A stretch of DNA of 64,000 bases. Source: Rhodospirillales bacterium (lineage in GTDB: Bacteria; Pseudomonadota; Alphaproteobacteria; Rhodospirillales; WMHbin7). A program made the position numbers and the translations under genes. Each line of letters begins with the position of its first letter. Position 1 is the stretch's first letter. Shown here one piece after another: positions 1 through 64,000 of this stretch. The stretch is taken from positions 1-64,000 of the forward strand of contig JACRJC010000034.1 in NCBI GenBank assembly GCA_016215555.1, written 5' to 3'. The notes beneath the pieces are model-generated. The model was not told the DNA's origin and made no database searches. It saw nothing but the letters and a program-made list of their open reading frames with translations.

Positions 1-123
1 AATCGCCATGCCGGGTTCGTTAGGCCGCTCGCGGGCTTTGCCCGCAAAACCAATGGGCCATCATTGACGGCACCCGTAGCCCCGCTACGCTCGTCGCGTC
101 CTGCCTGCCCGGTCATGGCGATT
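1..123. repeat. Multi-hairpin intergenic element, copy A
   Basis: The first 15 bases pair with bases 108-123 (one bulged base), enclosing two perfect hairpins: GCGGGC/GCCCGC at 31-36 and 40-45, and GTAGC/GCTAC at 76-80 and 84-88. The layout of an outer stem around short GC-rich hairpins resembles the elements at 52881-53023 and 58609-58725. No coding sequence is supported here. It could be a non-autonomous repeat or a structured RNA end; the left boundary may lie outside the window. Confidence 0.5.
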
Positions 124-147
124 GGCCGCCACGAAATGGGTTATTCA

Positions 148-163
148 TTCTGCAAACTGGTAT
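148..163 (+). repeat. 16-base direct repeat, left copy
   Basis: TTCTGCAAACTGGTAT occurs here and again at 13738-13753 in the same orientation. This copy lies about 140 bases before the integrase remnant, and the other lies just after the last gene of the nir island, so the pair brackets the island. They may be remnants of attachment sites; this is inference. Confidence 0.45.
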
Positions 164-303
164 TATCGACCTGTCCGAAATACCGAGGCCCGCTCTCTCA
201 GCCCCCTTCCCTCCGCCAAATGACCACACAATATATTGAATTTCAAAGCGTTTCCGGCTCAAAACCTGGACGGCCTCACCACTGGTACACAGAGGTGGGA
301 CAC

Positions 304-572
304 ATGGACCTGGAAACGCACATCGCCAGACATGGCAGTCGCTACTGTTTCCGCCTTCGCCTGCCGAAGGATATTGCCAGATGCTTGGGGATGACCGAGC
401 CAAGCCGACGCTGACGGGGTACACGATCCATGTGAAATATCTCTCGAACCTCGGAACCTTCTTCGAGTGGGCAGAAGCCAACAACCTGATCGCCAGCAAC
501 CCTACCTTGAAAGTCAGGGTGAAAGACAGCAAGAGCGGTTTATCCGGTGGAGCCCCCATGATAACTCCATAA
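304..572 (+). pseudogene. Tyrosine recombinase (integrase) N-terminal remnant
   Basis: The segment 304-414 encodes a short start resembling the N terminus of phage-type integrases (HGSRYCFRLRLPKDIARCLG, like the DUF6538 arm-binding region). A second segment in another frame, 381-572, encodes a piece of the SAM-like core-binding domain (YLSNLGTFFEWAEANNLIASN). The two are in different frames, the central part of the N-terminal domain is missing, and no catalytic domain with R..HxxR..Y follows, so the gene is frameshifted and truncated. It has a plausible ribosome site (AGAGGTGGGA) before 304. It sits at the left edge of the nir island and may be what is left of the enzyme that brought the island in. 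Confidence 0.6.
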
Positions 573-602
573 TCGAGTTAGCCGGGACAACCCCTAAAAT
601 AA

Positions 603-616
603 TTGACCAACATCAA
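603..616 (+). promoter_or_regulatory. FNR/Dnr-type box upstream of nirT
   Basis: TTGACcaacATCAA matches the FNR/Dnr consensus TTGAT-N4-ATCAA at 9 of 10 positions. It lies 112 bases before the chosen nirT start, suitable for class II activation with a transcription start near 651. This means the in-frame codons from 603 onward are not part of the protein. Confidence 0.7.
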
Positions 617-728
617 GGCGTGTCTCCCAAGAAGTGTGGAAGCTGGCGAGGCTAAAGGTGCCGGGGAGCGTGCGGCGGGGCATGCATCATTCATGCGGGA
701 TCAGAATCAAGAAAGGAAGATGACCTCA

Positions 729-2462
729 ATGGGAAACGAGAGTTTGATTGGGCGTCTTCTCAAACGGAAGGTTCTTGGCGCGTCGGTTGGTAGCGCGCTA
801 TTTCTCTTCGTGGCGGGAATCATCTTCTGGGGCGGCTTCAACACGGCAATGGAAGCCACCAACACCATGCCCTTCTGCACTGGCTGCCATGTGATGGAAT
901 CCACCGTATTCCAGGAATACAAGCACACCATTCACTACGACAACCGCACCGGTGTGCGCGCCATCTGCTCCGACTGCCATGTGCCGCATCCCTGGGTCTA
1001 TAAATTCGTGCGCAAGATTCAGGCCTCGAACGAGATTTTCCACTGGATTTTGGGCACCATCAACTCGCCGGAGAAGTTCGAAGAAAAGCGTCTCACGCTG
1101 GCCAAGAGCGTCTGGAAGTCAATGAAAAACACCGATTCGCGCGAGTGCCGCAACTGCCATACCAACGAGGGCATGAGCATGACGCAGCAAAGGCCGCGCG
1201 CTGCCAAGCAGCACGTGAACATGGTCAAGGAGGGGCTGACCTGCATCGATTGCCACAAGGGCATCGCGCACCGCGCCATTCACAAGAAGCTGCCCGACGA
1301 CTACGCCCATTATGACGGCAAGGCGGACCAAGCCTTCAAGCTGCCGGTTATTTCACCTGAGGAACTGCAAACCGAGATGCAGGCTGGACGCCTGACGCAG
1401 CCTATGCCGGGTGCCCAGGCGCCTGCCTCCGCGCCCGAATCGGCTTCGCCCGCAGCCCCGGATTCGCCCGCCCTGACCTCTCCATCCACAGCAACTCCGG
1501 CGCAGGCGGCCAACGTTCCGGTCAATTGGGACAAGGCTGCGGCACTTGAGGTTCCGCTCTTCTATCCCGGCCAGACCGGCCTCGAATGGGTGCTGAAGGG
1601 CACAGATCATGGCGGCGCAAGGGCCGTGCGCAAGGGCGGCGACCGCTGCTTCGAATGCCACGGCAAGGAGCAGCCTGCGATGGGTGAAAAGATGGTTAGC
1701 GGCGCCAAGGCTGAGACGACGCCGATTGCCAAGAAGCGCGCTGCGGTCAATCTTTCGGTCAAGGCAGCGCATGACGGCAAGAATTTATATGTGCGCTTCC
1801 AGTGGCCGGACGGACCGCACACCCCGGCTCCCTTCGCGTCAGGAGGCAAGATGGACCCCGATAACCAGATCAAGCTGGCCATGATGATCACCGGAAGTGA
1901 GATCGACATGGGTGAGCAGTCTGGATGCTGGGTTACCTGCCACCAGGATTCGCGCTACATGTCCGAGGCCCCGAAGACCGAAGGCATCTCCGCCGATCTC
2001 AAGCAGAGGCTGAAGATCACCGATGGGCCGACCAAATATCTGGCGGAAAGCCGCACGGCGGTCGAGCTTAGCAACCCACCGCGCGGCGGCTGGGACAAGG
2101 TGAAGCCGCAGGCAGATCTCGACGCGCTGATGAAGGCTGGAACGCTCATGGAACTGTCGCGCTTCAAGAGCGGCAAGGGCGGCGTCAGCGAAAACGGCTA
2201 TGTGCTGGAGAAGCGGGCCAGCGAGGGCGGCGTCCCGACCACCTTTCAGGGCGGCTTGGCGGGCGGCATCTGGACGGTAACCATGATCCGGCCATTGAAG
2301 GCGGGCAAGCCTGGTTTCCAGGATCTGGCTCCCGGCAACCTCTATACGGTGGGCATCGCGCTGCATGACGACTTCACCAATGCGCGCTTCCACCATATCT
2401 CGCTAGAGTATAAGCTGGGGATCGATAATTCCCAGGCCCAGATCAACGCGGTGAAGCAATAG
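729..2462 (+). CDS. nirT: NapC/NirT-type tetrahaem cytochrome c fused to a C-terminal dihaem domain
   Basis: Membrane-anchored quinol-oxidising cytochrome likely to pass electrons to periplasmic nitrite reductase NirS. One N-terminal transmembrane helix (about residues 15-37) is followed by the four CxxCH motifs of the NapC/NirT family (CTGCH, CSDCH, CRNCH, CIDCH). An Ala/Pro-rich linker leads to a second domain of about 300 residues with CFECH and an unusual CX3CH site (CWVTCH), resembling the haem-binding ethylbenzene-dehydrogenase/cytochrome c-552-like family. Classical NirT is only about 200 residues, so this is a fusion. The ATG at 729 is chosen because AGGAAG lies 9 bases upstream; the ATG at 720 would have no spacing. 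It is followed 21 bases later by the cupredoxin gene, probably in one operon. The fold assignment of the C-terminal domain is inference from motif and length. Confidence 0.85.
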   Translation: MGNESLIGRLLKRKVLGASVGSALFLFVAGIIFWGGFNTAMEATNTMPFCTGCHVMESTVFQEYKHTIHYDNRTGVRAICSDCHVPHPWVYKFVRKIQASNEIFHWILGTINSPEKFEEKRLTLAKSVWKSMKNTDSRECRNCHTNEGMSMTQQRPRAAKQHVNMVKEGLTCIDCHKGIAHRAIHKKLPDDYAHYDGKADQAFKLPVISPEELQTEMQAGRLTQPMPGAQAPASAPESASPAAPDSPALTSPSTATPAQAANVPVNWDKAAALEVPLFYPGQTGLEWVLKGTDHGGARAVRKGGDRCFECHGKEQPAMGEKMVSGAKAETTPIAKKRAAVNLSVKAAHDGKNLYVRFQWPDGPHTPAPFASGGKMDPDNQIKLAMMITGSEIDMGEQSGCWVTCHQDSRYMSEAPKTEGISADLKQRLKITDGPTKYLAESRTAVELSNPPRGGWDKVKPQADLDALMKAGTLMELSRFKSGKGGVSENGYVLEKRASEGGVPTTFQGGLAGGIWTVTMIRPLKAGKPGFQDLAPGNLYTVGIALHDDFTNARFHHISLEYKLGIDNSQAQINAVKQ

Positions 2463-2483
2463 GCGAAGGAGGGGGCGTGCCCG

Positions 2484-2918
2484 ATGCCCAAAGCGCCACC
2501 TCTTGTCCTTCTTGCGCTCCTTGCGGAGGCGGCGGCGGCTTTTCCCGCGCTGGCGCAGAACAAAGGGAGCGAACAGAAGGCCATCTGCCTCGAGGCCGAG
2601 GCGGAAGCCGCCAATCAGGGGGTTTCGCCCTCCGGTCCTGCCCAGAATGGCAAGGACTTCACCATTCTGCTCTTCAAATATCGCTTCTGTCCCCAGCTTG
2701 CCAGAGTTGCCAAGGGGACGTCGGTCACCTGGATCAATATCGATAAGCGCACCAGCCACAGCGTTTGGTTCAAGGAAGCAGGCAAGGACGAGTCCGAACG
2801 CCTGTTCAATGCCGATACATGGCGGATTTCCTTTGAGAAACCGGGCACGTATCACTATCTGTGCGGACCGCATTGGGAAAAGGAAGGCATGATCGGAACC
2901 CTTGAGGTGCTGCCGTGA
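2484..2918 (+). CDS. Exported cupredoxin (plastocyanin/pseudoazurin-like type 1 copper protein)
   Basis: Small periplasmic electron carrier, probably a donor to NirS or an acceptor from the NirT-like cytochrome. The 144-residue product has a signal peptide ending near ALAQ (residue 25). All four type 1 copper ligands are visible: His92, Cys127, His130 and Met136 in the C-terminal CGPHWEKEGM loop. The His-to-Met spacing is one residue longer than in plastocyanin. A strong GGAGGGGG ribosome site lies 8 bases before the ATG. It sits between nirT and nirS and is likely cotranscribed with nirT. Which subfamily it belongs to cannot be settled by eye. Confidence 0.85.
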   Translation: MPKAPPLVLLALLAEAAAAFPALAQNKGSEQKAICLEAEAEAANQGVSPSGPAQNGKDFTILLFKYRFCPQLARVAKGTSVTWINIDKRTSHSVWFKEAGKDESERLFNADTWRISFEKPGTYHYLCGPHWEKEGMIGTLEVLP

Positions 2919-2978
2919 TTTCCGGATGTGCCGCAGGAGAATTCACGGATGCGAAGAAACAACCAAACTGCTTCCCGC

Positions 2979-2992
2979 TTGATGAAAGTCAA
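2979..2992 (+). promoter_or_regulatory. FNR/Dnr-type box upstream of nirS
   Basis: TTGATgaaaGTCAA matches TTGAT-N4-ATCAA at 9 of 10 positions, 116 bases before the nirS start. It implies that nirS has its own anaerobic/NO-responsive promoter in addition to any read-through from the nirT unit. Confidence 0.7.
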
Positions 2993-3105
2993 TGCGCGCC
3001 ATTGGCAACGGGTGTCCGCTTGAAACACTGTATGGGGGGGCATGGGCCTTCGGACCCGCCCGTCGGATTCTTTAACGTCAACTGTTTTCATTGCAAAGGG
3101 GATAG

Positions 3106-4752
<1,647 letters not shown>

Positions 4753-4778
4753 CTTGCTGTTGCACTGAAAGAAAACTG

Positions 4779-4811
4779 CCGGGCGGTCCGCAAGAGCCGC
4801 CCGGTTTTTTT
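4779..4811 (+). terminator. Rho-independent terminator after nirS
   Basis: A perfect 8-bp GC stem (CCGGGCGG at 4779-4786 with CCGCCCGG at 4797-4804), a 10-base loop and a run of seven T form a textbook intrinsic terminator 26 bases past the nirS stop. Confidence 0.92.
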
Positions 4812-4850
4812 GGGGGGAAAAAGAATGTTTCCTTGTATAAGAGGCGGTGA

Positions 4851-4864
4851 TTGATCAACATCAA
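4851..4864 (+). promoter_or_regulatory. Perfect FNR/Dnr-type box upstream of nirE
   Basis: TTGATcaacATCAA matches the FNR/Dnr consensus at all 10 defined positions. It is placed between the nirS terminator and nirE, with a predicted start near 4899, and would drive the nirECFDLGHJN unit together with the boxes before nirT and nirS. Confidence 0.78.
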
Positions 4865-4986
4865 GTCACTGGGTTGGCGCAAGGTGTTTAGTTGGGATGT
4901 CTTGGCTGTCACTGCAGGGCGAAAGCCATGGACGAGAGGGCGGAGTCTGACGTTGGAAAACAGAGAGAATCCCCTTGGAACGCAAG

Positions 4987-5766
4987 ATGCCTAAGCCCGG
5001 CATGGTCTATCTGGTCGGCTCCGGTCCGGGCGATCCTGATCTGCTTACTGTGCGCGCCCTCAAGCTCATCCAATCGGCGGATGTCGTGGTCTATGACCGT
5101 CTGGTCGGCCAGAGGATTCTCGATCTCGTTCCCTCCGGCACCATGCGCGTCTTCGTTGGCAAGGAAAGCGGCTACCACATCATGCCGCAACCTGAGATCA
5201 ATGAGCTTCTCTTGTCGCTGGCCAAGGCGGGGCGCATGGTGGTGCGACTCAAGGGCGGCGACCCCTATATTTTCGGTCGTGGCGCCGAGGAGGCGCTGGA
5301 ACTGATTCGCGCCGGTATCGCCTTCAAAACCGTTCCCGGCGTCAGCGCGGCGTCAGGCATTGGCGCCGAGTTGGGCATTCCGCTTACCCATCGCGGGCTT
5401 GCCACGTCGGTGCGCTTTGTGGCTGGACACTTGAAGGAGGATAGTGATCTGCAACTGGATTGGCGCAGCCTAGCCGACCCCTCCTGCACTCTGGTAATCT
5501 ATATGGGCCTCACGGCGGCGGCGCGCATTTCAGCCGAACTGATCCAGGCCGGCTTGCCGGGCTCGACACCCGTCGCCTTGGTAGAAAACGGCACCATGCC
5601 GCAGGAGCGCCACCACTTCACGACGCTCCGGGATATGCCCGAGGCGGTGACGCGCCTCGCATTCGTTCCACCTACTCTGATCTTGGTCGGTCGCGTGGTC
5701 AATTTTGCCGCCCTTCTTGGGCGGGAAGAGTGGCCGGTGGAGATCGCCGCCGGAAGCCATGGTTAA
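4987..5766 (+). CDS. nirE: Uroporphyrinogen-III C-methyltransferase for haem d1
   Basis: SAM-dependent enzyme methylating uroporphyrinogen III at C2 and C7 to precorrin-2, the first step toward haem d1. The product has the SUMT hallmarks: VYLVGSGPGDPDLLT at the N terminus, the VVRLKGGDPYIFGR motif and GVSAASG. Length (about 259 residues) is normal for NirE/CobA. Either the ATG at 4987 (GGAA upstream) or the TTG at 4975, four codons earlier, could be used. It overlaps nirC by 8 bases, so translation is probably coupled. Confidence 0.93.
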   Translation: MPKPGMVYLVGSGPGDPDLLTVRALKLIQSADVVVYDRLVGQRILDLVPSGTMRVFVGKESGYHIMPQPEINELLLSLAKAGRMVVRLKGGDPYIFGRGAEEALELIRAGIAFKTVPGVSAASGIGAELGIPLTHRGLATSVRFVAGHLKEDSDLQLDWRSLADPSCTLVIYMGLTAAARISAELIQAGLPGSTPVALVENGTMPQERHHFTTLRDMPEAVTRLAFVPPTLILVGRVVNFAALLGREEWPVEIAAGSHG

Positions 5767-6076
5767 GCCCGTGGCCCTGCTCGCAGCCCTTGCCCTGGCG
5801 ATTCCTCCTGCACAGGCAGCTCCTGACCTGGAGCGCCAGAAGGAACTGCTCGAATTCCTGCGCCAGGATTGCGGCGCCTGCCACGGCATGACGTTGAAGG
5901 GCGGTCTGGGCAGTCCCTTGCTGCCTGGGAATTTGACCGGGTACGATCCGCAGGGCTTGGCCGAGATCATTCTTAACGGCAAGCTGGGAACTCCGATGCC
6001 GCCCTGGAAGGATCTGCTCACTCAAGACGAGGCCGAGTGGCTGGCGCAAGGCTTGGTCCGCGGAGCCTTCCCATGA
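5759..6076 (+). CDS. nirC: Small monohaem cytochrome c
   Basis: A periplasmic c-type cytochrome of 105 residues with a signal peptide (VALLAALALAIPPAQA) and a single CGACH motif; a Met ligand is likely in the GTPMPPW segment. NirC homologues accept or donate electrons in NirS reduction or haem d1 maturation. The ATG at 5759 gives a proper signal peptide and overlaps the nirE end. The stop codon overlaps the nirF start (ATGA). Confidence 0.88.
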   Translation: MVKPVALLAALALAIPPAQAAPDLERQKELLEFLRQDCGACHGMTLKGGLGSPLLPGNLTGYDPQGLAEIILNGKLGTPMPPWKDLLTQDEAEWLAQGLVRGAFP

Positions 6077-7236
6077 AACGGCTGGCCGCTCTTGTTCTTT
6101 TCCTGTTTCTGTCCGCCTGCGCGGGCCTTGAGCCTAGAGGCACGGGTGATCTGGGCATCATTATCGAGCGCGCCACAGGTAGCGTGCTGGTCGTTGATAC
6201 CACGAAGCGCGCCATTCTTGGCCGCATCGAGGGGCTGGGCGATCTCTCGCACGCCTCCATGGTTTTTTCGCGCGACCAACGCTACGCCTACATCTTCGGG
6301 CGCGATGGCGGCCTTTCGAAGGTCGATCTCTTGGAGCGGCGGATCGCGGCCCGCATCGTGCAGGCCGGGAATTCCATCGGTGGCGCCATTGGTCCCAAGG
6401 GCGATTGGGTGGCGGCGGCCAATTACGAGCCGGGTGGCGTCAAATTCTTCGATGCGGCCTCGCTTGCGCAGCTGGCGGAAATTCCCGCCCTTGTCGATGG
6501 CAAAGCCTCGAAGGTGATCGGCATCGCCGAGGCGCCGGGCAACCGCCTTGTTTTCAGCCTCTATGACGCAGGCGAAATCTGGCTGGCAGACATGACCGAT
6601 GTCAAGACCCCCTGGGTGCGCAAGTTCAAACAGGCGGGCCAACTGCCGTATGACGGGCTGATCACCTATGATGGACGCCATTATCTAGCCGGACTCTTCG
6701 GCGAGGACGGGCTTGCTCTGCTCGATTTGTGGAATCTGGAGGCGGGAACAAAAAAGATCATGCCGGGTTACGGCAAGGGCCAGGAGCCTCTGCCGGTCTA
6801 TAAGATGCCGCATCTGCGCGGCTGGTCGCAGGCCGGCGACGAAATGTTCCTGCCCGCCATCGGTCGCCATGAGGTGCTGGTGGTTGATCGCCGCGGCTGG
6901 AAAGAGGCGGCGCGCATTCCGGTGGCCGGCCAGCCGGTCTTCGTGATCGCAAGGCCCGATGGCCGCCAAGTCTGGGTCAATTTTGCCTTGCCCAACAATG
7001 GCCTGATCCAGGTGATCGACGTGCCGACGCGCCAGATCGTGAAAACGCTGAAGCCGGGAAAAGCGATTTTGCATCTCGAATTCGCCTCCAAGGGAACCGA
7101 GGTCTGGGTAAGCGCCCGCGACGACGATCAGGTGATCGCGCTAGATACCGAGACCTTCGCCGAATTAGCCCGCATTCCTGCGCAGAAGCCTTCCGGAATC
7201 TTCTTCACCTCGCGCGCGCACCGGCTGGGGCTCTAG
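6073..7236 (+). CDS. nirF: Haem d1 biosynthesis protein NirF (lipoprotein)
   Basis: NirF is a d1-binding propeller protein needed for late haem d1 synthesis. The 387-residue product starts with a lipoprotein signal (LFLFLSAC), so it should be anchored in the membrane facing the periplasm. The rest is a NirS-like propeller without a c haem. Conserved histidines are kept in LSHASMVF and MPHLRGW. The start overlaps the nirC stop in ATGA, and nirD follows after 2 bases. Confidence 0.92.
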   Translation: MKRLAALVLFLFLSACAGLEPRGTGDLGIIIERATGSVLVVDTTKRAILGRIEGLGDLSHASMVFSRDQRYAYIFGRDGGLSKVDLLERRIAARIVQAGNSIGGAIGPKGDWVAAANYEPGGVKFFDAASLAQLAEIPALVDGKASKVIGIAEAPGNRLVFSLYDAGEIWLADMTDVKTPWVRKFKQAGQLPYDGLITYDGRHYLAGLFGEDGLALLDLWNLEAGTKKIMPGYGKGQEPLPVYKMPHLRGWSQAGDEMFLPAIGRHEVLVVDRRGWKEAARIPVAGQPVFVIARPDGRQVWVNFALPNNGLIQVIDVPTRQIVKTLKPGKAILHLEFASKGTEVWVSARDDDQVIALDTETFAELARIPAQKPSGIFFTSRAHRLGL

Positions 7237-7238
7237 CC

Positions 7239-7682
7239 ATGGACGAGTTCGATCGCCGCTTGCTTTCAGATTTCCAGCGCAGTTTCCCGCTGGTTCCCCA
7301 ACCTTTTGCGGAATTGGCCCGGCGGCTGGATTGCTGCGAGGATGAAGTCATCGAAGCCTATGGCCGCTTGAAGGATGAAGGCGCGATCAGCCGCATCGGC
7401 GCCGTGGTCAGGGTCAACGCGGCGGGGGCCAGCACGCTCGCCGCGATAGCCGTTCCGCAGTCCCGGCTGGACGAGGTGGCCGCCCTGGTCTCTGCCTATC
7501 CCGAGGTCAATCACAATTACGAACGCGAGCACGGCCTCAATCTCTGGTTCGTCGTCACCGCGCCCGACCGGGCGCGGGTCGATGCCGTGCTGGCCGACAT
7601 CGGGATCCGGACCGGCCTTGAGGTTCTCGATTTGCCGATGCGGGCCGAATACCACATCGATTTGGGCTTTGATCTGCCATGA
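7239..7682 (+). CDS. nirD: Sirohaem decarboxylase subunit NirD
   Basis: AsnC/Lrp-like subunit of the NirDLGH complex that decarboxylates sirohaem to 12,18-didecarboxysirohaem. The 147-residue product shows the family signatures: an N-terminal winged-helix segment (MDEFDRRLLSDFQRSFPL), ISRIGAVV, and NHNYERE in the ligand-binding half. It overlaps nirL by 4 bases. Assignment to NirD rather than NirG is by order. Confidence 0.88.
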   Translation: MDEFDRRLLSDFQRSFPLVPQPFAELARRLDCCEDEVIEAYGRLKDEGAISRIGAVVRVNAAGASTLAAIAVPQSRLDEVAALVSAYPEVNHNYEREHGLNLWFVVTAPDRARVDAVLADIGIRTGLEVLDLPMRAEYHIDLGFDLP

Positions 7683-8179
7683 CGCCAAGCCGTCATGACC
7701 TCGCCCTGATCGCCGCCCTCAGGAACGGCTTGCCCTTGGTCTCGCACCCCTATGCCGAGATCGGCAAGGCTTGCGGCCTCGACGAGGGTCAGGTAATCGC
7801 CCGTCTGGGCACCCTGCTGGAAAGCGGCGTTCTGAAACGCTTCGGCGTCGTCGTGCGCCACCATGAACTAGGCTATTCCGCCAACGCCATGTCGGTCTGG
7901 GAGATCCCAGAAGACCGGATCGACGAGATCGGCGCCAGGTTGGGTGCCGTGCCCTGCGTCACGCTCTGCTACCGCCGCCCTCGCCGTCCTCCCGTCTGGC
8001 CCTACAATCTCTTCTGTATGATCCACGGCAAGGATCGCGAGGCCGTGAAGAGTTGCATCCAGGGGCTAATCGAGCAATTTGGCCTAGCCGTCTATCCCCA
8101 CGACGTGCTGTTCAGCACAAGGCGCTTCAAGCAGACTGGCGGCCGCTATGGCCGCTCGGCCGATGAGGCGGCGGCATGA
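7679..8179 (+). CDS. nirL: Sirohaem decarboxylase subunit NirL
   Basis: Second AsnC-type subunit of the sirohaem decarboxylase set, 166 residues. It has LKRFGVVVRHHELGYSANAM and the CYRRPRRPPVWPYNLFCMIH segment typical of NirL/NirH. It overlaps nirD and nirG by 4 bases each. The pairs NirD/NirL and NirG/NirH look like a duplicated two-gene unit. Confidence 0.88.
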   Translation: MTPSRHDLALIAALRNGLPLVSHPYAEIGKACGLDEGQVIARLGTLLESGVLKRFGVVVRHHELGYSANAMSVWEIPEDRIDEIGARLGAVPCVTLCYRRPRRPPVWPYNLFCMIHGKDREAVKSCIQGLIEQFGLAVYPHDVLFSTRRFKQTGGRYGRSADEAAA

Positions 8180-8628
8180 GCGATCTCGATTCCATCGAGC
8201 GGCGCATCGTCAACGAATGGCAGGAGGGCGTTCCCGTTTGCTCGCGGCCCTACGCCGTTATGGCAGAAAAGCTGGGCATCGGCGAGGCCGAACTGCTCGC
8301 CAGGATCGAGAGCCTGCTGGCGCGCAAGGTGCTGACCCGCTTCGGACCACTCTTCAACGCTGATCGCATGGGCGGCGGTTTCCTTTTGGCCGCCATCGCC
8401 GTGCCCGAGGCGCGTTTCGACGAGGTGGCGGACAAAGTCAACGCGTTCCCGGAAGTGGCGCACAATTACGCCCGCACGCATGCGCTCAACATGTGGTTCG
8501 TGATCGCCTGCGAGAAGCCCGAACGCATCGGCGAGGTGGTGGCCGAGATCGAGGCGGCGACCGGGCTTACGGTGCATCCCATGCCCAAGCTGGCGGAATT
8601 CTTCATCGATGCAAGGTTTGCGGCATGA
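8176..8628 (+). CDS. nirG: Sirohaem decarboxylase subunit NirG
   Basis: Third AsnC-type subunit, 150 residues, closely resembling NirD (LTRFGPLFNADRMGGGF, VAHNYARTHALNMWFV). It contributes to the sirohaem decarboxylase. It overlaps nirL and nirH by 4 bases each. Confidence 0.88.
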   Translation: MSDLDSIERRIVNEWQEGVPVCSRPYAVMAEKLGIGEAELLARIESLLARKVLTRFGPLFNADRMGGGFLLAAIAVPEARFDEVADKVNAFPEVAHNYARTHALNMWFVIACEKPERIGEVVAEIEAATGLTVHPMPKLAEFFIDARFAA

Positions 8629-9116
8629 GCGCCTCGGCCTTCCTCAAGCCGCTCGACCGCGCCATCGTCAAGGCGACCCAGGCCGGCCTGCCGCTGGTTG
8701 CTGAGCCCTGGAAGGCGGTGGCTGATCTGGCCGGAGTCCGCGAGGAAGAGGTGATGGAAAGCGCCCGCGCCATGCTGGCAAGCGGCGTCATGCGCCGTAT
8801 CGGCGCGGTGCCCAACCACTACGCGCTGGGCTATGTCGCCAACGGCATGACGGTGTGGGATGTGGGCGACGAAGTGATCGAAGAGGCGGGCCGGATGCTG
8901 TCCAGGCTCGATTTCGTCACCCATTGCTATCACCGCCCGCGCCATATGCCCGATTGGCCCTACAATCTCTTCGCCATGGTGCACGACAAGGACCGCGCCA
9001 AGGTGGAGGCGCGGGTGGAGGAGATGGCGGCGCTGCTAGGATCGCGATCGCGGGGCCACGACGTGCTCTACAGCACCCGAATTCTTAAGAAGACCGGACT
9101 GAGGATCGGAGCGTAG
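8625..9116 (+). CDS. nirH: Sirohaem decarboxylase subunit NirH
   Basis: Fourth AsnC-type subunit, 163 residues, with MRRIGAVPNHYALGYVANGM and CYHRPRHMPDWPYNLFAMVH, the same pattern as NirL. The ATG at 8625 overlaps the nirG stop (ATGA); the longer in-frame extension upstream lies inside nirG and is rejected. nirJ starts 2 bases after the stop. Confidence 0.88.
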   Translation: MSASAFLKPLDRAIVKATQAGLPLVAEPWKAVADLAGVREEEVMESARAMLASGVMRRIGAVPNHYALGYVANGMTVWDVGDEVIEEAGRMLSRLDFVTHCYHRPRHMPDWPYNLFAMVHDKDRAKVEARVEEMAALLGSRSRGHDVLYSTRILKKTGLRIGA

Positions 9117-9118
9117 AC

Positions 9119-10273
9119 ATGTTCCGGCTCAGCCAATTCCTCGAAGCCCTTGACGAACCGGCCCCCACGGAGCCAAGGCGCGCTTCTCCGGGGCCGGTGG
9201 TAATCTGGAATCTGGTCCGCCGCTGCAACCTCACCTGCCTGCATTGCTATTCCGGCTCGTCGGACAAGTCTTTCCCGGGTGAACTTGCGACGGACGAAAT
9301 CCTCCGCGTCATGGGCGATCTCAAGGCCTTCTGCGTACCGGTGCTGATCCTGTCCGGCGGTGAGCCGCTTCTGCGCCCCGACATCTACGACATTGCCCGC
9401 CACGCCAAGCAGATGGGCTTTTATGTCGCGCTGTCCACCAACGGCACGTTGATCAACCAGCCTGCCGCCCAGCGCATCGCCGCACTCGGCCTTGATTATG
9501 TTGGCATCAGCCTGGACGGCGTGGGCGAGACGCACGACAAATTCCGCGGCAAGACGGGCGCGTTCTCGCAAGCGCTCCAGGGCATTCGGCTCTGCCGCGA
9601 GACGGGCGTCAAGGTGGGCTTGCGCTTCACCATGACCGAGGAAAATTTCCCCTCGCTGCCTCGTCTGCTTGAGGTGATGGAAGAGGAACGGGTGGAGAAA
9701 TTCTATCTCTCGCACCTCAATTACGCCGGACGCGGCAACGCCAACCGGGACGAAGACGCGGCGCTTGCCACCACCCGCCAGGCGATGGAGCTGCTGTTCG
9801 AAGCGGCGCTGGCGCATGTGGAGGCCGGACGGCATCGTGAGTTCGTCACCGGCAACAATGACGCCGACGGCCCTTTCCTTCTGCAATGGGTGGCCAAGCG
9901 CTTTCCCGAAAAGGCGGCGGCGCTGGAGCAGCGTCTGATCCGCTGGGGCGGCAATGCGAGCGGCATCAACGTCGCCAACATCGACAACAGGGGCGATGTG
10001 CATCCCGACACTATGTGGTGGAACCACACGATCGGCAATGTGCGCCAGCGCGCCTTCGGCGACATATGGAACGATCTTGCCGATCCCCTGATGGCGGGAT
10101 TGAAGCAAAGGCCGAGACCGGTAAGCGGACGCTGCGCCGCCTGCCGCCATCTTCCGATCTGCAACGGCAACACGCGCACACGCGCCTTCCGCCTGACCGG
10201 AGATCCCTGGACCGAAGACCCGGGCTGCTACCTCACCGATGAGGAAATCGGCCTCAAGAAAGCCGCGGAGTGA
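9119..10273 (+). CDS. nirJ: Radical SAM haem d1 biosynthesis protein NirJ
   Basis: Radical SAM enzyme that replaces propionate side chains during conversion of didecarboxysirohaem toward haem d1. The 384-residue protein has the CNLTCLHCY cluster motif (CX3CX2C), the SAM-binding SGGEPLLRPD segment and a C-terminal cysteine-rich auxiliary cluster region (CAACRHLPICNGNTR plus a later Cys). Length matches NirJ. It overlaps the start region of nirN. Confidence 0.93.
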   Translation: MFRLSQFLEALDEPAPTEPRRASPGPVVIWNLVRRCNLTCLHCYSGSSDKSFPGELATDEILRVMGDLKAFCVPVLILSGGEPLLRPDIYDIARHAKQMGFYVALSTNGTLINQPAAQRIAALGLDYVGISLDGVGETHDKFRGKTGAFSQALQGIRLCRETGVKVGLRFTMTEENFPSLPRLLEVMEEERVEKFYLSHLNYAGRGNANRDEDAALATTRQAMELLFEAALAHVEAGRHREFVTGNNDADGPFLLQWVAKRFPEKAAALEQRLIRWGGNASGINVANIDNRGDVHPDTMWWNHTIGNVRQRAFGDIWNDLADPLMAGLKQRPRPVSGRCAACRHLPICNGNTRTRAFRLTGDPWTEDPGCYLTDEEIGLKKAAE

Positions 10274-10275
10274 CA

Positions 10276-11817
10276 ATGAAAAGCCTTCTCGCCGGCCTGC
10301 TCGCTCTCCTCGCCCTGCCCGCGTTGGCGGATGCTGATGCGGGAAAACTCTATGCCGACCATTGCGCCGACTGCCACGGCTTCGACCGGTTGGGCGGCGT
10401 GGGGCCTGCGCTGCTGCCGGAAAATCTTGGGCGCTTGAAGCCGGCCGAGGCGGTGCAGGTGATTCTCGAAGGCCGCGTCGCCACCCAGATGCTGGGCATG
10501 GGCGACAAGCTCTCCAGGGGAGAGGCCGAGGTGTTGGCTAAGCACATCTACACGCCCTTGGCGCGCATTCCTGTTTGGGGCGAGACAGAAATCGCGGCCA
10601 GCCGCGTCACGCTGACCCCGCCCGAATCCTTGCCCGCAAAGCCTGTCCACCAGGCCAATCCCCTGAATCTCTTCACCGTGGTGGAACTGGGCGATCACCA
10701 CGTCACCATTCTTGATGGCGACCGGTTCCTGCCTCTCAACCGCTTCCAGAGCCGCTTCGCGCTGCATGGCGGCGCAAAATATTCGCCGGATGGCCGCTTC
10801 GTCTATCTCGCCTCGCGTGATGGGTGGGTGCTGAAATACGATCTCTATTCCCTAAAGCCGGTGGCAGAAGTGAGAGTCGGCATCAACACACGCAACATCG
10901 CGGTTTCTTCGGACGGGCGCTACGTCGCAGCCGCCAACTATCTGCCGCACACGATCACCCTCCTCGATGCCAGCGACCTCTCACCCTTGAAGGTCATTGA
11001 GGTCAAGGATGAGAATGGAACCTCCTCGCGCGTTTCAGCGATCTACACCGCGCCGCCGCGCCAGGCCTTCATCGCCGCCTTGAAGGATGTCAAGGAAGTC
11101 TGGGAAATTCCCTACGGCGACACTGCAAAGGTCAGCGCTGGTCTGGTCCATGGCTACGAAAAAAGCAAGGCCGGGGCGCGGCCCGTGCAGAGCCGCTTCC
11201 CGTTACGGCGCATTGTGGTGGACGGAATCCTGGACGATTTCTTCTTTGATCCTGCCTATGCCCACCTGATCGGGGCGTCGCGGGAAGGCAAGGCGCAGGT
11301 GGTCGATCTGCTGGCCGGGCGCACGATCAAGAGCATCGAGCTTTCCGGTATGCCACATCTGGGCTCGGGCATCGTCTTCCAGAGCGAGGGCCGCCAGCTA
11401 ATGGCGACGCCCAACTTAAAGGAGTCCATCGTCAGTATTGTCGATATGAAGAACTGGGAGGTGGTGAAGCGCATCGCCACGCCGGGGCCGGGCTTTTTTC
11501 TGCGCGGCCACGAGAACAGCCCCTACGCCTGGACCGACGCCATGATGGGCAAGGTCAAAGATACCATGACCATCATCGACACCCGCACGCTGGAGGTGGT
11601 GCGAACCATCACGCCCTCTCCCGGCAAGACGGCGGCGCATGTCGAATTCACCCGCGACGGCAAGTATGCACTGGTCTCAATCTGGGAAATGGATGGCGAT
11701 CTGGTGATCTACGACGCCGCAACCTTCCTAGAGGTGAAACGCCTGCCGATGAAGAAGCCGTCTGGCAAATACAATGTCTGGAACAAGATCAATTATTCCA
11801 GCGGCACGAGCCATTAG
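10276..11817 (+). CDS. nirN: Dihydro-haem d1 dehydrogenase NirN
   Basis: Periplasmic NirS paralogue catalysing the last step of haem d1 synthesis (introduction of the acrylate double bond). It has a signal peptide (SLLAGLLALLALPALA), a cytochrome c domain with CADCH, and a d1 propeller. Histidines are present at FALHGGAKYSPDG, MPHLGSG and LRGHENSPYAW. The ATG at 10276 is preferred over the GTG at 10270, which overlaps the nirJ stop. At about 513 residues the length is normal. Confidence 0.9.
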   Translation: MKSLLAGLLALLALPALADADAGKLYADHCADCHGFDRLGGVGPALLPENLGRLKPAEAVQVILEGRVATQMLGMGDKLSRGEAEVLAKHIYTPLARIPVWGETEIAASRVTLTPPESLPAKPVHQANPLNLFTVVELGDHHVTILDGDRFLPLNRFQSRFALHGGAKYSPDGRFVYLASRDGWVLKYDLYSLKPVAEVRVGINTRNIAVSSDGRYVAAANYLPHTITLLDASDLSPLKVIEVKDENGTSSRVSAIYTAPPRQAFIAALKDVKEVWEIPYGDTAKVSAGLVHGYEKSKAGARPVQSRFPLRRIVVDGILDDFFFDPAYAHLIGASREGKAQVVDLLAGRTIKSIELSGMPHLGSGIVFQSEGRQLMATPNLKESIVSIVDMKNWEVVKRIATPGPGFFLRGHENSPYAWTDAMMGKVKDTMTIIDTRTLEVVRTITPSPGKTAAHVEFTRDGKYALVSIWEMDGDLVIYDAATFLEVKRLPMKKPSGKYNVWNKINYSSGTSH

Positions 11818-11824
11818 CCTAACC

Positions 11825-13114
11825 ATGCGCCCGATTTCGATACTAGCGGCCTTTACCTTGCTACTAAGTCCTGCAGCCAAAGGAGAAAATCCCTCTTGGG
11901 TCTGGAGTGTTGAGGATATCGCGGCCAGCCGGAGCTACCTTGCGCCGCTGGAAGCGGATTCCGCATCTGCAGGGCGCGTACTGTTCCTAGCAATCGAGGC
12001 CGGGGACCGGCGCCTTGCCGTCCTAGACGCCTCCAGCCTCAAACTTCTGGCCCGCATCCCCTTGCGCTCCGAGCCGGTGGGACCGCCGGTTCTCTCGCCC
12101 GATGGCAGGTTCGCTTACACGCTCTCCCCGGATGGCTGGATCGACAAGTGCGACCTTAGGGCGTTGCGCCATGCGGGAGCGGTTCGGGCGGGGCTGGAGG
12201 CGCGCGGCTTGGCACTGTCCGGTGACGGGAAATGGCTGCTCGCCGCCTTGTCACGCCCGGGCGGTCTGGCGGCGATTCTGGCCCAGGATCTGACGCCCTT
12301 CCGAGTCATTCCGGGGCGCGACGACAAGGGGGGTGTTTCCGAAGCCGGGGCGGTCTTCGCCGCTCCGGCGCGGTCGAGCTTTATCGCCGCGTTGCCGGGC
12401 ATTTCGGAAATCTGGGAACTCAGCCACGACGAGAACGCCGAGCCGGTCTATGCCGGCATGGTCCATTCCTTTGAGAAGGGAAGCGAGGAAGGCGTTGGTG
12501 AGGCGCAGCCCTTCGCCAGACGGCGCACGAAGACCGATCCCGACCTTGAGGGCTTCTTCTTCAGCCCGGACTTCGTTGAGATCGGCGGCGGGACGCGCGA
12601 CGGCCCTGGGGGCGCTGTCTATAATCTGGACGCCCGCCGCCGGGCGGCCCGCCTGCCCGCCAACATTTCTCCCCGCTTTGAGGCGTCGATCTCCATCCAG
12701 ATCAAGAGTCGCCGCGCCATACTCTTTCCGATGGCCGGATCGTCCGAACTTGGCGTCTTGGAGCTTGATAGCTGGAAGATCCTCTCCCGGCTGGCGCTGC
12801 GCGCTCCCGCCCTATTCCTCAAGCAACAGCCCAACGCCGATCTGGTCTGGGCCAGCGGCTTTTCCGGCAAGGACAAAGACGTCATTCAATTAATCGATCT
12901 GCGCAGCCTGCGGGCAGAGAGGGTTTTCGGGCCTTTTCCAGGCAAGGCCGTCGGACAGGCGATCTTCTCCGCCGACGGCAAAACCGCCTTTGTCCTGCTC
13001 ACCGGGTCAGAGGGCGGCATCGTCGCCATCGACACCGTCTCGCTCACCCCTGTTAAAACCCTGCCACTGAAAAACCCCGTTTCCTTCGTCATAGTCTTGC
13101 CACCTCCACCTTAG
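11825..13114 (+). CDS. NirN-like propeller lacking haem c and d1-site histidines
   Basis: The 429-residue product has a signal peptide (ISILAAFTLLLSPAAKG), then a segment that aligns with NirN immediately after its cytochrome c domain (VEDIAASRSYL beside NirN EIAASRVTL), then the whole propeller. There is no CxxCH. The three histidines shared in NirN are replaced: ALHGGAK becomes PVGPPV, MPHLGSG becomes SPRFEAS, and LRGHENS becomes LKQQPNA. It therefore looks like a copy of nirN that lost both cofactor sites yet keeps an intact reading frame. It begins 7 bases after nirN and is surely cotranscribed. A chaperone, scaffold or haem d1 carrier role is possible but unproven. Confidence 0.8.
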   Translation: MRPISILAAFTLLLSPAAKGENPSWVWSVEDIAASRSYLAPLEADSASAGRVLFLAIEAGDRRLAVLDASSLKLLARIPLRSEPVGPPVLSPDGRFAYTLSPDGWIDKCDLRALRHAGAVRAGLEARGLALSGDGKWLLAALSRPGGLAAILAQDLTPFRVIPGRDDKGGVSEAGAVFAAPARSSFIAALPGISEIWELSHDENAEPVYAGMVHSFEKGSEEGVGEAQPFARRRTKTDPDLEGFFFSPDFVEIGGGTRDGPGGAVYNLDARRRAARLPANISPRFEASISIQIKSRRAILFPMAGSSELGVLELDSWKILSRLALRAPALFLKQQPNADLVWASGFSGKDKDVIQLIDLRSLRAERVFGPFPGKAVGQAIFSADGKTAFVLLTGSEGGIVAIDTVSLTPVKTLPLKNPVSFVIVLPPPP

Positions 13115-13253
13115 TGGTGCTATGTCGATGGACGATTCCCATTTCGTCGGCAGAATCGCACCGCCAACCATTTGACTGAGTGGGCAGATTTCCCTTGCGG
13201 AAAAGACCTTGGCGGGTTCTTTCCGTAAGGATCGGACCACGAGGAGCCCTGTT

Positions 13254-13736
13254 ATGACGCCCTTCCGCCTCGCCTTGTCCCTGTTGTTCGCTCTGACCGC
13301 CGCCACCTCGTCCTTGGCGGGCGAAACGCTGACCTGTCCCGATTTGGCGCAGGCGGCGCAAGTCGCCGACTGCCCGACAGAGGAGCAGTTGCGCTACACC
13401 TATCTCGGCTATTGCGGCGACGACCGGCGCATGTACGAGAAGGATAACGTCACCTGCACAGCCTATGAGCACTTTCGTGATTTGAAGAATATCGCGCTCT
13501 GGGAATCGGCCGATGGCGTGTTCCAGGGCTACGTCTCATGCGCCTTGCCGCCCGCCCAGGTGAAGGTCATGAAAGCTACGCGCATGTCGGTGGTGACGCA
13601 GGGATCGCTGACTAAGCTGGTCTGCGCCTATCCGAACAATGTCGCCTTGACGCGCCGCAGCAAGACGCCTTGCAGGGTCGATGGCGATGGGGACTGCGGG
13701 CCCGGAGGCACAGATTGCAAGGTGGTCTGCGATTAG
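13254..13736 (+). CDS. Secreted cysteine-rich protein of unknown function
   Basis: A 160-residue precursor with a clear signal peptide (FRLALSLLFALTAATSSLAG) and ten cysteines in the mature part, an even number consistent with disulfides. The C-terminal DGDGDCGPGGTDCKVVCD is acidic. No haem or copper motif is seen. A GAGGAG ribosome site precedes the ATG. It is the last gene of the nir island, 139 bases after the propeller paralogue, and the 16-base repeat begins 2 bases past its stop. I do not recognise a family. Confidence 0.75.
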   Translation: MTPFRLALSLLFALTAATSSLAGETLTCPDLAQAAQVADCPTEEQLRYTYLGYCGDDRRMYEKDNVTCTAYEHFRDLKNIALWESADGVFQGYVSCALPPAQVKVMKATRMSVVTQGSLTKLVCAYPNNVALTRRSKTPCRVDGDGDCGPGGTDCKVVCD

Positions 13737-13737
13737 G

Positions 13738-13753
13738 TTCTGCAAACTGGTAT
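13738..13753 (+). repeat. 16-base direct repeat, right copy
   Basis: Identical to bases 148-163 (TTCTGCAAACTGGTAT), same orientation, located immediately after the last nir-island gene. See the left copy. Confidence 0.45.
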
Positions 13754-13864
13754 AACTGAAAAGGCTGCCGCTTTGTTCGTCCGATCCGCGCATCCGCCTC
13801 CCCTGACCGCTCGAAGAGCGACTCACGGCCAAAAGTTCAATGCCAGGGTTTTTTCAGCAGCCTG
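13754..13864. other. Intergenic segment with long inverted ends
   Basis: Starts with AAAAGGCTGC and ends with TTTTTTCAGCAGCCT, which can pair as imperfect inverted ends around about 75 bases. The AGGCTGCTGAAAAAA sequence read on the minus strand resembles some insertion-sequence ends, so this may be a small IS remnant. It may also serve as a terminator between the convergent genes on either side. Confidence 0.3.
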
Positions 13865-14998
13865 TTAAATCCGTCTAAGCGCCAGCACGGTGGTATCGTC
13901 GCCGCGCTCGGCCCCGTCCATGAAGGCCTCCTGGGCGACGAACAGGGCATCCACGATTTCAAGCGCCGAAGTCTGGCGATCCAGGCCCGAAAGTACAGCC
14001 AGCGCCCGATCCTCGCCGAATTGCTGGCGCTTCAGGTTGAAGGCCTCGCTCAGCCCATCTGTATAGATGACCAGCCCCTCGCCCGGCTTCAGATGCAGCA
14101 CGGCCTCGCTATAGGACAGTTCCTCGGATACCCCCAACACCAGCCCGTCAACGGCTTCCAGTTCGCGCACCGTTCCGTTGGCGTCCAGATGCAGCGGCGG
14201 CTGATGGCCGGCGCTGGCATGGATAAGCGTCCAATTGATGGGATCGAAGATGCCGTAGAAGGCCGAGACGAACATGTTGGGAATGTCGTGGCGGCACAGC
14301 ACGGCGTTGGCCTGGGTCAGGCAATCGGCGGGGCTGGTGCCGGTCAAGGCGGTGGCGCGCAGCAAGGTCCGGGCCACGGCCATGAAGAAGGCGGCGGGAA
14401 TGCCCTTGCCCGAAACATCGGCCACCACCAGGCCCAACCGCCCCTCGGGCAGATCGAAGATGTCGTAGAAATCGCCGCTCATGCTTTTGGCCGAGGCCAG
14501 GCGGGCGAACAGCGAATAGCCCAGCCCGTCTTCGAATTCGGACGGCAGGATGCGGCGCTGGATTTCCTCGGCGATGGTGATTTCGCGCTGGATGGCCGAC
14601 AGCTTGGCTTCGTTGCGCCAGGCCTGGCGGCGCTCCTCGCAGGATTTGAAGACCCGCTCGATGGTGGTCAGCAGATCGGCCCGTTCGACCGGCTTGACCA
14701 GGAAATCGGCGGCCCCGTCATTCATGGCCTTGCGCGCCGTCTGCAAGTCGCGTTGGGACAGAAGCGCTATGCGCGGAATGCGCACGCGAACGCTTGACAA
14801 TTGCTTGAACAGGTCCAACCCGCCCAGCTTGTCGGAATCGACGCTGACCAGCGCGATGTCGAGATCGGCGGCATTGGCCAGCAATTCGCGAGCGCTTTCG
14901 TCGTCGCTGGCGAAAACGAACTCGTTGCCCGCGGCGCCGGGCTGGCGGCACAAGGCCTCGAAATCCGGATCGTCGTCGATGACCAGGGTTTTAGGCAT
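13865..14998 (-). CDS. Response regulator with SpoIIE/RsbU-type PP2C phosphatase
   Basis: Receiver domain (about residues 1-120) with the acidic DDD pair, a candidate phospho-acceptor Asp in VSVDSD and the conserved Lys in FLVKPV, then a helical linker and a PP2C-like serine phosphatase (residues about 150-375). Metal-binding motifs are intact: GDFYDIF, VVADVSGKGIPAA, YTDGLSEA and RGDDTTVL. Such proteins usually switch anti-sigma/anti-anti-sigma partners, but no such partner is adjacent. It follows the rhodanese gene after 9 bases on the same strand. Confidence 0.9.
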   Translation of the reverse strand: MPKTLVIDDDPDFEALCRQPGAAGNEFVFASDDESARELLANAADLDIALVSVDSDKLGGLDLFKQLSSVRVRIPRIALLSQRDLQTARKAMNDGAADFLVKPVERADLLTTIERVFKSCEERRQAWRNEAKLSAIQREITIAEEIQRRILPSEFEDGLGYSLFARLASAKSMSGDFYDIFDLPEGRLGLVVADVSGKGIPAAFFMAVARTLLRATALTGTSPADCLTQANAVLCRHDIPNMFVSAFYGIFDPINWTLIHASAGHQPPLHLDANGTVRELEAVDGLVLGVSEELSYSEAVLHLKPGEGLVIYTDGLSEAFNLKRQQFGEDRALAVLSGLDRQTSALEIVDALFVAQEAFMDGAERGDDTTVLALRRI

Positions 14999-15007
14999 GA
15001 GGACACA

Positions 15008-15352
15008 TTAAATGGAATAATCCTCGGGCGCCAGGATCAGCGGCAGCCCCGCCTCGGCCCAGGCCTTGATGCCCCCCTCGAGATTGAAAAGCGGCAGCGT
15101 CGTCTCGCCCGCCTGCAGCAATTGCTTGCCCGCGGCCACCGAGCGTTTGCCGAGGGCGCAGATCAGCACCACCTTGACGCCCTTGATGGCCGTGAAATCC
15201 TCAGGGTCGAAGACCGACATCGGCAACAGCAGGCTGCCCTTGATGTGCTTGGCGGAATATTCCGACATTTCACGGACATCGACCAGCAACACATTGTCGG
15301 TCTCGAGCAGCTCAAGCACCTGTTGCGGTTTTAAATCGATCAATTCGGGCAT
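15008..15352 (-). CDS. Single-domain rhodanese-like protein
   Basis: A 114-residue rhodanese with VLLVDVRE and the active-site loop CALGKRS, containing the sulfur-carrying Cys. It may carry persulfide or act as a regulatory sulfur-transfer protein. The start at MPELIDL matches the usual N terminus of the family; the longer open frame upstream runs into the glgP promoter region. Probably cotranscribed with the phosphatase gene downstream. Confidence 0.85.
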   Translation of the reverse strand: MPELIDLKPQQVLELLETDNVLLVDVREMSEYSAKHIKGSLLLPMSVFDPEDFTAIKGVKVVLICALGKRSVAAGKQLLQAGETTLPLFNLEGGIKAWAEAGLPLILAPEDYSI

Positions 15353-15482
15353 CGGGGGAGTCGCTGCGGTTTGTAACAAACTTAACTCTACCCCAAGCGG
15401 TGGGAAATTCCTACACTTTGACGGCCTTGTTCTTAAAGAAAATCCAACTAAACTGACCATATCGGCGGGGGGATTTGATCGT

Positions 15483-17963
<2,481 letters not shown>

Positions 17964-18033
17964 CCGTTATTCACCAAACATTCAGCATCGATTTGACATA
18001 AATGGGTTGAGGTTTACGCAAAATCGAAAAGCC

Positions 18034-19317
18034 ATGATTGACCATTTATATCGTGATTTGATGATTAGGCTGACATTGGGCGCCGTCCTCATCGCCGGCG
18101 TCTTGGGTCTGGCCGTTTACTATTACGAGATCGAGAAGATCGACGAGGCCATCGTTGCCAGCGTCGCCGCCGAGGCCCGGGCCTTCGCGCCGGCGGCCGC
18201 GAACCACGCTCCCTTGAGCAAGCCGCAGCCCGCCTCCGGCCTTGCCAAGGATCTCGAGGCCTTCCTGGGCCAGCACCGCAATTTTTCCGAGGGCAATTTC
18301 ATCGTCGCTGAAATCTACGACATCGAGCGCGACAAAGTGGCCGAGGCCGTTCTTCCCGGCTCGGAATGGGTCGAGCGCTCGCTCAAGACCAACAAGCACC
18401 GCTTTCCCGAGGGCGATTCCACCTGGTACGTCAAGCGGACCATCGACGAGAGGCTGTTCATCCAGGCTCTGACCCCCTTGCGCAGCGACAAGAGCGAGTT
18501 GTTGGGCTATTTCGAAGGCGTCTACGAAGTCAGCCCCAGACGCGTCGCCGAGATCACTGACCTTACCGCCACCACGCTGTTCATGGTCGTGGCATCGGTT
18601 CTGGCGACGGCGCTGCTGCTCTATCCCATCATCCGCACCCAGCAGCACGGCCTGGTTCGGCTGAATCAGGGCTTGCTGAACGCCAATATCCAGACGCTGG
18701 AGGTTCTGGGCAGCGCCATCGCCAAGCGCGACAGCGACACCCACACCCATAATTTCCGGGTCGTTCTGTACGCGGTGCGTCTGGCCGAAAAGGTGGGGAT
18801 GAGCCAGCAGGGAATCCGCGAACTCATCAAGGGCTCGTTCCTGCACGATGTCGGCAAGATAGCCATTTCCGACACCATTCTTTTGAAGCCGGGCAAGCTG
18901 GACGCCGACGAATTCACCATCATGAAAACCCATGTCGCCCACGGCGTCGACATCGTCAGCCGCTCGCCCTGGCTGGAGGAGGCGGCCCGGATCGTCGAGG
19001 CGCATCATGAAAAGATCGACGGCAGCGGTTATCCCAAGGGGCTCAAGGGCGGAGCCATTCCGCTGGGGGCCAGAATCTTCGCCATCGCCGATGTTTTCGA
19101 CGCCCTGACCTCGGAACGTCCCTACAAGCCGGCCTTGCCGCTTGATGAAACGCTCTCGATCATGGATAAGGGGGCGGGCAGCCATTTCGACGCCGCTCTG
19201 CTGACGGCGTTCCAGGAGCTGGCCCAGGAGCTCCACGCAGCTTTCGGCGGGCGCGAAGATGTGTCGGTCGAAGAAGCGGCGCGGCGCCTGACCAAACCCT
19301 ATTTCGAGGTGGCATGA
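18034..19317 (+). CDS. Membrane sensor with HD-GYP cyclic-di-GMP phosphodiesterase domain
   Basis: The 427-residue protein has an N-terminal transmembrane helix (about 13-30), a periplasmic sensory region (about 35-170), a second helix (TLFMVVASVLATALLLY) and an HD-GYP domain. Catalytic motifs are complete: RDSDTHTHN, FLHDVGKI, HHEKIDGSGYPKG and IADVFDALTS. It should hydrolyse cyclic-di-GMP in response to an external cue. It overlaps the SemiSWEET start by 4 bases. Confidence 0.9.
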   Translation: MIDHLYRDLMIRLTLGAVLIAGVLGLAVYYYEIEKIDEAIVASVAAEARAFAPAAANHAPLSKPQPASGLAKDLEAFLGQHRNFSEGNFIVAEIYDIERDKVAEAVLPGSEWVERSLKTNKHRFPEGDSTWYVKRTIDERLFIQALTPLRSDKSELLGYFEGVYEVSPRRVAEITDLTATTLFMVVASVLATALLLYPIIRTQQHGLVRLNQGLLNANIQTLEVLGSAIAKRDSDTHTHNFRVVLYAVRLAEKVGMSQQGIRELIKGSFLHDVGKIAISDTILLKPGKLDADEFTIMKTHVAHGVDIVSRSPWLEEAARIVEAHHEKIDGSGYPKGLKGGAIPLGARIFAIADVFDALTSERPYKPALPLDETLSIMDKGAGSHFDAALLTAFQELAQELHAAFGGREDVSVEEAARRLTKPYFEVA

Positions 19318-19586
19318 CGGAACTTTCGGACTGGATCGGCATGGCGGGGGGGACATTGACCACCCTGTCCTTCGTCCCCCAGGTCATCAAGACCTGGAAA
19401 AGCCGCCGCACCCGCGATATTTCACTGTCCATGTTCCTGGCTTTTACCCTGGGCGTTCTGCTGTGGCTGGTCTATGGGCTGATGATCGGGGCCTGGCCGG
19501 TCATCCTGGCCAATCTGCTGACCCTGCTTCTGGCCGGCATCATCCTGTATTTGAAGCTGAAACACCGAAAGAACGAATTGCATTAA
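19314..19586 (+). CDS. SemiSWEET-type PQ-loop sugar transporter
   Basis: A 90-residue protein with three predicted transmembrane helices and the PQ-loop signature SFVPQVIKTWKSR, typical of bacterial SemiSWEETs that work as dimers to pass small sugars. It overlaps the HD-GYP gene by 4 bases. Confidence 0.85.
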   Translation: MTELSDWIGMAGGTLTTLSFVPQVIKTWKSRRTRDISLSMFLAFTLGVLLWLVYGLMIGAWPVILANLLTLLLAGIILYLKLKHRKNELH

Positions 19587-19650
19587 CGCTTGCAGGCATA
19601 GGCATTTACCCCTACCTTTTGACGCTTCACAATCAAGGCCAGGGGATCCA

Positions 19651-20061
19651 ATGCAGGCCAGCAGCGATATGCGCAAGAAAGTCAGGATCGTCGATTTCGA
19701 CGGCAAGGGTCGCGGCGTCGTGGCCGCGGAAACAATCAGGAAGGGCGAGCTGATCGAACGTTCGCCGGTTCTGGTCATTCCCGAGGCCGACCGCGCCAAG
19801 ACCGATGAAAGCGTTTTGTTCACCTATGTCTTCATGTGGGAAAAGAACACCACCGAAGAAGACCTGTACAATCGCCGGGGCCGGGCCGGCGTCACGCTGG
19901 GCTATACCAGCCTGTGCAACCATTCGCCCACGCCCAATGCCGACTTCGATCGGCTGATCGACGAAAAGCTGCTGGATCTTTTTGCGCTCAAGGACATCGC
20001 CGAAGGCGAGGAGATCACCATCGACTATCAGATGACCCTCTGGTTCAATGCGGGAAAGTAG
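19651..20061 (+). CDS. SET-domain protein (putative lysine methyltransferase)
   Basis: A 136-residue stand-alone SET domain. SAM/active-site motifs are visible: KGRGVVAAETIRKGELIE, the NHS motif in SLCNHSPTPNAD, and GEEITIDYQ near the C terminus. Bacterial SET proteins of this size probably methylate protein lysines, but the target is unknown. It stands between SemiSWEET and the exported carbonic-anhydrase-like gene. Confidence 0.85.
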   Translation: MQASSDMRKKVRIVDFDGKGRGVVAAETIRKGELIERSPVLVIPEADRAKTDESVLFTYVFMWEKNTTEEDLYNRRGRAGVTLGYTSLCNHSPTPNADFDRLIDEKLLDLFALKDIAEGEEITIDYQMTLWFNAGK

Positions 20062-20096
20062 CGCATCATCAAGAAACGGTTTCCGGGAGACGCGCC

Positions 20097-20651
20097 ATGA
20101 CGCAGACATCTTGCTGTTCCCTGCTTTCCTCCTCAGCGCATCAAGGCCTGTCGCGCCGGGGTTTCGTGAGGCTGGCGGCCCTGGGCGGAACCGCGGCCCT
20201 GCTGGCCAGCTTTGCCCCCCGCGCCAGCCTGGCCGCCGGCAACACCGAGGCCATGCTTCTGTCTTGCATGGACTTCCGCCTGATGGACGATATCGCCAAA
20301 TATATGGACAGCCGGTTTCTTACCAACAATTACGACCATGTGGTTTTGGCCGGGGCCTCGCTGGGCGCCTTGAACGAGGCCTCGCCGGCCTGGGGCCAAA
20401 CCTTCTGGGATCATCTGGACATCGCGCTCAAGCTCCATCACATCAAGAATGTGATGGTGATGGATCATCGCGACTGCGGCGCCTACAAGGTGCTGATCGG
20501 CCCCGAGCATATGAAGGACGCCGCCAGCGAAAAGGAACTGCATGCCTGGAATCTTCAGCGCCTGCGCCAGAAGATCAAGGAACGCCACCCGGCACTTGGG
20601 GTCGAACTTCTGCTCATGGATATCGAAGGCAAGGTCGAAGCGATCGCCTGA
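20097..20651 (+). CDS. Tat-exported beta-carbonic-anhydrase-like protein
   Basis: The 184-residue precursor carries a twin-arginine signal (LSRRGFVRLAALGG followed by a hydrophobic stretch to LAAG). The mature part has beta-carbonic anhydrase metal motifs: SCMDFR (Cys-x-Asp-x-Arg) and DHRDCG (His-x2-Cys). It is shorter than typical enzymes, so hydration of CO2 is likely but not assured. The ATG at 20097 is the one that gives the Tat signal. Confidence 0.8.
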   Translation: MTQTSCCSLLSSSAHQGLSRRGFVRLAALGGTAALLASFAPRASLAAGNTEAMLLSCMDFRLMDDIAKYMDSRFLTNNYDHVVLAGASLGALNEASPAWGQTFWDHLDIALKLHHIKNVMVMDHRDCGAYKVLIGPEHMKDAASEKELHAWNLQRLRQKIKERHPALGVELLLMDIEGKVEAIA

Positions 20652-20926
20652 GGCGGGACCAAGCTCCCCTCTCGGCGCCAGGCTACGAAGACGAATCCCC
20701 CGCCCAAGCCAAGACGGGCCCGCCATACCGGCCCGCGCTTGTCACCCATGCCTCAAGACTGGACAATTGTTGTCTGGTGCCTGAAACTCTGGCTTTCCGG
20801 GGTGTTCTGGCTTTTTGGTTGTTGACCTTGAACCCGATGAAGGGAAGGGGGTATTGTTTGACTGTCACCTGTACCCTTACCTGTTTCTGAGCAAGTGGAA
20901 CAAAGGCATTCAAGATTGTTCGCCCT
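20652..20926. other. Intergenic segment between convergent genes
   Basis: No gene is supported. A weak GC hairpin (GGGCC at about 20715 with GGCCC at about 20730) might terminate the carbonic-anhydrase-like gene. The right part becomes noticeably richer in A and T toward the DUF262 gene, suggesting the edge of acquired DNA. Confidence 0.4.
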
Positions 20927-22645
20927 TCACGATAGTTGTGCAATTCGCCAGATTGCCGTTGCCTGATTTGCCATCCAACTTTGATGATTGGCAACACTTT
21001 CCGGCGTCCAATCGCTACTGTCTTCCGCCAGTTTGCGCGTGATAGCAAATTCGCTGCTTAATAGAGACTGACGCTTGCTGGAATAGGAGGCGTTGCCTTG
21101 ATCCCTGTTTTGCTTGGCTTGCTGCAGAGTCATATTACCCAGTCGATAGGTCAGCGCCTCGGCTTCTTCGTCATTAAATGCATCCCACCCAACTTCAGGA
21201 TTCTGCGGTAGGACATGCTCAACATTGAAAGTTTCACTGGAGAAGTCGTAGTCCCGTCCGGAAAGGTGTTTCTCAAGCGCGCACAAAATATATCTGACAA
21301 CACGATTGTTACGAGATTGAGTCGTGCGGATGACCTTTTCCTCGAAAGCCGCCTTAAAAGCTGTGTCATTGGGATAGATGCTTTGCATCGCGCTTAACGT
21401 TGCCAGCAACCCGACAATATCTCCACGCGCAACGCGTTCGGCAACACTGTTATAGGTCCGCTCCTGTTCCGCGCCACCATAATTACAAATGACGTTGAAA
21501 CGCATGGAGATCATCACACATGCCCGCATCAGACTTGTAAAGTCCGGCGAGTCAAAACTTCGCTTTGCCGCCAACAGCAATGGATAGGGTAAGCGCACAT
21601 TAAATGTTCTTAAGGCCGCGGCATATTTCTTGTCATCAGACAGCCAAGTCGAAGCCTCTGGCGATTGCAGGGTGATATAGGTGTCAAGATCCTCTTCCAT
21701 ATCACGCAGAAGCTGAAACACCGATTCACGGGTTCTGATCTGGGCGCGAATGGTCTTAAACAGATCGGACTGACGGGCAAAATTGCGGCGGCTGTTCCAA
21801 TGAACCCGCAGGAAATCGGGAAAACTCTCTGGGCCGAGACGCCCGACCATGTTTTCCCAACGATCTTCCAAGTTCCGCAATTGGTGGTCGTCAGGCTCCG
21901 TGCCGCGATCCAATACAGAAAACAGATAATTTTTCAGAAGATCGGTGGCAGATAGACGCACGCCACGGGCATTCAGAGTTTCAAAGACTTTATAGGCATT
22001 CAGCTCGTTGGTAACTGTAATGACCGTAAAAAATAGTCCGTCGCTAAGGTCTTCCACAAACTGCGCAAGACGCTTGCCGTCTTCTCCGTCATTTTTCTTC
22101 AGAATCTCCGCAACCCGCCTATCAAACCAGTCAAACGCTTTGCGAAGAAGATGCTCTGACGCACGGAAGCCTCGCTGGGGCAGATGACCCAGTGGGATCA
22201 AATAATTCTGATAATAGGCATTATTGTTGCGGTTCAGGGTCAGCTTAGGCCGGGCGATTAAGGTAACGGGGTCAAGGTAACCTATATAGGTCTGGCGTAT
22301 CTGATCCATTCGACGCTGATTGTTTTCTGCATCCTGCCCAGAATCGATAAGACGCTGCAAGTTCTTAAGGGTCGCCAGCACGATCAGGCTTACGGTGGTC
22401 AGTCTCTGTTGCCCATCAATAACTTCGAAAGTCTTATCATCAGACGATTGCAGAACAAGGTACCCCAAATAATGGGCTGGCTCATCTCTTGCGACAAGGA
22501 CTCCCTGCAAGTCCATCCACAAGTCTTCCCACTCATCCTCTGTCCAACTATAGTCACGCTGAAACCGTGGAATACGATACGTTAGCCCGTTTCCGATGAG
22601 CTTGCGAAAAGTATTGTTTTCCGTCTTAAAGTTTGTTGCCGCCAC
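20927..22645 (-). CDS. DUF262/DUF1524 protein (GmrSD-like restriction or defence nuclease)
   Basis: The 572-residue product has the DUF262 ParB-like fold at the N terminus (YRIPRFQRDYSW, FEVIDGQQRLTT) and a C-terminal DUF1524 HNH-like nuclease region (FNVEHVLPQNPEVGW, YRLGNMTLQQAKQN). This single-chain arrangement is that of GmrSD/BrxU-type enzymes that cut modified phage DNA using a nucleotide. Base composition is clearly less GC-rich than its neighbours and codon choice differs, which supports horizontal acquisition. It stands alone with no partner methylase. Defence is an inference from family. Confidence 0.85.
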   Translation of the reverse strand: MAATNFKTENNTFRKLIGNGLTYRIPRFQRDYSWTEDEWEDLWMDLQGVLVARDEPAHYLGYLVLQSSDDKTFEVIDGQQRLTTVSLIVLATLKNLQRLIDSGQDAENNQRRMDQIRQTYIGYLDPVTLIARPKLTLNRNNNAYYQNYLIPLGHLPQRGFRASEHLLRKAFDWFDRRVAEILKKNDGEDGKRLAQFVEDLSDGLFFTVITVTNELNAYKVFETLNARGVRLSATDLLKNYLFSVLDRGTEPDDHQLRNLEDRWENMVGRLGPESFPDFLRVHWNSRRNFARQSDLFKTIRAQIRTRESVFQLLRDMEEDLDTYITLQSPEASTWLSDDKKYAAALRTFNVRLPYPLLLAAKRSFDSPDFTSLMRACVMISMRFNVICNYGGAEQERTYNSVAERVARGDIVGLLATLSAMQSIYPNDTAFKAAFEEKVIRTTQSRNNRVVRYILCALEKHLSGRDYDFSSETFNVEHVLPQNPEVGWDAFNDEEAEALTYRLGNMTLQQAKQNRDQGNASYSSKRQSLLSSEFAITRKLAEDSSDWTPESVANHQSWMANQATAIWRIAQLS

Positions 22646-22858
22646 GCGACGCCTCCACGCTACCGTTGGGTCAACATATCACATCTAACCGAAAATCTCC
22701 CACGTGCGGAATTACGGTGTCAATATCGCGACCGCAGTGCAGGGATTTGACTATTCGCAGCAAAGAAACAGCGTATCCGTGTAATAATAACACATTGATT
22801 TTTAACAAGAGAAGCCTCACCTCCCTGTCTCCGCCACACCGCCAAACTCTTCGCGGAT
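22646..22858. other. AT-rich intergenic segment
   Basis: Upstream region of the DUF262 gene and downstream of nnrS. No gene or clear terminator is seen. It is as AT-rich as the DUF262 gene, so the acquired segment probably runs from about 20.75 to 22.85 kb. Confidence 0.4.
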
Positions 22859-23998
22859 CTATTCTTTCGGCAGGCTTGGGCTAGTCAGGAACGAGCCCGA
22901 TTGGAGTAGGAAGATCGGGAAAACCGATCCCCACAGAATTGCCGCCAGGATCAGCAGATTTTGCGGCTGCTCCGAAACCACGGCGGCCAAGCGCAGTCCC
23001 GCGCCCGACGTGACCAGCACCCCCATCAGCAGATAGGGCGCTCCGGTCCGGAAGGGCCGTCCGGTATGGCGCTGCGAAACGCGGGTCAGCATGGCCACCA
23101 TCATCATGCCCAAGCCCCCGGTGGTGAAGGCGTGAATCCACAGCCCTGGCGGCCATCCCCAAAGATCGGCGCCGGCCCGCAGCGCGAACACCGCCACCAG
23201 CCACAGATAGGCCAACTGCAAGAATGAGACGATGGGAATATGAACGATGCGCCAGAATTTCCAGCACAGGAAGCGCGCAAGGTGAATCAGCGCCGCCGCC
23301 AGCGCGATCATGCCCGCAGCCACGCCATCCGGCAGCAGCAGGCCCGACAGCAGGAAAGCCAGAAGCGACAGATGCGACGCCCATTCCAGCCAGACCGGCG
23401 CGCCGAGGCGATGATCCTGACCCCGCTCCTGCAGGGCCGTGCGGGTGAATGTGGGGGCCAAAAAGCCCCAGACCAGCCCGAACAAGCCGATATTGCCGGC
23501 CAGACCCAGATGAAGCCCATGGCGGGCGATGGTATCGCTTTCTCGCATCAGGCCAAAATGAAACAGCGCATTGCCCAGAAACAGGGCCAGCAGAATCGGC
23601 GCCAGAGCCAGAAAGCCCTTTTGCCTCATCCTTGACGCATCGGGAAGGGTAAAGGCCGCCAGAAGCGGAAACAGCGCCAAATCGCCCAAGGCGACGACAA
23701 GCGGCGGCAACCAGCCGGCGGCGAAGGCCAGAAGGCGTCCCAAAAGCCAGACGCCAAACAACAAGGCTAGGCGCGGGCGTGAGATGGCGGGGGCGCCGCC
23801 CCAACTGGGCAGCGCCGTCAGAATGAAGCCCGTACAAATGCCGCCGGCCAGACCGAACAGCATTTCATGCCCATGCCACAAGAAGCGGTCGCCATGCAGT
23901 CCGGGAAAGCTATAAAGCAGCATCAAGGGCGCAAGAACGCCGCCCAACAGGAAGAATGGCCGGAAAGCGGCGGACCAGAGCGGATGGGCCAGAATCAT
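22859..23998 (-). CDS. nnrS: NnrS family membrane protein
   Basis: A 379-residue, about 12-helix membrane protein matching NnrS (PLWSAAFRPFFLLGG at the N terminus, HGHEMLFG, MMVAMLTRVSQRHTGR). NnrS is a haem- and copper-containing protein that lessens nitric oxide stress in denitrifiers. Here it is the last gene of the long catabolic operon, its ATG overlapping the stop of dctM in ATGA, so it is translated with a TRAP transporter rather than with the nir genes. Confidence 0.9.
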   Translation of the reverse strand: MILAHPLWSAAFRPFFLLGGVLAPLMLLYSFPGLHGDRFLWHGHEMLFGLAGGICTGFILTALPSWGGAPAISRPRLALLFGVWLLGRLLAFAAGWLPPLVVALGDLALFPLLAAFTLPDASRMRQKGFLALAPILLALFLGNALFHFGLMRESDTIARHGLHLGLAGNIGLFGLVWGFLAPTFTRTALQERGQDHRLGAPVWLEWASHLSLLAFLLSGLLLPDGVAAGMIALAAALIHLARFLCWKFWRIVHIPIVSFLQLAYLWLVAVFALRAGADLWGWPPGLWIHAFTTGGLGMMMVAMLTRVSQRHTGRPFRTGAPYLLMGVLVTSGAGLRLAAVVSEQPQNLLILAAILWGSVFPIFLLQSGSFLTSPSLPKE

Positions 23999-25287
23999 TT
24001 CATCATCGACGGCAGCACCAGCGACAGCCAGGGCACGAAGACGATCACCGCCAGGCGGATGATGTCGGCGCCCAGGAAGGGCATGATGCCGCGGAAGATG
24101 GTCCGCGTCATGACGTCGGGCAATACGGCCCGCAGCACGAAGACGTTCAGGCCGACCGGCGGCGTGATCATGCTGATTTCCGTCATCACCACGACCAGAA
24201 TGCCGAACCAGATGGCGTCGAAGCCCAGTTGATCGACCAGCGGAAAGAAGATCGGCACCGTCAGCATGACCATCGACAGGCTTTCCAACAAGCAGCCCAA
24301 AAGCAGATAGATGCAAAGGATCAGGCCGATCACCGCCATCGGATGGATGTCGAACCCTTGCACCCAGCCCGACAGCGCCTGGGGAAGTCCGGCCAGATTG
24401 ACAAAGTTCGAGAAGATGAGGGCGCCGATCAGCACCGTGAACATCATCGCCGTCGTCGTCGTGGTTTCCACCAGAACGGTAATCAGATTGCTGATGGTCA
24501 GGGTTCGGCGCGCCAGGGCGAAGATGAAGGCGCCGAAAGCGCCGATGCCTGCCGCCTCGGTAGCGGTGAAGACGCCCAGATAGATGCCGCCGATGACCAG
24601 CAGGAACAGCGACAAGACACCCCACACGCCTTGCATGGCCTTGATGCGGGCGAGAAAGGGCAGGCGCTCGCCGCGCGGACCATAGTCGGGATGGCGCCAG
24701 GTGGTCCAGGCGACGGCGAAGATATAACCCAGCATGCCGACCAGACCGGGCAGAATGCCGGCCATGAACAGCTTGCCGATATTGGTGCCGGTCAGAATGC
24801 CATAAATGACCATGATGACGCTGGGCGGAATCAGAATGCCCAGCGTGCCGCCGGAAGCTATGGAACCGGCGGCCAGCGAATCGTGGTAGCCGTATTTGCG
24901 CATCGAGGGCATGGCGACCTTGGCCATGGTGGCCGCCGTCGCCAGCGACGAGCCGCAGACCGAAGCGAAGCCGGCGCAGGCCACCACGGTCGCCATCGCC
25001 AGACCGCCCTTCAAATGACCAAGCCAGGCATTGGCGGCGCGGTAGAGATCCTCCGACAAGCCCGAGCGCGTGACCAGATTGCCCATCAGGATGAACAGCG
25101 GCACCACCGACAATTCATAAGACAGGCCGGTATCGTAAGTAACCTGCGCCACCATGCCCAGCGCCGGCATGACGCCGACGATATAGGCCGTGCCCAGGAA
25201 TCCAACCAGAGCCATGGAGAAGGCGATGGGCATGCCCATCAGAATGACGGCCAACAACAGCGACATGCCGATGATCCAGACGCTCAT
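23995..25287 (-). CDS. dctM: TRAP transporter large membrane subunit
   Basis: DctM-type permease of about 430 residues with many transmembrane helices (MSVWIIGMSLLLAVILMGMP, GTLGILIPPSVIMVIYG, PPVGLNVFVL). It moves the carboxylate delivered by DctP using an ion gradient. The start at 25287 avoids overlap with dctQ and has GGGGAC upstream; an in-frame start at 25323 would overlap dctQ by 32 bases. Confidence 0.92.
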   Translation of the reverse strand: MSVWIIGMSLLLAVILMGMPIAFSMALVGFLGTAYIVGVMPALGMVAQVTYDTGLSYELSVVPLFILMGNLVTRSGLSEDLYRAANAWLGHLKGGLAMATVVACAGFASVCGSSLATAATMAKVAMPSMRKYGYHDSLAAGSIASGGTLGILIPPSVIMVIYGILTGTNIGKLFMAGILPGLVGMLGYIFAVAWTTWRHPDYGPRGERLPFLARIKAMQGVWGVLSLFLLVIGGIYLGVFTATEAAGIGAFGAFIFALARRTLTISNLITVLVETTTTTAMMFTVLIGALIFSNFVNLAGLPQALSGWVQGFDIHPMAVIGLILCIYLLLGCLLESLSMVMLTVPIFFPLVDQLGFDAIWFGILVVVMTEISMITPPVGLNVFVLRAVLPDVMTRTIFRGIMPFLGADIIRLAVIVFVPWLSLVLPSMMK

Positions 25288-25291
25288 GGGC

Positions 25292-25813
25292 TCAGTCCCC
25301 GGTCCCGTGCTGATGCCGTACATGGCGGATGGTGTTCAGCAACAGCGCCGCCGCCGTAATGGCGCTCATGACGCACATGAAATAGACGATCGGGGCCATC
25401 GGGATGTGCAGCACCGGGGTGTTGTCGTTGTAAGCGGCGATCTGGCCGGCCTTGATCCACATACGCCAGGCGATGGCGCCCAAGACCACGGTGCCGGCGC
25501 CGTTGACGGTAATGTCAAGCAGGCGGCGAGCCCCCCTGGTCAGAACGGCATGAATAAGGTCAACGGTCACATGTGCCTCCTTGGCGCTGACCAGCGGCAA
25601 GCCGGTGAAAATCAGCACCGCCATCATGATCTGGGTCAGCTCGAAGGCGCCGGGCAGCGGGCTTGAAAACAGATAGCGGCCCAGCACGTCGATGAAGGTC
25701 ATCACCATCATGGCGAACAGATCGATGGCGGCAATCAGTCCCAGCGCCTGATCGAGCCAATGGCCCAACCAGGCGCCGGAAACCGTTCGTCCGGAATGTC
25801 CGGACTGGTTCAT
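25292..25813 (-). CDS. dctQ: TRAP transporter small membrane subunit
   Basis: A 173-residue four-helix DctQ protein (ALGLIAAIDLFAMMVMTFIDVLGRYLF, ELTQIMMAVLIFTGLPL). It pairs with DctM in the same operon. It starts 1 base after the dctP stop and ends 4 bases before dctM. Confidence 0.9.
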   Translation of the reverse strand: MNQSGHSGRTVSGAWLGHWLDQALGLIAAIDLFAMMVMTFIDVLGRYLFSSPLPGAFELTQIMMAVLIFTGLPLVSAKEAHVTVDLIHAVLTRGARRLLDITVNGAGTVVLGAIAWRMWIKAGQIAAYNDNTPVLHIPMAPIVYFMCVMSAITAAALLLNTIRHVRHQHGTGD

Positions 25814-25814
25814 G

Positions 25815-26840
25815 CTACTTGGTCTCCTTGCCGATTTCGGCGCGAAGAGCCTTCAGGGCCGCGTCGCCATCGACGCCTTTGACCTTGGCCTTGGCGATCC
25901 ATTCGGATTCCAGGCTGGACAGTTTGTTGGCGACGGTGGTCATGAAGGTGGGGCTGATGGTTTCGAATTGAATCCCCGCCGCCTTCATGGCGTCCATGCC
26001 CGCCTTGTCGGCGGCGTCCCAGGCCTTGCCCGACATGCGGGCGAAGGCTTCGCCCGACGCCTTGGAAACGGCGTCCTTGTCTTCGGCCGACAGGCCGTCC
26101 CACTTGCCCTGGTTCATGACCAGGAAGAAGCTGGTGTTGTACAGGCCCCGGGGCATCAGGGTTCCGTATTTCAGCACCTTTTCCAGCTTGAAGAAGGGCA
26201 CAGATTCATGCGGGAAGAGAATGCCGTCGGCGACGCCGGTCGAGAGGATCTCGTAGGCTTTCGAGGAAGGCTGCATCACCGGCACGAAATCCAGCTCCTT
26301 GGCGATGGTGTTGACGATGCCGCCGCCGACTCGCATCTTCATGCCCTTCAAATCGTCCAGCGACTTGATGGGCTTCTTGGTGTTGAAAATATGGCCGGGG
26401 CCATGCGTGAAGACCGACAGCAGCTTGACGCCGGCATGTTCGTTGGATCTCGCCAGCATCTGTTCGGTGACGCGCCAATAGGCCACCGACAGCGCTTCCG
26501 ACTTGTCGGACAGGAAGGGCAGTTCGGCGATTTCGGTCAAGGTGAAGCGGCCCGGCGTATAGCCGTGAACGCTGAAGGAAATGTCGGCCAGCCCGTCCTT
26601 GGCGATGTCGAATTGCGCGGGCGGCGGCCCCAGCGGCGAGGGCAGGATTTCCACCTTGACCCGGCCCTTGGTCGATTCCTCGATCTGCTTGCCCCAGGGG
26701 ATCAGCATATCCTTGACGATGGGATGTGAAGGCGGCAGCCAGTTCGACACCTTCAGCACGGTGTCGGCCATGGCGGAAGGCGCGTAGGCCAGAACGGCAA
26801 GCGCAGCGCTTGCCAGCAGGGTCGTCATTCTCTTGTTCAT
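25815..26840 (-). CDS. dctP: TRAP transporter solute-binding protein (DctP family)
   Basis: Periplasmic receptor, 341 residues, signal peptide ending at APSAMA. The conserved Arg that ion-pairs with a substrate carboxylate is in DLKGMKMRVGG, so the ligand is expected to be a carboxylic acid. It is the first of the three TRAP genes, 63 bases after the SDR gene, and probably defines what the whole operon consumes. The ligand cannot be read from sequence. Confidence 0.92.
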   Translation of the reverse strand: MNKRMTTLLASAALAVLAYAPSAMADTVLKVSNWLPPSHPIVKDMLIPWGKQIEESTKGRVKVEILPSPLGPPPAQFDIAKDGLADISFSVHGYTPGRFTLTEIAELPFLSDKSEALSVAYWRVTEQMLARSNEHAGVKLLSVFTHGPGHIFNTKKPIKSLDDLKGMKMRVGGGIVNTIAKELDFVPVMQPSSKAYEILSTGVADGILFPHESVPFFKLEKVLKYGTLMPRGLYNTSFFLVMNQGKWDGLSAEDKDAVSKASGEAFARMSGKAWDAADKAGMDAMKAAGIQFETISPTFMTTVANKLSSLESEWIAKAKVKGVDGDAALKALRAEIGKETK

Positions 26841-26903
26841 GAACCTGTCTCCCTAGTTGTTCGTTCCTGGTTGTCGGAAGTGACGCACGGTTTTGAAAAA
26901 AGC

Positions 26904-27731
26904 TTACATGACGAAGCCGCCGCTCGCCAGCAGGACCTCGCCGGAAACATAATCGGACTCGGGGATGCACAAAAGATAGACCGCCCCCGCCGCCTCTTCG
27001 GGCGTGCCGCCGCGGCCCAGGGGAATCATCTTATTCATCCAGGCGATCATATCGGGCTGCAAACCCATCTTGACGTTGCGCTCGCCGATCTTCTCGACCA
27101 CAGCGTCGCCGGCCAGGGCCTGCGTCATCCGGGTCTGAATATAGCCGAAAGCCACGCAATTGACGGTGACGTTGTAGCGCCCCCATTCCTTGGCCAGGGT
27201 CTTGGTCAGGCCGATCAGGGCCGTCTTGCCCGAGGAATAGCCGGCCTGGCCGGCATTGCCGAACAGGCCGCCGATCGAGGAGATATTGACCACTTTGCGC
27301 ATGTTGCGCTGTCCCTGTTCTTTTTCCTTCTTGGCTGTTTCCTTGATCCAGTCGGCGGCGGCGCGCAGGACGCGAAAGGGCGCCGTCACATGGACGTCGA
27401 GCATGGCTTGCCATTGCTCGTCGCTCATCTTCTGGATGACGGAATCCCAGGCGTAACCTGCATTGTTGACGATGATGTCGATGCCGCCGAACTTCTCCAG
27501 CGCCGTATTGACGAATTGCGCGCCGAAATCGGGCTTGGTGACGTCGCCGACATAGGCAGCCGCCGTTCCGCCAAGCTTCTCGATCAAGGCCACGGTTTCG
27601 GCCGCCGGCGCTTCGTCGATGTCGTTGATGACGACCTTGGCGCCCTCGCTTGCCAGCTTCATTGCGATGGCCTGGCCGATGCCCCGGCCCGATCCGGTAA
27701 TCAGGGCCACTTTGCCTTCAAGTTTGCTCAT
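26904..27731 (-). CDS. Short-chain dehydrogenase/reductase
   Basis: A 275-residue NAD(P)-dependent oxidoreductase with the TGSGRGIG nucleotide motif, NNAG, the catalytic Ser in VVNISSIGG and YSSGK (Tyr-x3-Lys). The aspartate in VINDIDEA at the end of the second strand suggests NAD. In this operon it likely oxidises a 3-hydroxyacyl-CoA or related alcohol. Its start overlaps the CoA-transferase stop by 4 bases. Confidence 0.88.
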
Positions 27732-28945
27732 TCTGTTTTCACTCCCTGATATGCAACGCCGTTTGAAATCAGCGCGGCGGTTTCCGTGTCCGAGAATCCG
27801 GCCTCGGACAAAAGAGATTGGGTGTTGGCCCCATAGCCGGGCGGATAGGCGAAAGACGTGGGCGTTCCCGCATGATCGACGGCCTTGGGCTGCAAGCGCA
27901 ACGTCTGTCCGCCGGGCAGGTTGGTGGCGGTCAGCTTATCCATCACCGCCTTCATGGCCCGGGCTTGGGCTACGGTGTTGATTTCCGAATGCGCGATGCC
28001 CGCTTTCGCCAAATCGGCCACCAATTCCGCCGCCGGATATTTCACTGTTTCCTGGGCGATGTCGGCGATGAGACGGTCGCGGTCTTGGGTGCGGCCTTCA
28101 TTCGTCTCCCGCTGTTCGTTGGCCAGCCCATGGAACTTTGGAATTTCCGTGAACTTGCGCCACTGTCCGTCCGAACCGATGGCGATATAGACGAAGCCGT
28201 CCTTGGCCGGATAGGCGTTGGTGGGCACGAATTTGCGATGCTGGTTGCCGGCGCGGCCAATCTCGCTGGTTTCGCATCCCAGATCGATCAACGGCAGGGT
28301 GGTGATCAGCCAGGAGGCGGCGGCTTGCAGCATCGATACATCGATGCGCTGGCCCTTGCCGGTTTCGGCCTTTTCCGCCAGGGCCAGCAGCACCCCGGCA
28401 TAAACCTCGTCGCCGGCTTTCAAGTCGGTGATGGGAACGCCCGACAACATGGGCGGACCGTTGGGATCGCCGGTGATTTCCATATAGCCCGACAAGGCCT
28501 GAATGACCGGATCGTAACCCGGCACATTTGGATAGTCCGGCCCCATGGCCGAAATGCCGGCCCAGATCAGGTCGGGGCGCGCTTCTCGCAATTGGTCGTA
28601 ATCGATGCCCAGCGATTGATAGCGGCCCGGCAGGGTGTTGCAGCAGAAGATCTCAACGTCAAGTTCGCGGATCAGGCGCTTCAGAACCGCATGCGCCTTC
28701 GGATCCTTGAGATTGAGCGCAATCGATTCCTTTCCGACATTGGGAGCCAGGAAATAGCTGCGCCGGTCCTCGCCGTCGATTTTCGAACCGATATAACGGT
28801 TGGGATCGCCCGGCAGCCCACCGCCCGCCACCGGCGCGGCTTCAATACGAATGACGCGCCAACCCAGATGCGTCATGCGCAGCGTGGCATAGGGCAAGGA
28901 CAGTGCTTGCTCCATCGACAGAACGGTGCGCGGCTTGAGTGTCAT
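27728..28945 (-). CDS. Class III (CaiB/BaiF) CoA transferase
   Basis: A 405-residue family III CoA transferase, transferring CoA between carboxylic acids. Visible family features are the N-terminal VIRIEAAP segment, [16 protein letters not shown] and the probable catalytic Asp in [10 protein letters not shown]. The first strand (usually DLSxxLAGP) is replaced by [19 protein letters not shown], a divergent start. It overlaps its neighbours on both sides by 4 bases. It could activate the transported acid or recycle CoA from an end product. Confidence 0.88.
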
Positions 28946-31239
28946 GACGCCCCCTTGAGGGCCCGGTAGACATTTTCGGGCGTGAAGGGCAGATTGGTCA
29001 TGCGCACGCCGGTGGCGTTGTAGATGGCGTTGGCGATGGCCGCCGCCATGCAGATGGCCGGGGCCTCGCCGACTCCCTTGGCGCCCTGCGGCCCCTCGCC
29101 ATCCATCGATTCGATGAAGGAAATATCCATCTCGGGCACTTCCGGCGCCGTCATCAGCTTGTAGTCGCGAAAGGCCGGGTTGAGCAGCTTGCCCTGCTTG
29201 AAGACCATGTCTTCGGACAGCGCATAGCCCTGGCCCATGACGATGCCGCCCTCGATCTGGCCTTCAAGGCCCAAGCGGTTGAGCACGCGCCCGACATCAT
29301 GCGCCGCCGTCACTTTCAGCAGCTTGACGATGCCGGTGTCGGTATCGACCTCGACCTCGCAGACCTGGGTCGCCCAGGCATAGGTGGCCGAGACGTCGCC
29401 CTTGAAATCCTTGCCCTGATGGACGCTGGGCGGTTCATAATAATTGGTGGTCATCACCAGCTCGGCCTTGTCCGAGAAGTGAAGCGAGCGCAGCAGCTTT
29501 GGCAGCGGCATCACCACCTCGCCATCCTCGGCGCGCACGATGCAGCCGCCCCGCATGTCCAACTGCTCCGGCGTCAGATTGGCCACCTTGGAGGCAAGGG
29601 CCAAAATTTTCTCCTTGGCTTTTCTGGCGGCGCCGATGGCCGAATTGCCGGCAATGAAGGTGGTGCGGCTGGCATGGACGCCGACGTCCCAGGGCGTGAT
29701 TTCGGTGTCGTTGTTGACCACCGTGACCGCGCTCATGGGCAGGCCCAGCTCCTCGCAGACCAATTGCGACAGCACTGTTTCAGACCCCTGGCCGATTTCC
29801 GAAGCGCCGGTGATCAGCGTCACATGGGCGAAATCGTCCAGCTTCAAGATGGTGCCGCAACCGTCCGAGGGATAGATCTTGGCCCCGCCGCCGACATGCA
29901 GCATCGAGGCCATGCCGATGCCGCGCTTCCTGGCCGACGGCTTGCTTCGATTGGCGGCGTTGGCCGAAAATTTCTGCACATAGCCGCTGCGCTCGGCCGC
30001 CGTGGTCAGGCATTCCTTGAAGCCGCAGGATTTGAAGACCATGCCCTGTCCGGTCACCTCGCCCGGCGCTTGCGCGTTCTTCAAACGAAAGGCCAGATTG
30101 TCCATGCCGATGGCTTCGGCCATTTTGTCGATCTGCTGCTCGACCGCGAAGGTGGCCTGCAGATTGCCATAGCCCCTGAACGACCCGGCATAGGGGTTGT
30201 TGGTATAGACCGCCTTGGTGTGATAAAGGCAGTGCGGCACCCGGTACAGCGACGAGAAGGTCTGCATCATCACGAAGGGGATGGTGGCGCCCCACGAGGT
30301 GTAGCCGCCGTTATCCAGAAGAATATCCACCGTGCGGAAGGTCAGCGTGCCGTCCTTCTTGCAGCCCGAACGCAATTTGACGATGGCGGGCTGGCGGGTC
30401 GGCGAGGCGATGAACTCTTCCTCGCGCGAAAAGACCAGCTTGACCGGACGGCGCGTCGCCTTGGCCAGATAGACGGCAATGGGTTCGAAAGGATAGATAT
30501 CCAGCTTCGAGCCGAAACCGCCGCCGATGGGGGGCTGGATGATGCGGATGCGACCGGGATCCATGCCCAGCACTTCCGAGAATTCACGCTTGTGCAAAAA
30601 CGGCACCTGGGTATTCGAATAGATCGTCAGATTGCCCGATGTCGGCTCGAAGTCGGCGATGACGCCGCTGACGCCCATGCAGCAATGGGTGACGTAATGC
30701 AGATAGAATTCATCCTCGACCACGACGTCGCTTTCGGCCTCGCCGGCGCCGACATCGCCATGCGCATAGTCGAAAACCATGGCGATATTGTTGGGCTTGG
30801 CCTCTTGAATGACCGGCGCGCCGGGCTGCATGGCCTGGGTGGGGTCGAAAAGGCCGGGCAGGTCTTCGTATTCGACCTCGATCAGTTTCAGGGCCGCCTT
30901 GGCGATCTCTTCGCTTTCGGCGGCGACGGCGGCGATTTCGTCTCTGATGCAACGGACCTTGTCGCCCTTCAAGGGCGGATTGTCCTTATTGACGCCGATC
31001 GGCTTTTGCGGAATGTCGGCAGCCGTCAGCACGGCATGCACGCCAGGAAGCGCCTGGGCCCGCGAGGTGTCGATGCGCTTGATCCTGGCATGCACCCGGT
31101 CGGTGCGCAGAATCATGCCCACCAACTGGCCGGGCAGTTTCATATCCTGGACGTAACGGGTCTTTCCCGCCGTCTTTTCGGGCGCATCCATCTTGGGAAT
31201 GCGCCGCCCGATCAGACTGTCTTTCGCGATCACGGCCAT
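28942..31239 (-). CDS. Molybdenum hydroxylase large subunit (xanthine dehydrogenase family)
   Basis: A 765-residue molybdopterin-binding subunit. It has [20 protein letters not shown] at the start, [21 protein letters not shown] near the Mo site, and the C-terminal [10 protein letters not shown] containing the catalytic Glu. These enzymes hydroxylate a carbon next to a ring nitrogen or a carbonyl using water. The start at 31239 is 8 bases past the 2Fe-2S gene. It forms one enzyme with the next two genes. The exact subfamily (4-hydroxybenzoyl-CoA-reductase-like, CO-dehydrogenase-like or other) is not settled. Confidence 0.9.
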
Positions 31240-31247
31240 GATTGCCC

Positions 31248-31721
31248 CTATTCGTTCGAACCGCCGGCGCCGCACACGGCATCGACGATTTTCTTGTAGC
31301 CGGTGCAGCGGCACAGATTGCCTTCCAGCCCGCGTTCGACCTGATGGCGGTCGGGATGAGGATGCTTGTCCAGCAGCCATTTCGACTGCACCACCATGCC
31401 CGGCGTACAAAAGCCGCACTGAACGCCGCCATGTTCGACCAAGGCGTCGCGCAGCCGGTCATTGACGGGATTGGCGGCGACGCCCTCGACCGTCGTCAGC
31501 TCGCGGCCATCGCATTCGACGGCGAACATCAGGCAGGAATTGACCGATAGGCCATCGACCAGAATGGTGCAGGCGCCGCATTCGCCCTCGCCACAGCCAT
31601 ATTTGGTGCCGGTAACGTTCAACTGGTCGCGCAGCATGGACAGCGCCGTCATGGTGGCGGGAATGCTGACCCGAACCGGACTGCCGTTCAACTTGAAAGC
31701 GATTTCAACCGCGAGCGACAT
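31248..31721 (-). CDS. Molybdenum hydroxylase 2Fe-2S subunit
   Basis: A 157-residue small subunit with both cluster motifs: plant-type YGCGEGECGACT followed by a later Cys, and the helical CGFCTPGM / CRCTGY set. It passes electrons from Mo to FAD. It begins within the last 17 bases of the FAD-subunit gene. Confidence 0.92.
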   Translation of the reverse strand: MSLAVEIAFKLNGSPVRVSIPATMTALSMLRDQLNVTGTKYGCGEGECGACTILVDGLSVNSCLMFAVECDGRELTTVEGVAANPVNDRLRDALVEHGGVQCGFCTPGMVVQSKWLLDKHPHPDRHQVERGLEGNLCRCTGYKKIVDAVCGAGGSNE

Positions 31722-32553
31722 CTTGCAGCACCTTTCGCACCAGATTGTGAACCAGTTCGCGCCGATACCAATCCGTGGCCCGGACATCGCTGATCGGCTT
31801 GACTTCCTGCATCGCCGCCTGGGCGGCCGCCTCGATGGCGGCATCGTCCAGCTTCTTGCCTTCCAAAGCATGTTCGGTGGCCGGCCCGCGCATCGGCGTC
31901 GGGGCCACCGCGCCGAAGGCGACCCGCACCTCCTGCAATCCGCCATAAGCCATGACGCCGGCAATGCCGACCGACACCGTCGATATGTCCAGCGCCGGTC
32001 TCGTGCCGAATTTTTCGAAGCGGGCCGTGAAGCCGGCTTTCGGCAGCGGCGCCAGAATGGCGGTCAGCAGTTCCCCGGGCTTTTTGTGGCTTTTGCCGGG
32101 GCCGGCGAAGAAGTCCTGCAGCTTCATGCGGCGCCGTCCGTTTGACGAGCGCAACTCGACCTCGGCATTCAACAGCAGCAGCGGCACCAAGAGGTCGCCC
32201 GCCGGCGAGGCGTTGCAGACATTGCCGCCGATGGTGCCCATATTGCGGATTTGCGGGCTGGCGAATTTGTCGGCGGCGTCGGCCAGCACAGGCAGATGCT
32301 GGCGTATCAGGTCATGTTCATTCAAGTCGGCGACGGTGGTCAGGGGGCCGATATTGATTTCGTCGCCCGTCAGCGCAAGACCGGACAGAGCGGCGACGCG
32401 CCGGATATTGACCAACGTGCGGCCCAGTTTCAGGCGTCCGGCCTGGCTTTGCGGCATGACGTCGGTGCCGCCCGCCACCACCGTGGCATCGCCGCCCGAC
32501 AACGCTTCCAGCGCTTCCTCGACCGTTTTCGCCGCTACATAACGCTCAACCAT
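31705..32553 (-). CDS. Molybdenum hydroxylase FAD-binding subunit
   Basis: A 282-residue CoxM/HcrB-type flavin subunit with VVAGGTDVMP and TIGGNVCNASPAGD, the two FAD pyrophosphate-binding loops. It has no cysteine-rich insert for an extra 4Fe-4S cluster, unlike 4-hydroxybenzoyl-CoA reductase, which argues for an oxidising rather than a ring-reducing enzyme. The start at 32553 has AGCGAGGA upstream and follows the mutase gene by 10 bases. Confidence 0.9.
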   Translation of the reverse strand: MVERYVAAKTVEEALEALSGGDATVVAGGTDVMPQSQAGRLKLGRTLVNIRRVAALSGLALTGDEINIGPLTTVADLNEHDLIRQHLPVLADAADKFASPQIRNMGTIGGNVCNASPAGDLLVPLLLLNAEVELRSSNGRRRMKLQDFFAGPGKSHKKPGELLTAILAPLPKAGFTARFEKFGTRPALDISTVSVGIAGVMAYGGLQEVRVAFGAVAPTPMRGPATEHALEGKKLDDAAIEAAAQAAMQEVKPISDVRATDWYRRELVHNLVRKVLQDVARG

Positions 32554-32563
32554 GCAATCCTCG

Positions 32564-34168
32564 CTAGAAGCGGATGGGTTCTTGGTAGCGGCCATAGACC
32601 GCGACCAGGGCTCGGGTCATTTCGCCGACGGTGGCATAGGCCTTCACGGCCTCCATCAGCGCCGGCATGACATTGACATCGGCCTTGGCGTCAGCCTCGA
32701 TGCGCGAAAGCGCCGCCGCCACCTTGGCATTGTCCCTCGATTTGCGCACCTCGTTGGTGGCGCCGATCTGCGCCGCCGCGTTGGCCTCGTCATAGGGATG
32801 GAACTCGACCGATTTCTGCTCTTCCTCGACGCGATGGCAATTGACGCCAACCTTGCGGAAACTGCCGTTCTCGACGTTCTTTTGCATCTCATAGGCCTGG
32901 CGCGAGACCTTGGCCTGAACGGCGCCTTCGGCCACCATCCTGACCATGCCGCCCTCGGCCTCAACGTCTTGCATGTGCTTTTCCATCAGCTCGCGCATCT
33001 GGGCGGTCAGGCTTTCAACGTAATAGGAGCCGCCCAAGGGATCGACGGTATCGCACAGGCCCATTTCCTCGATCAGGATCTGCATGGTGCGCAGACTGAT
33101 GCGGGCCGAATATTCGGTGGGGATGGTATAGGCCTCGTCATAGGAACAAAGCGCCATCGTCTGGGTGCCGGAAAGGGCGCTGATCAGGGCGTAATAGGCG
33201 CCGCGCACGATGTTCAGTTCCGGCTGCTCGAAGGTCAACCCGCCGCCGCCGCCGCCGGCGATCATGCGCAGCACCATCGAATCCGGATCCTTGGCTCCGC
33301 ACTGTTCCTTGACCACCTTGGCCCACAGCGAACGGCCGGCCCTGAATTTCGCCACCTGCTCGAAGATGTTGCCGAAGATGTTGAAGTTGAAGGACAGGCG
33401 GTTGGCGAAGGCATCGACCGGCAAGCCGCGCTTGGTCACTTCCTCGATATAGGCCTTGCCGATGGCGAAGGCATAGGCCATTTCCTGGGCCGGATTGGCC
33501 CCCGATTCCCGGATGTGATAGCCGCAGATGCTGACCGGGCTGTATTTGGGCGCATGCTTGGCGCAATATTCGATCGTGTCGCCGACCAACTTGATCGAAG
33601 GCTGAACCGGGAAGATCCAGGTCCCGCGGCCGATGAACTCCTTCAAGATGTCGTTCTGCGCCGTGCCGCGCAGCTTGGCGATGTCGTAGCCGCGCTTCTC
33701 GGCCATGGCCAGATACATGGCGATCAGGATGGCCGCCGAACCGTTGATGGTGAGCGAGACGGTAATCTTGTCAAGGTCTATGCCGCCGAAGGCGATCTCG
33801 AAATCCTTGAGCGAATCGACGGCCATGCCGACGCGCCCCACTTCGCCCTCGGCCATCGGATCGTCGGAATCGAAGCCGATCTGGGTCGGCAGATCGAAGG
33901 CCACGTTCAGGCCGGTCTGCCCGTTCTCGATCAGATATTTGAAGCGCTTATTGGTGTCGGCGGGGTTGCCGAAACCGGCATATTGGCGCATCGTCCAGGG
34001 CTGCTTGCGATACATCAGGGGATGGATGCCGCGCGTATAGGGATAGCCGCCCGGCAGGCCGATCATCTCCTCGGCCTGCAGGGATTTGACGTCGTCCGCC
34101 GTGTAAAGCGGCTTGATCTCGATGCCCGATTCATTGACCACGGATCGGATTTTCTTGGTCTCGCTCAT
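32564..34168 (-). CDS. B12-dependent acyl-CoA mutase large subunit, atypical
   Basis: A 534-residue TIM-barrel subunit of the methylmalonyl-CoA mutase family, which rearranges carbon skeletons of acyl-CoA esters by a radical route. By comparison with P. shermanii MutB, Tyr63 (Y89), Gln171 (Q197), Arg181 (R207, binds the free carboxylate) and His218 (H244) are kept, so a dicarboxylic acyl-CoA substrate is favoured. In contrast the loop usually holding H328 and Q330 is six glycines (residues 305-310), and the usual SLHTNS motif is TMALCS. The substrate is thus unlikely to be simply methylmalonyl-CoA. It overlaps the B12-subunit gene by 4 bases. Confidence 0.85.
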   Translation of the reverse strand: MSETKKIRSVVNESGIEIKPLYTADDVKSLQAEEMIGLPGGYPYTRGIHPLMYRKQPWTMRQYAGFGNPADTNKRFKYLIENGQTGLNVAFDLPTQIGFDSDDPMAEGEVGRVGMAVDSLKDFEIAFGGIDLDKITVSLTINGSAAILIAMYLAMAEKRGYDIAKLRGTAQNDILKEFIGRGTWIFPVQPSIKLVGDTIEYCAKHAPKYSPVSICGYHIRESGANPAQEMAYAFAIGKAYIEEVTKRGLPVDAFANRLSFNFNIFGNIFEQVAKFRAGRSLWAKVVKEQCGAKDPDSMVLRMIAGGGGGGLTFEQPELNIVRGAYYALISALSGTQTMALCSYDEAYTIPTEYSARISLRTMQILIEEMGLCDTVDPLGGSYYVESLTAQMRELMEKHMQDVEAEGGMVRMVAEGAVQAKVSRQAYEMQKNVENGSFRKVGVNCHRVEEEQKSVEFHPYDEANAAAQIGATNEVRKSRDNAKVAAALSRIEADAKADVNVMPALMEAVKAYATVGEMTRALVAVYGRYQEPIRF

Positions 34169-34560
34169 GCCACATTGGCCCGGATGTAATTGACGATGTC
34201 CGTGAATTTCGAACTCGAGGGAAAGATGCCCTTGAAGCCCAGCCGTCTCAGCTCTTCATGGTCCTGGGCCGGAATGTTGCCGCCGATCATCCACAGCTTG
34301 TCGGCAAGGCCTTCCTGCTCCAGCAGCGCCTTCAGCTTGCGGCAGAAGGGAATATGCGACCCGGCCATGCTGGACAGGCCGATGACATCGACATTTTCCT
34401 CGAGAGCTGCATTGGCCACCATTTCCGGGGTCTGGCGCAGGCCGCTGTAGATGACTTCGAAACCGGCATCGGCCAGGGCCCGCACCACCACCTTGGCGCC
34501 CTGGTCGTGCCCATCCAGACCCGGCTTGGCGATCAGAATCTTGATGCGACGCCCGTTCAT
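34165..34560 (-). CDS. B12-binding subunit of acyl-CoA mutase
   Basis: A 131-residue cobalamin-binding domain with DGHDQG (Asp-x-His-x2-Gly; His is the lower axial ligand), GLSSMAGSH and MIGGNIP. It is the separate small subunit of the adjacent mutase, an arrangement seen in isobutyryl- and 2-hydroxyisobutyryl-CoA mutases. It overlaps its neighbours by 4 bases on each side. Confidence 0.93.
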   Translation of the reverse strand: MNGRRIKILIAKPGLDGHDQGAKVVVRALADAGFEVIYSGLRQTPEMVANAALEENVDVIGLSSMAGSHIPFCRKLKALLEQEGLADKLWMIGGNIPAQDHEELRRLGFKGIFPSSSKFTDIVNYIRANVA

Positions 34561-35690
34561 TCCGACAGCTCCTTGGCAATAATCAACTTCAAGATGTCGC
34601 TGGTGCCGCCGCCGATCAGGGTAAAGCGGATATCGCGCAAGAAGCGCTGGACCGGATATTCCATGGCATAGCCGTAGGAGGCGAGCACGCGGGCCGCCTT
34701 CTCGCAGACCTCGGCGGCGGCTTCGCTGGCGAAAAGCTTGGCCATCGCCGCCTCCTTGTGATGGGGCAGATCCGCATCCTTGGCCCAGGCGGCGTAGCGC
34801 ACCAGATGGGTGGCGGCTTCCAGCGCCGTCGCCATTTCAGCCAGACGTCCCTGGATCAGCTGATAGCGGTTGATGGGCTTGCCGAATTGCTGGCGTTCGC
34901 CGGCATAGGCGATGGCGGCCTGAAGGGCGGCCCGGCCCGTGCCCAGCGCCAGGGCGCCGGTCATGATGCGGATCTCGGCCAGCAGTTTCTTCAGATGCGC
35001 TTCGCCGTCGCCTTCCTCTTTGGACAGTCGATGGCTGTCGGGAACGAAACAATCGTCGAAGGCCAGTTCGCTGGTCGGCAGCGCCCAGACCCCCATTTTC
35101 TCGATGGCGCGTCCGACGGTCAGGCCCTTGAAGGAGCGCTCGACCAGAAAGATGGTCAGTTTTTTCTCGGGCCCCGCCTTGGCGAAAACGGTGAAGAAGT
35201 CGGCCTGCGGCGCCGAGGTGATCCAGATCTTCTGGCCCTTCAGCACATAGCCGCCCTCAATCTTGGCCGCCGTGGTGGCGATGCCGCCCAGATCGGAACC
35301 GGCATTGGGCTCGGTCATGCAGATGGCGCCGATCTTCTCGCCGCGCAGGGCCGGTTTGAACAGGCGCTCGACGATGTCCTGATTGCCCAGCATATGCAAG
35401 AACTTGGTGCCCATCAGCGACTGCATGGCGACGGCGCCCGCCACCGACAGCGAGCCCCTGGCGATTTCCTCGATGGCCAGACAGAAGGTCAGCAGATCGA
35501 CGCCGGAACCGCCCACCTCCTCGGGATAGCGCATGCCGAAGAAACCCAGCTTGCCCAATTCCTGGAACGGGCCGTGCGGGAAATCATGGGCCTCGTCCAG
35601 CGAGGCTGCGATCGGGGCCAGCTTCTCGTCGGCAAAGCGGGCGAAAGTGCTCTGAACCGCCTTCTGCTCGGACGACAGGGAATAATCCAT
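34557..35690 (-). CDS. Acyl-CoA dehydrogenase family protein
   Basis: A 377-residue FAD enzyme of the acyl-CoA dehydrogenase fold (CMTEPNAGSDLGG, KIWITSAPQADFF, GERQQFGKPI). The base in the usual YEGT motif is replaced: residues 357-365 read TLIGGGTSD, with Gly361 where Glu is expected. The alternative position used by isovaleryl-CoA dehydrogenase is Ile, though a Glu lies next to it (AEIR). It may use that Glu or act in another way. It starts 3 bases after hyuB. Confidence 0.85.
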   Translation of the reverse strand: MDYSLSSEQKAVQSTFARFADEKLAPIAASLDEAHDFPHGPFQELGKLGFFGMRYPEEVGGSGVDLLTFCLAIEEIARGSLSVAGAVAMQSLMGTKFLHMLGNQDIVERLFKPALRGEKIGAICMTEPNAGSDLGGIATTAAKIEGGYVLKGQKIWITSAPQADFFTVFAKAGPEKKLTIFLVERSFKGLTVGRAIEKMGVWALPTSELAFDDCFVPDSHRLSKEEGDGEAHLKKLLAEIRIMTGALALGTGRAALQAAIAYAGERQQFGKPINRYQLIQGRLAEMATALEAATHLVRYAAWAKDADLPHHKEAAMAKLFASEAAAEVCEKAARVLASYGYAMEYPVQRFLRDIRFTLIGGGTSDILKLIIAKELSE

Positions 35691-35693
35691 GGC

Positions 35694-37427
35694 CTAGTCC
35701 TTCAATCCGTAAAGACGCGCCGCCGCCGCCGGCGAGATGATGCCGTCCTCGACCTCGCGGCGCAACTGGGCGCGGTTGCGCTTTTTGGGATCGCCATAGC
35801 CGCCGCCGCCGCCGGCCTGCTGGTGATAGATCGTTCCCTTGGGCACGCCGGTAATCAAGTCCTTGTTCCGGGGCACCACCTTGCGCCCGTCGGGATAAAG
35901 CAGCTTGATGAAGTTCAGCGTCCCTTCGCCGCCGCCGAACAGGCCGAAGGCGGGCTCGAAATCGCCATCGCCGAAAGTGACCAGTTGCGTGTCGTCGGAG
36001 CCGATGGTGAAAATGGTCTCGACCCCCAAACCGCCGCGCCATTCGCCGGGGCCCGCCGAATCTTCCAGATATTCGTGCTTTTGCAGCAAGTGCGGCGTCT
36101 GCTGCTCGAACATCTCGTAATCCTGGTCCAACAGTCCGCCCGAAGCGTCGATCATGCCGATATGGTCGTAGCCGTCGGTGCCCAGCATGGCCCCCGAACC
36201 GCCCTTCAAACCCATGAATCCGATATCGACATAGGTTTCGTTCTTCTCGGGGTCGATGCCGGTGGTCAAGGAACAAAGCAGATTGTTCCAGCCCGCCGTG
36301 ACGCGATCCGGCATCACCGGGGCCAGGGCGCGGATGATGGCGTCGGCATTGGGCGGGCAGAGATGGTTGCCGAAGGTGGTGGCCTTGGGATAGCTGGCGT
36401 TCAGAATGGTGCCTTCGGGAATATTGATGCGGATCGGCTGCACCATGCCTTCGTTGTGGGGAATGTCGGGATTGACCATCTGCAACAGCGTCAGCACCGT
36501 GGCCGAGGCCGATGAGGTGAAGGTGCCGTTGACGAAGCCGTTGGTCTGGGCGTCGGTCTTGGCGTAATCGAAGGTGATGCGCTTGTCCTCGACCAGGACG
36601 CGCACCCGGATGGCGAATTTCGTGCCCTCGTGATGGCCGTCGAAATAGACCATGCCCTCGCCCTCATAGGCGCCGTTGGGAATCTTGGCGATTTCGGCTT
36701 CCATCATCTTGCGCGTGGCTTCGAACAAGGCCTTCTTGTGGCTTTCGAAACTGCCAAGCCCGTATTTCTTCAAGAGCGCCACCATGCGCCGCTCGCCGAC
36801 CGTGCAGGCACCCATCTGGGCGCGCATGTCGTGGGCCACGATGTCAAGGCGGATGTTGGCGAAGATAAGATCCCAGACGTCCTTCCTAAGCTTGCCCTTC
36901 TCCACCACCTTGACCGGCGGAATGCGCAGCGCCTCTTGCCACACTTCCTTGGCGTTGGGATTGTAGCCGCCCTTGACGGCGCCGCCGATATCGGCCTGAT
37001 GGCCCTTGACCGCCGACCAGGCGACCAGCTTGCCTTCGAAGAAGATCGGCCTGTAGACGGCGACGTCGTTGTTCTGGTTGCCCATCGAAAAGACGTCGTT
37101 GTGGAAGATGACGTCGCCCTCGCTGATGTCGCCCTGGAAATAGTCGATGATGTATTTGCAGACCGGGGCCAGCGAGAAGGCCAGGATGGGCAGATTCTCG
37201 GTCTGCTCCAGCATATTGCCCTGGGCGTCGTAAAGCCCGGTGACGAAATCCTTGGCCTCGCACAAAATGGGCGAGCGCGTGGTCTTCTGCACCGAAATGC
37301 TCATCTCGTCGGTGATCGACTTGAAGGTGCGGGCATAGACCGACAGCAGAATGGGATCGATCTTGGCCTTCGCTTTCGCCTTGACCTTCGCCTTGGCGAC
37401 CGGCTTGCGGTGGGGTTTGCGGCTCAT
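35694..37427 (-). CDS. HyuB-type subunit (hydantoinase B/oxoprolinase family)
   Basis: A 577-residue protein with a Lys/Ala-rich N-terminal tail (about 22 residues) before the family core: IDPILLSVYARTFKSITDEM, FHNDVFSMGNQNNDV, GHQADIGG, and GGGGGYGDP near the end. With HyuA it forms ATP-dependent enzymes that open lactams or hydantoins, or carboxylate ketones. Only two subunits are encoded, favouring the amidohydrolase type over acetone carboxylase (three subunits) or acetophenone carboxylase (more). It overlaps hyuA by 4 bases. Confidence 0.88.
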   Translation of the reverse strand: MSRKPHRKPVAKAKVKAKAKAKIDPILLSVYARTFKSITDEMSISVQKTTRSPILCEAKDFVTGLYDAQGNMLEQTENLPILAFSLAPVCKYIIDYFQGDISEGDVIFHNDVFSMGNQNNDVAVYRPIFFEGKLVAWSAVKGHQADIGGAVKGGYNPNAKEVWQEALRIPPVKVVEKGKLRKDVWDLIFANIRLDIVAHDMRAQMGACTVGERRMVALLKKYGLGSFESHKKALFEATRKMMEAEIAKIPNGAYEGEGMVYFDGHHEGTKFAIRVRVLVEDKRITFDYAKTDAQTNGFVNGTFTSSASATVLTLLQMVNPDIPHNEGMVQPIRINIPEGTILNASYPKATTFGNHLCPPNADAIIRALAPVMPDRVTAGWNNLLCSLTTGIDPEKNETYVDIGFMGLKGGSGAMLGTDGYDHIGMIDASGGLLDQDYEMFEQQTPHLLQKHEYLEDSAGPGEWRGGLGVETIFTIGSDDTQLVTFGDGDFEPAFGLFGGGEGTLNFIKLLYPDGRKVVPRNKDLITGVPKGTIYHQQAGGGGGYGDPKKRNRAQLRREVEDGIISPAAAARLYGLKD

Positions 37428-39571
37428 AGCGAAGCTCCCTTCTTGCGGCTGGGCTTGGCTGGTTTCCCTGGACCCTTCAGCGCCTCGGCCACCAGATCTT
37501 CGCGGCCCTTGCGATAAAGGGCGAATGAACCCAGCTTGTCGACCACGCAGTCCCAACCGGCGGAAAGGAAGATGGCCGTCGTCACCTGCTCGATCATGGC
37601 CGGACCGGCGACGCGGTTGCCGTGCTTCATGGCATGGCCGTCGTAAACCGGCACGGTCTGGAACTTGCGCGCTTCCGGCACATAGACCGAGCGCTTGCCT
37701 TTTTGCGCCTTCCTGGCGTCGGCGCCGGCCCAAAGCCAGGGCTTCAAGGACGGCTTGGCGACCTTGCCCACCGCCTGAACGCGCAGATTGATGATTTCGA
37801 CCGGCGCGCCTTGCTCGTCCAGCGAATAGCCATACAGGCGATTATGCTCGGCGTGGAACAGTTTGGCGATCGCCTTGGCGTCGCCCTTCTTGACCAGCGA
37901 GGCCGGCACTTCGAACGACACTTCGTGATATTGCTTCAAATAGCGGCAATCGAATTTGACGATGGTGGCCCGGCTTTTTTCCGCAATGCGCTCGCAAGCC
38001 AGCAAGCGGTCGCCTTCCCTGGCCATCTCGCCGACCAGATCGTTCAGCTTCTTCCAGTCCAGATCGGCCAGGCGGGCGACGAAGGTGCGCACGAAGTCAT
38101 GCTTCAGGTCGCTCATCAGCATGCCGAAGGCGCACAGGATCGAGGACGAGCGGGGCACGATCTGCAGGGGCATTTCCAGCTCGTCGCAAATCAGGCAGGA
38201 ATGGATGGGTCCGGCGCCGCCGGCGGCGATGAGAGGGAATTCCCTGGGATCGTGGCCGCGCTTGATCGACACTTCGCGCACGCCCTGCGCCATATTGGTG
38301 CAGATGATGCGATACATGCCGGCCGCCGCCTCCTCGACGCTCAGGCGCATCGGCTTGGCGATATGGGTTTCGATGGCCTTGCGCGCCGCCTTCAGGTCCA
38401 GCGACATCTTGCCGCCGGCGAAATAGCCGGGATCGAGATAGCCCAGAACCAGATTGGCGTCGGTCGAGCAGGGCTTCTCGCCGCCCTTGCCATAGCAGGC
38501 AGGACCGGGATCGGCGCCGGCGCTGGCCGGGCCCATGCGCAACAGCCCGCCCTCGTCGATCCAGCCGATGGAGCCGCCGCCGGCGCCGATGGTGTGAATG
38601 CCCAGCATCGGCAGGGCGATGCGGTGGCGGTCGATCTCGCCTTCGGTGATCACCACCGGATCGCCCATGGCCAGAGAGGCTTCGAAGCTGGTGCCGCCCA
38701 TATCGGTGGTGATGGCCTTGTCGATGCCGTGCGCCCGGGCATAGACCAGCCCCGCCCCCGGCCCCGCCGCCGGCCCCGACAAAAGCGTCAGCGCCGCATT
38801 GTCGCGGGCGATCTCGGGGGTGATGACGCCGCCGTTCGACTGCATGATCAGCAGCAGTCCCTTGAAGCCGGCCTCCTTCAGCCGTCCCAATAGCTGGTTC
38901 AGATAATGGGTCAGCTTCGGCCCGACATACGAGTTCAGGCAAGTCGTGCTGACCCGTTCGTAGAAGCGGATCGAGGGCAGCATGTCGGTGGAAACCGACA
39001 AATAGGCGTCAGGCAGTTCGCGCCGCACCAACTTGGCGGCTTCCTGCTCATGCGCCGGATTGGCGAAGGCATTCATGAAGCAGATGGCCACGGCTTCCAC
39101 TTTTTCCTGGCGGAACAGGTCGACGGCGGCCCGCACCTCGTCTGGCGACAGTTTCTCGACTTCGCGCCCCATCCGGTCCAGACGGCCGGTCACGCCCTGG
39201 CGCAGATAGCGGCGCACCAGGGGCGGCACATTGGTGTAGCGGTTGTTGTACTGTTCCTCGCGGATGCCGCGGCGCATTTCCACGGCGTCGCGCACGCCCT
39301 TGGTGGTGATCAGCCCCATTTTGGCGCCGGTCCTGGTCAGGGTGGCGTTGGTGGTGACCGTGGTTCCATGCACGATGGTGTCGATGCCCGCCGCCAGTTC
39401 CTGCAGCGACTGGCCGGTCGCGGCGGCGATATCCGTCAGGCCGTTGACGACGGCGATCGAGGGATCGTGGGGCGTCGACAGCGTTTTGAAGATGCTGGGC
39501 TCGCGCCCGTCCCTGACATAAAAGAAGTCGGTGAAGGTGCCGCCGACATCGATGCCGATCTTGACGCTCAT
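37424..39571 (-). CDS. HyuA-type subunit (hydantoinase A/oxoprolinase family)
   Basis: A 715-residue ATP-binding subunit of the ASKHA fold, beginning IGIDVGGTFTDFFYV, with HGTTVTTNATL, TDMGGTSFEASL and GAGGGSIGWID. It activates the substrate carbonyl by phosphorylation; the partner is HyuB. It starts inside the 4-base overlap with the acyl-CoA ligase. The substrate could be a cyclic amide made by the molybdenum hydroxylase; this is inference. Confidence 0.88.
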   Translation of the reverse strand: MSVKIGIDVGGTFTDFFYVRDGREPSIFKTLSTPHDPSIAVVNGLTDIAAATGQSLQELAAGIDTIVHGTTVTTNATLTRTGAKMGLITTKGVRDAVEMRRGIREEQYNNRYTNVPPLVRRYLRQGVTGRLDRMGREVEKLSPDEVRAAVDLFRQEKVEAVAICFMNAFANPAHEQEAAKLVRRELPDAYLSVSTDMLPSIRFYERVSTTCLNSYVGPKLTHYLNQLLGRLKEAGFKGLLLIMQSNGGVITPEIARDNAALTLLSGPAAGPGAGLVYARAHGIDKAITTDMGGTSFEASLAMGDPVVITEGEIDRHRIALPMLGIHTIGAGGGSIGWIDEGGLLRMGPASAGADPGPACYGKGGEKPCSTDANLVLGYLDPGYFAGGKMSLDLKAARKAIETHIAKPMRLSVEEAAAGMYRIICTNMAQGVREVSIKRGHDPREFPLIAAGGAGPIHSCLICDELEMPLQIVPRSSSILCAFGMLMSDLKHDFVRTFVARLADLDWKKLNDLVGEMAREGDRLLACERIAEKSRATIVKFDCRYLKQYHEVSFEVPASLVKKGDAKAIAKLFHAEHNRLYGYSLDEQGAPVEIINLRVQAVGKVAKPSLKPWLWAGADARKAQKGKRSVYVPEARKFQTVPVYDGHAMKHGNRVAGPAMIEQVTTAIFLSAGWDCVVDKLGSFALYRKGREDLVAEALKGPGKPAKPSRKKGASL

Positions 39572-41055
39572 GCCTGTTCCTCGTTCATGGCCATTTTGCG
39601 GACGTCGCCCTTGACGATCTTGCCCATGGCGTTGCGGGGCAGTTGGTCGACGAAAATGACGGCGCGCGGATGCTTGTAGCGGGCGACCCGGTCCTGGAAC
39701 AGGCGCATGACGTCGCCTTCCGTTATTCGCGCGCCTAGCCTGCGCACCACCACCGCCACCGCCACCTCGCCCCAATGCGGATCCTTGCGGCCGACCACGG
39801 CGCATTCCTGGATTTCTGGACATTCGGCCATCACCATTTCCAGCTGGGCCGGATAGATGTTCTCGCCGCCCGAGATGATCATGTCCTTCTTGCGGTCGCT
39901 GACGATCAGGAAACCATCGGCATCGACATGGCCGACATCGCCGGTATGGAACCAGCCCTCCTGAAGGGCGCGGGCCGTCGCCGCGTCATCCTTCCAATAG
40001 CCGCTCATCAGATTGGGGCCGCGAACCAGAATCTCGCCGTCGGTTCCGGCATCGACATCCCGCCCGGCATTGTCGATGACGCGCAACTGGCAGTGCAGGG
40101 CGGCTTTGCCGGTCGATCCCGGCCTGGTCCTGGCTCCGTCCGGCGTCTGATAGGCGGCGATGGGCGCCGTCTCGGTCGAGCCATAGACTTGAACAAGGGG
40201 GATGCCGCGCTCGAAGATGGACTGCACCAAGGGGACCGGCACGATGGTCGAGCCGGTGGAAATCATGCGCAGCGAGGACAGGTCGGCGCTTTGCCAATTG
40301 GGCAGCGCCATCAGCGCGTGCAACTGCGTCGGCACCAGCACCGTCAGGGTGATCCGTTCCTGCGCCAAGGTCTTCAGGCAGGCTTCGGGATCGAATTTGG
40401 CGTGCAGATGAACCGTCGCCCCGGCATGCAAGGCCGGCAGGGTCTGGATGTTCATCCCGCCGACATGAAACAAGGGCAAGGTCGTCAGCACGCGGTCGTT
40501 CTGCGACAATGCATGCATATGCGTGCTGTTGACGGCGTTCCATTGCAGCGCCTCTTGCGTCAGCAGCGCCCCCTTGGGCTGGCCCGTCGTGCCCGACGTA
40601 TAGCAGATGACGACACCGTCTTCCCTGCTTCCCTGGCGGGAGGCGACGGGCTGGGCCCGGGCATGGAGCTGGGTCAGGGAATCGCCGGTCGATATCGAGC
40701 GTGGACCAAGATCCGACGGCGCCATCTTGATGAAATCGGGGTCCGCAACCAGCAGCCCGGGTGCGCAGTCTTTGATGATATAGGTGATTTCGGGCGCCGC
40801 CAGCCGCCAATTGATGGGCACCAGGATGGCGCCCAGGCGGGCGCATCCGAACAGCAGGCTTAGCATTTCCGGCGCGTTCAGCCCCAGCCAGACGATGCGG
40901 TCGCCCCTGCCGATGCCAAGTTCGGCCAGCATGCCCGCCGATTTTTGCGCATGCAAGGCCAGTTGGGCGTAGGACAGCGACAGCCCATTGCCCGTCAGCG
41001 CCAGCTTATCGGGCGTGAATCCGGCATGGCGTTCGATCCAATCGAGAAGGTCCAT
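39568..41055 (-). CDS. AMP-forming acyl-CoA ligase
   Basis: A 495-residue ANL enzyme: YTSGTTGQPKGA (P-loop), YGSTETAP, GWFHTGDVG, and the C-terminal RNAMGKIVKGD with its catalytic Lys. It activates a carboxylic acid to its CoA ester. The start at 41055 is preferred because GAGGAGG lies 5 bases upstream. It follows the thiolase gene by 24 bases. Substrate unknown. Confidence 0.92.
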   Translation of the reverse strand: MDLLDWIERHAGFTPDKLALTGNGLSLSYAQLALHAQKSAGMLAELGIGRGDRIVWLGLNAPEMLSLLFGCARLGAILVPINWRLAAPEITYIIKDCAPGLLVADPDFIKMAPSDLGPRSISTGDSLTQLHARAQPVASRQGSREDGVVICYTSGTTGQPKGALLTQEALQWNAVNSTHMHALSQNDRVLTTLPLFHVGGMNIQTLPALHAGATVHLHAKFDPEACLKTLAQERITLTVLVPTQLHALMALPNWQSADLSSLRMISTGSTIVPVPLVQSIFERGIPLVQVYGSTETAPIAAYQTPDGARTRPGSTGKAALHCQLRVIDNAGRDVDAGTDGEILVRGPNLMSGYWKDDAATARALQEGWFHTGDVGHVDADGFLIVSDRKKDMIISGGENIYPAQLEMVMAECPEIQECAVVGRKDPHWGEVAVAVVVRRLGARITEGDVMRLFQDRVARYKHPRAVIFVDQLPRNAMGKIVKGDVRKMAMNEEQA

Positions 41056-41079
41056 CTTTGCCTCCTCTCTGCCCATGGC

Positions 41080-42282
41080 CTAATCGCCGACCTTGATGAC
41101 GACGGCCATCGCCGTATCGCCGGCGGCGCAGCCCGAGAACAGGCCGACTCCGCCGCCCCTGACCACCAATTCCTCGGCCAGTTCGATGACCGAGCGCAAG
41201 CCCATCGGGGCCTGGGGATGGCCCCAGATCAGCGAGCAGCCGTAATTGTTCATGCGCTCGAGGGGAAAGCCGGTGGCCTGGGCGAAGATCAGATCGTTGA
41301 CGGCGAAGGGATTGTGGGTCTTCACGCAATCGACGGCATTGATTTCAAGCCCCGCCTGGGCCAAGGCCCGCTTGGCGGCGGGAATGGCGGCTTCGGGCAT
41401 GAAGGCCAGATCGGCGCGCGCCAGGCCGAAACCCAGGATGCGGATGCGCACGTTAGGATCTTGCGACAAATCCCTGGCCCGCTCGGGCGTGGCCAGAATG
41501 ACGCCGGCATTGCCGTCGCAGGGAAAAGTCTGACCGCCGAAAGTGACCGTGCCGCCTTCCTGGACCGGCTTCAATTTGGCCAAGCCCTCGGGCGTGGAAA
41601 CGGCGATTCCCTCGTCGCCTTCCAACACCGGCCCCGGACGTTTTGGATTGCCGGACGGCGTTTCGAAAGGCAGCGTCATATAGCGTTTCTGGAAAGCCTG
41701 GCCGTCTTCCAGAGCCATGCCATACTGCGCCTGGCGCATCATGACGACGCGGTGCTGATCTTCGGTCGAGGCCTTGTGCTTGGCGGCGCAATTCTCGGCC
41801 GTCGCCAGCATGGAATGATTGCCCAAAGGATCGCGGCCGAAATTCTCCATCACCCAGTCTTCCGCCTCGCCGGTGCCGCCCTGTCCGCGCGGATTGGGAT
41901 AATAGATGTGCGGACCGTTCGAGGTGCGGTCGGCGCAGACGGCCAAAGCCGCCCCGGCCATCCCGGCCTCGATTTCCTGGGTGCAGGCCAAAAGGCAGCG
42001 CACGCCGGTGGCGCAGGCCTGCATCAGGGTGGGCCCGCCGATATGGCCCATGCCGGCCAGGCCCGAAAGCCAGGGAAAGCCGTAGAAGGCGTGTTTCTGC
42101 GGCACCGAAAGTCCCAGCACGCCGTAATCGATGGTTTCCGGCGCGATCTTGCGCTTGGCCATTTCGCGCCGCGTGACTTCGGCGGCGAAGCGGATGGAAT
42201 GCAGATTGGCGAAACTGCCCTGCCATTTGGCGAAGGGCGTGCTCCAATATGCGCCATAGGGAATTTCGGTCCGGTGCGCCAT
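41080..42282 (-). CDS. Thiolase family acetyl-CoA acetyltransferase-like protein
   Basis: A 400-residue thiolase-fold enzyme. The nucleophilic Cys is in LMQACATGVR, an Asn-Pro-Phe replaces the usual NEAF (KTHNPFAVND), and the His and second Cys are in IWGHPQ and FSGCAAGD. This is closer to the divergent thiolases found beside MaoC genes in aromatic or steroid pathways than to standard beta-ketothiolases. It would release acetyl-CoA or another unit at the end of the route. Confidence 0.88.
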   Translation of the reverse strand: MAHRTEIPYGAYWSTPFAKWQGSFANLHSIRFAAEVTRREMAKRKIAPETIDYGVLGLSVPQKHAFYGFPWLSGLAGMGHIGGPTLMQACATGVRCLLACTQEIEAGMAGAALAVCADRTSNGPHIYYPNPRGQGGTGEAEDWVMENFGRDPLGNHSMLATAENCAAKHKASTEDQHRVVMMRQAQYGMALEDGQAFQKRYMTLPFETPSGNPKRPGPVLEGDEGIAVSTPEGLAKLKPVQEGGTVTFGGQTFPCDGNAGVILATPERARDLSQDPNVRIRILGFGLARADLAFMPEAAIPAAKRALAQAGLEINAVDCVKTHNPFAVNDLIFAQATGFPLERMNNYGCSLIWGHPQAPMGLRSVIELAEELVVRGGGVGLFSGCAAGDTAMAVVIKVGD

Positions 42283-42292
42283 GCGGGTTCCC

Positions 42293-42715
42293 CTAGTCCA
42301 AGGCCAGACTGGCGGTACCGGCCATCAGCACCTCGCCCTTCTGGTTCAGGGCCGCCAATTCCAGCATGACGATCTTCTCGCCCGCTTCTTCCGTCTTGGC
42401 GGCCACTTTTCCCTGGCAGGTGATGCTGTCGCCGGGAAAGGCCATCGAGGTGAAACGGCCCGAGAAGGAGCGGATGCGGTGCGATGGCACGACGTCGGTC
42501 AGCAACTGGCCCAGAAAGGCCATGGTCAGCATGCCGTGGGCGATGCAGCCGGGCAGACCGCCGGCTTTGGCCGCCTCCTCATCGACATGGATGGGATTAT
42601 GGTCGCCCGAAGCGCCGGCGAAGAGGGCCAGTTGCAAGCGGCTGATCGCCGGCTTGGCCAGGTTGGGCAGGCTGTCGCCGACATTCAGGTCATTGAAGCG
42701 AAGGGTCTGGGTCAT
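42293..42715 (-). CDS. MaoC-type enoyl-CoA hydratase subunit
   Basis: A 140-residue hot-dog protein with the hydratase-2 motif FAGASGDHNPIHVDEEAA (Asp and His catalytic) and GCIAHGMLTMAF. With the next gene it probably forms a two-part hydratase, as in split MaoC enzymes. It is preceded by the other MaoC gene after 11 bases. Confidence 0.9.
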   Translation of the reverse strand: MTQTLRFNDLNVGDSLPNLAKPAISRLQLALFAGASGDHNPIHVDEEAAKAGGLPGCIAHGMLTMAFLGQLLTDVVPSHRIRSFSGRFTSMAFPGDSITCQGKVAAKTEEAGEKIVMLELAALNQKGEVLMAGTASLALD

Positions 42716-42726
42716 GGCGCTCTCCC

Positions 42727-43170
42727 TCACCCGTTCCGAACCACTATTACGGTCCGTAAATCTGCCACGGCCTCGCCCCGCTGGTTGGAAAGCCGGGTTT
42801 CGGTGACGATGAACTGCAAGGCGCCGCCCTTCTTGTCGAACATATCGACGATCTTCTGGCGTCCGGTAATGGTGTCGCCGGCCAGGATGGGCGCATGGTA
42901 GGTGAAGATCTGCTCGCCATGCATGGATTTGCGCTTGTCGATGGCCATATCCTCCAGCACCAGGAAGGGCTGGTTGGCGTCCATAGCCAGGGTAAAACCG
43001 AAGGTGGGAGGGGCTGGAATGCTTGGAAAACCTTGCGATTTCGCAATTTCCGGATCTCGCCACAGAGGATTGTCGTCGCCGATGGCCTGGGCGAACTGGC
43101 GAATGCGGCCTTTTTCCACATCAAGCGTGAAAGTGGGATATTCTTTTCCGATCATGGCGCGATCGAACAT
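42727..43170 (-). CDS. MaoC-like N-terminal (FAS1-type) dehydratase subunit
   Basis: A 147-residue hot-dog protein of the MaoC N-terminal type (QFAQAIGDDNPLWRD, HGEQIFTYHAPILAGDTI). It is the first gene of the long operon, with GGGAG before the ATG at 43170. The likely partner is the MaoC subunit downstream. Confidence 0.88.
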   Translation of the reverse strand: MFDRAMIGKEYPTFTLDVEKGRIRQFAQAIGDDNPLWRDPEIAKSQGFPSIPAPPTFGFTLAMDANQPFLVLEDMAIDKRKSMHGEQIFTYHAPILAGDTITGRQKIVDMFDKKGGALQFIVTETRLSNQRGEAVADLRTVIVVRNG

Positions 43171-43270
43171 GATACGTCTCCCTGGTCGCACGAAGGCCTA
43201 TATTCGCCCCCGCTGATATGATCGGGCCATGTCGGCCTCGTTCTCCCTGTCTGGCGATTCCTAGTCGGGT

Positions 43271-43310
43271 TTTACGAACCTGTAAACCTGTTTTTACGGA
43301 CTTGTAAAAA
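43271..43310 (+). promoter_or_regulatory. Tandem TetR-type operators
   Basis: Two perfect inverted repeats of the form TTTAC-N6-GTAAA: 43271-43286 (spacer GAACCT) and 43291-43310, where the arms extend to TTTTTAC/GTAAAAA (spacer GGACTT). Their centres are 22 bp apart, about two helical turns. They lie in the divergent region between the operon start (43170) and the TetR gene (43379), the expected place for a local repressor to control both. Confidence 0.8.
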
Positions 43311-43378
43311 ATATTTCCCTCGGCTAGGTTCCTTACGCTTCGTCAGGAGCGCGGCGGGGACAATCAAGGAGTGCGTGA

Positions 43379-43966
43379 ATGAGCCGAAGGCTGGAAATTC
43401 TGCGCCGGGCCACGGAAATTTTCAACGACCAGGGGGTGAGCCGGACCACCTTCGAGGATATCGCCAACGCCGTCGGCATCAAGCGCGAGGCCATCTATTA
43501 TTATTTCAAGGGCCGGGGCGACATTCTGGCCGAAATCATCCTGCCGCAAAGCACGGCCCTGCTGGCCAATCTGCGCCACATCATCCGCTCGGACATGAGC
43601 AGCCCCGAAAAGCTGCGGGCCGCCATCGAAAGCCATGTCAGCAGCTTCAATCCCAGCTATCTGGAAATGACCATCGCCCTGCGCGAGGATCATTTCGTCA
43701 CCAAGGACGAAAAGCTGAAGGAACTGCGCCGGGTCTGGGCGGAATACAGCGATCTGTGGACCGGCCTGGTCGAGGAAGGGCAAGGCAACGGCAGCTTCAA
43801 GAACAGCGTCGATCCCAAGATGGCGGCCTTTGGAATCCTTGGCATGTGCAATTGGATGTCGCGCTGGTTCCATCCCGGCAAGGGCTTGTCGCTCCCCGAC
43901 ATCGCCGACACGTTCTCGATCCTGGTCGGCGAGGGCTTGATCGAGGACAAAAAGAAACCTTCCTAA
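43379..43966 (+). CDS. TetR family repressor of the divergent operon
   Basis: A 195-residue TetR protein. The N-terminal helix-turn-helix is clear (RATEIFNDQGVSRTTFEDIA, IKREAIYYYFKGRGD); the C-terminal part is a ligand-binding helical domain resembling regulators of acyl-CoA pathways. It is transcribed away from the 20-kb operon and probably binds the two inverted repeats, releasing them on binding an acyl-CoA intermediate. Confidence 0.9.
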   Translation: MSRRLEILRRATEIFNDQGVSRTTFEDIANAVGIKREAIYYYFKGRGDILAEIILPQSTALLANLRHIIRSDMSSPEKLRAAIESHVSSFNPSYLEMTIALREDHFVTKDEKLKELRRVWAEYSDLWTGLVEEGQGNGSFKNSVDPKMAAFGILGMCNWMSRWFHPGKGLSLPDIADTFSILVGEGLIEDKKKPS

Positions 43967-44055
43967 GATTGTTTTGAGCCAAGATCCGATTGGGGTCCAC
44001 GCCTTTGTCCATAATCCGCTGGGAAGGCTTGCGGAAGCTGGGAAACTGTCTTCAC

Positions 44056-44125
44056 CACCAAGGCACGAAGGCACCAAGAATGCGCCAAGGCACTTTCATC
44101 TACTTGGTGTCTTGGTGTCTTGGTG
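44056..44125. repeat. Inverted repeat of CACCAAG-type units
   Basis: Bases 44056-44078 (three CACCAAG-like units) pair with 44103-44125 (CTTGGTGTCTTGGTG...) at 20 of 23 positions around a 24-base loop. It lies in the 223-base gap between the TetR and CoA-ligase genes, which end facing each other, so it could act as a bidirectional terminator. Similar direct-repeat-like units occur in many genomes. No gene is seen in the gap. Confidence 0.6.
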
Positions 44126-44189
44126 TTTCAAAGCTTGGCGAATTCCGTTCCGGGGGCTGGATTGAGAAAGTCACCGAATGAGTCCTGCC

Positions 44190-45806
44190 CTAGCGAAGCA
44201 TGAAGCGCTGCAGCTTGCCGGTCAGCGTGCGCGGCAGGGAATCGCGAAAATCGATCTGGCGCGGATATTTATAGGGGGCGATCTGCGCCTTCACGTAATC
44301 TTGCAATTCCTTGGTGGTGGCCTCGCCGGCCAGTGCCGGATCGCGAAGCACGATAAAGGCCTTCACCACCTGGCCGCGCTCGGGATCGGGGGCGCCGATA
44401 ACGGCGCATTCGGCGACTTTGGGATGGTCGAGCAGGACGTTTTCGACCTCGATGCCCGAGATGTTGTAACCCGCCGAGATGATCATGTCGTCGCTGCGCG
44501 CCTGATACCAGAAATAGCCGTCCGCATCCATCCGATAGATGTCGCCGGTCAGGTTCCAGCCATTCTTCACATAGGCCTGCTGACGCTCGAGATTGTCGAG
44601 ATAGCGGCAGCCGGTCGGCCCCCTGATGGCCAGCCGCCCCATGGTTTCGGGCGGTGCAGGAAGACCGTCATCTCCCAGAATGCAGGCTTCATAGCCGGGG
44701 ACGACGCGGCCCGTGGCGCCGGGGCGGATATCGTCGCCGGCGGCGGCGATGAAGATATGCAGCATCTCGGTGGCGCCGATGCCATCGACGATGCGAAGCC
44801 CCGTCACGCTACGCCAGCGCTCCCAGGTCGGCTGCGGCAGATGCTCGCCCGCCGACACGCACAGACGCAGCGATGACAGGTCGAATTTCTGGGCCAGGTC
44901 CGACATCGCACGATAGGCGGTGGGGGCTGTGTAAAGGCCGGTGACGCGGTATTTTTGCACGGCTTCCAGCAATTTTTCCGGCGTGAAGCTTTCCTGCAGC
45001 AGCACCGCGGCGCCGCGGCTGAAGGGAAACAGGACCAACGCCCCCAAGCCGAAGGTAAAGGCCAAGGGCGGCGTGCCGGTGAACAAGTCGTCGGGCTTGA
45101 TATCCAATAATTCCGGGAAGCAATCGCAGGCTGCCACCAGATCGCGGTGGAAATGCATGGTCCCCTTGGCCGGTCCCGTCGTGCCCGAGGTAAAAGCGAT
45201 GATGGCGACATCGTCGGCGTCGGTGGCGACATTGGAAAAGCCCGCCCCCTTTTGGGCCATCGCGGCGTCAAGCTCGGCAGCCGGATCCGTCCCCTCGCCC
45301 AGCGCCGTGAAGCGCATGACTTGACGAAGGCCTGGTTCCTTCTCTTGCGTCGCCGTTACCTCGTCGCCCAGGCGCAGATCGCACAGCGCATGCGTGATTC
45401 TGGCCTTGGCGCAGATATAGGTCAGCTCGCGCGCCCTTAAGAGCGGCATGGTGGCGACGCAAACGCCCCCCGCCTTCAGCACGGCGAACCAAGCCGCCAC
45501 CATCATCGGCGTGTTGGGGCTGTGCAACAGCACGCGGTTGCCAGGGACCAGCCCCAGATCTTCGGTCAGCACCCGGGCGATGCGGTCGGCGCGATCCTTC
45601 AACGCGTCATAAGTCCAGACCCGACCGGCGAAACGGATAGCCGGCGAAGCGCCAAAGCCCGCCTCGATCTGGCGGTCGAGCAGCCAGACGGCGGCGTTCA
45701 GTTGCCGGGGCAGATCCTTAAGCGGCGGGTTCGATGAATCGATGACCGGCCACAGCTCGGGCGGCGGCAGTTGCGTTCGGGCGAACCCGTCGATATGAGC
45801 CGACAT
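44190..45806 (-). CDS. Aromatic acid CoA ligase (2-aminobenzoate/benzoate type)
   Basis: A 538-residue ANL enzyme with FTSGTTGPAKGTMHFHRD, DGIGATEMLHIF, WNLTGDIYRMD and the C-terminal PRTLTGKLQRFMLR. The N terminus (HIDGFARTQLPPPELWP) and the GATEM variant resemble benzoate and 2-aminobenzoate CoA ligases. GGGAGGTT precedes the ATG at 45806. Adjacent MarR and RidA genes share palindromes with its promoter, which suggests a small aromatic-acid regulon. The substrate is not proven. Confidence 0.8.
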   Translation of the reverse strand: MSAHIDGFARTQLPPPELWPVIDSSNPPLKDLPRQLNAAVWLLDRQIEAGFGASPAIRFAGRVWTYDALKDRADRIARVLTEDLGLVPGNRVLLHSPNTPMMVAAWFAVLKAGGVCVATMPLLRARELTYICAKARITHALCDLRLGDEVTATQEKEPGLRQVMRFTALGEGTDPAAELDAAMAQKGAGFSNVATDADDVAIIAFTSGTTGPAKGTMHFHRDLVAACDCFPELLDIKPDDLFTGTPPLAFTFGLGALVLFPFSRGAAVLLQESFTPEKLLEAVQKYRVTGLYTAPTAYRAMSDLAQKFDLSSLRLCVSAGEHLPQPTWERWRSVTGLRIVDGIGATEMLHIFIAAAGDDIRPGATGRVVPGYEACILGDDGLPAPPETMGRLAIRGPTGCRYLDNLERQQAYVKNGWNLTGDIYRMDADGYFWYQARSDDMIISAGYNISGIEVENVLLDHPKVAECAVIGAPDPERGQVVKAFIVLRDPALAGEATTKELQDYVKAQIAPYKYPRQIDFRDSLPRTLTGKLQRFMLR

Positions 45807-45890
45807 TTCAGAACCTCCCTGGACTGGCGTTTCTGGGGGCGGTTGACCGCTCTTGACGCAGCGGCCTTGCCGCAAAGCTGGCCATGATGC

Positions 45891-45902
45891 TTTATGTATA
45901 AA
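45891..45902 (+). promoter_or_regulatory. MarR-type operator upstream of the CoA ligase
   Basis: TGC-TTTATGTATAAA-ATAA, one of three similar palindromes in this neighbourhood. It lies 85 bases before the ligase start on the minus strand. Confidence 0.65.
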
Positions 45903-46002
45903 ATAACTGGCCGCGTCTCGCAACCGCGTCGGCAGATTTTTGCCGTCCGGGCCTCATATCAGCAACCACGAATGAAGGGTTTTCCCCTTATCCGGGGAGG
46001 GA

Positions 46003-46527
46003 TCAAGCGCCGCGGTTTTTCAGCCTCCCTCGGCTTTTGCCCGCCTTGGCGGCTGGAGGACGGCAAGCCTTTTCCCGCCCTGACAACTTCATTTTCTGAA
46101 GAAGGGCCAGAAGTTGATTCAATTCGGCGCCCGTCAATCCGGCCATGGCCTCGGCCACCCATTGCTGATTGGCCGGGATCATACTCTCGAATTCCTGCTT
46201 GCCCTTGGCGGTCAGGGTGACGCGCTGGACGCGCTTGTCCCTGGGATCGGGAATCCGCCCCACCAGCCGTTCTCCGACCAGCCTTGCGGTCAGGCCGGTG
46301 ACATTGCCGTTGGAGACCATCAGGCGGCTGGACAATTCGCCCATGGTTAGACCATCGGGCGCCCGGTAAAGCTGCGACAAGAGGTCAAAACGCGGCAGGG
46401 TCGAGGCGAAACCGTCGCGCAAGCCGGTCTGAATGCGCCCCTCGATCCGCCGGACATTGCCGTACAAGGCCAGCCACACCCGAAGCGGCAGCGTTCCATC
46501 CGTCTTGCGCTTGGCTGGGGTCGCCAT
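46003..46527 (-). CDS. MarR family transcriptional regulator
   Basis: A 174-residue MarR protein with the winged helix-turn-helix (LTMGELSSRLMVSNGNVTGL, RIPDPRDKRVQRVTLTAKG) and a basic C-terminal tail. It is placed between the CoA ligase gene and ridA. The three matching palindromes, including one 29 bases before its own start, imply autoregulation and control of both neighbours. The effector may be an aromatic acid or its CoA ester. Confidence 0.88.
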   Translation of the reverse strand: MATPAKRKTDGTLPLRVWLALYGNVRRIEGRIQTGLRDGFASTLPRFDLLSQLYRAPDGLTMGELSSRLMVSNGNVTGLTARLVGERLVGRIPDPRDKRVQRVTLTAKGKQEFESMIPANQQWVAEAMAGLTGAELNQLLALLQKMKLSGREKACRPPAAKAGKSRGRLKNRGA

Positions 46528-46555
46528 CGGCCAATCTTCCTCGCTGCCTATTTGC

Positions 46556-46567
46556 TTGATATATAAA
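46556..46567 (+). promoter_or_regulatory. MarR-type operator upstream of marR
   Basis: TGC-TTGATATATAAA-ATTT, same pattern as the sites at 45891 and 46641, placed right before the marR start. Confidence 0.6.
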
Positions 46568-46640
46568 ATTTTCCGAGCATCGCTGCAAGGCCGTTCGGCA
46601 GGAGGGCGAGATTCCGGCTTGCCTAGCGCAGACGATTTGC

Positions 46641-46652
46641 TTTAAGCTTAAA
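46641..46652 (+). promoter_or_regulatory. MarR-type operator upstream of ridA
   Basis: TGC-TTTAAGCTTAAA-ATAA. The 12-base core is a perfect palindrome, 26 bases before the ridA start. Confidence 0.65.
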
Positions 46653-46677
46653 ATAATGTCGATGCAAGGAGGAATGC

Positions 46678-47076
46678 ATGTGGCGAATCCTGGCCCCGGC
46701 CGAATGGCCGCAGCCCAAGGGTTATGTCGATGGCGTGGCCGCAAAGGGAACGCTGATCGCCGTCGCCGGCCAGGTCGGTTGGGACGAGCAGCACAGTCTG
46801 GCCGGTCCAGGCGTCAGCGAACAGGCAGCCCAGGCCTTGCGCAACATCTGCCGCGTTGTCGCCGAGGCGGGCGGCAAGCCCGAACACATCGTGCGCCTGA
46901 CCTGGTTTCTGACCAGCAAGGACGCCTATGTCGCCGAGCGCAAGGAACTGGGCCTGGCCTATCGCTCGGTCATGGGCAAGCATTATCCGGCCATGACCGC
47001 CGTTCAGGTGGTGGCCCTGATGGTCAAGGACGCCCTGGTCGAGATCGAGGCCCTGGCCGTCATCCCCGATGCCTAA
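46678..47076 (+). CDS. ridA: RidA/YjgF/UK114 family protein
   Basis: A 132-residue RidA-like trimeric enamine/imine deaminase (AAKGTLIAVAGQVGWDE, VVAEAGGKPEHIVRLTWF, ALVEIEALAVIPDA). In amino-aromatic pathways such proteins hydrolyse 2-amino-muconate-type or enamine intermediates. The ATG at 46678 follows AAGGAGG. Its own upstream palindrome ties it to the MarR regulon. Confidence 0.88.
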   Translation: MWRILAPAEWPQPKGYVDGVAAKGTLIAVAGQVGWDEQHSLAGPGVSEQAAQALRNICRVVAEAGGKPEHIVRLTWFLTSKDAYVAERKELGLAYRSVMGKHYPAMTAVQVVALMVKDALVEIEALAVIPDA

Positions 47077-47094
47077 AACGATGGGCTTTCACTG

Positions 47095-47295
47095 TCACGC
47101 GCTTGACGCTTTTTGCAATTTCGCCCGCGCCCCGGTCAGCGCCGCATAGGCGGACCGCGTCTTCTCGGCGATTTCCATGATCCGCTCCCAGCCCAAGGGC
47201 AATTCCTCGGACAGATCGTGCAGCTCCTTTTTGGCCGACGTGGCGCGGGCCGATAATTTTCTGACGTCTTCTTTCAACTTTTCGATGTCTTCCAT
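47095..47295 (-). CDS. DUF683/CCE_0567-type small helical protein
   Basis: A 66-residue two-helix protein (MEDIEKLKEDVRKL, LHDLSEELPLGWERIMEIAE). The LHDLSE-LP-W-I pattern is that of the Rop-like DUF683 proteins normally encoded beside nifX in nitrogen-fixation clusters. The start at 47295 has AGGAAGG upstream. It is convergent with ridA, and no nif gene is in this window. Confidence 0.75.
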   Translation of the reverse strand: MEDIEKLKEDVRKLSARATSAKKELHDLSEELPLGWERIMEIAEKTRSAYAALTGARAKLQKASSA

Positions 47296-47493
47296 GTTTT
47301 CCTTCCTGTTGCCTTTTTGGCTTGCTGCAATCCGCCTGCCAAACCAATGGCTTGATTCATAATTCATTTTTCTAAAACACCTGCCGGCTTTACGACCAAT
47401 TATGTTCGGAATGACGACAAGAAACGGTTCGGTTGCGTTTGCCGCCGGGTATTGAATCGGCTTATAAAGGCGGATGCAGGGGGATCGTCGATA

Positions 47494-49554
47494 ATGGCTT
47501 CACTTTATCCCAGAAAGTTGAAGGCGCTGCTTCCGGCGCGTCGCCTTGCCATTCTGACCGGGATTTTGTTCGCGCTCTCCTTCAACATCTTGTTGGCGGC
47601 TTGGCTCAACAATCTTTACCACTCGATGCAAGACCGCGGCTGGGCGACGGCGGAGGGCTTGCTGTCGGCCAACCGCATCCATACCCAGCAAGTGCTGGGC
47701 GAGATCGACCGCGCGGTGCGGGAAATCGGGGACCTCCCCGTCAATCTCAGCCCTAAAGAACTTGAACGCTTGATGTTTTACAAGCGCTCGCAACTGCCGG
47801 TCATTCTCAATTTCTTCCGGCTTGATTCCAAAGGCGAGATCCTGGCCTGGACGGGCGGCGAGTGGAAACCTGAAGTGTCCGACCGCCCCTATTTTACCAA
47901 GCACCGAGACGATGCGGATTTGGGCCGACTGATCGAAGGACCGATGAATTCCCGCCTGACCCCTGGCAAATGGTTCATCAGTCTAAGCCACGGCATTCGT
48001 TCGAAAACGGGGGACTTCGAGGGCAGTGTCTTGGCCACCATCGATCTCGAAGCCCTTTCCAACGAATTCAGAGCCATCCAAGACACGCCGGGCGCTTCCG
48101 CCGTCCTGACGACGCTGAAGGGGCAGGTTCTGGTGCGCCAGCCGCCCATCGACGGCAGCGTCGGCTCGAAACTGCCTTCCTTCGAAGGCCACGACAGCGG
48201 CTTTCCTGAATTGAGCCGCTGGAACGCCATTTCGCCGCTCGACCGCATGGAGCGGATGGTGACTTTTCAGAATGTCCCGGGCTATCCCCTGGCCGCCGGC
48301 GTGACCTTGCTTCGGGAAAATGTCATGCGGGGCTGGGGTGTCTATCTGGTCTTGGCCGCCTTCCTGACGCTAACGGCCACCTCGGCCACGCTGATGGCGA
48401 CATGGCGCATCGCCGGCACCATCGACCGGCGGGAACACGCCATCCGCCATTTGCGCGACAGCCGGGCCTCGATCACCGCCCAGTTGCAGTATCAACAGAC
48501 GCTGCTGAACGCCATTCCCATTCCCCTCTCCACCAGCGACCAGGGCGGCCTGATCGTTCAGTGCAACAACGCCTTCCTGCGCTGGGTCGGATTGTCGGTC
48601 ACCGAGATTCTCGGCCGCAACGCCGCCAGTCTGCTGCCGCCCGAGATCGCCCAGAAATACGATCACAGCTTTGATGAGTTGCTGGAAGCCGGCGGGCAGA
48701 TCCAATTCGAAACCGACTGGCCGGATCTGCATGGACACGAAAGGCGCGCCATCATCTACCGTACCGCCCATCACGGCGTCGATGGGCGCGGTTCGGCGAT
48801 CATCAACATCGTCGTCGATGTATCGGCGCAGAAGAGGATCGAGGATGAGCTGAAACGGTCGAACGGCGAGTTGGAACAATTCTCCTACGCCATTTCGCAC
48901 GATCTGCAGGAGCCCTTGCGCATGGTCTCCAGCTATCTGGCCCTGGTCGAGCGCCGCTATAAGGACAAGCTGGACAAGGACGGGCTGGAATTCATCGATT
49001 TCGCCGTCGATGGCGCCAAGCGCATGAGCGGCATGATTCAAGGCCTACTGGAATATTCCCGCGTCAACCGCAAGGGTCAGAGCTTCCGCCCCGTCGATCT
49101 GGGCCTGGCGGCCAAGGACGCCATGGTCAATCTGGCCCTGGCCGCCAGCGAAAGCCAGGCTTCGGTCGATATTCAGGCCCTGCCCGAGGTCAACGGCGAT
49201 CCCGGTCAATTGATGCGGCTGATGCAGAATCTGATCGGCAATGCGCTGAAATATCGCCACCCCGGGCGCAAACCGCAGATCGCCGTCTCGGCCGAGCGCA
49301 AGGACGGCCTCTGGGTGGTCACCGTCGCCGACAACGGCATCGGCATCGCCGCCCCGGACACCGAGCGTCTGTTCAAGGTCTTCCAGCGCCTGCATTCCCG
49401 CGCCCAGTTCGAAGGCTATGGCATCGGCCTGGCGGTCTGCCGCAGGATCGTCGAACGCCATGGCGGACGCATCTGGGTGACCAGCGAGCCGGACGTCGGC
49501 TCGCGCTTCTGCTTCTCGCTGCCAGCATCACCCTTAGCTTCGGAAAATGCCTGA
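47494..49554 (+). CDS. Membrane sensor histidine kinase (Cache-PAS-HisKA-HATPase)
   Basis: The 686-residue protein has a first transmembrane helix (about 18-38), a periplasmic double-Cache region (to about residue 275), a second helix (GVYLVLAAFLTLTATSATLMATW), a PAS domain (about 325-440), and a kinase core with the phosphorylated His in YAISHDLQEPLRMV. The ATPase boxes are N (LIGNALKY), G1 (VADNGIGI) and G2 (EGYGIGLAVCRRIVERHGG). The core is of the phytochrome-like HisKA type. No partner regulator is adjacent. The ATG at 47494 is chosen; a TTG at 47452 is possible. Confidence 0.9.
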   Translation: MASLYPRKLKALLPARRLAILTGILFALSFNILLAAWLNNLYHSMQDRGWATAEGLLSANRIHTQQVLGEIDRAVREIGDLPVNLSPKELERLMFYKRSQLPVILNFFRLDSKGEILAWTGGEWKPEVSDRPYFTKHRDDADLGRLIEGPMNSRLTPGKWFISLSHGIRSKTGDFEGSVLATIDLEALSNEFRAIQDTPGASAVLTTLKGQVLVRQPPIDGSVGSKLPSFEGHDSGFPELSRWNAISPLDRMERMVTFQNVPGYPLAAGVTLLRENVMRGWGVYLVLAAFLTLTATSATLMATWRIAGTIDRREHAIRHLRDSRASITAQLQYQQTLLNAIPIPLSTSDQGGLIVQCNNAFLRWVGLSVTEILGRNAASLLPPEIAQKYDHSFDELLEAGGQIQFETDWPDLHGHERRAIIYRTAHHGVDGRGSAIINIVVDVSAQKRIEDELKRSNGELEQFSYAISHDLQEPLRMVSSYLALVERRYKDKLDKDGLEFIDFAVDGAKRMSGMIQGLLEYSRVNRKGQSFRPVDLGLAAKDAMVNLALAASESQASVDIQALPEVNGDPGQLMRLMQNLIGNALKYRHPGRKPQIAVSAERKDGLWVVTVADNGIGIAAPDTERLFKVFQRLHSRAQFEGYGIGLAVCRRIVERHGGRIWVTSEPDVGSRFCFSLPASPLASENA

Positions 49555-50374
49555 ACTGCCCGAAGTCGAAACCGTGGCCCGAGGGCTGGCCAAGGTTCTG
49601 GTGGGCAAGCGGATCGCCAGGGCCCTGGTGCGCCGAGCCGATCTGCGCCTGCCTTTTCCCAAGGGACTGGCCCAGCGCCTGAAGGGCAGAACCATTCTGA
49701 AGATTGACCGGCGGGCCAAATATGTTCTCGTCCATCTGTCCGAAGGTCTGGCGCTGCTGATCCATCTCGGCATGTCGGGGCGCATGTTGCTGGGGACCGG
49801 CGCCGCCCCCAAGGGCAAGCATGCCCATTTCGCCATCGAGACCGAGGACGGCGCCCATGCCTGCCTGGAAGATCCCAGGCGCTTCGGCTGCGTCGATCTG
49901 GCGAACGAAATTGATTTGGACCGGCATCGCCTGCTGGCCGGACTGGGCCCGGAACCCTTCGACCCGGCCCTGGACGCCAAGACTTTTCGCGAAAGACTGG
50001 CTAGGAAACGCGGACCCATCAAAGTGGCCTTGCTCGACCAGGCGCTGATCGCGGGTGTCGGCAATATTTACGCTTCGGAAAGCCTGTTCCGCTCGAAAAT
50101 CCTGCCCACGCGCCCGGCCAACAGCCTAAGCCCAAGCGAAGTCAAGGCTCTGCTGGCCGATCTGCGCGCCGTGCTGAGCGAAGCCATCGCCAGCGGCGGT
50201 TCCACCTTGCGCGACCATGTCCGCCCCGACGGCGAATTGGGCTATTTCCAGCACCACTTTGCCGTTTACGACAAGGAAGGCGAGCCCTGCCCGCGCTGCC
50301 ACTCCAAGGCCGAAATCCTGCGCATCGTCCAGGCCGGGCGCAGCAGCTTCTATTGCCAGCGCTGTCAACGGTAG
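49547..50374 (+). CDS. mutM: Formamidopyrimidine-DNA glycosylase
   Basis: Base-excision repair enzyme for oxidised purines. The 275-residue product begins MPELPEVETVARGL with the catalytic Pro2 and Glu3, has Lys in RRAKYVLVHL, and ends with the zinc finger CPRC...CQRC. It overlaps the sensor kinase by 8 bases. Full family length. Confidence 0.96.
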   Translation: MPELPEVETVARGLAKVLVGKRIARALVRRADLRLPFPKGLAQRLKGRTILKIDRRAKYVLVHLSEGLALLIHLGMSGRMLLGTGAAPKGKHAHFAIETEDGAHACLEDPRRFGCVDLANEIDLDRHRLLAGLGPEPFDPALDAKTFRERLARKRGPIKVALLDQALIAGVGNIYASESLFRSKILPTRPANSLSPSEVKALLADLRAVLSEAIASGGSTLRDHVRPDGELGYFQHHFAVYDKEGEPCPRCHSKAEILRIVQAGRSSFYCQRCQR

Positions 50375-50389
50375 GGTAGAAACAAGGCC

Positions 50390-50749
50390 ATGCGGAAGTT
50401 TGCCTTTCTTGCCGTCTGCCTTCTGTTCAGCGCCCAGGCGCTGGCCGAGGGCGGATTCCTGTCGGGCCTGTCCGACCTGCCGCTGATGCAGGGCCTGACC
50501 GAGGACGCCAATGCCGCCTTGCTGTTCGATTCCAGCGAGGGCCGCATCGCCCAATTCAAGGCCAAAGGGCCGATCGCCGCCGAACAGGTCCAGCGCTTCT
50601 ATGCCGACACCCTGCCCGAGCTGGGTTGGACGCCAACGGGTCCGGGACGGTTCCAGCGCGAAAAGGAGCAACTGCGTCTGACCGTCAAGCCGGTTCGCGG
50701 CGGCGGCTCGGAAACGATTTTCGACCTCGTCCCCGTCAAAACAAAATAA
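50390..50749 (+). CDS. Small exported protein of unknown function
   Basis: A 119-residue precursor with a signal peptide (FAFLAVCLLFSAQALA). The mature part (AAEQVQRFYADTLPELGWTP, REKEQLRLTV) resembles a family of secreted proteins with a single alpha/beta fold, but I cannot name it. It lies between mutM and an enoyl-CoA hydratase, which starts 18 bases later. Confidence 0.7.
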   Translation: MRKFAFLAVCLLFSAQALAEGGFLSGLSDLPLMQGLTEDANAALLFDSSEGRIAQFKAKGPIAAEQVQRFYADTLPELGWTPTGPGRFQREKEQLRLTVKPVRGGGSETIFDLVPVKTK

Positions 50750-50767
50750 CCCACCAGGAGTGACTTC

Positions 50768-51544
50768 ATGACCTACGAGAACATCATCGTCGAAACCAAG
50801 GGCCGCGTCGGCCTGATCACGCTGAACCGCCCCAAGGCGATGAACGCCCTATCGACGCCCCTGATGCAGGAACTGGGCCGCGCCGTCGATGCCTTCGAGG
50901 CCGATGCCGGAATCGGCTGCATCGTCCTGACCGGTTCCGAAAAGGCCTTCGCCGCCGGGGCCGACATCAAGGAAATGGCCCCCAAGAATTACATGGACGT
51001 CTATCTGGAAGATTTCATCACCAGCGACTGGGAGCGCGTGGCCAGATGCCGCAAGCCGGTCATCGCGGCGGTGGCCGGTTATGCGCTGGGCGGCGGTTGC
51101 GAACTGGCGATGATGTGCGATTTCATCCTGGCCGCCGACAACGCCAAATTCGGCCAGCCGGAAATCGCGCTCGGCATCATTCCCGGCGCCGGCGGCACGC
51201 AGCGCCTGACCCGCGCCATCGGCAAGTCGAAAGCCATGGAAATGGTGCTGACCGGCCGCAACATGGATGCCGCCGAGGCCGAACGCGCCGGATTGGTCAG
51301 CCGCGTTCTGCCCCTGGCCGAGTTGCAAGACGAAGCCTTGAAGGTGGCCGAGCGCATCGCTTCGATGTCGCTGCCTTCCGCCCTGATGGCCAAGGAATGC
51401 GTCAACCGCGCCCTGGAAACCACACTGGCCGAAGGGGTGCGCTTCGAGCGGCGCCTGTTCCATTCCTTGTTCGCCACCCAGGACCAGAAGGAAGGCATGT
51501 CGGCCTTCGCCGAAAAGCGCGCCGCCGGTTTCAAACACCGCTAA
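50768..51544 (+). CDS. Enoyl-CoA hydratase
   Basis: A 258-residue crotonase with both catalytic glutamates in [13 protein letters not shown] and [20 protein letters not shown]. It hydrates 2-enoyl-CoA in fatty-acid beta-oxidation. CAGGAG lies before the ATG. It is close to the short-chain enoyl-CoA hydratase found widely in alphaproteobacteria. It may be cotranscribed with the gene upstream. Confidence 0.92.
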
Positions 51545-51624
51545 ACGGTCAAGGCCGGCGCTTCATCTTGCCAGAAGCGCCGACCTTGACTATCGTTAAG
51601 GCGTCATAGTCAAAGGATTGCCTT

Positions 51625-51924
51625 ATGGATGTCGTTCTCGTGCCGTTGCTCGGCCTTGTCAATGTCGTGATCGAACTGTACATCTACGCCCTGGTCGGCG
51701 TGGTTATCCTAAGCTGGTTGGTCGCCTTCGGCGTCGTCAACAACCGCAACAATTTCGTCCTCTCGGTGCAGCGTTTTCTGTACCGCATCACCGAACCGCT
51801 GTTGGCCCCCATCCGCCGCGTGCTGCCCGATCTGGGCGGCGTCGATTTGTCGCCCATGGTGCTGATCCTCGGCCTATGGTTCTTCCAGGGCATGTTGGGC
51901 CGCCTTGCCGCCAGATTGCTTTGA
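51625..51924 (+). CDS. yggT: YggT family membrane protein
   Basis: A 99-residue protein with two transmembrane segments and the YggT signature YRITEPLLAPIRRVLP. Function is uncertain (osmotic shock or cell-division related in some bacteria). It overlaps the DUF167 gene by 20 bases, a common pairing. Confidence 0.88.
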   Translation: MDVVLVPLLGLVNVVIELYIYALVGVVILSWLVAFGVVNNRNNFVLSVQRFLYRITEPLLAPIRRVLPDLGGVDLSPMVLILGLWFFQGMLGRLAARLL

Positions 51925-52219
51925 CCGGCAGCCCCAGGGCCTGCGTCTTTATGTCCGCCTGACGCCCAAGGCCAGGTCCGAGCGCATCGAGGGCCTGATG
52001 GCCGACGGCGATGGGCGGATGCGCCTGAAGATCGCCGTCACCGCCCCGCCCGAGGACGGCAAGGCCAATGCCGCCCTGATCGCCTTTCTGTCCAAGAAAT
52101 TGAAGATCGCCAAATCCGCCATTGTGCTGGATGCGGGTGCGGCCAGCCGCCTTAAAACCCTGCTGATCGCCGGCGATCCAGAGGAATTGGCAGGCCAGCT
52201 GAACGCCCTGATCGTTTAA
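51905..52219 (+). CDS. DUF167 (YggU) family protein
   Basis: A 104-residue DUF167 protein (VRLTPKARSERIEG, VTAPPEDGKANAALIAFLSKKL). The TTG at 51905 is used as the start. The usual downstream partner of yggT; biochemical role unknown. Confidence 0.85.
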   Translation: MPPDCFDRQPQGLRLYVRLTPKARSERIEGLMADGDGRMRLKIAVTAPPEDGKANAALIAFLSKKLKIAKSAIVLDAGAASRLKTLLIAGDPEELAGQLNALIV

Positions 52220-52227
52220 CAACGATC
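52210..52227 (+). repeat. Inverted repeat at the DUF167 stop codon
   Basis: GATCGTT-TAAC-AACGATC is a perfect 7-bp inverted repeat spanning the stop codon, 36 bases before the NnrU start. It could be a weak terminator or an operator. It is not an FNR box (only 7 of 10 matches at best). Confidence 0.4.
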
Positions 52228-52262
52228 AAGGCCAAGGGCGCGCCTTGGGGTTACCCTGCCAC

Positions 52263-52889
52263 ATGCTTTCTTTGATTTCCTCAATCGCCCTGTTTCTGGC
52301 CGCCCATATCCTGCCGGCTCTGCCCGCCCCCCGCACCCGCTTGGCGCGTCGGCTGGGCGAGCGTGTCTATCTGCTGGCTTACGGCGTTCTTTCGCTGCTG
52401 CTGCTGGCCCTTATCGCCGTCGCCTATGCCCAGGCCCCGCGCCCGCCGCTGTGGGAAACGCCCATTTGGCTGCGCCATCTGACGCTGCTGATCATGCTGC
52501 CTTGCTGCTATTTCCTGGTTGCAACCTTCACGACGCCAAATCCCTATTCCATCGGCATCGGAGCCAAGGGGTTCGACCCCGAAAATCCGGGCCCCCTGCG
52601 CCTCTCCAAACACCCACTGCTGCTGGCCTTGTGCCTGTGGTCGGGGGCGCATCTGGCCGTCAATGGCGATGCGGCATCGGCGCTTTTGTTCGGCTTTCTC
52701 CTGCTGCTGTCGCTGGCCGGCTTTCCGATGATGGCCGCCAAGCGGCGCGCGCCGCCCTTTCCCGGCAAGCGGCTGTCATTTTCCGATATCGGCTGGGTTC
52801 GGATTGCGCTGGCGCTGGCTCTTTACGCCTTGCTGCTATGGGCGCATCCCCATGTGATCGGCGTCGATCCGTTATTCACAGTCCGTTGA
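52263..52889 (+). CDS. nnrU: NnrU family membrane protein
   Basis: A 208-residue membrane protein with about six helices and NnrU features (FLAAHILPALPAPR, HPLLLALCLWSGAHL, KRRAPPFPGKRLSF). NnrU is linked to nitrate/nitrite or nitric oxide handling in denitrifiers, but its chemistry is unknown. The ATG at 52263 begins the first helix. An 11-bp hairpin overlaps its stop. Confidence 0.85.
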   Translation: MLSLISSIALFLAAHILPALPAPRTRLARRLGERVYLLAYGVLSLLLLALIAVAYAQAPRPPLWETPIWLRHLTLLIMLPCCYFLVATFTTPNPYSIGIGAKGFDPENPGPLRLSKHPLLLALCLWSGAHLAVNGDAASALLFGFLLLLSLAGFPMMAAKRRAPPFPGKRLSFSDIGWVRIALALALYALLLWAHPHVIGVDPLFTVR

Positions 52890-53023
52890 TTGGAAACAAT
52901 CAACGGACACCTCAAGCGCCGGGCGCGCCATGCCTGCTTTGCAGGCCTTAAATATTTGTCCGCAAAGCGGACAGGCGCTTGGCTCCCGCTCGCAGGAATG
53001 CTCGCGCGCGGGACTTGCCCGCG
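52881..53023. repeat. Multi-hairpin element B, with terminator-like stem after nnrU
   Basis: A perfect 11-bp stem (52881-52891 with 52898-52908) spans the nnrU stop and could end transcription. After it, an outer stem CAAGCGCC/GGCGCTTG (52913-52920 and 52975-52982) encloses GCCTGC/GCAGGC and TGTCCGC/GCGGACA hairpins, followed by a CGCGGG/CCCGCG hairpin. The right part (CGCTCGCAGGAATGCTCGCGC) resembles that at 58676. No gene is seen. Confidence 0.6.
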
Positions 53024-53866
53024 TTAGGCTGAATAGGCCCGCACTTCTTGGCGTTGCACGCCCAATCTCTCGACGCCAAGCGTCATGACGTCGCCGGACC
53101 TGAGATAGCGTCCACGCTTCATGCCGACGCCGGCCGGGGTGCCGGTGGTGATCACGTCGCCGGGCTTCAGGGTCAGGAAGCGGCTGAGATAGGAAATCAG
53201 AAAGGCGACGCCAAAGACCATGTCGGCGCTGTTGCCGTCCTGCATGCGCTCGCCATTGAGATCCAGCCACAATTTCAAATTCTGCGGATCGGGAACCTCG
53301 TCCGCCGTCACCAGCCAGGGCCCGAGCGGACAGAAACTATCGGCGGACTTGCCCTTGATCCATTGGCCCGTTCCTTCCAACTGAAAGGCGCGTTCCGAGA
53401 CATCGTTGCAGATCAGGTATCCGGCGACATGGGCCAGGGCCTCGCTTTCTTGAACATGGTGGGCCGCAGTACCGATCACGCAGGCCAGTTCCACTTCCCA
53501 ATCGCCCTTGACCGCGCCAGGCGGCAGCACCACGGGATCATTGGGGCCTGACAACGAACCGGTGGCCTTGCTGAACAGCACCGGTTCGCCGGGCAAGGCC
53601 ATGCCCGCTTCGGCGGCATGGTCGCAGTAATTGAGGCCGATGGCGAAGATGTCGCGGATGCCGGCGACGGGAACGCCCAGACGGACATTTTCGGAAATCA
53701 GGGGCAGGCTTTCGGGATCGATGGCCTTCAGCCGGTCCAGGATCGGGGGCGCGAACAGATCGGGAGCGATGTCTTGGACATGGGCGGCGAGGTCTCGGAT
53801 GCGTCCGTCCTTATCGACAAGGCCCGGTCTTTCCGCGCCAGGTTCTCCAAAACGCACCAGTTTCAT
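53024..53866 (-). CDS. Fumarylacetoacetate hydrolase family protein
   Basis: A 280-residue FAH-fold enzyme with metal ligands in DWEVELACVIG (Glu-x-Glu) and NDVSERAFQ, and the C-terminal TTGTPAGVGMKRGRYLRSGD. The family includes acylpyruvases, 2-hydroxyhepta-2,4-diene-1,7-dioate isomerases and oxaloacetate decarboxylases, and the exact substrate is unclear. Single gene, convergent with nnrU. Confidence 0.88.
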   Translation of the reverse strand: MKLVRFGEPGAERPGLVDKDGRIRDLAAHVQDIAPDLFAPPILDRLKAIDPESLPLISENVRLGVPVAGIRDIFAIGLNYCDHAAEAGMALPGEPVLFSKATGSLSGPNDPVVLPPGAVKGDWEVELACVIGTAAHHVQESEALAHVAGYLICNDVSERAFQLEGTGQWIKGKSADSFCPLGPWLVTADEVPDPQNLKLWLDLNGERMQDGNSADMVFGVAFLISYLSRFLTLKPGDVITTGTPAGVGMKRGRYLRSGDVMTLGVERLGVQRQEVRAYSA

Positions 53867-53916
53867 TTAGCTCCTCGTCTATGAATGTGAAATTGGTCAG
53901 ACGACCGATATATATT

Positions 53917-54018
53917 TTTCCTCATCCTGAGGAGGGCCGTAGGCCCGTCTCGAAGGATGAGCATAGACATGATGCCCCACCCTTCGAGACGCGCTTCGCG
54001 CTCCTCAGGGTGAGGAAA
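53917..54018. repeat. Alphaproteobacterial intergenic palindrome
   Basis: TTTCCTCATCCTGAGGAG at 53917-53934 pairs with CTCCTCAGGGTGAGGAAA at 54001-54018, and an inner CGTCTCGAAGGATG pairs with CCTTCGAGACG. This is the widespread palindromic element of Bradyrhizobium/Rhodopseudomonas-type genomes. It fills most of the 191-base gap before the GGDEF-EAL gene. Confidence 0.75.
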
Positions 54019-54057
54019 CATGTTCGCCCTTTTCTACTTGTCGCGTCGAGGAGCCCT

Positions 54058-56544
54058 TCATTTGCCGCTCTTCAGGAAATCCAGAAATTCCGGGCCCGGC
54101 ATCGGGCGGCCCAGCAGATAGCCCTGGGCCATTTCGCAGCCCTGGCGGATCAGGAATCCTTTCTGGGCCTCGTTCTCGACGCCCTTGGCGACGACCTTGC
54201 GCTTTAGCGAGCGTGTCAGGCCGATGATGGCGGCGACCATCTTCGCCTCGTCGCCCGGCTCCTTGACGTCGCGCAGGAACGTGTGGTCGATCTTGAAGCA
54301 TTCCACCGGCAGGCGCCCCAGTTGGGCGATCGAGGAAAAGCCCGAGCCGAAATTGTCGAGCGCCATCCGCACGCCCATCGCCTTCAGTTCCTCCAAGACC
54401 TTGCCGCCCTTTTGTCCCGCTGCCTCGATGGTGGCTTCGGCCAGGTCGATTTCCAGGGCCGAGGGTTCGAGCTTGGCCAGGGTCAGCGCCTTCAGGAAAG
54501 ACGCCGCAAAGCCTTCCACCAGCAATTCCTCCTCGCCCAGATTGAGGATCAGGCCGACATCATGCCCGGCCCGGCGCCAGGCGGCGGCGTCGTGGAAGGC
54601 CCGCTCGGCGACGCGCCCGGCCAAGGCCGGCATCATGCCGCTTTGGCGCACCACCTCCAGGAAATCGCCGGGCTGGTCCAGCTTGCCGTCGCTCCGGCGC
54701 CAGCGCACCAGCGCCTCGGCGGCGGCGACCCGTCCCTCGGGCAGCGAAACCACGGGCTGATAGAAGACATCGATCTCGTCATGGTCCAAGGCCTCGGCCA
54801 ACTTCCGTTCCATGACCAGACGTTCGATGGCCCGTCCGTTCAATTCCTCGCAATGGAAGCGGGCGTCGTTGCCGCCCATGCGCTTGGCCTTGTACATGGC
54901 GGAATCGGCGGCCTTGTAAAGCTGCGCCGCCTCCAGCCCGTCTTCGGGATAAAGGGCGATGCCGATACTGCCATCCAGCTTGATGGCGTGCTCCTCGACC
55001 TGGAAAGGTACCTTCAGCGTATCCAGCGCCTTTCTGGCCACGGTGGCGGCGATGCGGAAATCGTCGATATCCTCGACAATCAGCAGAAATTCGTCGCCCG
55101 AGATGCGGGCCACGGTGTCGCCCTGACGCACGCACAAGGTCAGCCGCTCGGCCAGGCGCTGCAGCAGCACGTCGCCCACCGGATGGCCGAAACGCTCATT
55201 GATGAATTTGAATCCGTCGAGATCGAGGAACAGCAGAGCCACCTTCAGGCCGGCGCGGCGCGCCCTGGCCAGGGCGCGCTCGATGCGCTCGTCGTAGAGA
55301 ATGCGGTTGGCCAGCCCGGTCAAGGGATCGTGGTTGGCCATGAAGGTCAGACGCTCTTCGTTCTGCTTGCGGGCCGTGATGTCGTGGAAGACGGCGACGT
55401 AATTGACGATGGCGTCCTGATCGTTGCGGACCACGCTGATGTCCAGCCAGCAGGGGAACACTTCGCCCGACTTTCGCCGGTTCCAGATTTCACCCTGCCA
55501 GGCGCCGGCCGAGGCCAGGGCGGCCTCGATGCGGTCGAAGAATTCGCGCGAGTGGCGGCCCGAGGTCAGCAGGTTGGGCGTCTGCCCCACCGCTTCATGG
55601 GATTCGTAGCCGGTGATGCGTGAAAAGGCGGGATTGACCTGCAGAATGACGCGGTGCGAGTCGGTGACGAACACGCCCTCGCTGGCCGCCGCGATGACGC
55701 GGGCGTCGAGACGCATGCGCTCTTCCAGTTTCTTGCGCTCGTCGATATTCTCGACGATGGCCAAGCCCATCTTGACCTGGCCCAGGGAGTCGCGCACCGG
55801 CGACAGGGTCATGCGTCCCCAGATCACGCTGCCGTCGGCCTTGATATAGCGCTTTTCCTGGGTGGCGTGGTCGCACTTGCCGGCCATGAGATCCTGGGTC
55901 AGACGCTCGGTGACCGCCACGTCGTCGGCATAGGTGAAGCCGATCGCCGTCTGGCCCAGCAATTTACCCGACTCATAGCCCAGCGTGCGTTCGATGGCGT
56001 TGTTGACCGCCACCAGCTTCAGCTCGGCGTCGAACAGCGAAATGCCCAGCGCCGCCTGCTCGAAGATGGCGCGGAACATCGACTCGCTCTGCTTGAGCTT
56101 TTCCTCGGTCCGCCCGCGCTCGATGGCGTAACGGATGGCGCGCTGCAGGGCCTCGGCCCCGCCCCAGCCCTTGACCAGATAATCCTGCGCCCCTTGTTCC
56201 AGCGCCTCCATGGCCATGCGGTCATCGGCATTGCCGGTCAGAATGACGATGGGCAGGCTGGGCGCCGCCACCATGACCCGGCGCAACGTATCCAGCCCCA
56301 AGGAATCCGGCAGTCCCAAATCCAGAAGGGCGACGTCGAAATTCTCCGCGGCCAGCAGCGTCAGGGCCTCGTCCAGCCGCCGCGCTTCGCGGGCCTCGAA
56401 AGCGACCGGGGATTCCGCCAGCATAATGCTGACCAGCCTGGCGTCGCCGGGATTGTCCTCGACCATCAACACCCGCAATGGGCGCGCGCCTTCCCGCCCG
56501 GCAGCGACCGGCTCGACAGCACCGGTTTCGGATGACGAAGACAT
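54058..56544 (-). CDS. REC-PAS-PAS-GGDEF-EAL cyclic-di-GMP signalling protein
   Basis: An 828-residue multidomain protein: a receiver ([27 protein letters not shown]), two PAS domains, a diguanylate cyclase domain with SGDEF (active variant of GGDEF), and an EAL domain. The EAL triad starts normally (AAEALVRW) but the metal-site DDFG is DNFG and the catalytic EGVE is KGVE, so phosphodiesterase activity is doubtful. It is transcribed just after a CheY-like regulator (2-base gap), whose signal may reach it. Confidence 0.9.
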   Translation of the reverse strand: MSSSSETGAVEPVAAGREGARPLRVLMVEDNPGDARLVSIMLAESPVAFEAREARRLDEALTLLAAENFDVALLDLGLPDSLGLDTLRRVMVAAPSLPIVILTGNADDRMAMEALEQGAQDYLVKGWGGAEALQRAIRYAIERGRTEEKLKQSESMFRAIFEQAALGISLFDAELKLVAVNNAIERTLGYESGKLLGQTAIGFTYADDVAVTERLTQDLMAGKCDHATQEKRYIKADGSVIWGRMTLSPVRDSLGQVKMGLAIVENIDERKKLEERMRLDARVIAAASEGVFVTDSHRVILQVNPAFSRITGYESHEAVGQTPNLLTSGRHSREFFDRIEAALASAGAWQGEIWNRRKSGEVFPCWLDISVVRNDQDAIVNYVAVFHDITARKQNEERLTFMANHDPLTGLANRILYDERIERALARARRAGLKVALLFLDLDGFKFINERFGHPVGDVLLQRLAERLTLCVRQGDTVARISGDEFLLIVEDIDDFRIAATVARKALDTLKVPFQVEEHAIKLDGSIGIALYPEDGLEAAQLYKAADSAMYKAKRMGGNDARFHCEELNGRAIERLVMERKLAEALDHDEIDVFYQPVVSLPEGRVAAAEALVRWRRSDGKLDQPGDFLEVVRQSGMMPALAGRVAERAFHDAAAWRRAGHDVGLILNLGEEELLVEGFAASFLKALTLAKLEPSALEIDLAEATIEAAGQKGGKVLEELKAMGVRMALDNFGSGFSSIAQLGRLPVECFKIDHTFLRDVKEPGDEAKMVAAIIGLTRSLKRKVVAKGVENEAQKGFLIRQGCEMAQGYLLGRPMPGPEFLDFLKSGK

Positions 56545-56546
56545 GA

Positions 56547-56969
56547 TCAGCGCGGAGGCAGTTTGACGGTCTGGCACCAGAAGCCTTCGATCGTCCTGAC
56601 CACATTGATGAACTGGTCAAGATCGACAGGCTTGGTGATGAAGCAGTTGGCGTGCAGTTCGTAGCAGCTCATGACGTCCTGCTCGGCCTGCGACGTGGTC
56701 AGCACGACCACGGGAATGCGCCGAAGCGCAGGATCGTTCTTGACCTCGGCCAAAACCTCGCGCCCATCCTTGCGGGGCAGATTCAGATCGAGCAGCAGAA
56801 GATCGGGCCGGGGCGCCTCGCTATGCACCCCTTCGCGCTTGAGAAAGGCCATCGCCTCGACGCCATCTTGCGCCAGATGCAATTGAACCTTACCGCCCCC
56901 CTCGCGCAAGGCTTCAACCGCCAGGCGCGCATCGCCGGGATTATCTTCTACTAGAAGCACATTCACCAT
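56547..56969 (-). CDS. CheY-like response regulator (Rcp1 type)
   Basis: A 140-residue single-domain receiver with [13 protein letters not shown], phosphorylation Asp in [13 protein letters not shown], and Lys in FITKPVDLD. Members of this group often partner with phytochrome-like kinases such as the kinase type at 47494-49554. The start at 56969 has GGGGAC upstream. It forms an operon with the GGDEF-EAL gene. Confidence 0.92.
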
Positions 56970-57292
56970 TATGTCCCCGAAACGGCGTTCGCTGCTTTCT
57001 TCACAGGCCATACAATAAGGCACGAATTGACCAATCTCCCAGCGTTTTTTTCTATTTCTATACTCGCCTATTCAGAAATATCCAGTTGCGATTGCCTCGT
57101 CTTCTGGCTCCGGTCCCGTGGCGTTGCATTCCGCAACAGCCCTGGCGCTGCAGCTTGCATCTATCGCATTGATTTATATAGATTTTTCTTGTTACATAAC
57201 CGCTTCATCATATAAGTTCTTTCCACAATTGACTTAACTCGACAGGCAGCGGGGCATCCAAGGCTGGGCGGCCCCTCAAGAAGGATTTTCCA
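56970..57292. other. AT-rich divergent promoter region
   Basis: A 323-base gap between the response regulator and the small membrane protein genes, transcribed apart. It is AT-rich in its right half, which fits a promoter, but no sigma-70 box, operator or RNA gene can be named with confidence. Confidence 0.5.
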
Positions 57293-57556
57293 ATGGCCAG
57301 TTCCTCGGCAGCAACCACTGCGCAGAACCTGCGAACCATCCTATTGGGGGTGGTTAGCCTTGTTCTCTACATCATCTTGTTCAGCAACGAGAATGCCGTC
57401 CTCGAGATCAGCATGGCCAAGGGCTGGGGTTTCCTGGTTCCCATCGCCATCGCCTTTCTGTTCTCGTTCGTCCATGGCGCCTTCACCGGCGGCTTCTGGG
57501 ACATGTTGGGATTGAAGGCGCAAACCAGAAAGGAGCCCAAGCGGTGGAGCAAGTAA
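57293..57556 (+). CDS. Small membrane protein paired with TauE permease
   Basis: An 87-residue protein with two predicted transmembrane helices (TILLGVVSLVLYIILF, FLVPIAIAFLFSFVHGAF) and a charged tail (KAQTRKEPKRWSK). It overlaps the TauE permease start by 13 bases, so the two are translated together and probably interact. No named family recognised. Confidence 0.75.
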   Translation: MASSSAATTAQNLRTILLGVVSLVLYIILFSNENAVLEISMAKGWGFLVPIAIAFLFSFVHGAFTGGFWDMLGLKAQTRKEPKRWSK

Positions 57557-58599
57557 GTCAATTCATCGCCCTGGACGCCATGGGCATGGCCGGCCTGTTC
57601 CTGGTCGGCTTCGTGGGCGGCATGGTTTCCGGCTTCATCGGTTCGGGCGGCGCCTTCGTGCTGACGCCCGCCATGATGACCATGGGCGTGCCCGGCATCG
57701 TCGCCGTGGCCAGCAATATGTGCCACAAATTCCCCAAGGCCCTGGTCGGCGCCTATAAGCGGGCCAAATACGGCCAGGTCGATGTCAAGCTGGGCCTGAT
57801 CATGGGCCTGTCGGCGGAAGGCGGCGTGCTGTGGGGAGCGCATCTGCAAGAATCGATCAAGGCCGCCTTCGGCGACACCGGCTCGAATCTGTATGTCAGC
57901 TTCGTCTTCGTCGTGACCCTGGCCATCGTCGGCACTTTCGTTCTGAAGGACGCCTATAAGCAATACAAGCTGGGGCCGGCCGGCAATGACGAAAAGCCCA
58001 CCAAATTCGCTCTTTGGGCCCGCACCATCAACATCCCGGGCACCATGGTCTATTTCAAGAGCATCGACGCCAAAGTGTCGTGGCTGGTCACGGTGCCGAT
58101 GGGCTTTTGCACCGGCCTTTTGGCCGCCACCATCGCGGTGGGCGGTTTCATCGGCGTTCCTTCGATGATGTACGGGTTGGGCGTGCCTTCGCTGATGGCA
58201 TCGGCCACTGAACTGGTCATCGCCTTCGTCATGGGCCTGGGCGGCAGCATCAAATTCGCGCTGTCGGGCTATGTCGATATCCGTCTGGCCATGATCATCC
58301 TGGCCGGCTCGCTGTTCGGCATCCAGATCGGCGCCATCGGCACCACCTATGTGAAGCCCTTCATGATCAAGCTGGTCATGGGCCTGATCATGGTCACCGT
58401 TCTGTTCTCGCGCCTGTTCGTGATTCCGGTCTATCTTAGCCAGTTGGAAGTCATCGCCCCCATGAGCGCCGACATGGCAAGCCTTCTCAAAAGCGTCAGT
58501 TTCTGGATCATGGTCTTCGCCTTGCTCATGGGTGCCATCGTCATTCTGAAGGCCATCTGGACGGGTATGAAGGAAAGCCGCGAATTGCAACCCGCTTAA
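57544..58599 (+). CDS. TauE/SafE family anion permease
   Basis: A 351-residue permease with about eight helices and the family repeat (FVGGMVSGFIGSGGAFVLTP, NMCHKFPKALVGAYK). Members export sulfite, sulfoacetate or organosulfur anions. The start is GTG at 57544 within the previous gene. A perfect 9-bp hairpin lies 10 bases beyond the stop. Confidence 0.88.
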   Translation: MEQVSQFIALDAMGMAGLFLVGFVGGMVSGFIGSGGAFVLTPAMMTMGVPGIVAVASNMCHKFPKALVGAYKRAKYGQVDVKLGLIMGLSAEGGVLWGAHLQESIKAAFGDTGSNLYVSFVFVVTLAIVGTFVLKDAYKQYKLGPAGNDEKPTKFALWARTINIPGTMVYFKSIDAKVSWLVTVPMGFCTGLLAATIAVGGFIGVPSMMYGLGVPSLMASATELVIAFVMGLGGSIKFALSGYVDIRLAMIILAGSLFGIQIGAIGTTYVKPFMIKLVMGLIMVTVLFSRLFVIPVYLSQLEVIAPMSADMASLLKSVSFWIMVFALLMGAIVILKAIWTGMKESRELQPA

Positions 58600-58608
58600 T
58601 ACTACGGT

Positions 58609-58725
58609 CCGACACGTAAGTATGACGTGTCGGCTGGCTTCCAGCCGCCGTTGAGGCGGCGGCCAAGCGCTCGCAAGAGCGCGCCCGGCGAGGGACTAAT
58701 AGGTGGGCCACGAAGGTGGCCCACC
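58609..58725. repeat. Multi-hairpin element C after the TauE permease
   Basis: Begins with a perfect stem CCGACACGT/ACGTGTCGG (58609-58617 and 58625-58633), then GGCTGG/CCAGCC, GCCGCC-type and GCGCTC/GAGCGC hairpins, and ends with GGTGGGCC/GGCCCACC (58702-58709 and 58718-58725). The first stem can act as a terminator for the permease gene. It resembles elements A and B. Confidence 0.6.
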
Positions 58726-58745
58726 GAAATAAAGAGGAGTCTTCG

Positions 58746-59594
58746 ATGTTGGATCAGCTATCGCCTACCGGACGGTTCGAGCGCATCTTGCTGGCCACCG
58801 ACGGATCGGAATTCTCCGCAGGCGCCGAACGGGTCGCCATCGGCATGTGCGTCAAGGGCGGCGCTTCGCTGACCATCGCCACCTCGGTCCTGTCCAGTCC
58901 GGAATTCGACACTATGGGCTCATCCGAAGCCCTGGCCCGGAAGGAAGCCGAGGCTTCGGCCCATCTCGACCGCATCGAGGCCGAGGCGACAAGGCAGGGC
59001 GTGGCCTGCACCAAGGTCATCCGCTATGGCGACGATCCCTACAAGGACATCCTGGCCGAAGCCGAACATGTGAATGCCGACCTGATCGTGGTCGGACGCA
59101 GAGGACGGCGCGGCCTGGCCCGCCTGATGCTGGGCGACGCCACGCTGAAGGTGATTTCGATGGCCAAATGCAGCGTGCTGGTGGCCCCCAAGGCGGCCAG
59201 CATGTGGCAGAGCCGCCTGCTGCTGGCCACCGACGGTTCTCGCTCGTCGGACGCCGCCGCCGTCGCCGCCCAGCGCATCGCCCATTGCTGCGCCACCCCC
59301 ATCACCGTTTTGTCGGTGGAAGTGCCCGGCCATTCCGCCGAGCGCCAGGCCGAGGCGCGGTCGATCGTGCAGCGGGTGGTGCGTTTGCTGAAGGAAGCCG
59401 GACTGGCCGCCGAACCGCTGGTCGAGAAGGGCGAAACCCATCACGTCGTGCTGGACGCAGCCAAGGCCACGGGCGCCGATCTTATCGTCATGGGCAGCCA
59501 TGGCCGCACCAGCCTGGGCCGTCTGCTGCTGGGCAGCAATTCCGAACGCGTCATCGGCCGGGCCGACTGCCCGGTCCTGGTGGTGAAGGGCTGA
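58746..59594 (+). CDS. Tandem universal stress protein (UspA-UspA)
   Basis: A 282-residue protein made of two Usp domains (LLATDGSEFSAGAERV and LLATDGSRSSDAAAVA). The second has the complete ATP-binding G-x2-G-x9-GS motif (GSHGRTSLGRLLLGS); in the first the final Ser is Asp (GRRGRRGLARLMLGD). AGGAG precedes the ATG. It may help survival in stress or anaerobiosis. Confidence 0.9.
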   Translation: MLDQLSPTGRFERILLATDGSEFSAGAERVAIGMCVKGGASLTIATSVLSSPEFDTMGSSEALARKEAEASAHLDRIEAEATRQGVACTKVIRYGDDPYKDILAEAEHVNADLIVVGRRGRRGLARLMLGDATLKVISMAKCSVLVAPKAASMWQSRLLLATDGSRSSDAAAVAAQRIAHCCATPITVLSVEVPGHSAERQAEARSIVQRVVRLLKEAGLAAEPLVEKGETHHVVLDAAKATGADLIVMGSHGRTSLGRLLLGSNSERVIGRADCPVLVVKG

Positions 59595-59661
59595 CCTCCG
59601 CCGCCTCTTGTCTACGCCACGTCTTTAGCGCTAGCCTGCCTTAGATCAATGGGAGGAGCGC

Positions 59662-60441
59662 ATGCGAATTCTTACCGTCGTCCTGGCCGTCGTTTGGACA
59701 TTTCTTGTCCCGCCCGCCGCTTTCGCCGCCGGGCCGGTCGGCGTCATCCTGATGCATGGCAAATGGGGCAGCCCGGATTACAACATCGTCCAACTCGCCG
59801 ACAAGTTGAACGCCGCCGGCTTCCTGGTCGAACGTCCGCTTATGCCCTGGTCGCGCAAGCGTGACTACGACGCCGACTACACGCAGGCCATGGAGGAAAT
59901 CGACGCCGTTGCCGAACGGCTGCGCAAGCGCGGAGCCACGCAGATCGCCGTTGGCGGCCACAGCTTCGGCGCCAATGTGGCGCTCGGCTACGCAGCAACA
60001 CGGCCAGACGTGGCGGCCATCCTAGCCCTCGCCCCCGGGCATGTGCCTGAACTCTTCGCTTCCCGCCTGACCGAGAGCATCGCCAAGGCCCGCAACCTTG
60101 TAGAGCAAGGGCGCGGCGAGGAAACCGCCAATTTCGACGATATCAATCAAGGCAAGACGAAAATCATCACGCCCAAGGCGCGCGTATATCTTAGTTACTT
60201 CGATCCTGATGGACCGGCGGTAATGCCGCGCAACGCCGCCGCCATAAAAAAACCCACGCCCTTCCTGTGGGTAATCGGCACGGGCGATTCGCTCTACCAA
60301 CGCGGCGAAAGCTACGCATATTCCAAGGCGCCGGCCCATCCGGCAAGCCGCTATTTGGTCGTCGAGGCGCAGCACGTAGATACGCCAGACGTCGCCGCCG
60401 ACAAAATCGTCGAATGGATCAAGCAGGCGGTTGGGGAATAG
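59662..60441 (+). CDS. Exported alpha/beta hydrolase
   Basis: A 259-residue precursor with a signal peptide (ILTVVLAVVWTFLVPPAAFA). The nucleophile elbow is GGHSFGAN, the oxyanion segment is LMHGKWGS, and the likely catalytic His is in EAQHVDTPD. Substrate unknown. Its stop is directly followed by the bioA fragment. Confidence 0.85.
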   Translation: MRILTVVLAVVWTFLVPPAAFAAGPVGVILMHGKWGSPDYNIVQLADKLNAAGFLVERPLMPWSRKRDYDADYTQAMEEIDAVAERLRKRGATQIAVGGHSFGANVALGYAATRPDVAAILALAPGHVPELFASRLTESIAKARNLVEQGRGEETANFDDINQGKTKIITPKARVYLSYFDPDGPAVMPRNAAAIKKPTPFLWVIGTGDSLYQRGESYAYSKAPAHPASRYLVVEAQHVDTPDVAADKIVEWIKQAVGE

Positions 60442-60444
60442 CAG

Positions 60445-60557
60445 CCCCCACCGCCGCCCACACCTTGTCCAACTGCGAAGCTGAAATGCCGTAGGGCGGC
60501 ATGACATAGATAGTGTTGCCAAGCGGGCGAAGCAAAACGCCTGCCCAGATGAAGCGG
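60445..60557 (-). pseudogene. Duplicated, diverged bioA 3' fragment
   Basis: This 113-base stretch is roughly 88 percent identical, by eye, to the end of the bioA gene (62003-62115). Read on the minus strand it encodes [18 protein letters not shown], the same as BioA, with mostly silent changes. It has no start and only about 38 codons. It marks the far edge of the toxin-antitoxin islet. Confidence 0.85.
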
Positions 60558-60569
60558 AACAGAGAAACC

Positions 60570-61010
60570 CTAAGCCGCCTCATCCGCACCCAGGCCGCGC
60601 AGCAATTCGGGATGCTTGTCCAACAGCTTCAGCAATTGGATCGTCGGGCCGCTGGGCTCGATGAGGTTGCGTTCGTACTTGTCGAAGGCGTTGGGGCCGA
60701 CGCGAAACACAGCCCCCGCCGCCCGCTGGCTCAGGCGCAATTTGTTGCGGATGCGCCGGATGGTGGCGGGTGACGGCAAACCGTCCACCTGCTCCTTCAA
60801 CTTGCGCAAGGCCTCGTCGGCAGCCGCCATGTCATTGCCGACATGCACGGATTCGCCCTCGCCCTTGGGATAATAGCCCGGCAGATCGACCGTCAATTCA
60901 TGGTCCTTGTAGCGGACGGCAAAGGGGCGCACGTCGCGGCGCAGCGTCCCGCCCGTTTCCGGGCAGGACATGGTCTGTGGTAGTTTCTTTTCTTTCTGGG
61001 CCATAGTCAT
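60570..61010 (-). CDS. mqsA: MqsA family antitoxin
   Basis: A 146-residue antitoxin with the MqsA C-terminal HTH (RNKLRLSQRAAGAVFRVG, NAFDKYERN). The N-terminal zinc-binding part is reduced: only one Cys is left (MSCPETGG), where MqsA normally has two CxxC pairs. Its ATG at 61010 overlaps the mqsR stop in ATGA, though 61004 is also possible. Still intact though its toxin gene is frameshifted. Confidence 0.85.
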   Translation of the reverse strand: MTMAQKEKKLPQTMSCPETGGTLRRDVRPFAVRYKDHELTVDLPGYYPKGEGESVHVGNDMAAADEALRKLKEQVDGLPSPATIRRIRNKLRLSQRAAGAVFRVGPNAFDKYERNLIEPSGPTIQLLKLLDKHPELLRGLGADEAA

Positions 61011-61311
61011 TTCTCCCTGAACGACACCGGCCGGAACTCAGTCACGATGTCGGCCTGAAACTTCACATAGAGAACGAAGCCTTCCGCTGGCACATGATAA
61101 ACATCCTGCCAAAGCCTGTGATCGGCATGCGTGTCATCGATTTGATGAACATCGTCCGCTTGATACCCGGAATCGCGGCCACGATACCCGGACGGTTGAA
61201 ACCCAGCGACAAGGCGTCAGTAAAAGCCGTCCGCGTGATCGCCAAGGTTTCGACCGAGCCGATGGCCGCCTTGACGGCATCAAGATCATAGGTCGGCTTG
61301 CGTTTCTCCAT
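61007..61311 (-). pseudogene. mqsR: Frameshifted MqsR toxin gene
   Basis: The N-terminal half reads MEKRKPTYDLDAVKAAIGSV to KSMT, matching MqsR (an mRNA interferase cutting at GCU). Around 61132-61135 one base is missing. In the next frame the rest follows: THADHRLWQDVYHVPAEG and FQADIVTEFRPVSFREK, which matches the MqsR C terminus and ends on a TGA overlapping mqsA. The gene as written stops early at 61063, so the toxin is probably inactive, unless this is a sequencing error. Confidence 0.85.
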
Positions 61312-61323
61312 GACCCCAAATTA

Positions 61324-61338
61324 CCACCATTATGGTGG
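61324..61338. promoter_or_regulatory. Palindrome before mqsR
   Basis: CCACCAT-T-ATGGTGG, a perfect 7-bp inverted repeat 12 bases upstream of the mqsR start, a likely MqsA operator for autoregulation. Confidence 0.6.
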
Positions 61339-61386
61339 CACAGCAAGCGGGAGAATGAGGGCTAAATTCCCCAACCGCTCAGGTCA

Positions 61387-61653
61387 TCACGCCACATCCA
61401 GCTTCTCGGCCAACCAGACCTTAATCAGCGACTGATAGGGGACGTCGCGCTTATTGGCGGCGGTTTTGATGCGCTCGAGCAAATCCACCGGCAAGCGCAA
61501 GGAAATCGCCTTGGTCGAGGGCATCAGATTGGGTAGGCGCACGCGGCTTGCCTTGCTCCAATCGACATGTCCACTCGAATCATGGCTTTCCCAATAGGCT
61601 CGCTCATCGGCCTCTTTTTTGAATTTGGGCAATGAATTACGTTTCTTGTTCAT
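61387..61653 (-). CDS. brnA: BrnA antitoxin
   Basis: An 88-residue antitoxin with a C-terminal ribbon-helix-helix (KAISLRLPVDLLERIKTAAN, YQSLIKVWLAEKL), as in BrnA/CopG-type proteins. It overlaps the brnT end by 17 bases, the normal toxin-first order. It neutralises BrnT and should repress the operon. Confidence 0.88.
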   Translation of the reverse strand: MNKKRNSLPKFKKEADERAYWESHDSSGHVDWSKASRVRLPNLMPSTKAISLRLPVDLLERIKTAANKRDVPYQSLIKVWLAEKLDVA

Positions 61654-61939
61654 AGTGGCCTCGCTCCTTGCGATGCATGTCCCTGGCCGAGATCACGCGT
61701 ATTCTGGTTCCATCTTCCCGAAGGGTGAAGGTGACGTGCAGCAGGCGTCCTTCATGGGTGATGCCCAGTGCATGAAACCGCGTCTCGTCCTGGCTATGCC
61801 GTGAATCGTCAACGACCAGCAGGGGCTCGTTGAAGAAAATCTGCTCGGCCTCGCTTTGGCCGACGCCATGCTTGGCCACGCTTTTTCGGGCATTGCCCTC
61901 ATCCCATTGAAATCCGACCAGCCGTTCGAAATCAATCAT
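61637..61939 (-). CDS. brnT: BrnT toxin (ribonuclease)
   Basis: A 100-residue RelE-fold toxin with the BrnT pattern FQWDEGNARKSVAKHGV, EAEQIFFNEPLLV and IRVISARDMHRKERGHYE. It cleaves RNA when unbound. The frame is intact. Confidence 0.9.
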   Translation of the reverse strand: MIDFERLVGFQWDEGNARKSVAKHGVGQSEAEQIFFNEPLLVVDDSRHSQDETRFHALGITHEGRLLHVTFTLREDGTRIRVISARDMHRKERGHYEQET

Positions 61940-61943
61940 CTTT

Positions 61944-61962
61944 GTATATTACAGTAATATAC
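61944..61962. promoter_or_regulatory. BrnTA operator palindrome
   Basis: GTATATTAC-A-GTAATATAC, a perfect 9-bp inverted repeat just upstream of brnT, fit for binding by the BrnA ribbon-helix-helix. It lies just past the bioA stop. Confidence 0.75.
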
Positions 61963-61970
61963 GTTTTCAC

Positions 61971-63233
61971 TCAAGAGCCAACAAAACCAGCTGAGGCCGC
62001 TTCCCCCACCGCCGCCCACACCTTGTCTAACTGCGCACCAGAAATGCCGTAGGGCGGCATGACATAGATGGTGTTGCCCAGCGGGCGCAGAAGCACGCCC
62101 GAGGCGATGAAACGCTCGTACAATTTGGGGCCGATGCCCGCCAGATAGCCCTGATCCTGCACCTTCACATCCAGGGCGGCGATGGTTCCCAAACGGCGCA
62201 CTTGCAAGAACCGCTCGTCACCTTCAAAACGGGCCAGGCGTTCTTCCTGCATCCGGCCAAGCCTGGCGATGCGCTCCAAAACCGGTTCCGTCTCCCACAC
62301 ATCCAGATTGGCGTTGGCGGCCGCGCAGGCGATGGGATTGGCGGTGTAGGAACTGGAATGAAAAAAAGTCTTGGTCCGGTCCTCGGAATAATGGGCTTCG
62401 AAAATATCGGCCCAGCACAAGGTGGCGGCCAGCGGCACGGCTCCGCCGGTCATGCCCTTGGCCAGGCATAGAATATCGGGGGTGATTCCCGCCTGCTCGC
62501 AGGCGAACAGGCTGCCGGTGCGCCCGAAACCGGTCATCACCTCGTCGGCGATGAACAGCACGCCGAAACGCTCGCAAATGCGCTTCATCTCGGTCAGCAC
62601 CTTAGGCGCATAGATCAGCATGCCGCCCGCCCCCAGGATCAGGGGCTCGACCACGAAACCCGCCACGTCGCCCTGTTTGCAGGCGGTTTCCAGCGCATCC
62701 AGACAGGCTTGCTCGCACCCTTCGGAGGGGAAGGGAAGATGCGTCACCTGGAACAAGACCGGCTCATAGGCCTGGGTAAAGACGCCGCGCGCCCCCACCG
62801 ACATCGTGCCCACCGTGTCGCCGTGATAGCCGCCCTCCAATGCCACAAATTTGCTGCGCGCCTGGCCCCGGTTGCGCCAATAGCCCAGCGCCATCTTCAA
62901 GCCCACTTCGACGGCGGTGGAACCGCTGTCGGAAAAGAAGACGTAATCGAGCCCCTTGGGCGCGATCCTAACCAATCGTTCGGCCAAACGTTCCGCCGGT
63001 TCGTGGGTGAGGCCTGCGAAGATCATCTGATCCAGCCTGGCCGCCTGTTCCTGAATGGCCCTGGCGATGGGCGGATGGCAATGCCCATGCGTGATGACCC
63101 ACCAAGACGAAATGGCGTCGATCAGATCCTTGCCATCGGCCCCATGCAGCACCGACCCCGACGCCCGCTCGATCAGCGGCATCTGGGGGTGCAGCGCATG
63201 CTGGGTGAAGGGGTGCCAGACCCGCGAGGTCAT
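61971..63233 (-). CDS. bioA: Adenosylmethionine-8-amino-7-oxononanoate aminotransferase
   Basis: PLP enzyme of biotin synthesis converting KAPA to DAPA with SAM as amino donor. The 420-residue product has [12 protein letters not shown] at the start, [13 protein letters not shown], and the PLP Lys in [16 protein letters not shown]. It overlaps bioD by 4 bases. Its 3' end also occurs as a diverged copy at 60445-60557. Confidence 0.96.
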
Positions 63234-63838
63234 GACGTGAAATCCCCGAGATCGAAATTGGCGGCAAAGGCCTGGGACAGGCTTTGCGCCGTCACTTTCT
63301 CGATCCAGGGCAATCGCCCCAGGCGCTTTATCTTGCCGAAATCGCAGATGCTTCGTTCGCTGTCCTCGTTGGCCTCGCCGATGAAGGCTAGGCCCAGAAC
63401 CGCGATGCCCCGCGCCCGCAAACCTTCCAGGCTCAACAGGCTGTGATTGATGGTGCCAAGCGTGGTGCGGGCGCAGAGCACCACCGGCAAGTTCCAGCGT
63501 TTCATCAGATCGGCGAATAAGCTCCGCTTTGAAAGCGGGCTTAGAACGCCGCCCGCCGCTTCGATCACCAAGGGATCGGCAGCCGGCACATCCAATCCAT
63601 CGGCATCGATTTCAATGCCATCCCTGGCCGCCGCCAGATGCGGCGACATTGGACGCGAAAGACGATAGGCTTCGGGCAGAACCCTGGCCCCCATGCGGGC
63701 GGCGAAGACGCTATCCGTCTCGTCCTCCAGCCCCGCCTGCACCGGCTTCCAATAGCCGGCTCCGAGCGCGCAGGCCAGCCCGGCCGCGAAAACCGTCTTT
63801 CCGATGCCGGTGTCGGTACCCGCCACCACGATCTTCAT
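63230..63838 (-). CDS. bioD: Dethiobiotin synthetase
   Basis: ATP-dependent closure of the ureido ring (DAPA to dethiobiotin). A 202-residue P-loop enzyme with [16 protein letters not shown] and [14 protein letters not shown]. It starts at an ATGA overlap with bioF and overlaps bioA by 4 bases. Confidence 0.95.
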
Positions 63839-64000
63839 GGCTTCAACAGACTTTTCAAATCGTCAAGCAGATTGGCCATAACCGCCTCATCCACATTCAA
63901 GGTGATGGTCAGACGCAGGCGCGACGTCCCTTCGGGCACGGTGGGCGGGCGGATGGCCCGAATATCATAGCCCTTGGCCTGAAGCTGCGCGGCCAAAGCC
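63835..64000 (-). CDS. bioF: 8-amino-7-oxononanoate synthase, C-terminal part
   Basis: The last 54 codons of BioF are inside the window ([20 protein letters not shown] is the family's end motif); the rest lies beyond base 64000. It overlaps bioD in ATGA, giving the order bioF-D-A in transcription. Confidence 0.9.

Follow-up and report, generated by a model that had tools for sequence, protein, structure and literature searches.

The window, that is, the whole 64,000-nt stretch of DNA analysed here, carries a nir cluster on the forward strand (Table 1). Genes for a NapC/NirT-type cytochrome, a cupredoxin and NirS are followed by a haem d1 biosynthesis block, an intact nirN and a gene whose product, a haem-less NirN-type propeller, is called pseudo-NirN below. 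Terminator-like hairpins were sought by pattern matching, with a total of matches not above that of shuffled sequences. One match lies 3' of nirS, the next candidate on the plus strand (8362-8380) is weak, and none falls between nirN and the pseudo-NirN gene. The Cys-rich protein encoded 3' of pseudo-NirN has no Pfam or NCBIfam match, and its predicted model (pLDDT 75) has no Foldseek match at E < 0.001.

Table 1. Features of the nir cluster and of the pseudo-NirN gene in the window
Feature	Position	Strand	Remark
NapC/NirT multihaem cytochrome fused to EB_dh-type haem-binding domain	720..2462	+	Relatives accompany nirS in related clusters
Cupredoxin, part of nirS module	2484..2918	+	Relatives accompany nirS in related clusters
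nirS (type A), cytochrome cd1 nitrite reductase	3109..4752	+
Terminator-like hairpin 3' of nirS	4778..4805	+	Pattern match; total not above shuffles
Haem d1 biosynthesis block 5' of nirN	4975..10276	+
nirE(cobA)	4975-5766	+
nirC	5705-6076	+
nirF	to 7236	+
nirD	7239-7682	+
nirL	7679-8179	+
nirG	8176-8628	+
nirH	to 9116	+
nirJ	9119-10276	+
nirN	10270..11817	+	Intact; CxxCH and d1 site present
Pseudo-NirN gene, haem-less NirN-type eight-bladed propeller, 429 aa	11825..13114	+	Without haem c and d1 site
Signal-peptide-like N terminus, residues 1-20	11825..11884	+	Read from sequence
Val85 in place of NirN His147 (F-A-L-H-G-G), proximal haem d1 ligand	12077..12079	+	Alignment
Pro102 in place of invariant Arg of S-R-D-G-W (NirS Arg198 equivalent)	12128..12130	+	Alignment
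Conserved segment WELSHD...GMVHSFEKG...QPFARRRT, residues 195-245	12407..12559	+	Best conserved stretch against G004 relative
Arg284 in place of His323 (G-M-P-H-L), distal ligand	12674..12676	+	Alignment
Gln378 in place of His417 (A-H-V-E-F)	12956..12958	+	Alignment
Val422 in place of catalytic Tyr461 (G-K-Y-N-V)	13088..13090	+	Alignment
Secreted-type Cys-rich protein, 160 aa	13254..13736	+	3' of pseudo-NirN gene

The pseudo-NirN frame, stop codon included, is translated into 429 residues with zero internal stops, and each of the other five frames contains 5-14 stops. Its ATG lies 7 nt past the nirN stop codon (11815-11817), and its codon-position GC (0.66/0.51/0.74) is akin to that of the neighbouring nir genes. 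The N-terminal sequence (MRPISILAAFTLLLSPAAKG) is signal-peptide-like by inspection. Against PF02239 (Cytochrom_D1) the protein scores 151.8 bits, and the bit score is 233 with the window NirN and 56 with the window NirF. When solved structures were searched with phmmer, the best match was NirN (6rtd, 1.9e-62), and the alignment pairs residue 26 of pseudo-NirN with chain residue 117, just past the cytochrome c domain. The protein contains a single Cys and no CxxCH. The initial annotation, which had described a complete 429-residue frame with a signal peptide, alignable to NirN from just after the cytochrome c domain and free of CxxCH, is upheld on all of these points.

In Kluenemann et al. 2019, a work cited in PMC7242693, NirN His147 and His323 are reportedly the proximal and the distal ligand of haem d1, Tyr461 is said to be essential and His417 to lie near the reacting group. 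NirN residue numbers used here were matched to the 6rtd chain with a constant offset of 34. These four residues, together with several other pocket columns, are invariant in 97-98 of 98 canonical NirN proteins. The exchange of three NirN histidines for Val, Arg and Gln had been noted before and was found again at Val85, Arg284 and Gln378, but the loss is wider than had been claimed. Beyond the replacements listed in Table 1, the Asn of N-T-R-N is changed to Gly, the Arg of S-S-R-V-S to Glu, the R/H of F-L-R-G-H to K/Q and the Asp of W-T-D to Ser. By alignment, Val85 also occupies the position of NirS His182. The Arg of S-R-D-G-W was equated with NirS Arg198 by numbering on the NirS alignment, and NirS Arg198 is one of three Arg residues touching the haem d1 side chains (PMC7278500). 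The Arg of N-T-R-N is still present in pseudo-NirN, as are invariant NirN residues including D103, G104, R121 and R183.

The search for relatives covered 317 genomes from the same order, 385 from the class and 398 from the phylum. In the large searches, scoring stopped after the top four or five candidates in each genome, and strongly diverged copies may be missed by them. At least seven further genes lacking haem c and most of the d1 site (stripped genes) were found, all in Alphaproteobacteria. Together with the window gene they represent eight genomes (the others are G004, G136, G137, G442, G359, G508 and G600) and four sequence groups. G004, a Rhodospirillales bacterium, belongs to the family of the window genome. 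Several carrier genomes are incomplete metagenome assemblies, and the G137 copy is cut by a contig end. A NirN-type match was present in about 105 genomes sampled from the order and in 22 sampled from the class, so that the stripped gene, found in 8 genomes of about 125 NirN-bearing alphaproteobacteria sampled, is rare. Among the scored candidates of the phylum sample (398 genomes), none outside Alphaproteobacteria was a stripped gene. The genome-contig search gave no relatives when one protein was the query; with an alignment as query, it recovered the G004 gene (L102) and, through its NirN, the G136 cluster (L112), other matches being NirN or remote. The plasmid search returned nothing beyond NirN-level matches (32-38%). 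No Cytochrom_D1 gene was found in G001, G002 and G003, which belong to the window's own genus, and the nir cluster is therefore patchy within the genus.

Three candidates were rejected. The G080 frame belongs to an ordinary NirN whose d1 site is intact, and starts within its cytochrome c domain; the G703 protein contains CxxCH; and the G313 gene is a nirN in decay that keeps its d1 site. The last is a second nirN copy adjoining nirS (L092 5000-6394), with CxxC lacking the His and an in-frame TAG immediately 3' of the catalytic Tyr codon; its remaining d1 site is intact.

The positions of H147, H417, Y461 and the W-T-D Asp are substituted in every relative having the position, and those of H323 and the S-R-D-G-W Arg in six of the eight stripped genes. 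G136 and G137 still have the Arg of S-R-D-G-W and that of N-T-R-N, and G508 and G600 still have His323. A comparison over 109 NirN-invariant columns counts 41 as lost in five or more of six lineages and 24 as kept. Most of the kept columns hold Gly, Asp, Trp or Pro, which we read as the kind expected from blade structure, plus Arg121, Arg183, Glu198 and His214. The initial annotation had also considered a different histidine set placed at the d1 site. In the alignment of the eight stripped genes no alternative conserved His set was found there, and the replacements vary by lineage with no conserved substitute residue.

These losses bear on whether pseudo-NirN may still hold haem d1 or a precursor, such as the dilactone of NirF/NirC, without an axial His and thus act as a carrier or insertion chaperone. 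The fold and the invariant residues D103, G104, R121 and R183 are kept, G136/G137 and G508/G600 retain the pocket residues just named, and a dilactone intermediate is indeed handled by NirF (PMC13168839). However, the axial ligands were lost jointly with the side-chain-binding Arg and the catalytic Tyr, and no conserved substitute took their place, so a carrier of this kind seems quite improbable. Having neither haem c nor a d1 pocket, pseudo-NirN should neither dehydrogenate nor carry haem d1; we infer the lack of binding from the residues.

The mature pseudo-NirN was modelled with AlphaFold2 from an alignment of two relatives and 13 NirN sequences, whose NirN rows may bias the model somewhat toward the NirN fold. 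The model has a pLDDT of 86 and a pTM of 0.86. Its best matches among solved structures are NirN 6rte/6rtd (Z 48, 34-35% identity) over all blades, followed by NirS (Z 37-39) and NirF (Z 38), with nearly the whole model covered. The structure prediction and superposition on NirN and NirS proposed at the outset thus show, in the model, a retained NirN fold. Between the window protein and its G004 relative, identity is 50-77% at residues 91-270 with a peak of 77% at 211-240, versus 17-48% outside this region and 17-40% in the C-terminal part. The peak overlaps a loop (residues 211-224) predicted to be disordered in pseudo-NirN (pLDDT 38), and the motif VH..F....F..RR is retained. His214 and Arg233-Arg234 are kept in all eight stripped genes. 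The same His and Arg-Arg positions are also found in 87 and 85 of 98 canonical NirN proteins, respectively, indicating that the loop is an inherited feature.

The gene was initially thought to be kept in the operon after nirN. This is true of the window, but in the other seven genomes the nearest haem d1 propeller gene is nirS, usually with NapC/NirT and cupredoxin genes, and adjacency to nirN is seen in the window only. It is a rare family in the genomes sampled, and Rhodospirillales do not generally carry it 3' of nirN. In G359, nirS, NapC, cupredoxin and the stripped gene lie on one strand, and in G442 the order is nirS, stripped gene, nirS, NapC, cupredoxin, nirE and nirF. In G004, the stripped gene and its small downstream partner, a Cys-rich protein 67% identical to that of the window and directly 3' of the stripped gene, are divergent from NapC, cupredoxin, two nirS genes, nirE, nirF and the rest. 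The stripped gene is divergent from nirS, NapC and cupredoxin in G508 and G600 and from nirS in G136 and G137; in G136 the stripped gene is followed by nirE, nirC, nirF and further genes, and in G137 NapC comes after nirS. Weaker relatives of the Cys-rich protein follow canonical nirN in G184 (L053) and G045 (L017).

Six of the eight genomes have a set of nirS, NapC-EB_dh and cupredoxin in the cluster of the stripped gene, the contigs of the other two ending inside NapC (G137) and inside nirS (G136). Compared with the window NirS, the NirS proteins of these genomes form three types, with identities of 73-100% (type A), 59-64% (type B) and 46-50% (type C). The stripped gene was found in 6 of 20 genomes with type-A NirS versus 2 of 60 without it (Fisher p 0.0025, uncorrected for relatedness); by genus, p was about 0.0005 in a table counted by hand and likewise uncorrected. 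Two nirS of different types occur in tandem in the G004 cluster (L031 9725-13313), and in G442 (L097 5940-10777) they flank the stripped gene. The shared set could also mean that pseudo-NirN is a structural adaptor which joins NapC/NirT, cupredoxin and NirS for electron transfer rather than for cofactor insertion. We consider this unlikely, since G005 has NapC, cupredoxin and nirS without a stripped gene, and since the stripped gene sits with haem d1 synthesis genes in the window and in G136.

The initial annotation had taken the gene for a paralogue of NirN. Consistently, NirN is the best match by both sequence and structure, and pseudo-NirN falls outside the NirF clade in the tree. When pairs were placed singly, both the window/G004 pair and the G508/G600 pair fell inside one and the same NirN group (set support 99), which comes from genomes mostly with type-C NirS, the own-genome NirN lying elsewhere; the loop motif QPFARRR agrees with this placement. 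A recent tandem duplication of the adjacent nirN was considered; the single-pair trees and the loop motif lean against it, although an AU test did not reject grouping the window/G004 genes with their own NirN (p 0.65). Trees of all eight genes have very long branches that make joint trees unreliable, and in them one origin for all eight corresponds to one side of a branch with support 87-89 that lacks significance. As judged from alignment and trees, pseudo-NirN is a descendant of NirN, and we make no claim as to the date and number of origins.

Pairwise dN/dS of the stripped gene was 0.17 in G508/G600, 0.18 in G136/G137, a pair with few substitutions, and 0.42 in window/G004, a pair with large synonymous change. 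In the same pairs it was mostly lower for other nir genes (0.02-0.23); a value of 0.45 for the G136/G137 NirN frame was disregarded, since that frame includes an upstream extension. With dN/dS well below 1 in three pairs, the stripped gene appears constrained, less so than most of its neighbours. Between window and G004, identity is 47% for pseudo-NirN, 90% for NirS and 70% for NirF. A pseudogene, which the initial annotation had considered as a counter-reading, does not agree with the open frames and purifying selection of the relatives. The related view that the gene is a decaying NirN duplicate with no function of its own and not yet lost, its adjacency to nirN in the window being a relic, would account for the fast evolution, the loss of the whole active site, the patchy distribution and the truncated C terminus of the G508/G600 copies; G313 shows what a truly decaying nirN copy looks like. 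In contrast, all eight frames are open (one cut by a contig end), the length of 429 residues is identical in window and G004 at 47% identity, and a position near nirS is retained in four sequence groups. Together with the dN/dS values, these observations make decay rather unlikely.

Stripped copies that stay intact in several bacteria, mostly beside nirS, suggest that pseudo-NirN probably has no enzymatic role and serves NirS as a helper or docking protein. Among the roles first proposed (scaffold, d1 carrier, maturation partner of NirN/NirF), scaffold or assembly factor is favoured, and the joint loss of the axial ligands and of most residues that bind the side chains speaks against the d1 carrier. 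We give an even chance to the proposal that pseudo-NirN is a NirN-derived periplasmic pseudoenzyme selected as a protein-binding scaffold or assembly factor of the NirS system. It would bind to apo-NirS or to the transient NirF-NirN-NirS maturation complex through surfaces that it owes to its NirN descent, the conserved flexible loop possibly among them. This binding role is suggested by the linkage to the nirS module, the conservation pattern and the known contacts among NirF, NirN and NirS. In Pseudomonas aeruginosa, NirS associates weakly and transiently with NirN and NirF in one complex while it matures (PMC3694632), and NirF and NirC make dihydro-haem d1, which is oxidised by NirN (PMC13168839).

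Several points count against a NirS partner. The gene evolves fast, as a gene under weak constraint would, and its C-terminal part, truncated in G508/G600, is poorly conserved between window and G004. Catalytic NirN proteins commonly have the loop too, which may thus be retained for structural reasons, and the eight stripped genes may not share one origin. Moreover, 14 of 20 genomes with type-A NirS, as well as the G005 module, are without the gene, indicating that it is dispensable or replaceable. The broader proposal, that NirN-derived haem-free assembly or docking factors serving the NapC/cupredoxin-linked NirS module are an unrecognised component of cytochrome cd1 maturation, is tentative and we hold it somewhat short of even.

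A NirS helper of this type bears on the periplasmic delivery of haem d1 to NirS and on the mutual recognition of NirN, NirF and NirS. As a natural NirN with the fold but without the chemistry, pseudo-NirN would allow a binding role to be separated from the catalytic role, and it shows which surfaces are still under selection once the haem site is released. It is also a warning for annotation, because such genes match the Cytochrom_D1 family and, judged by the labels that NirN-type matches carry in plasmid records, are likely to be mislabelled 'nitrite reductase' or 'cytochrome D1 domain-containing protein'.

Among known propellers, NirN (6rtd, 6rte) is closest to pseudo-NirN, sharing the eight-bladed fold, the best sequence match and the nir locus. 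NirN has a cytochrome c domain with CxxCH and the residues His147, His323, His417 and Tyr461, whereas pseudo-NirN has neither the domain nor the motif and is without all four residues and most invariant pocket residues. NirF (6tv2, Z 38) is likewise a single-domain periplasmic d1-type propeller without a cytochrome c domain. It binds a d1-type tetrapyrrole and is an enzyme together with NirC (PMC13168839); its identity to pseudo-NirN is 21-22%, while pseudo-NirN is a NirN derivative by sequence and tree. NirS (1nir, Z 37-39) shares the propeller fold and is the genomic neighbour in related clusters, but it has haem c and d1 ligands, both absent from pseudo-NirN, and is 15-17% identical. A protein that one paper describes as an outgroup of NirS is reportedly also a d1-type propeller without a cytochrome c domain. 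The initial annotation knew of no named nir gene of this form, and our search, which covered mostly open literature, found no description or name either. By the features tested, pseudo-NirN is a variant of the d1-type propeller family, distinct from NirN, NirF and NirS.
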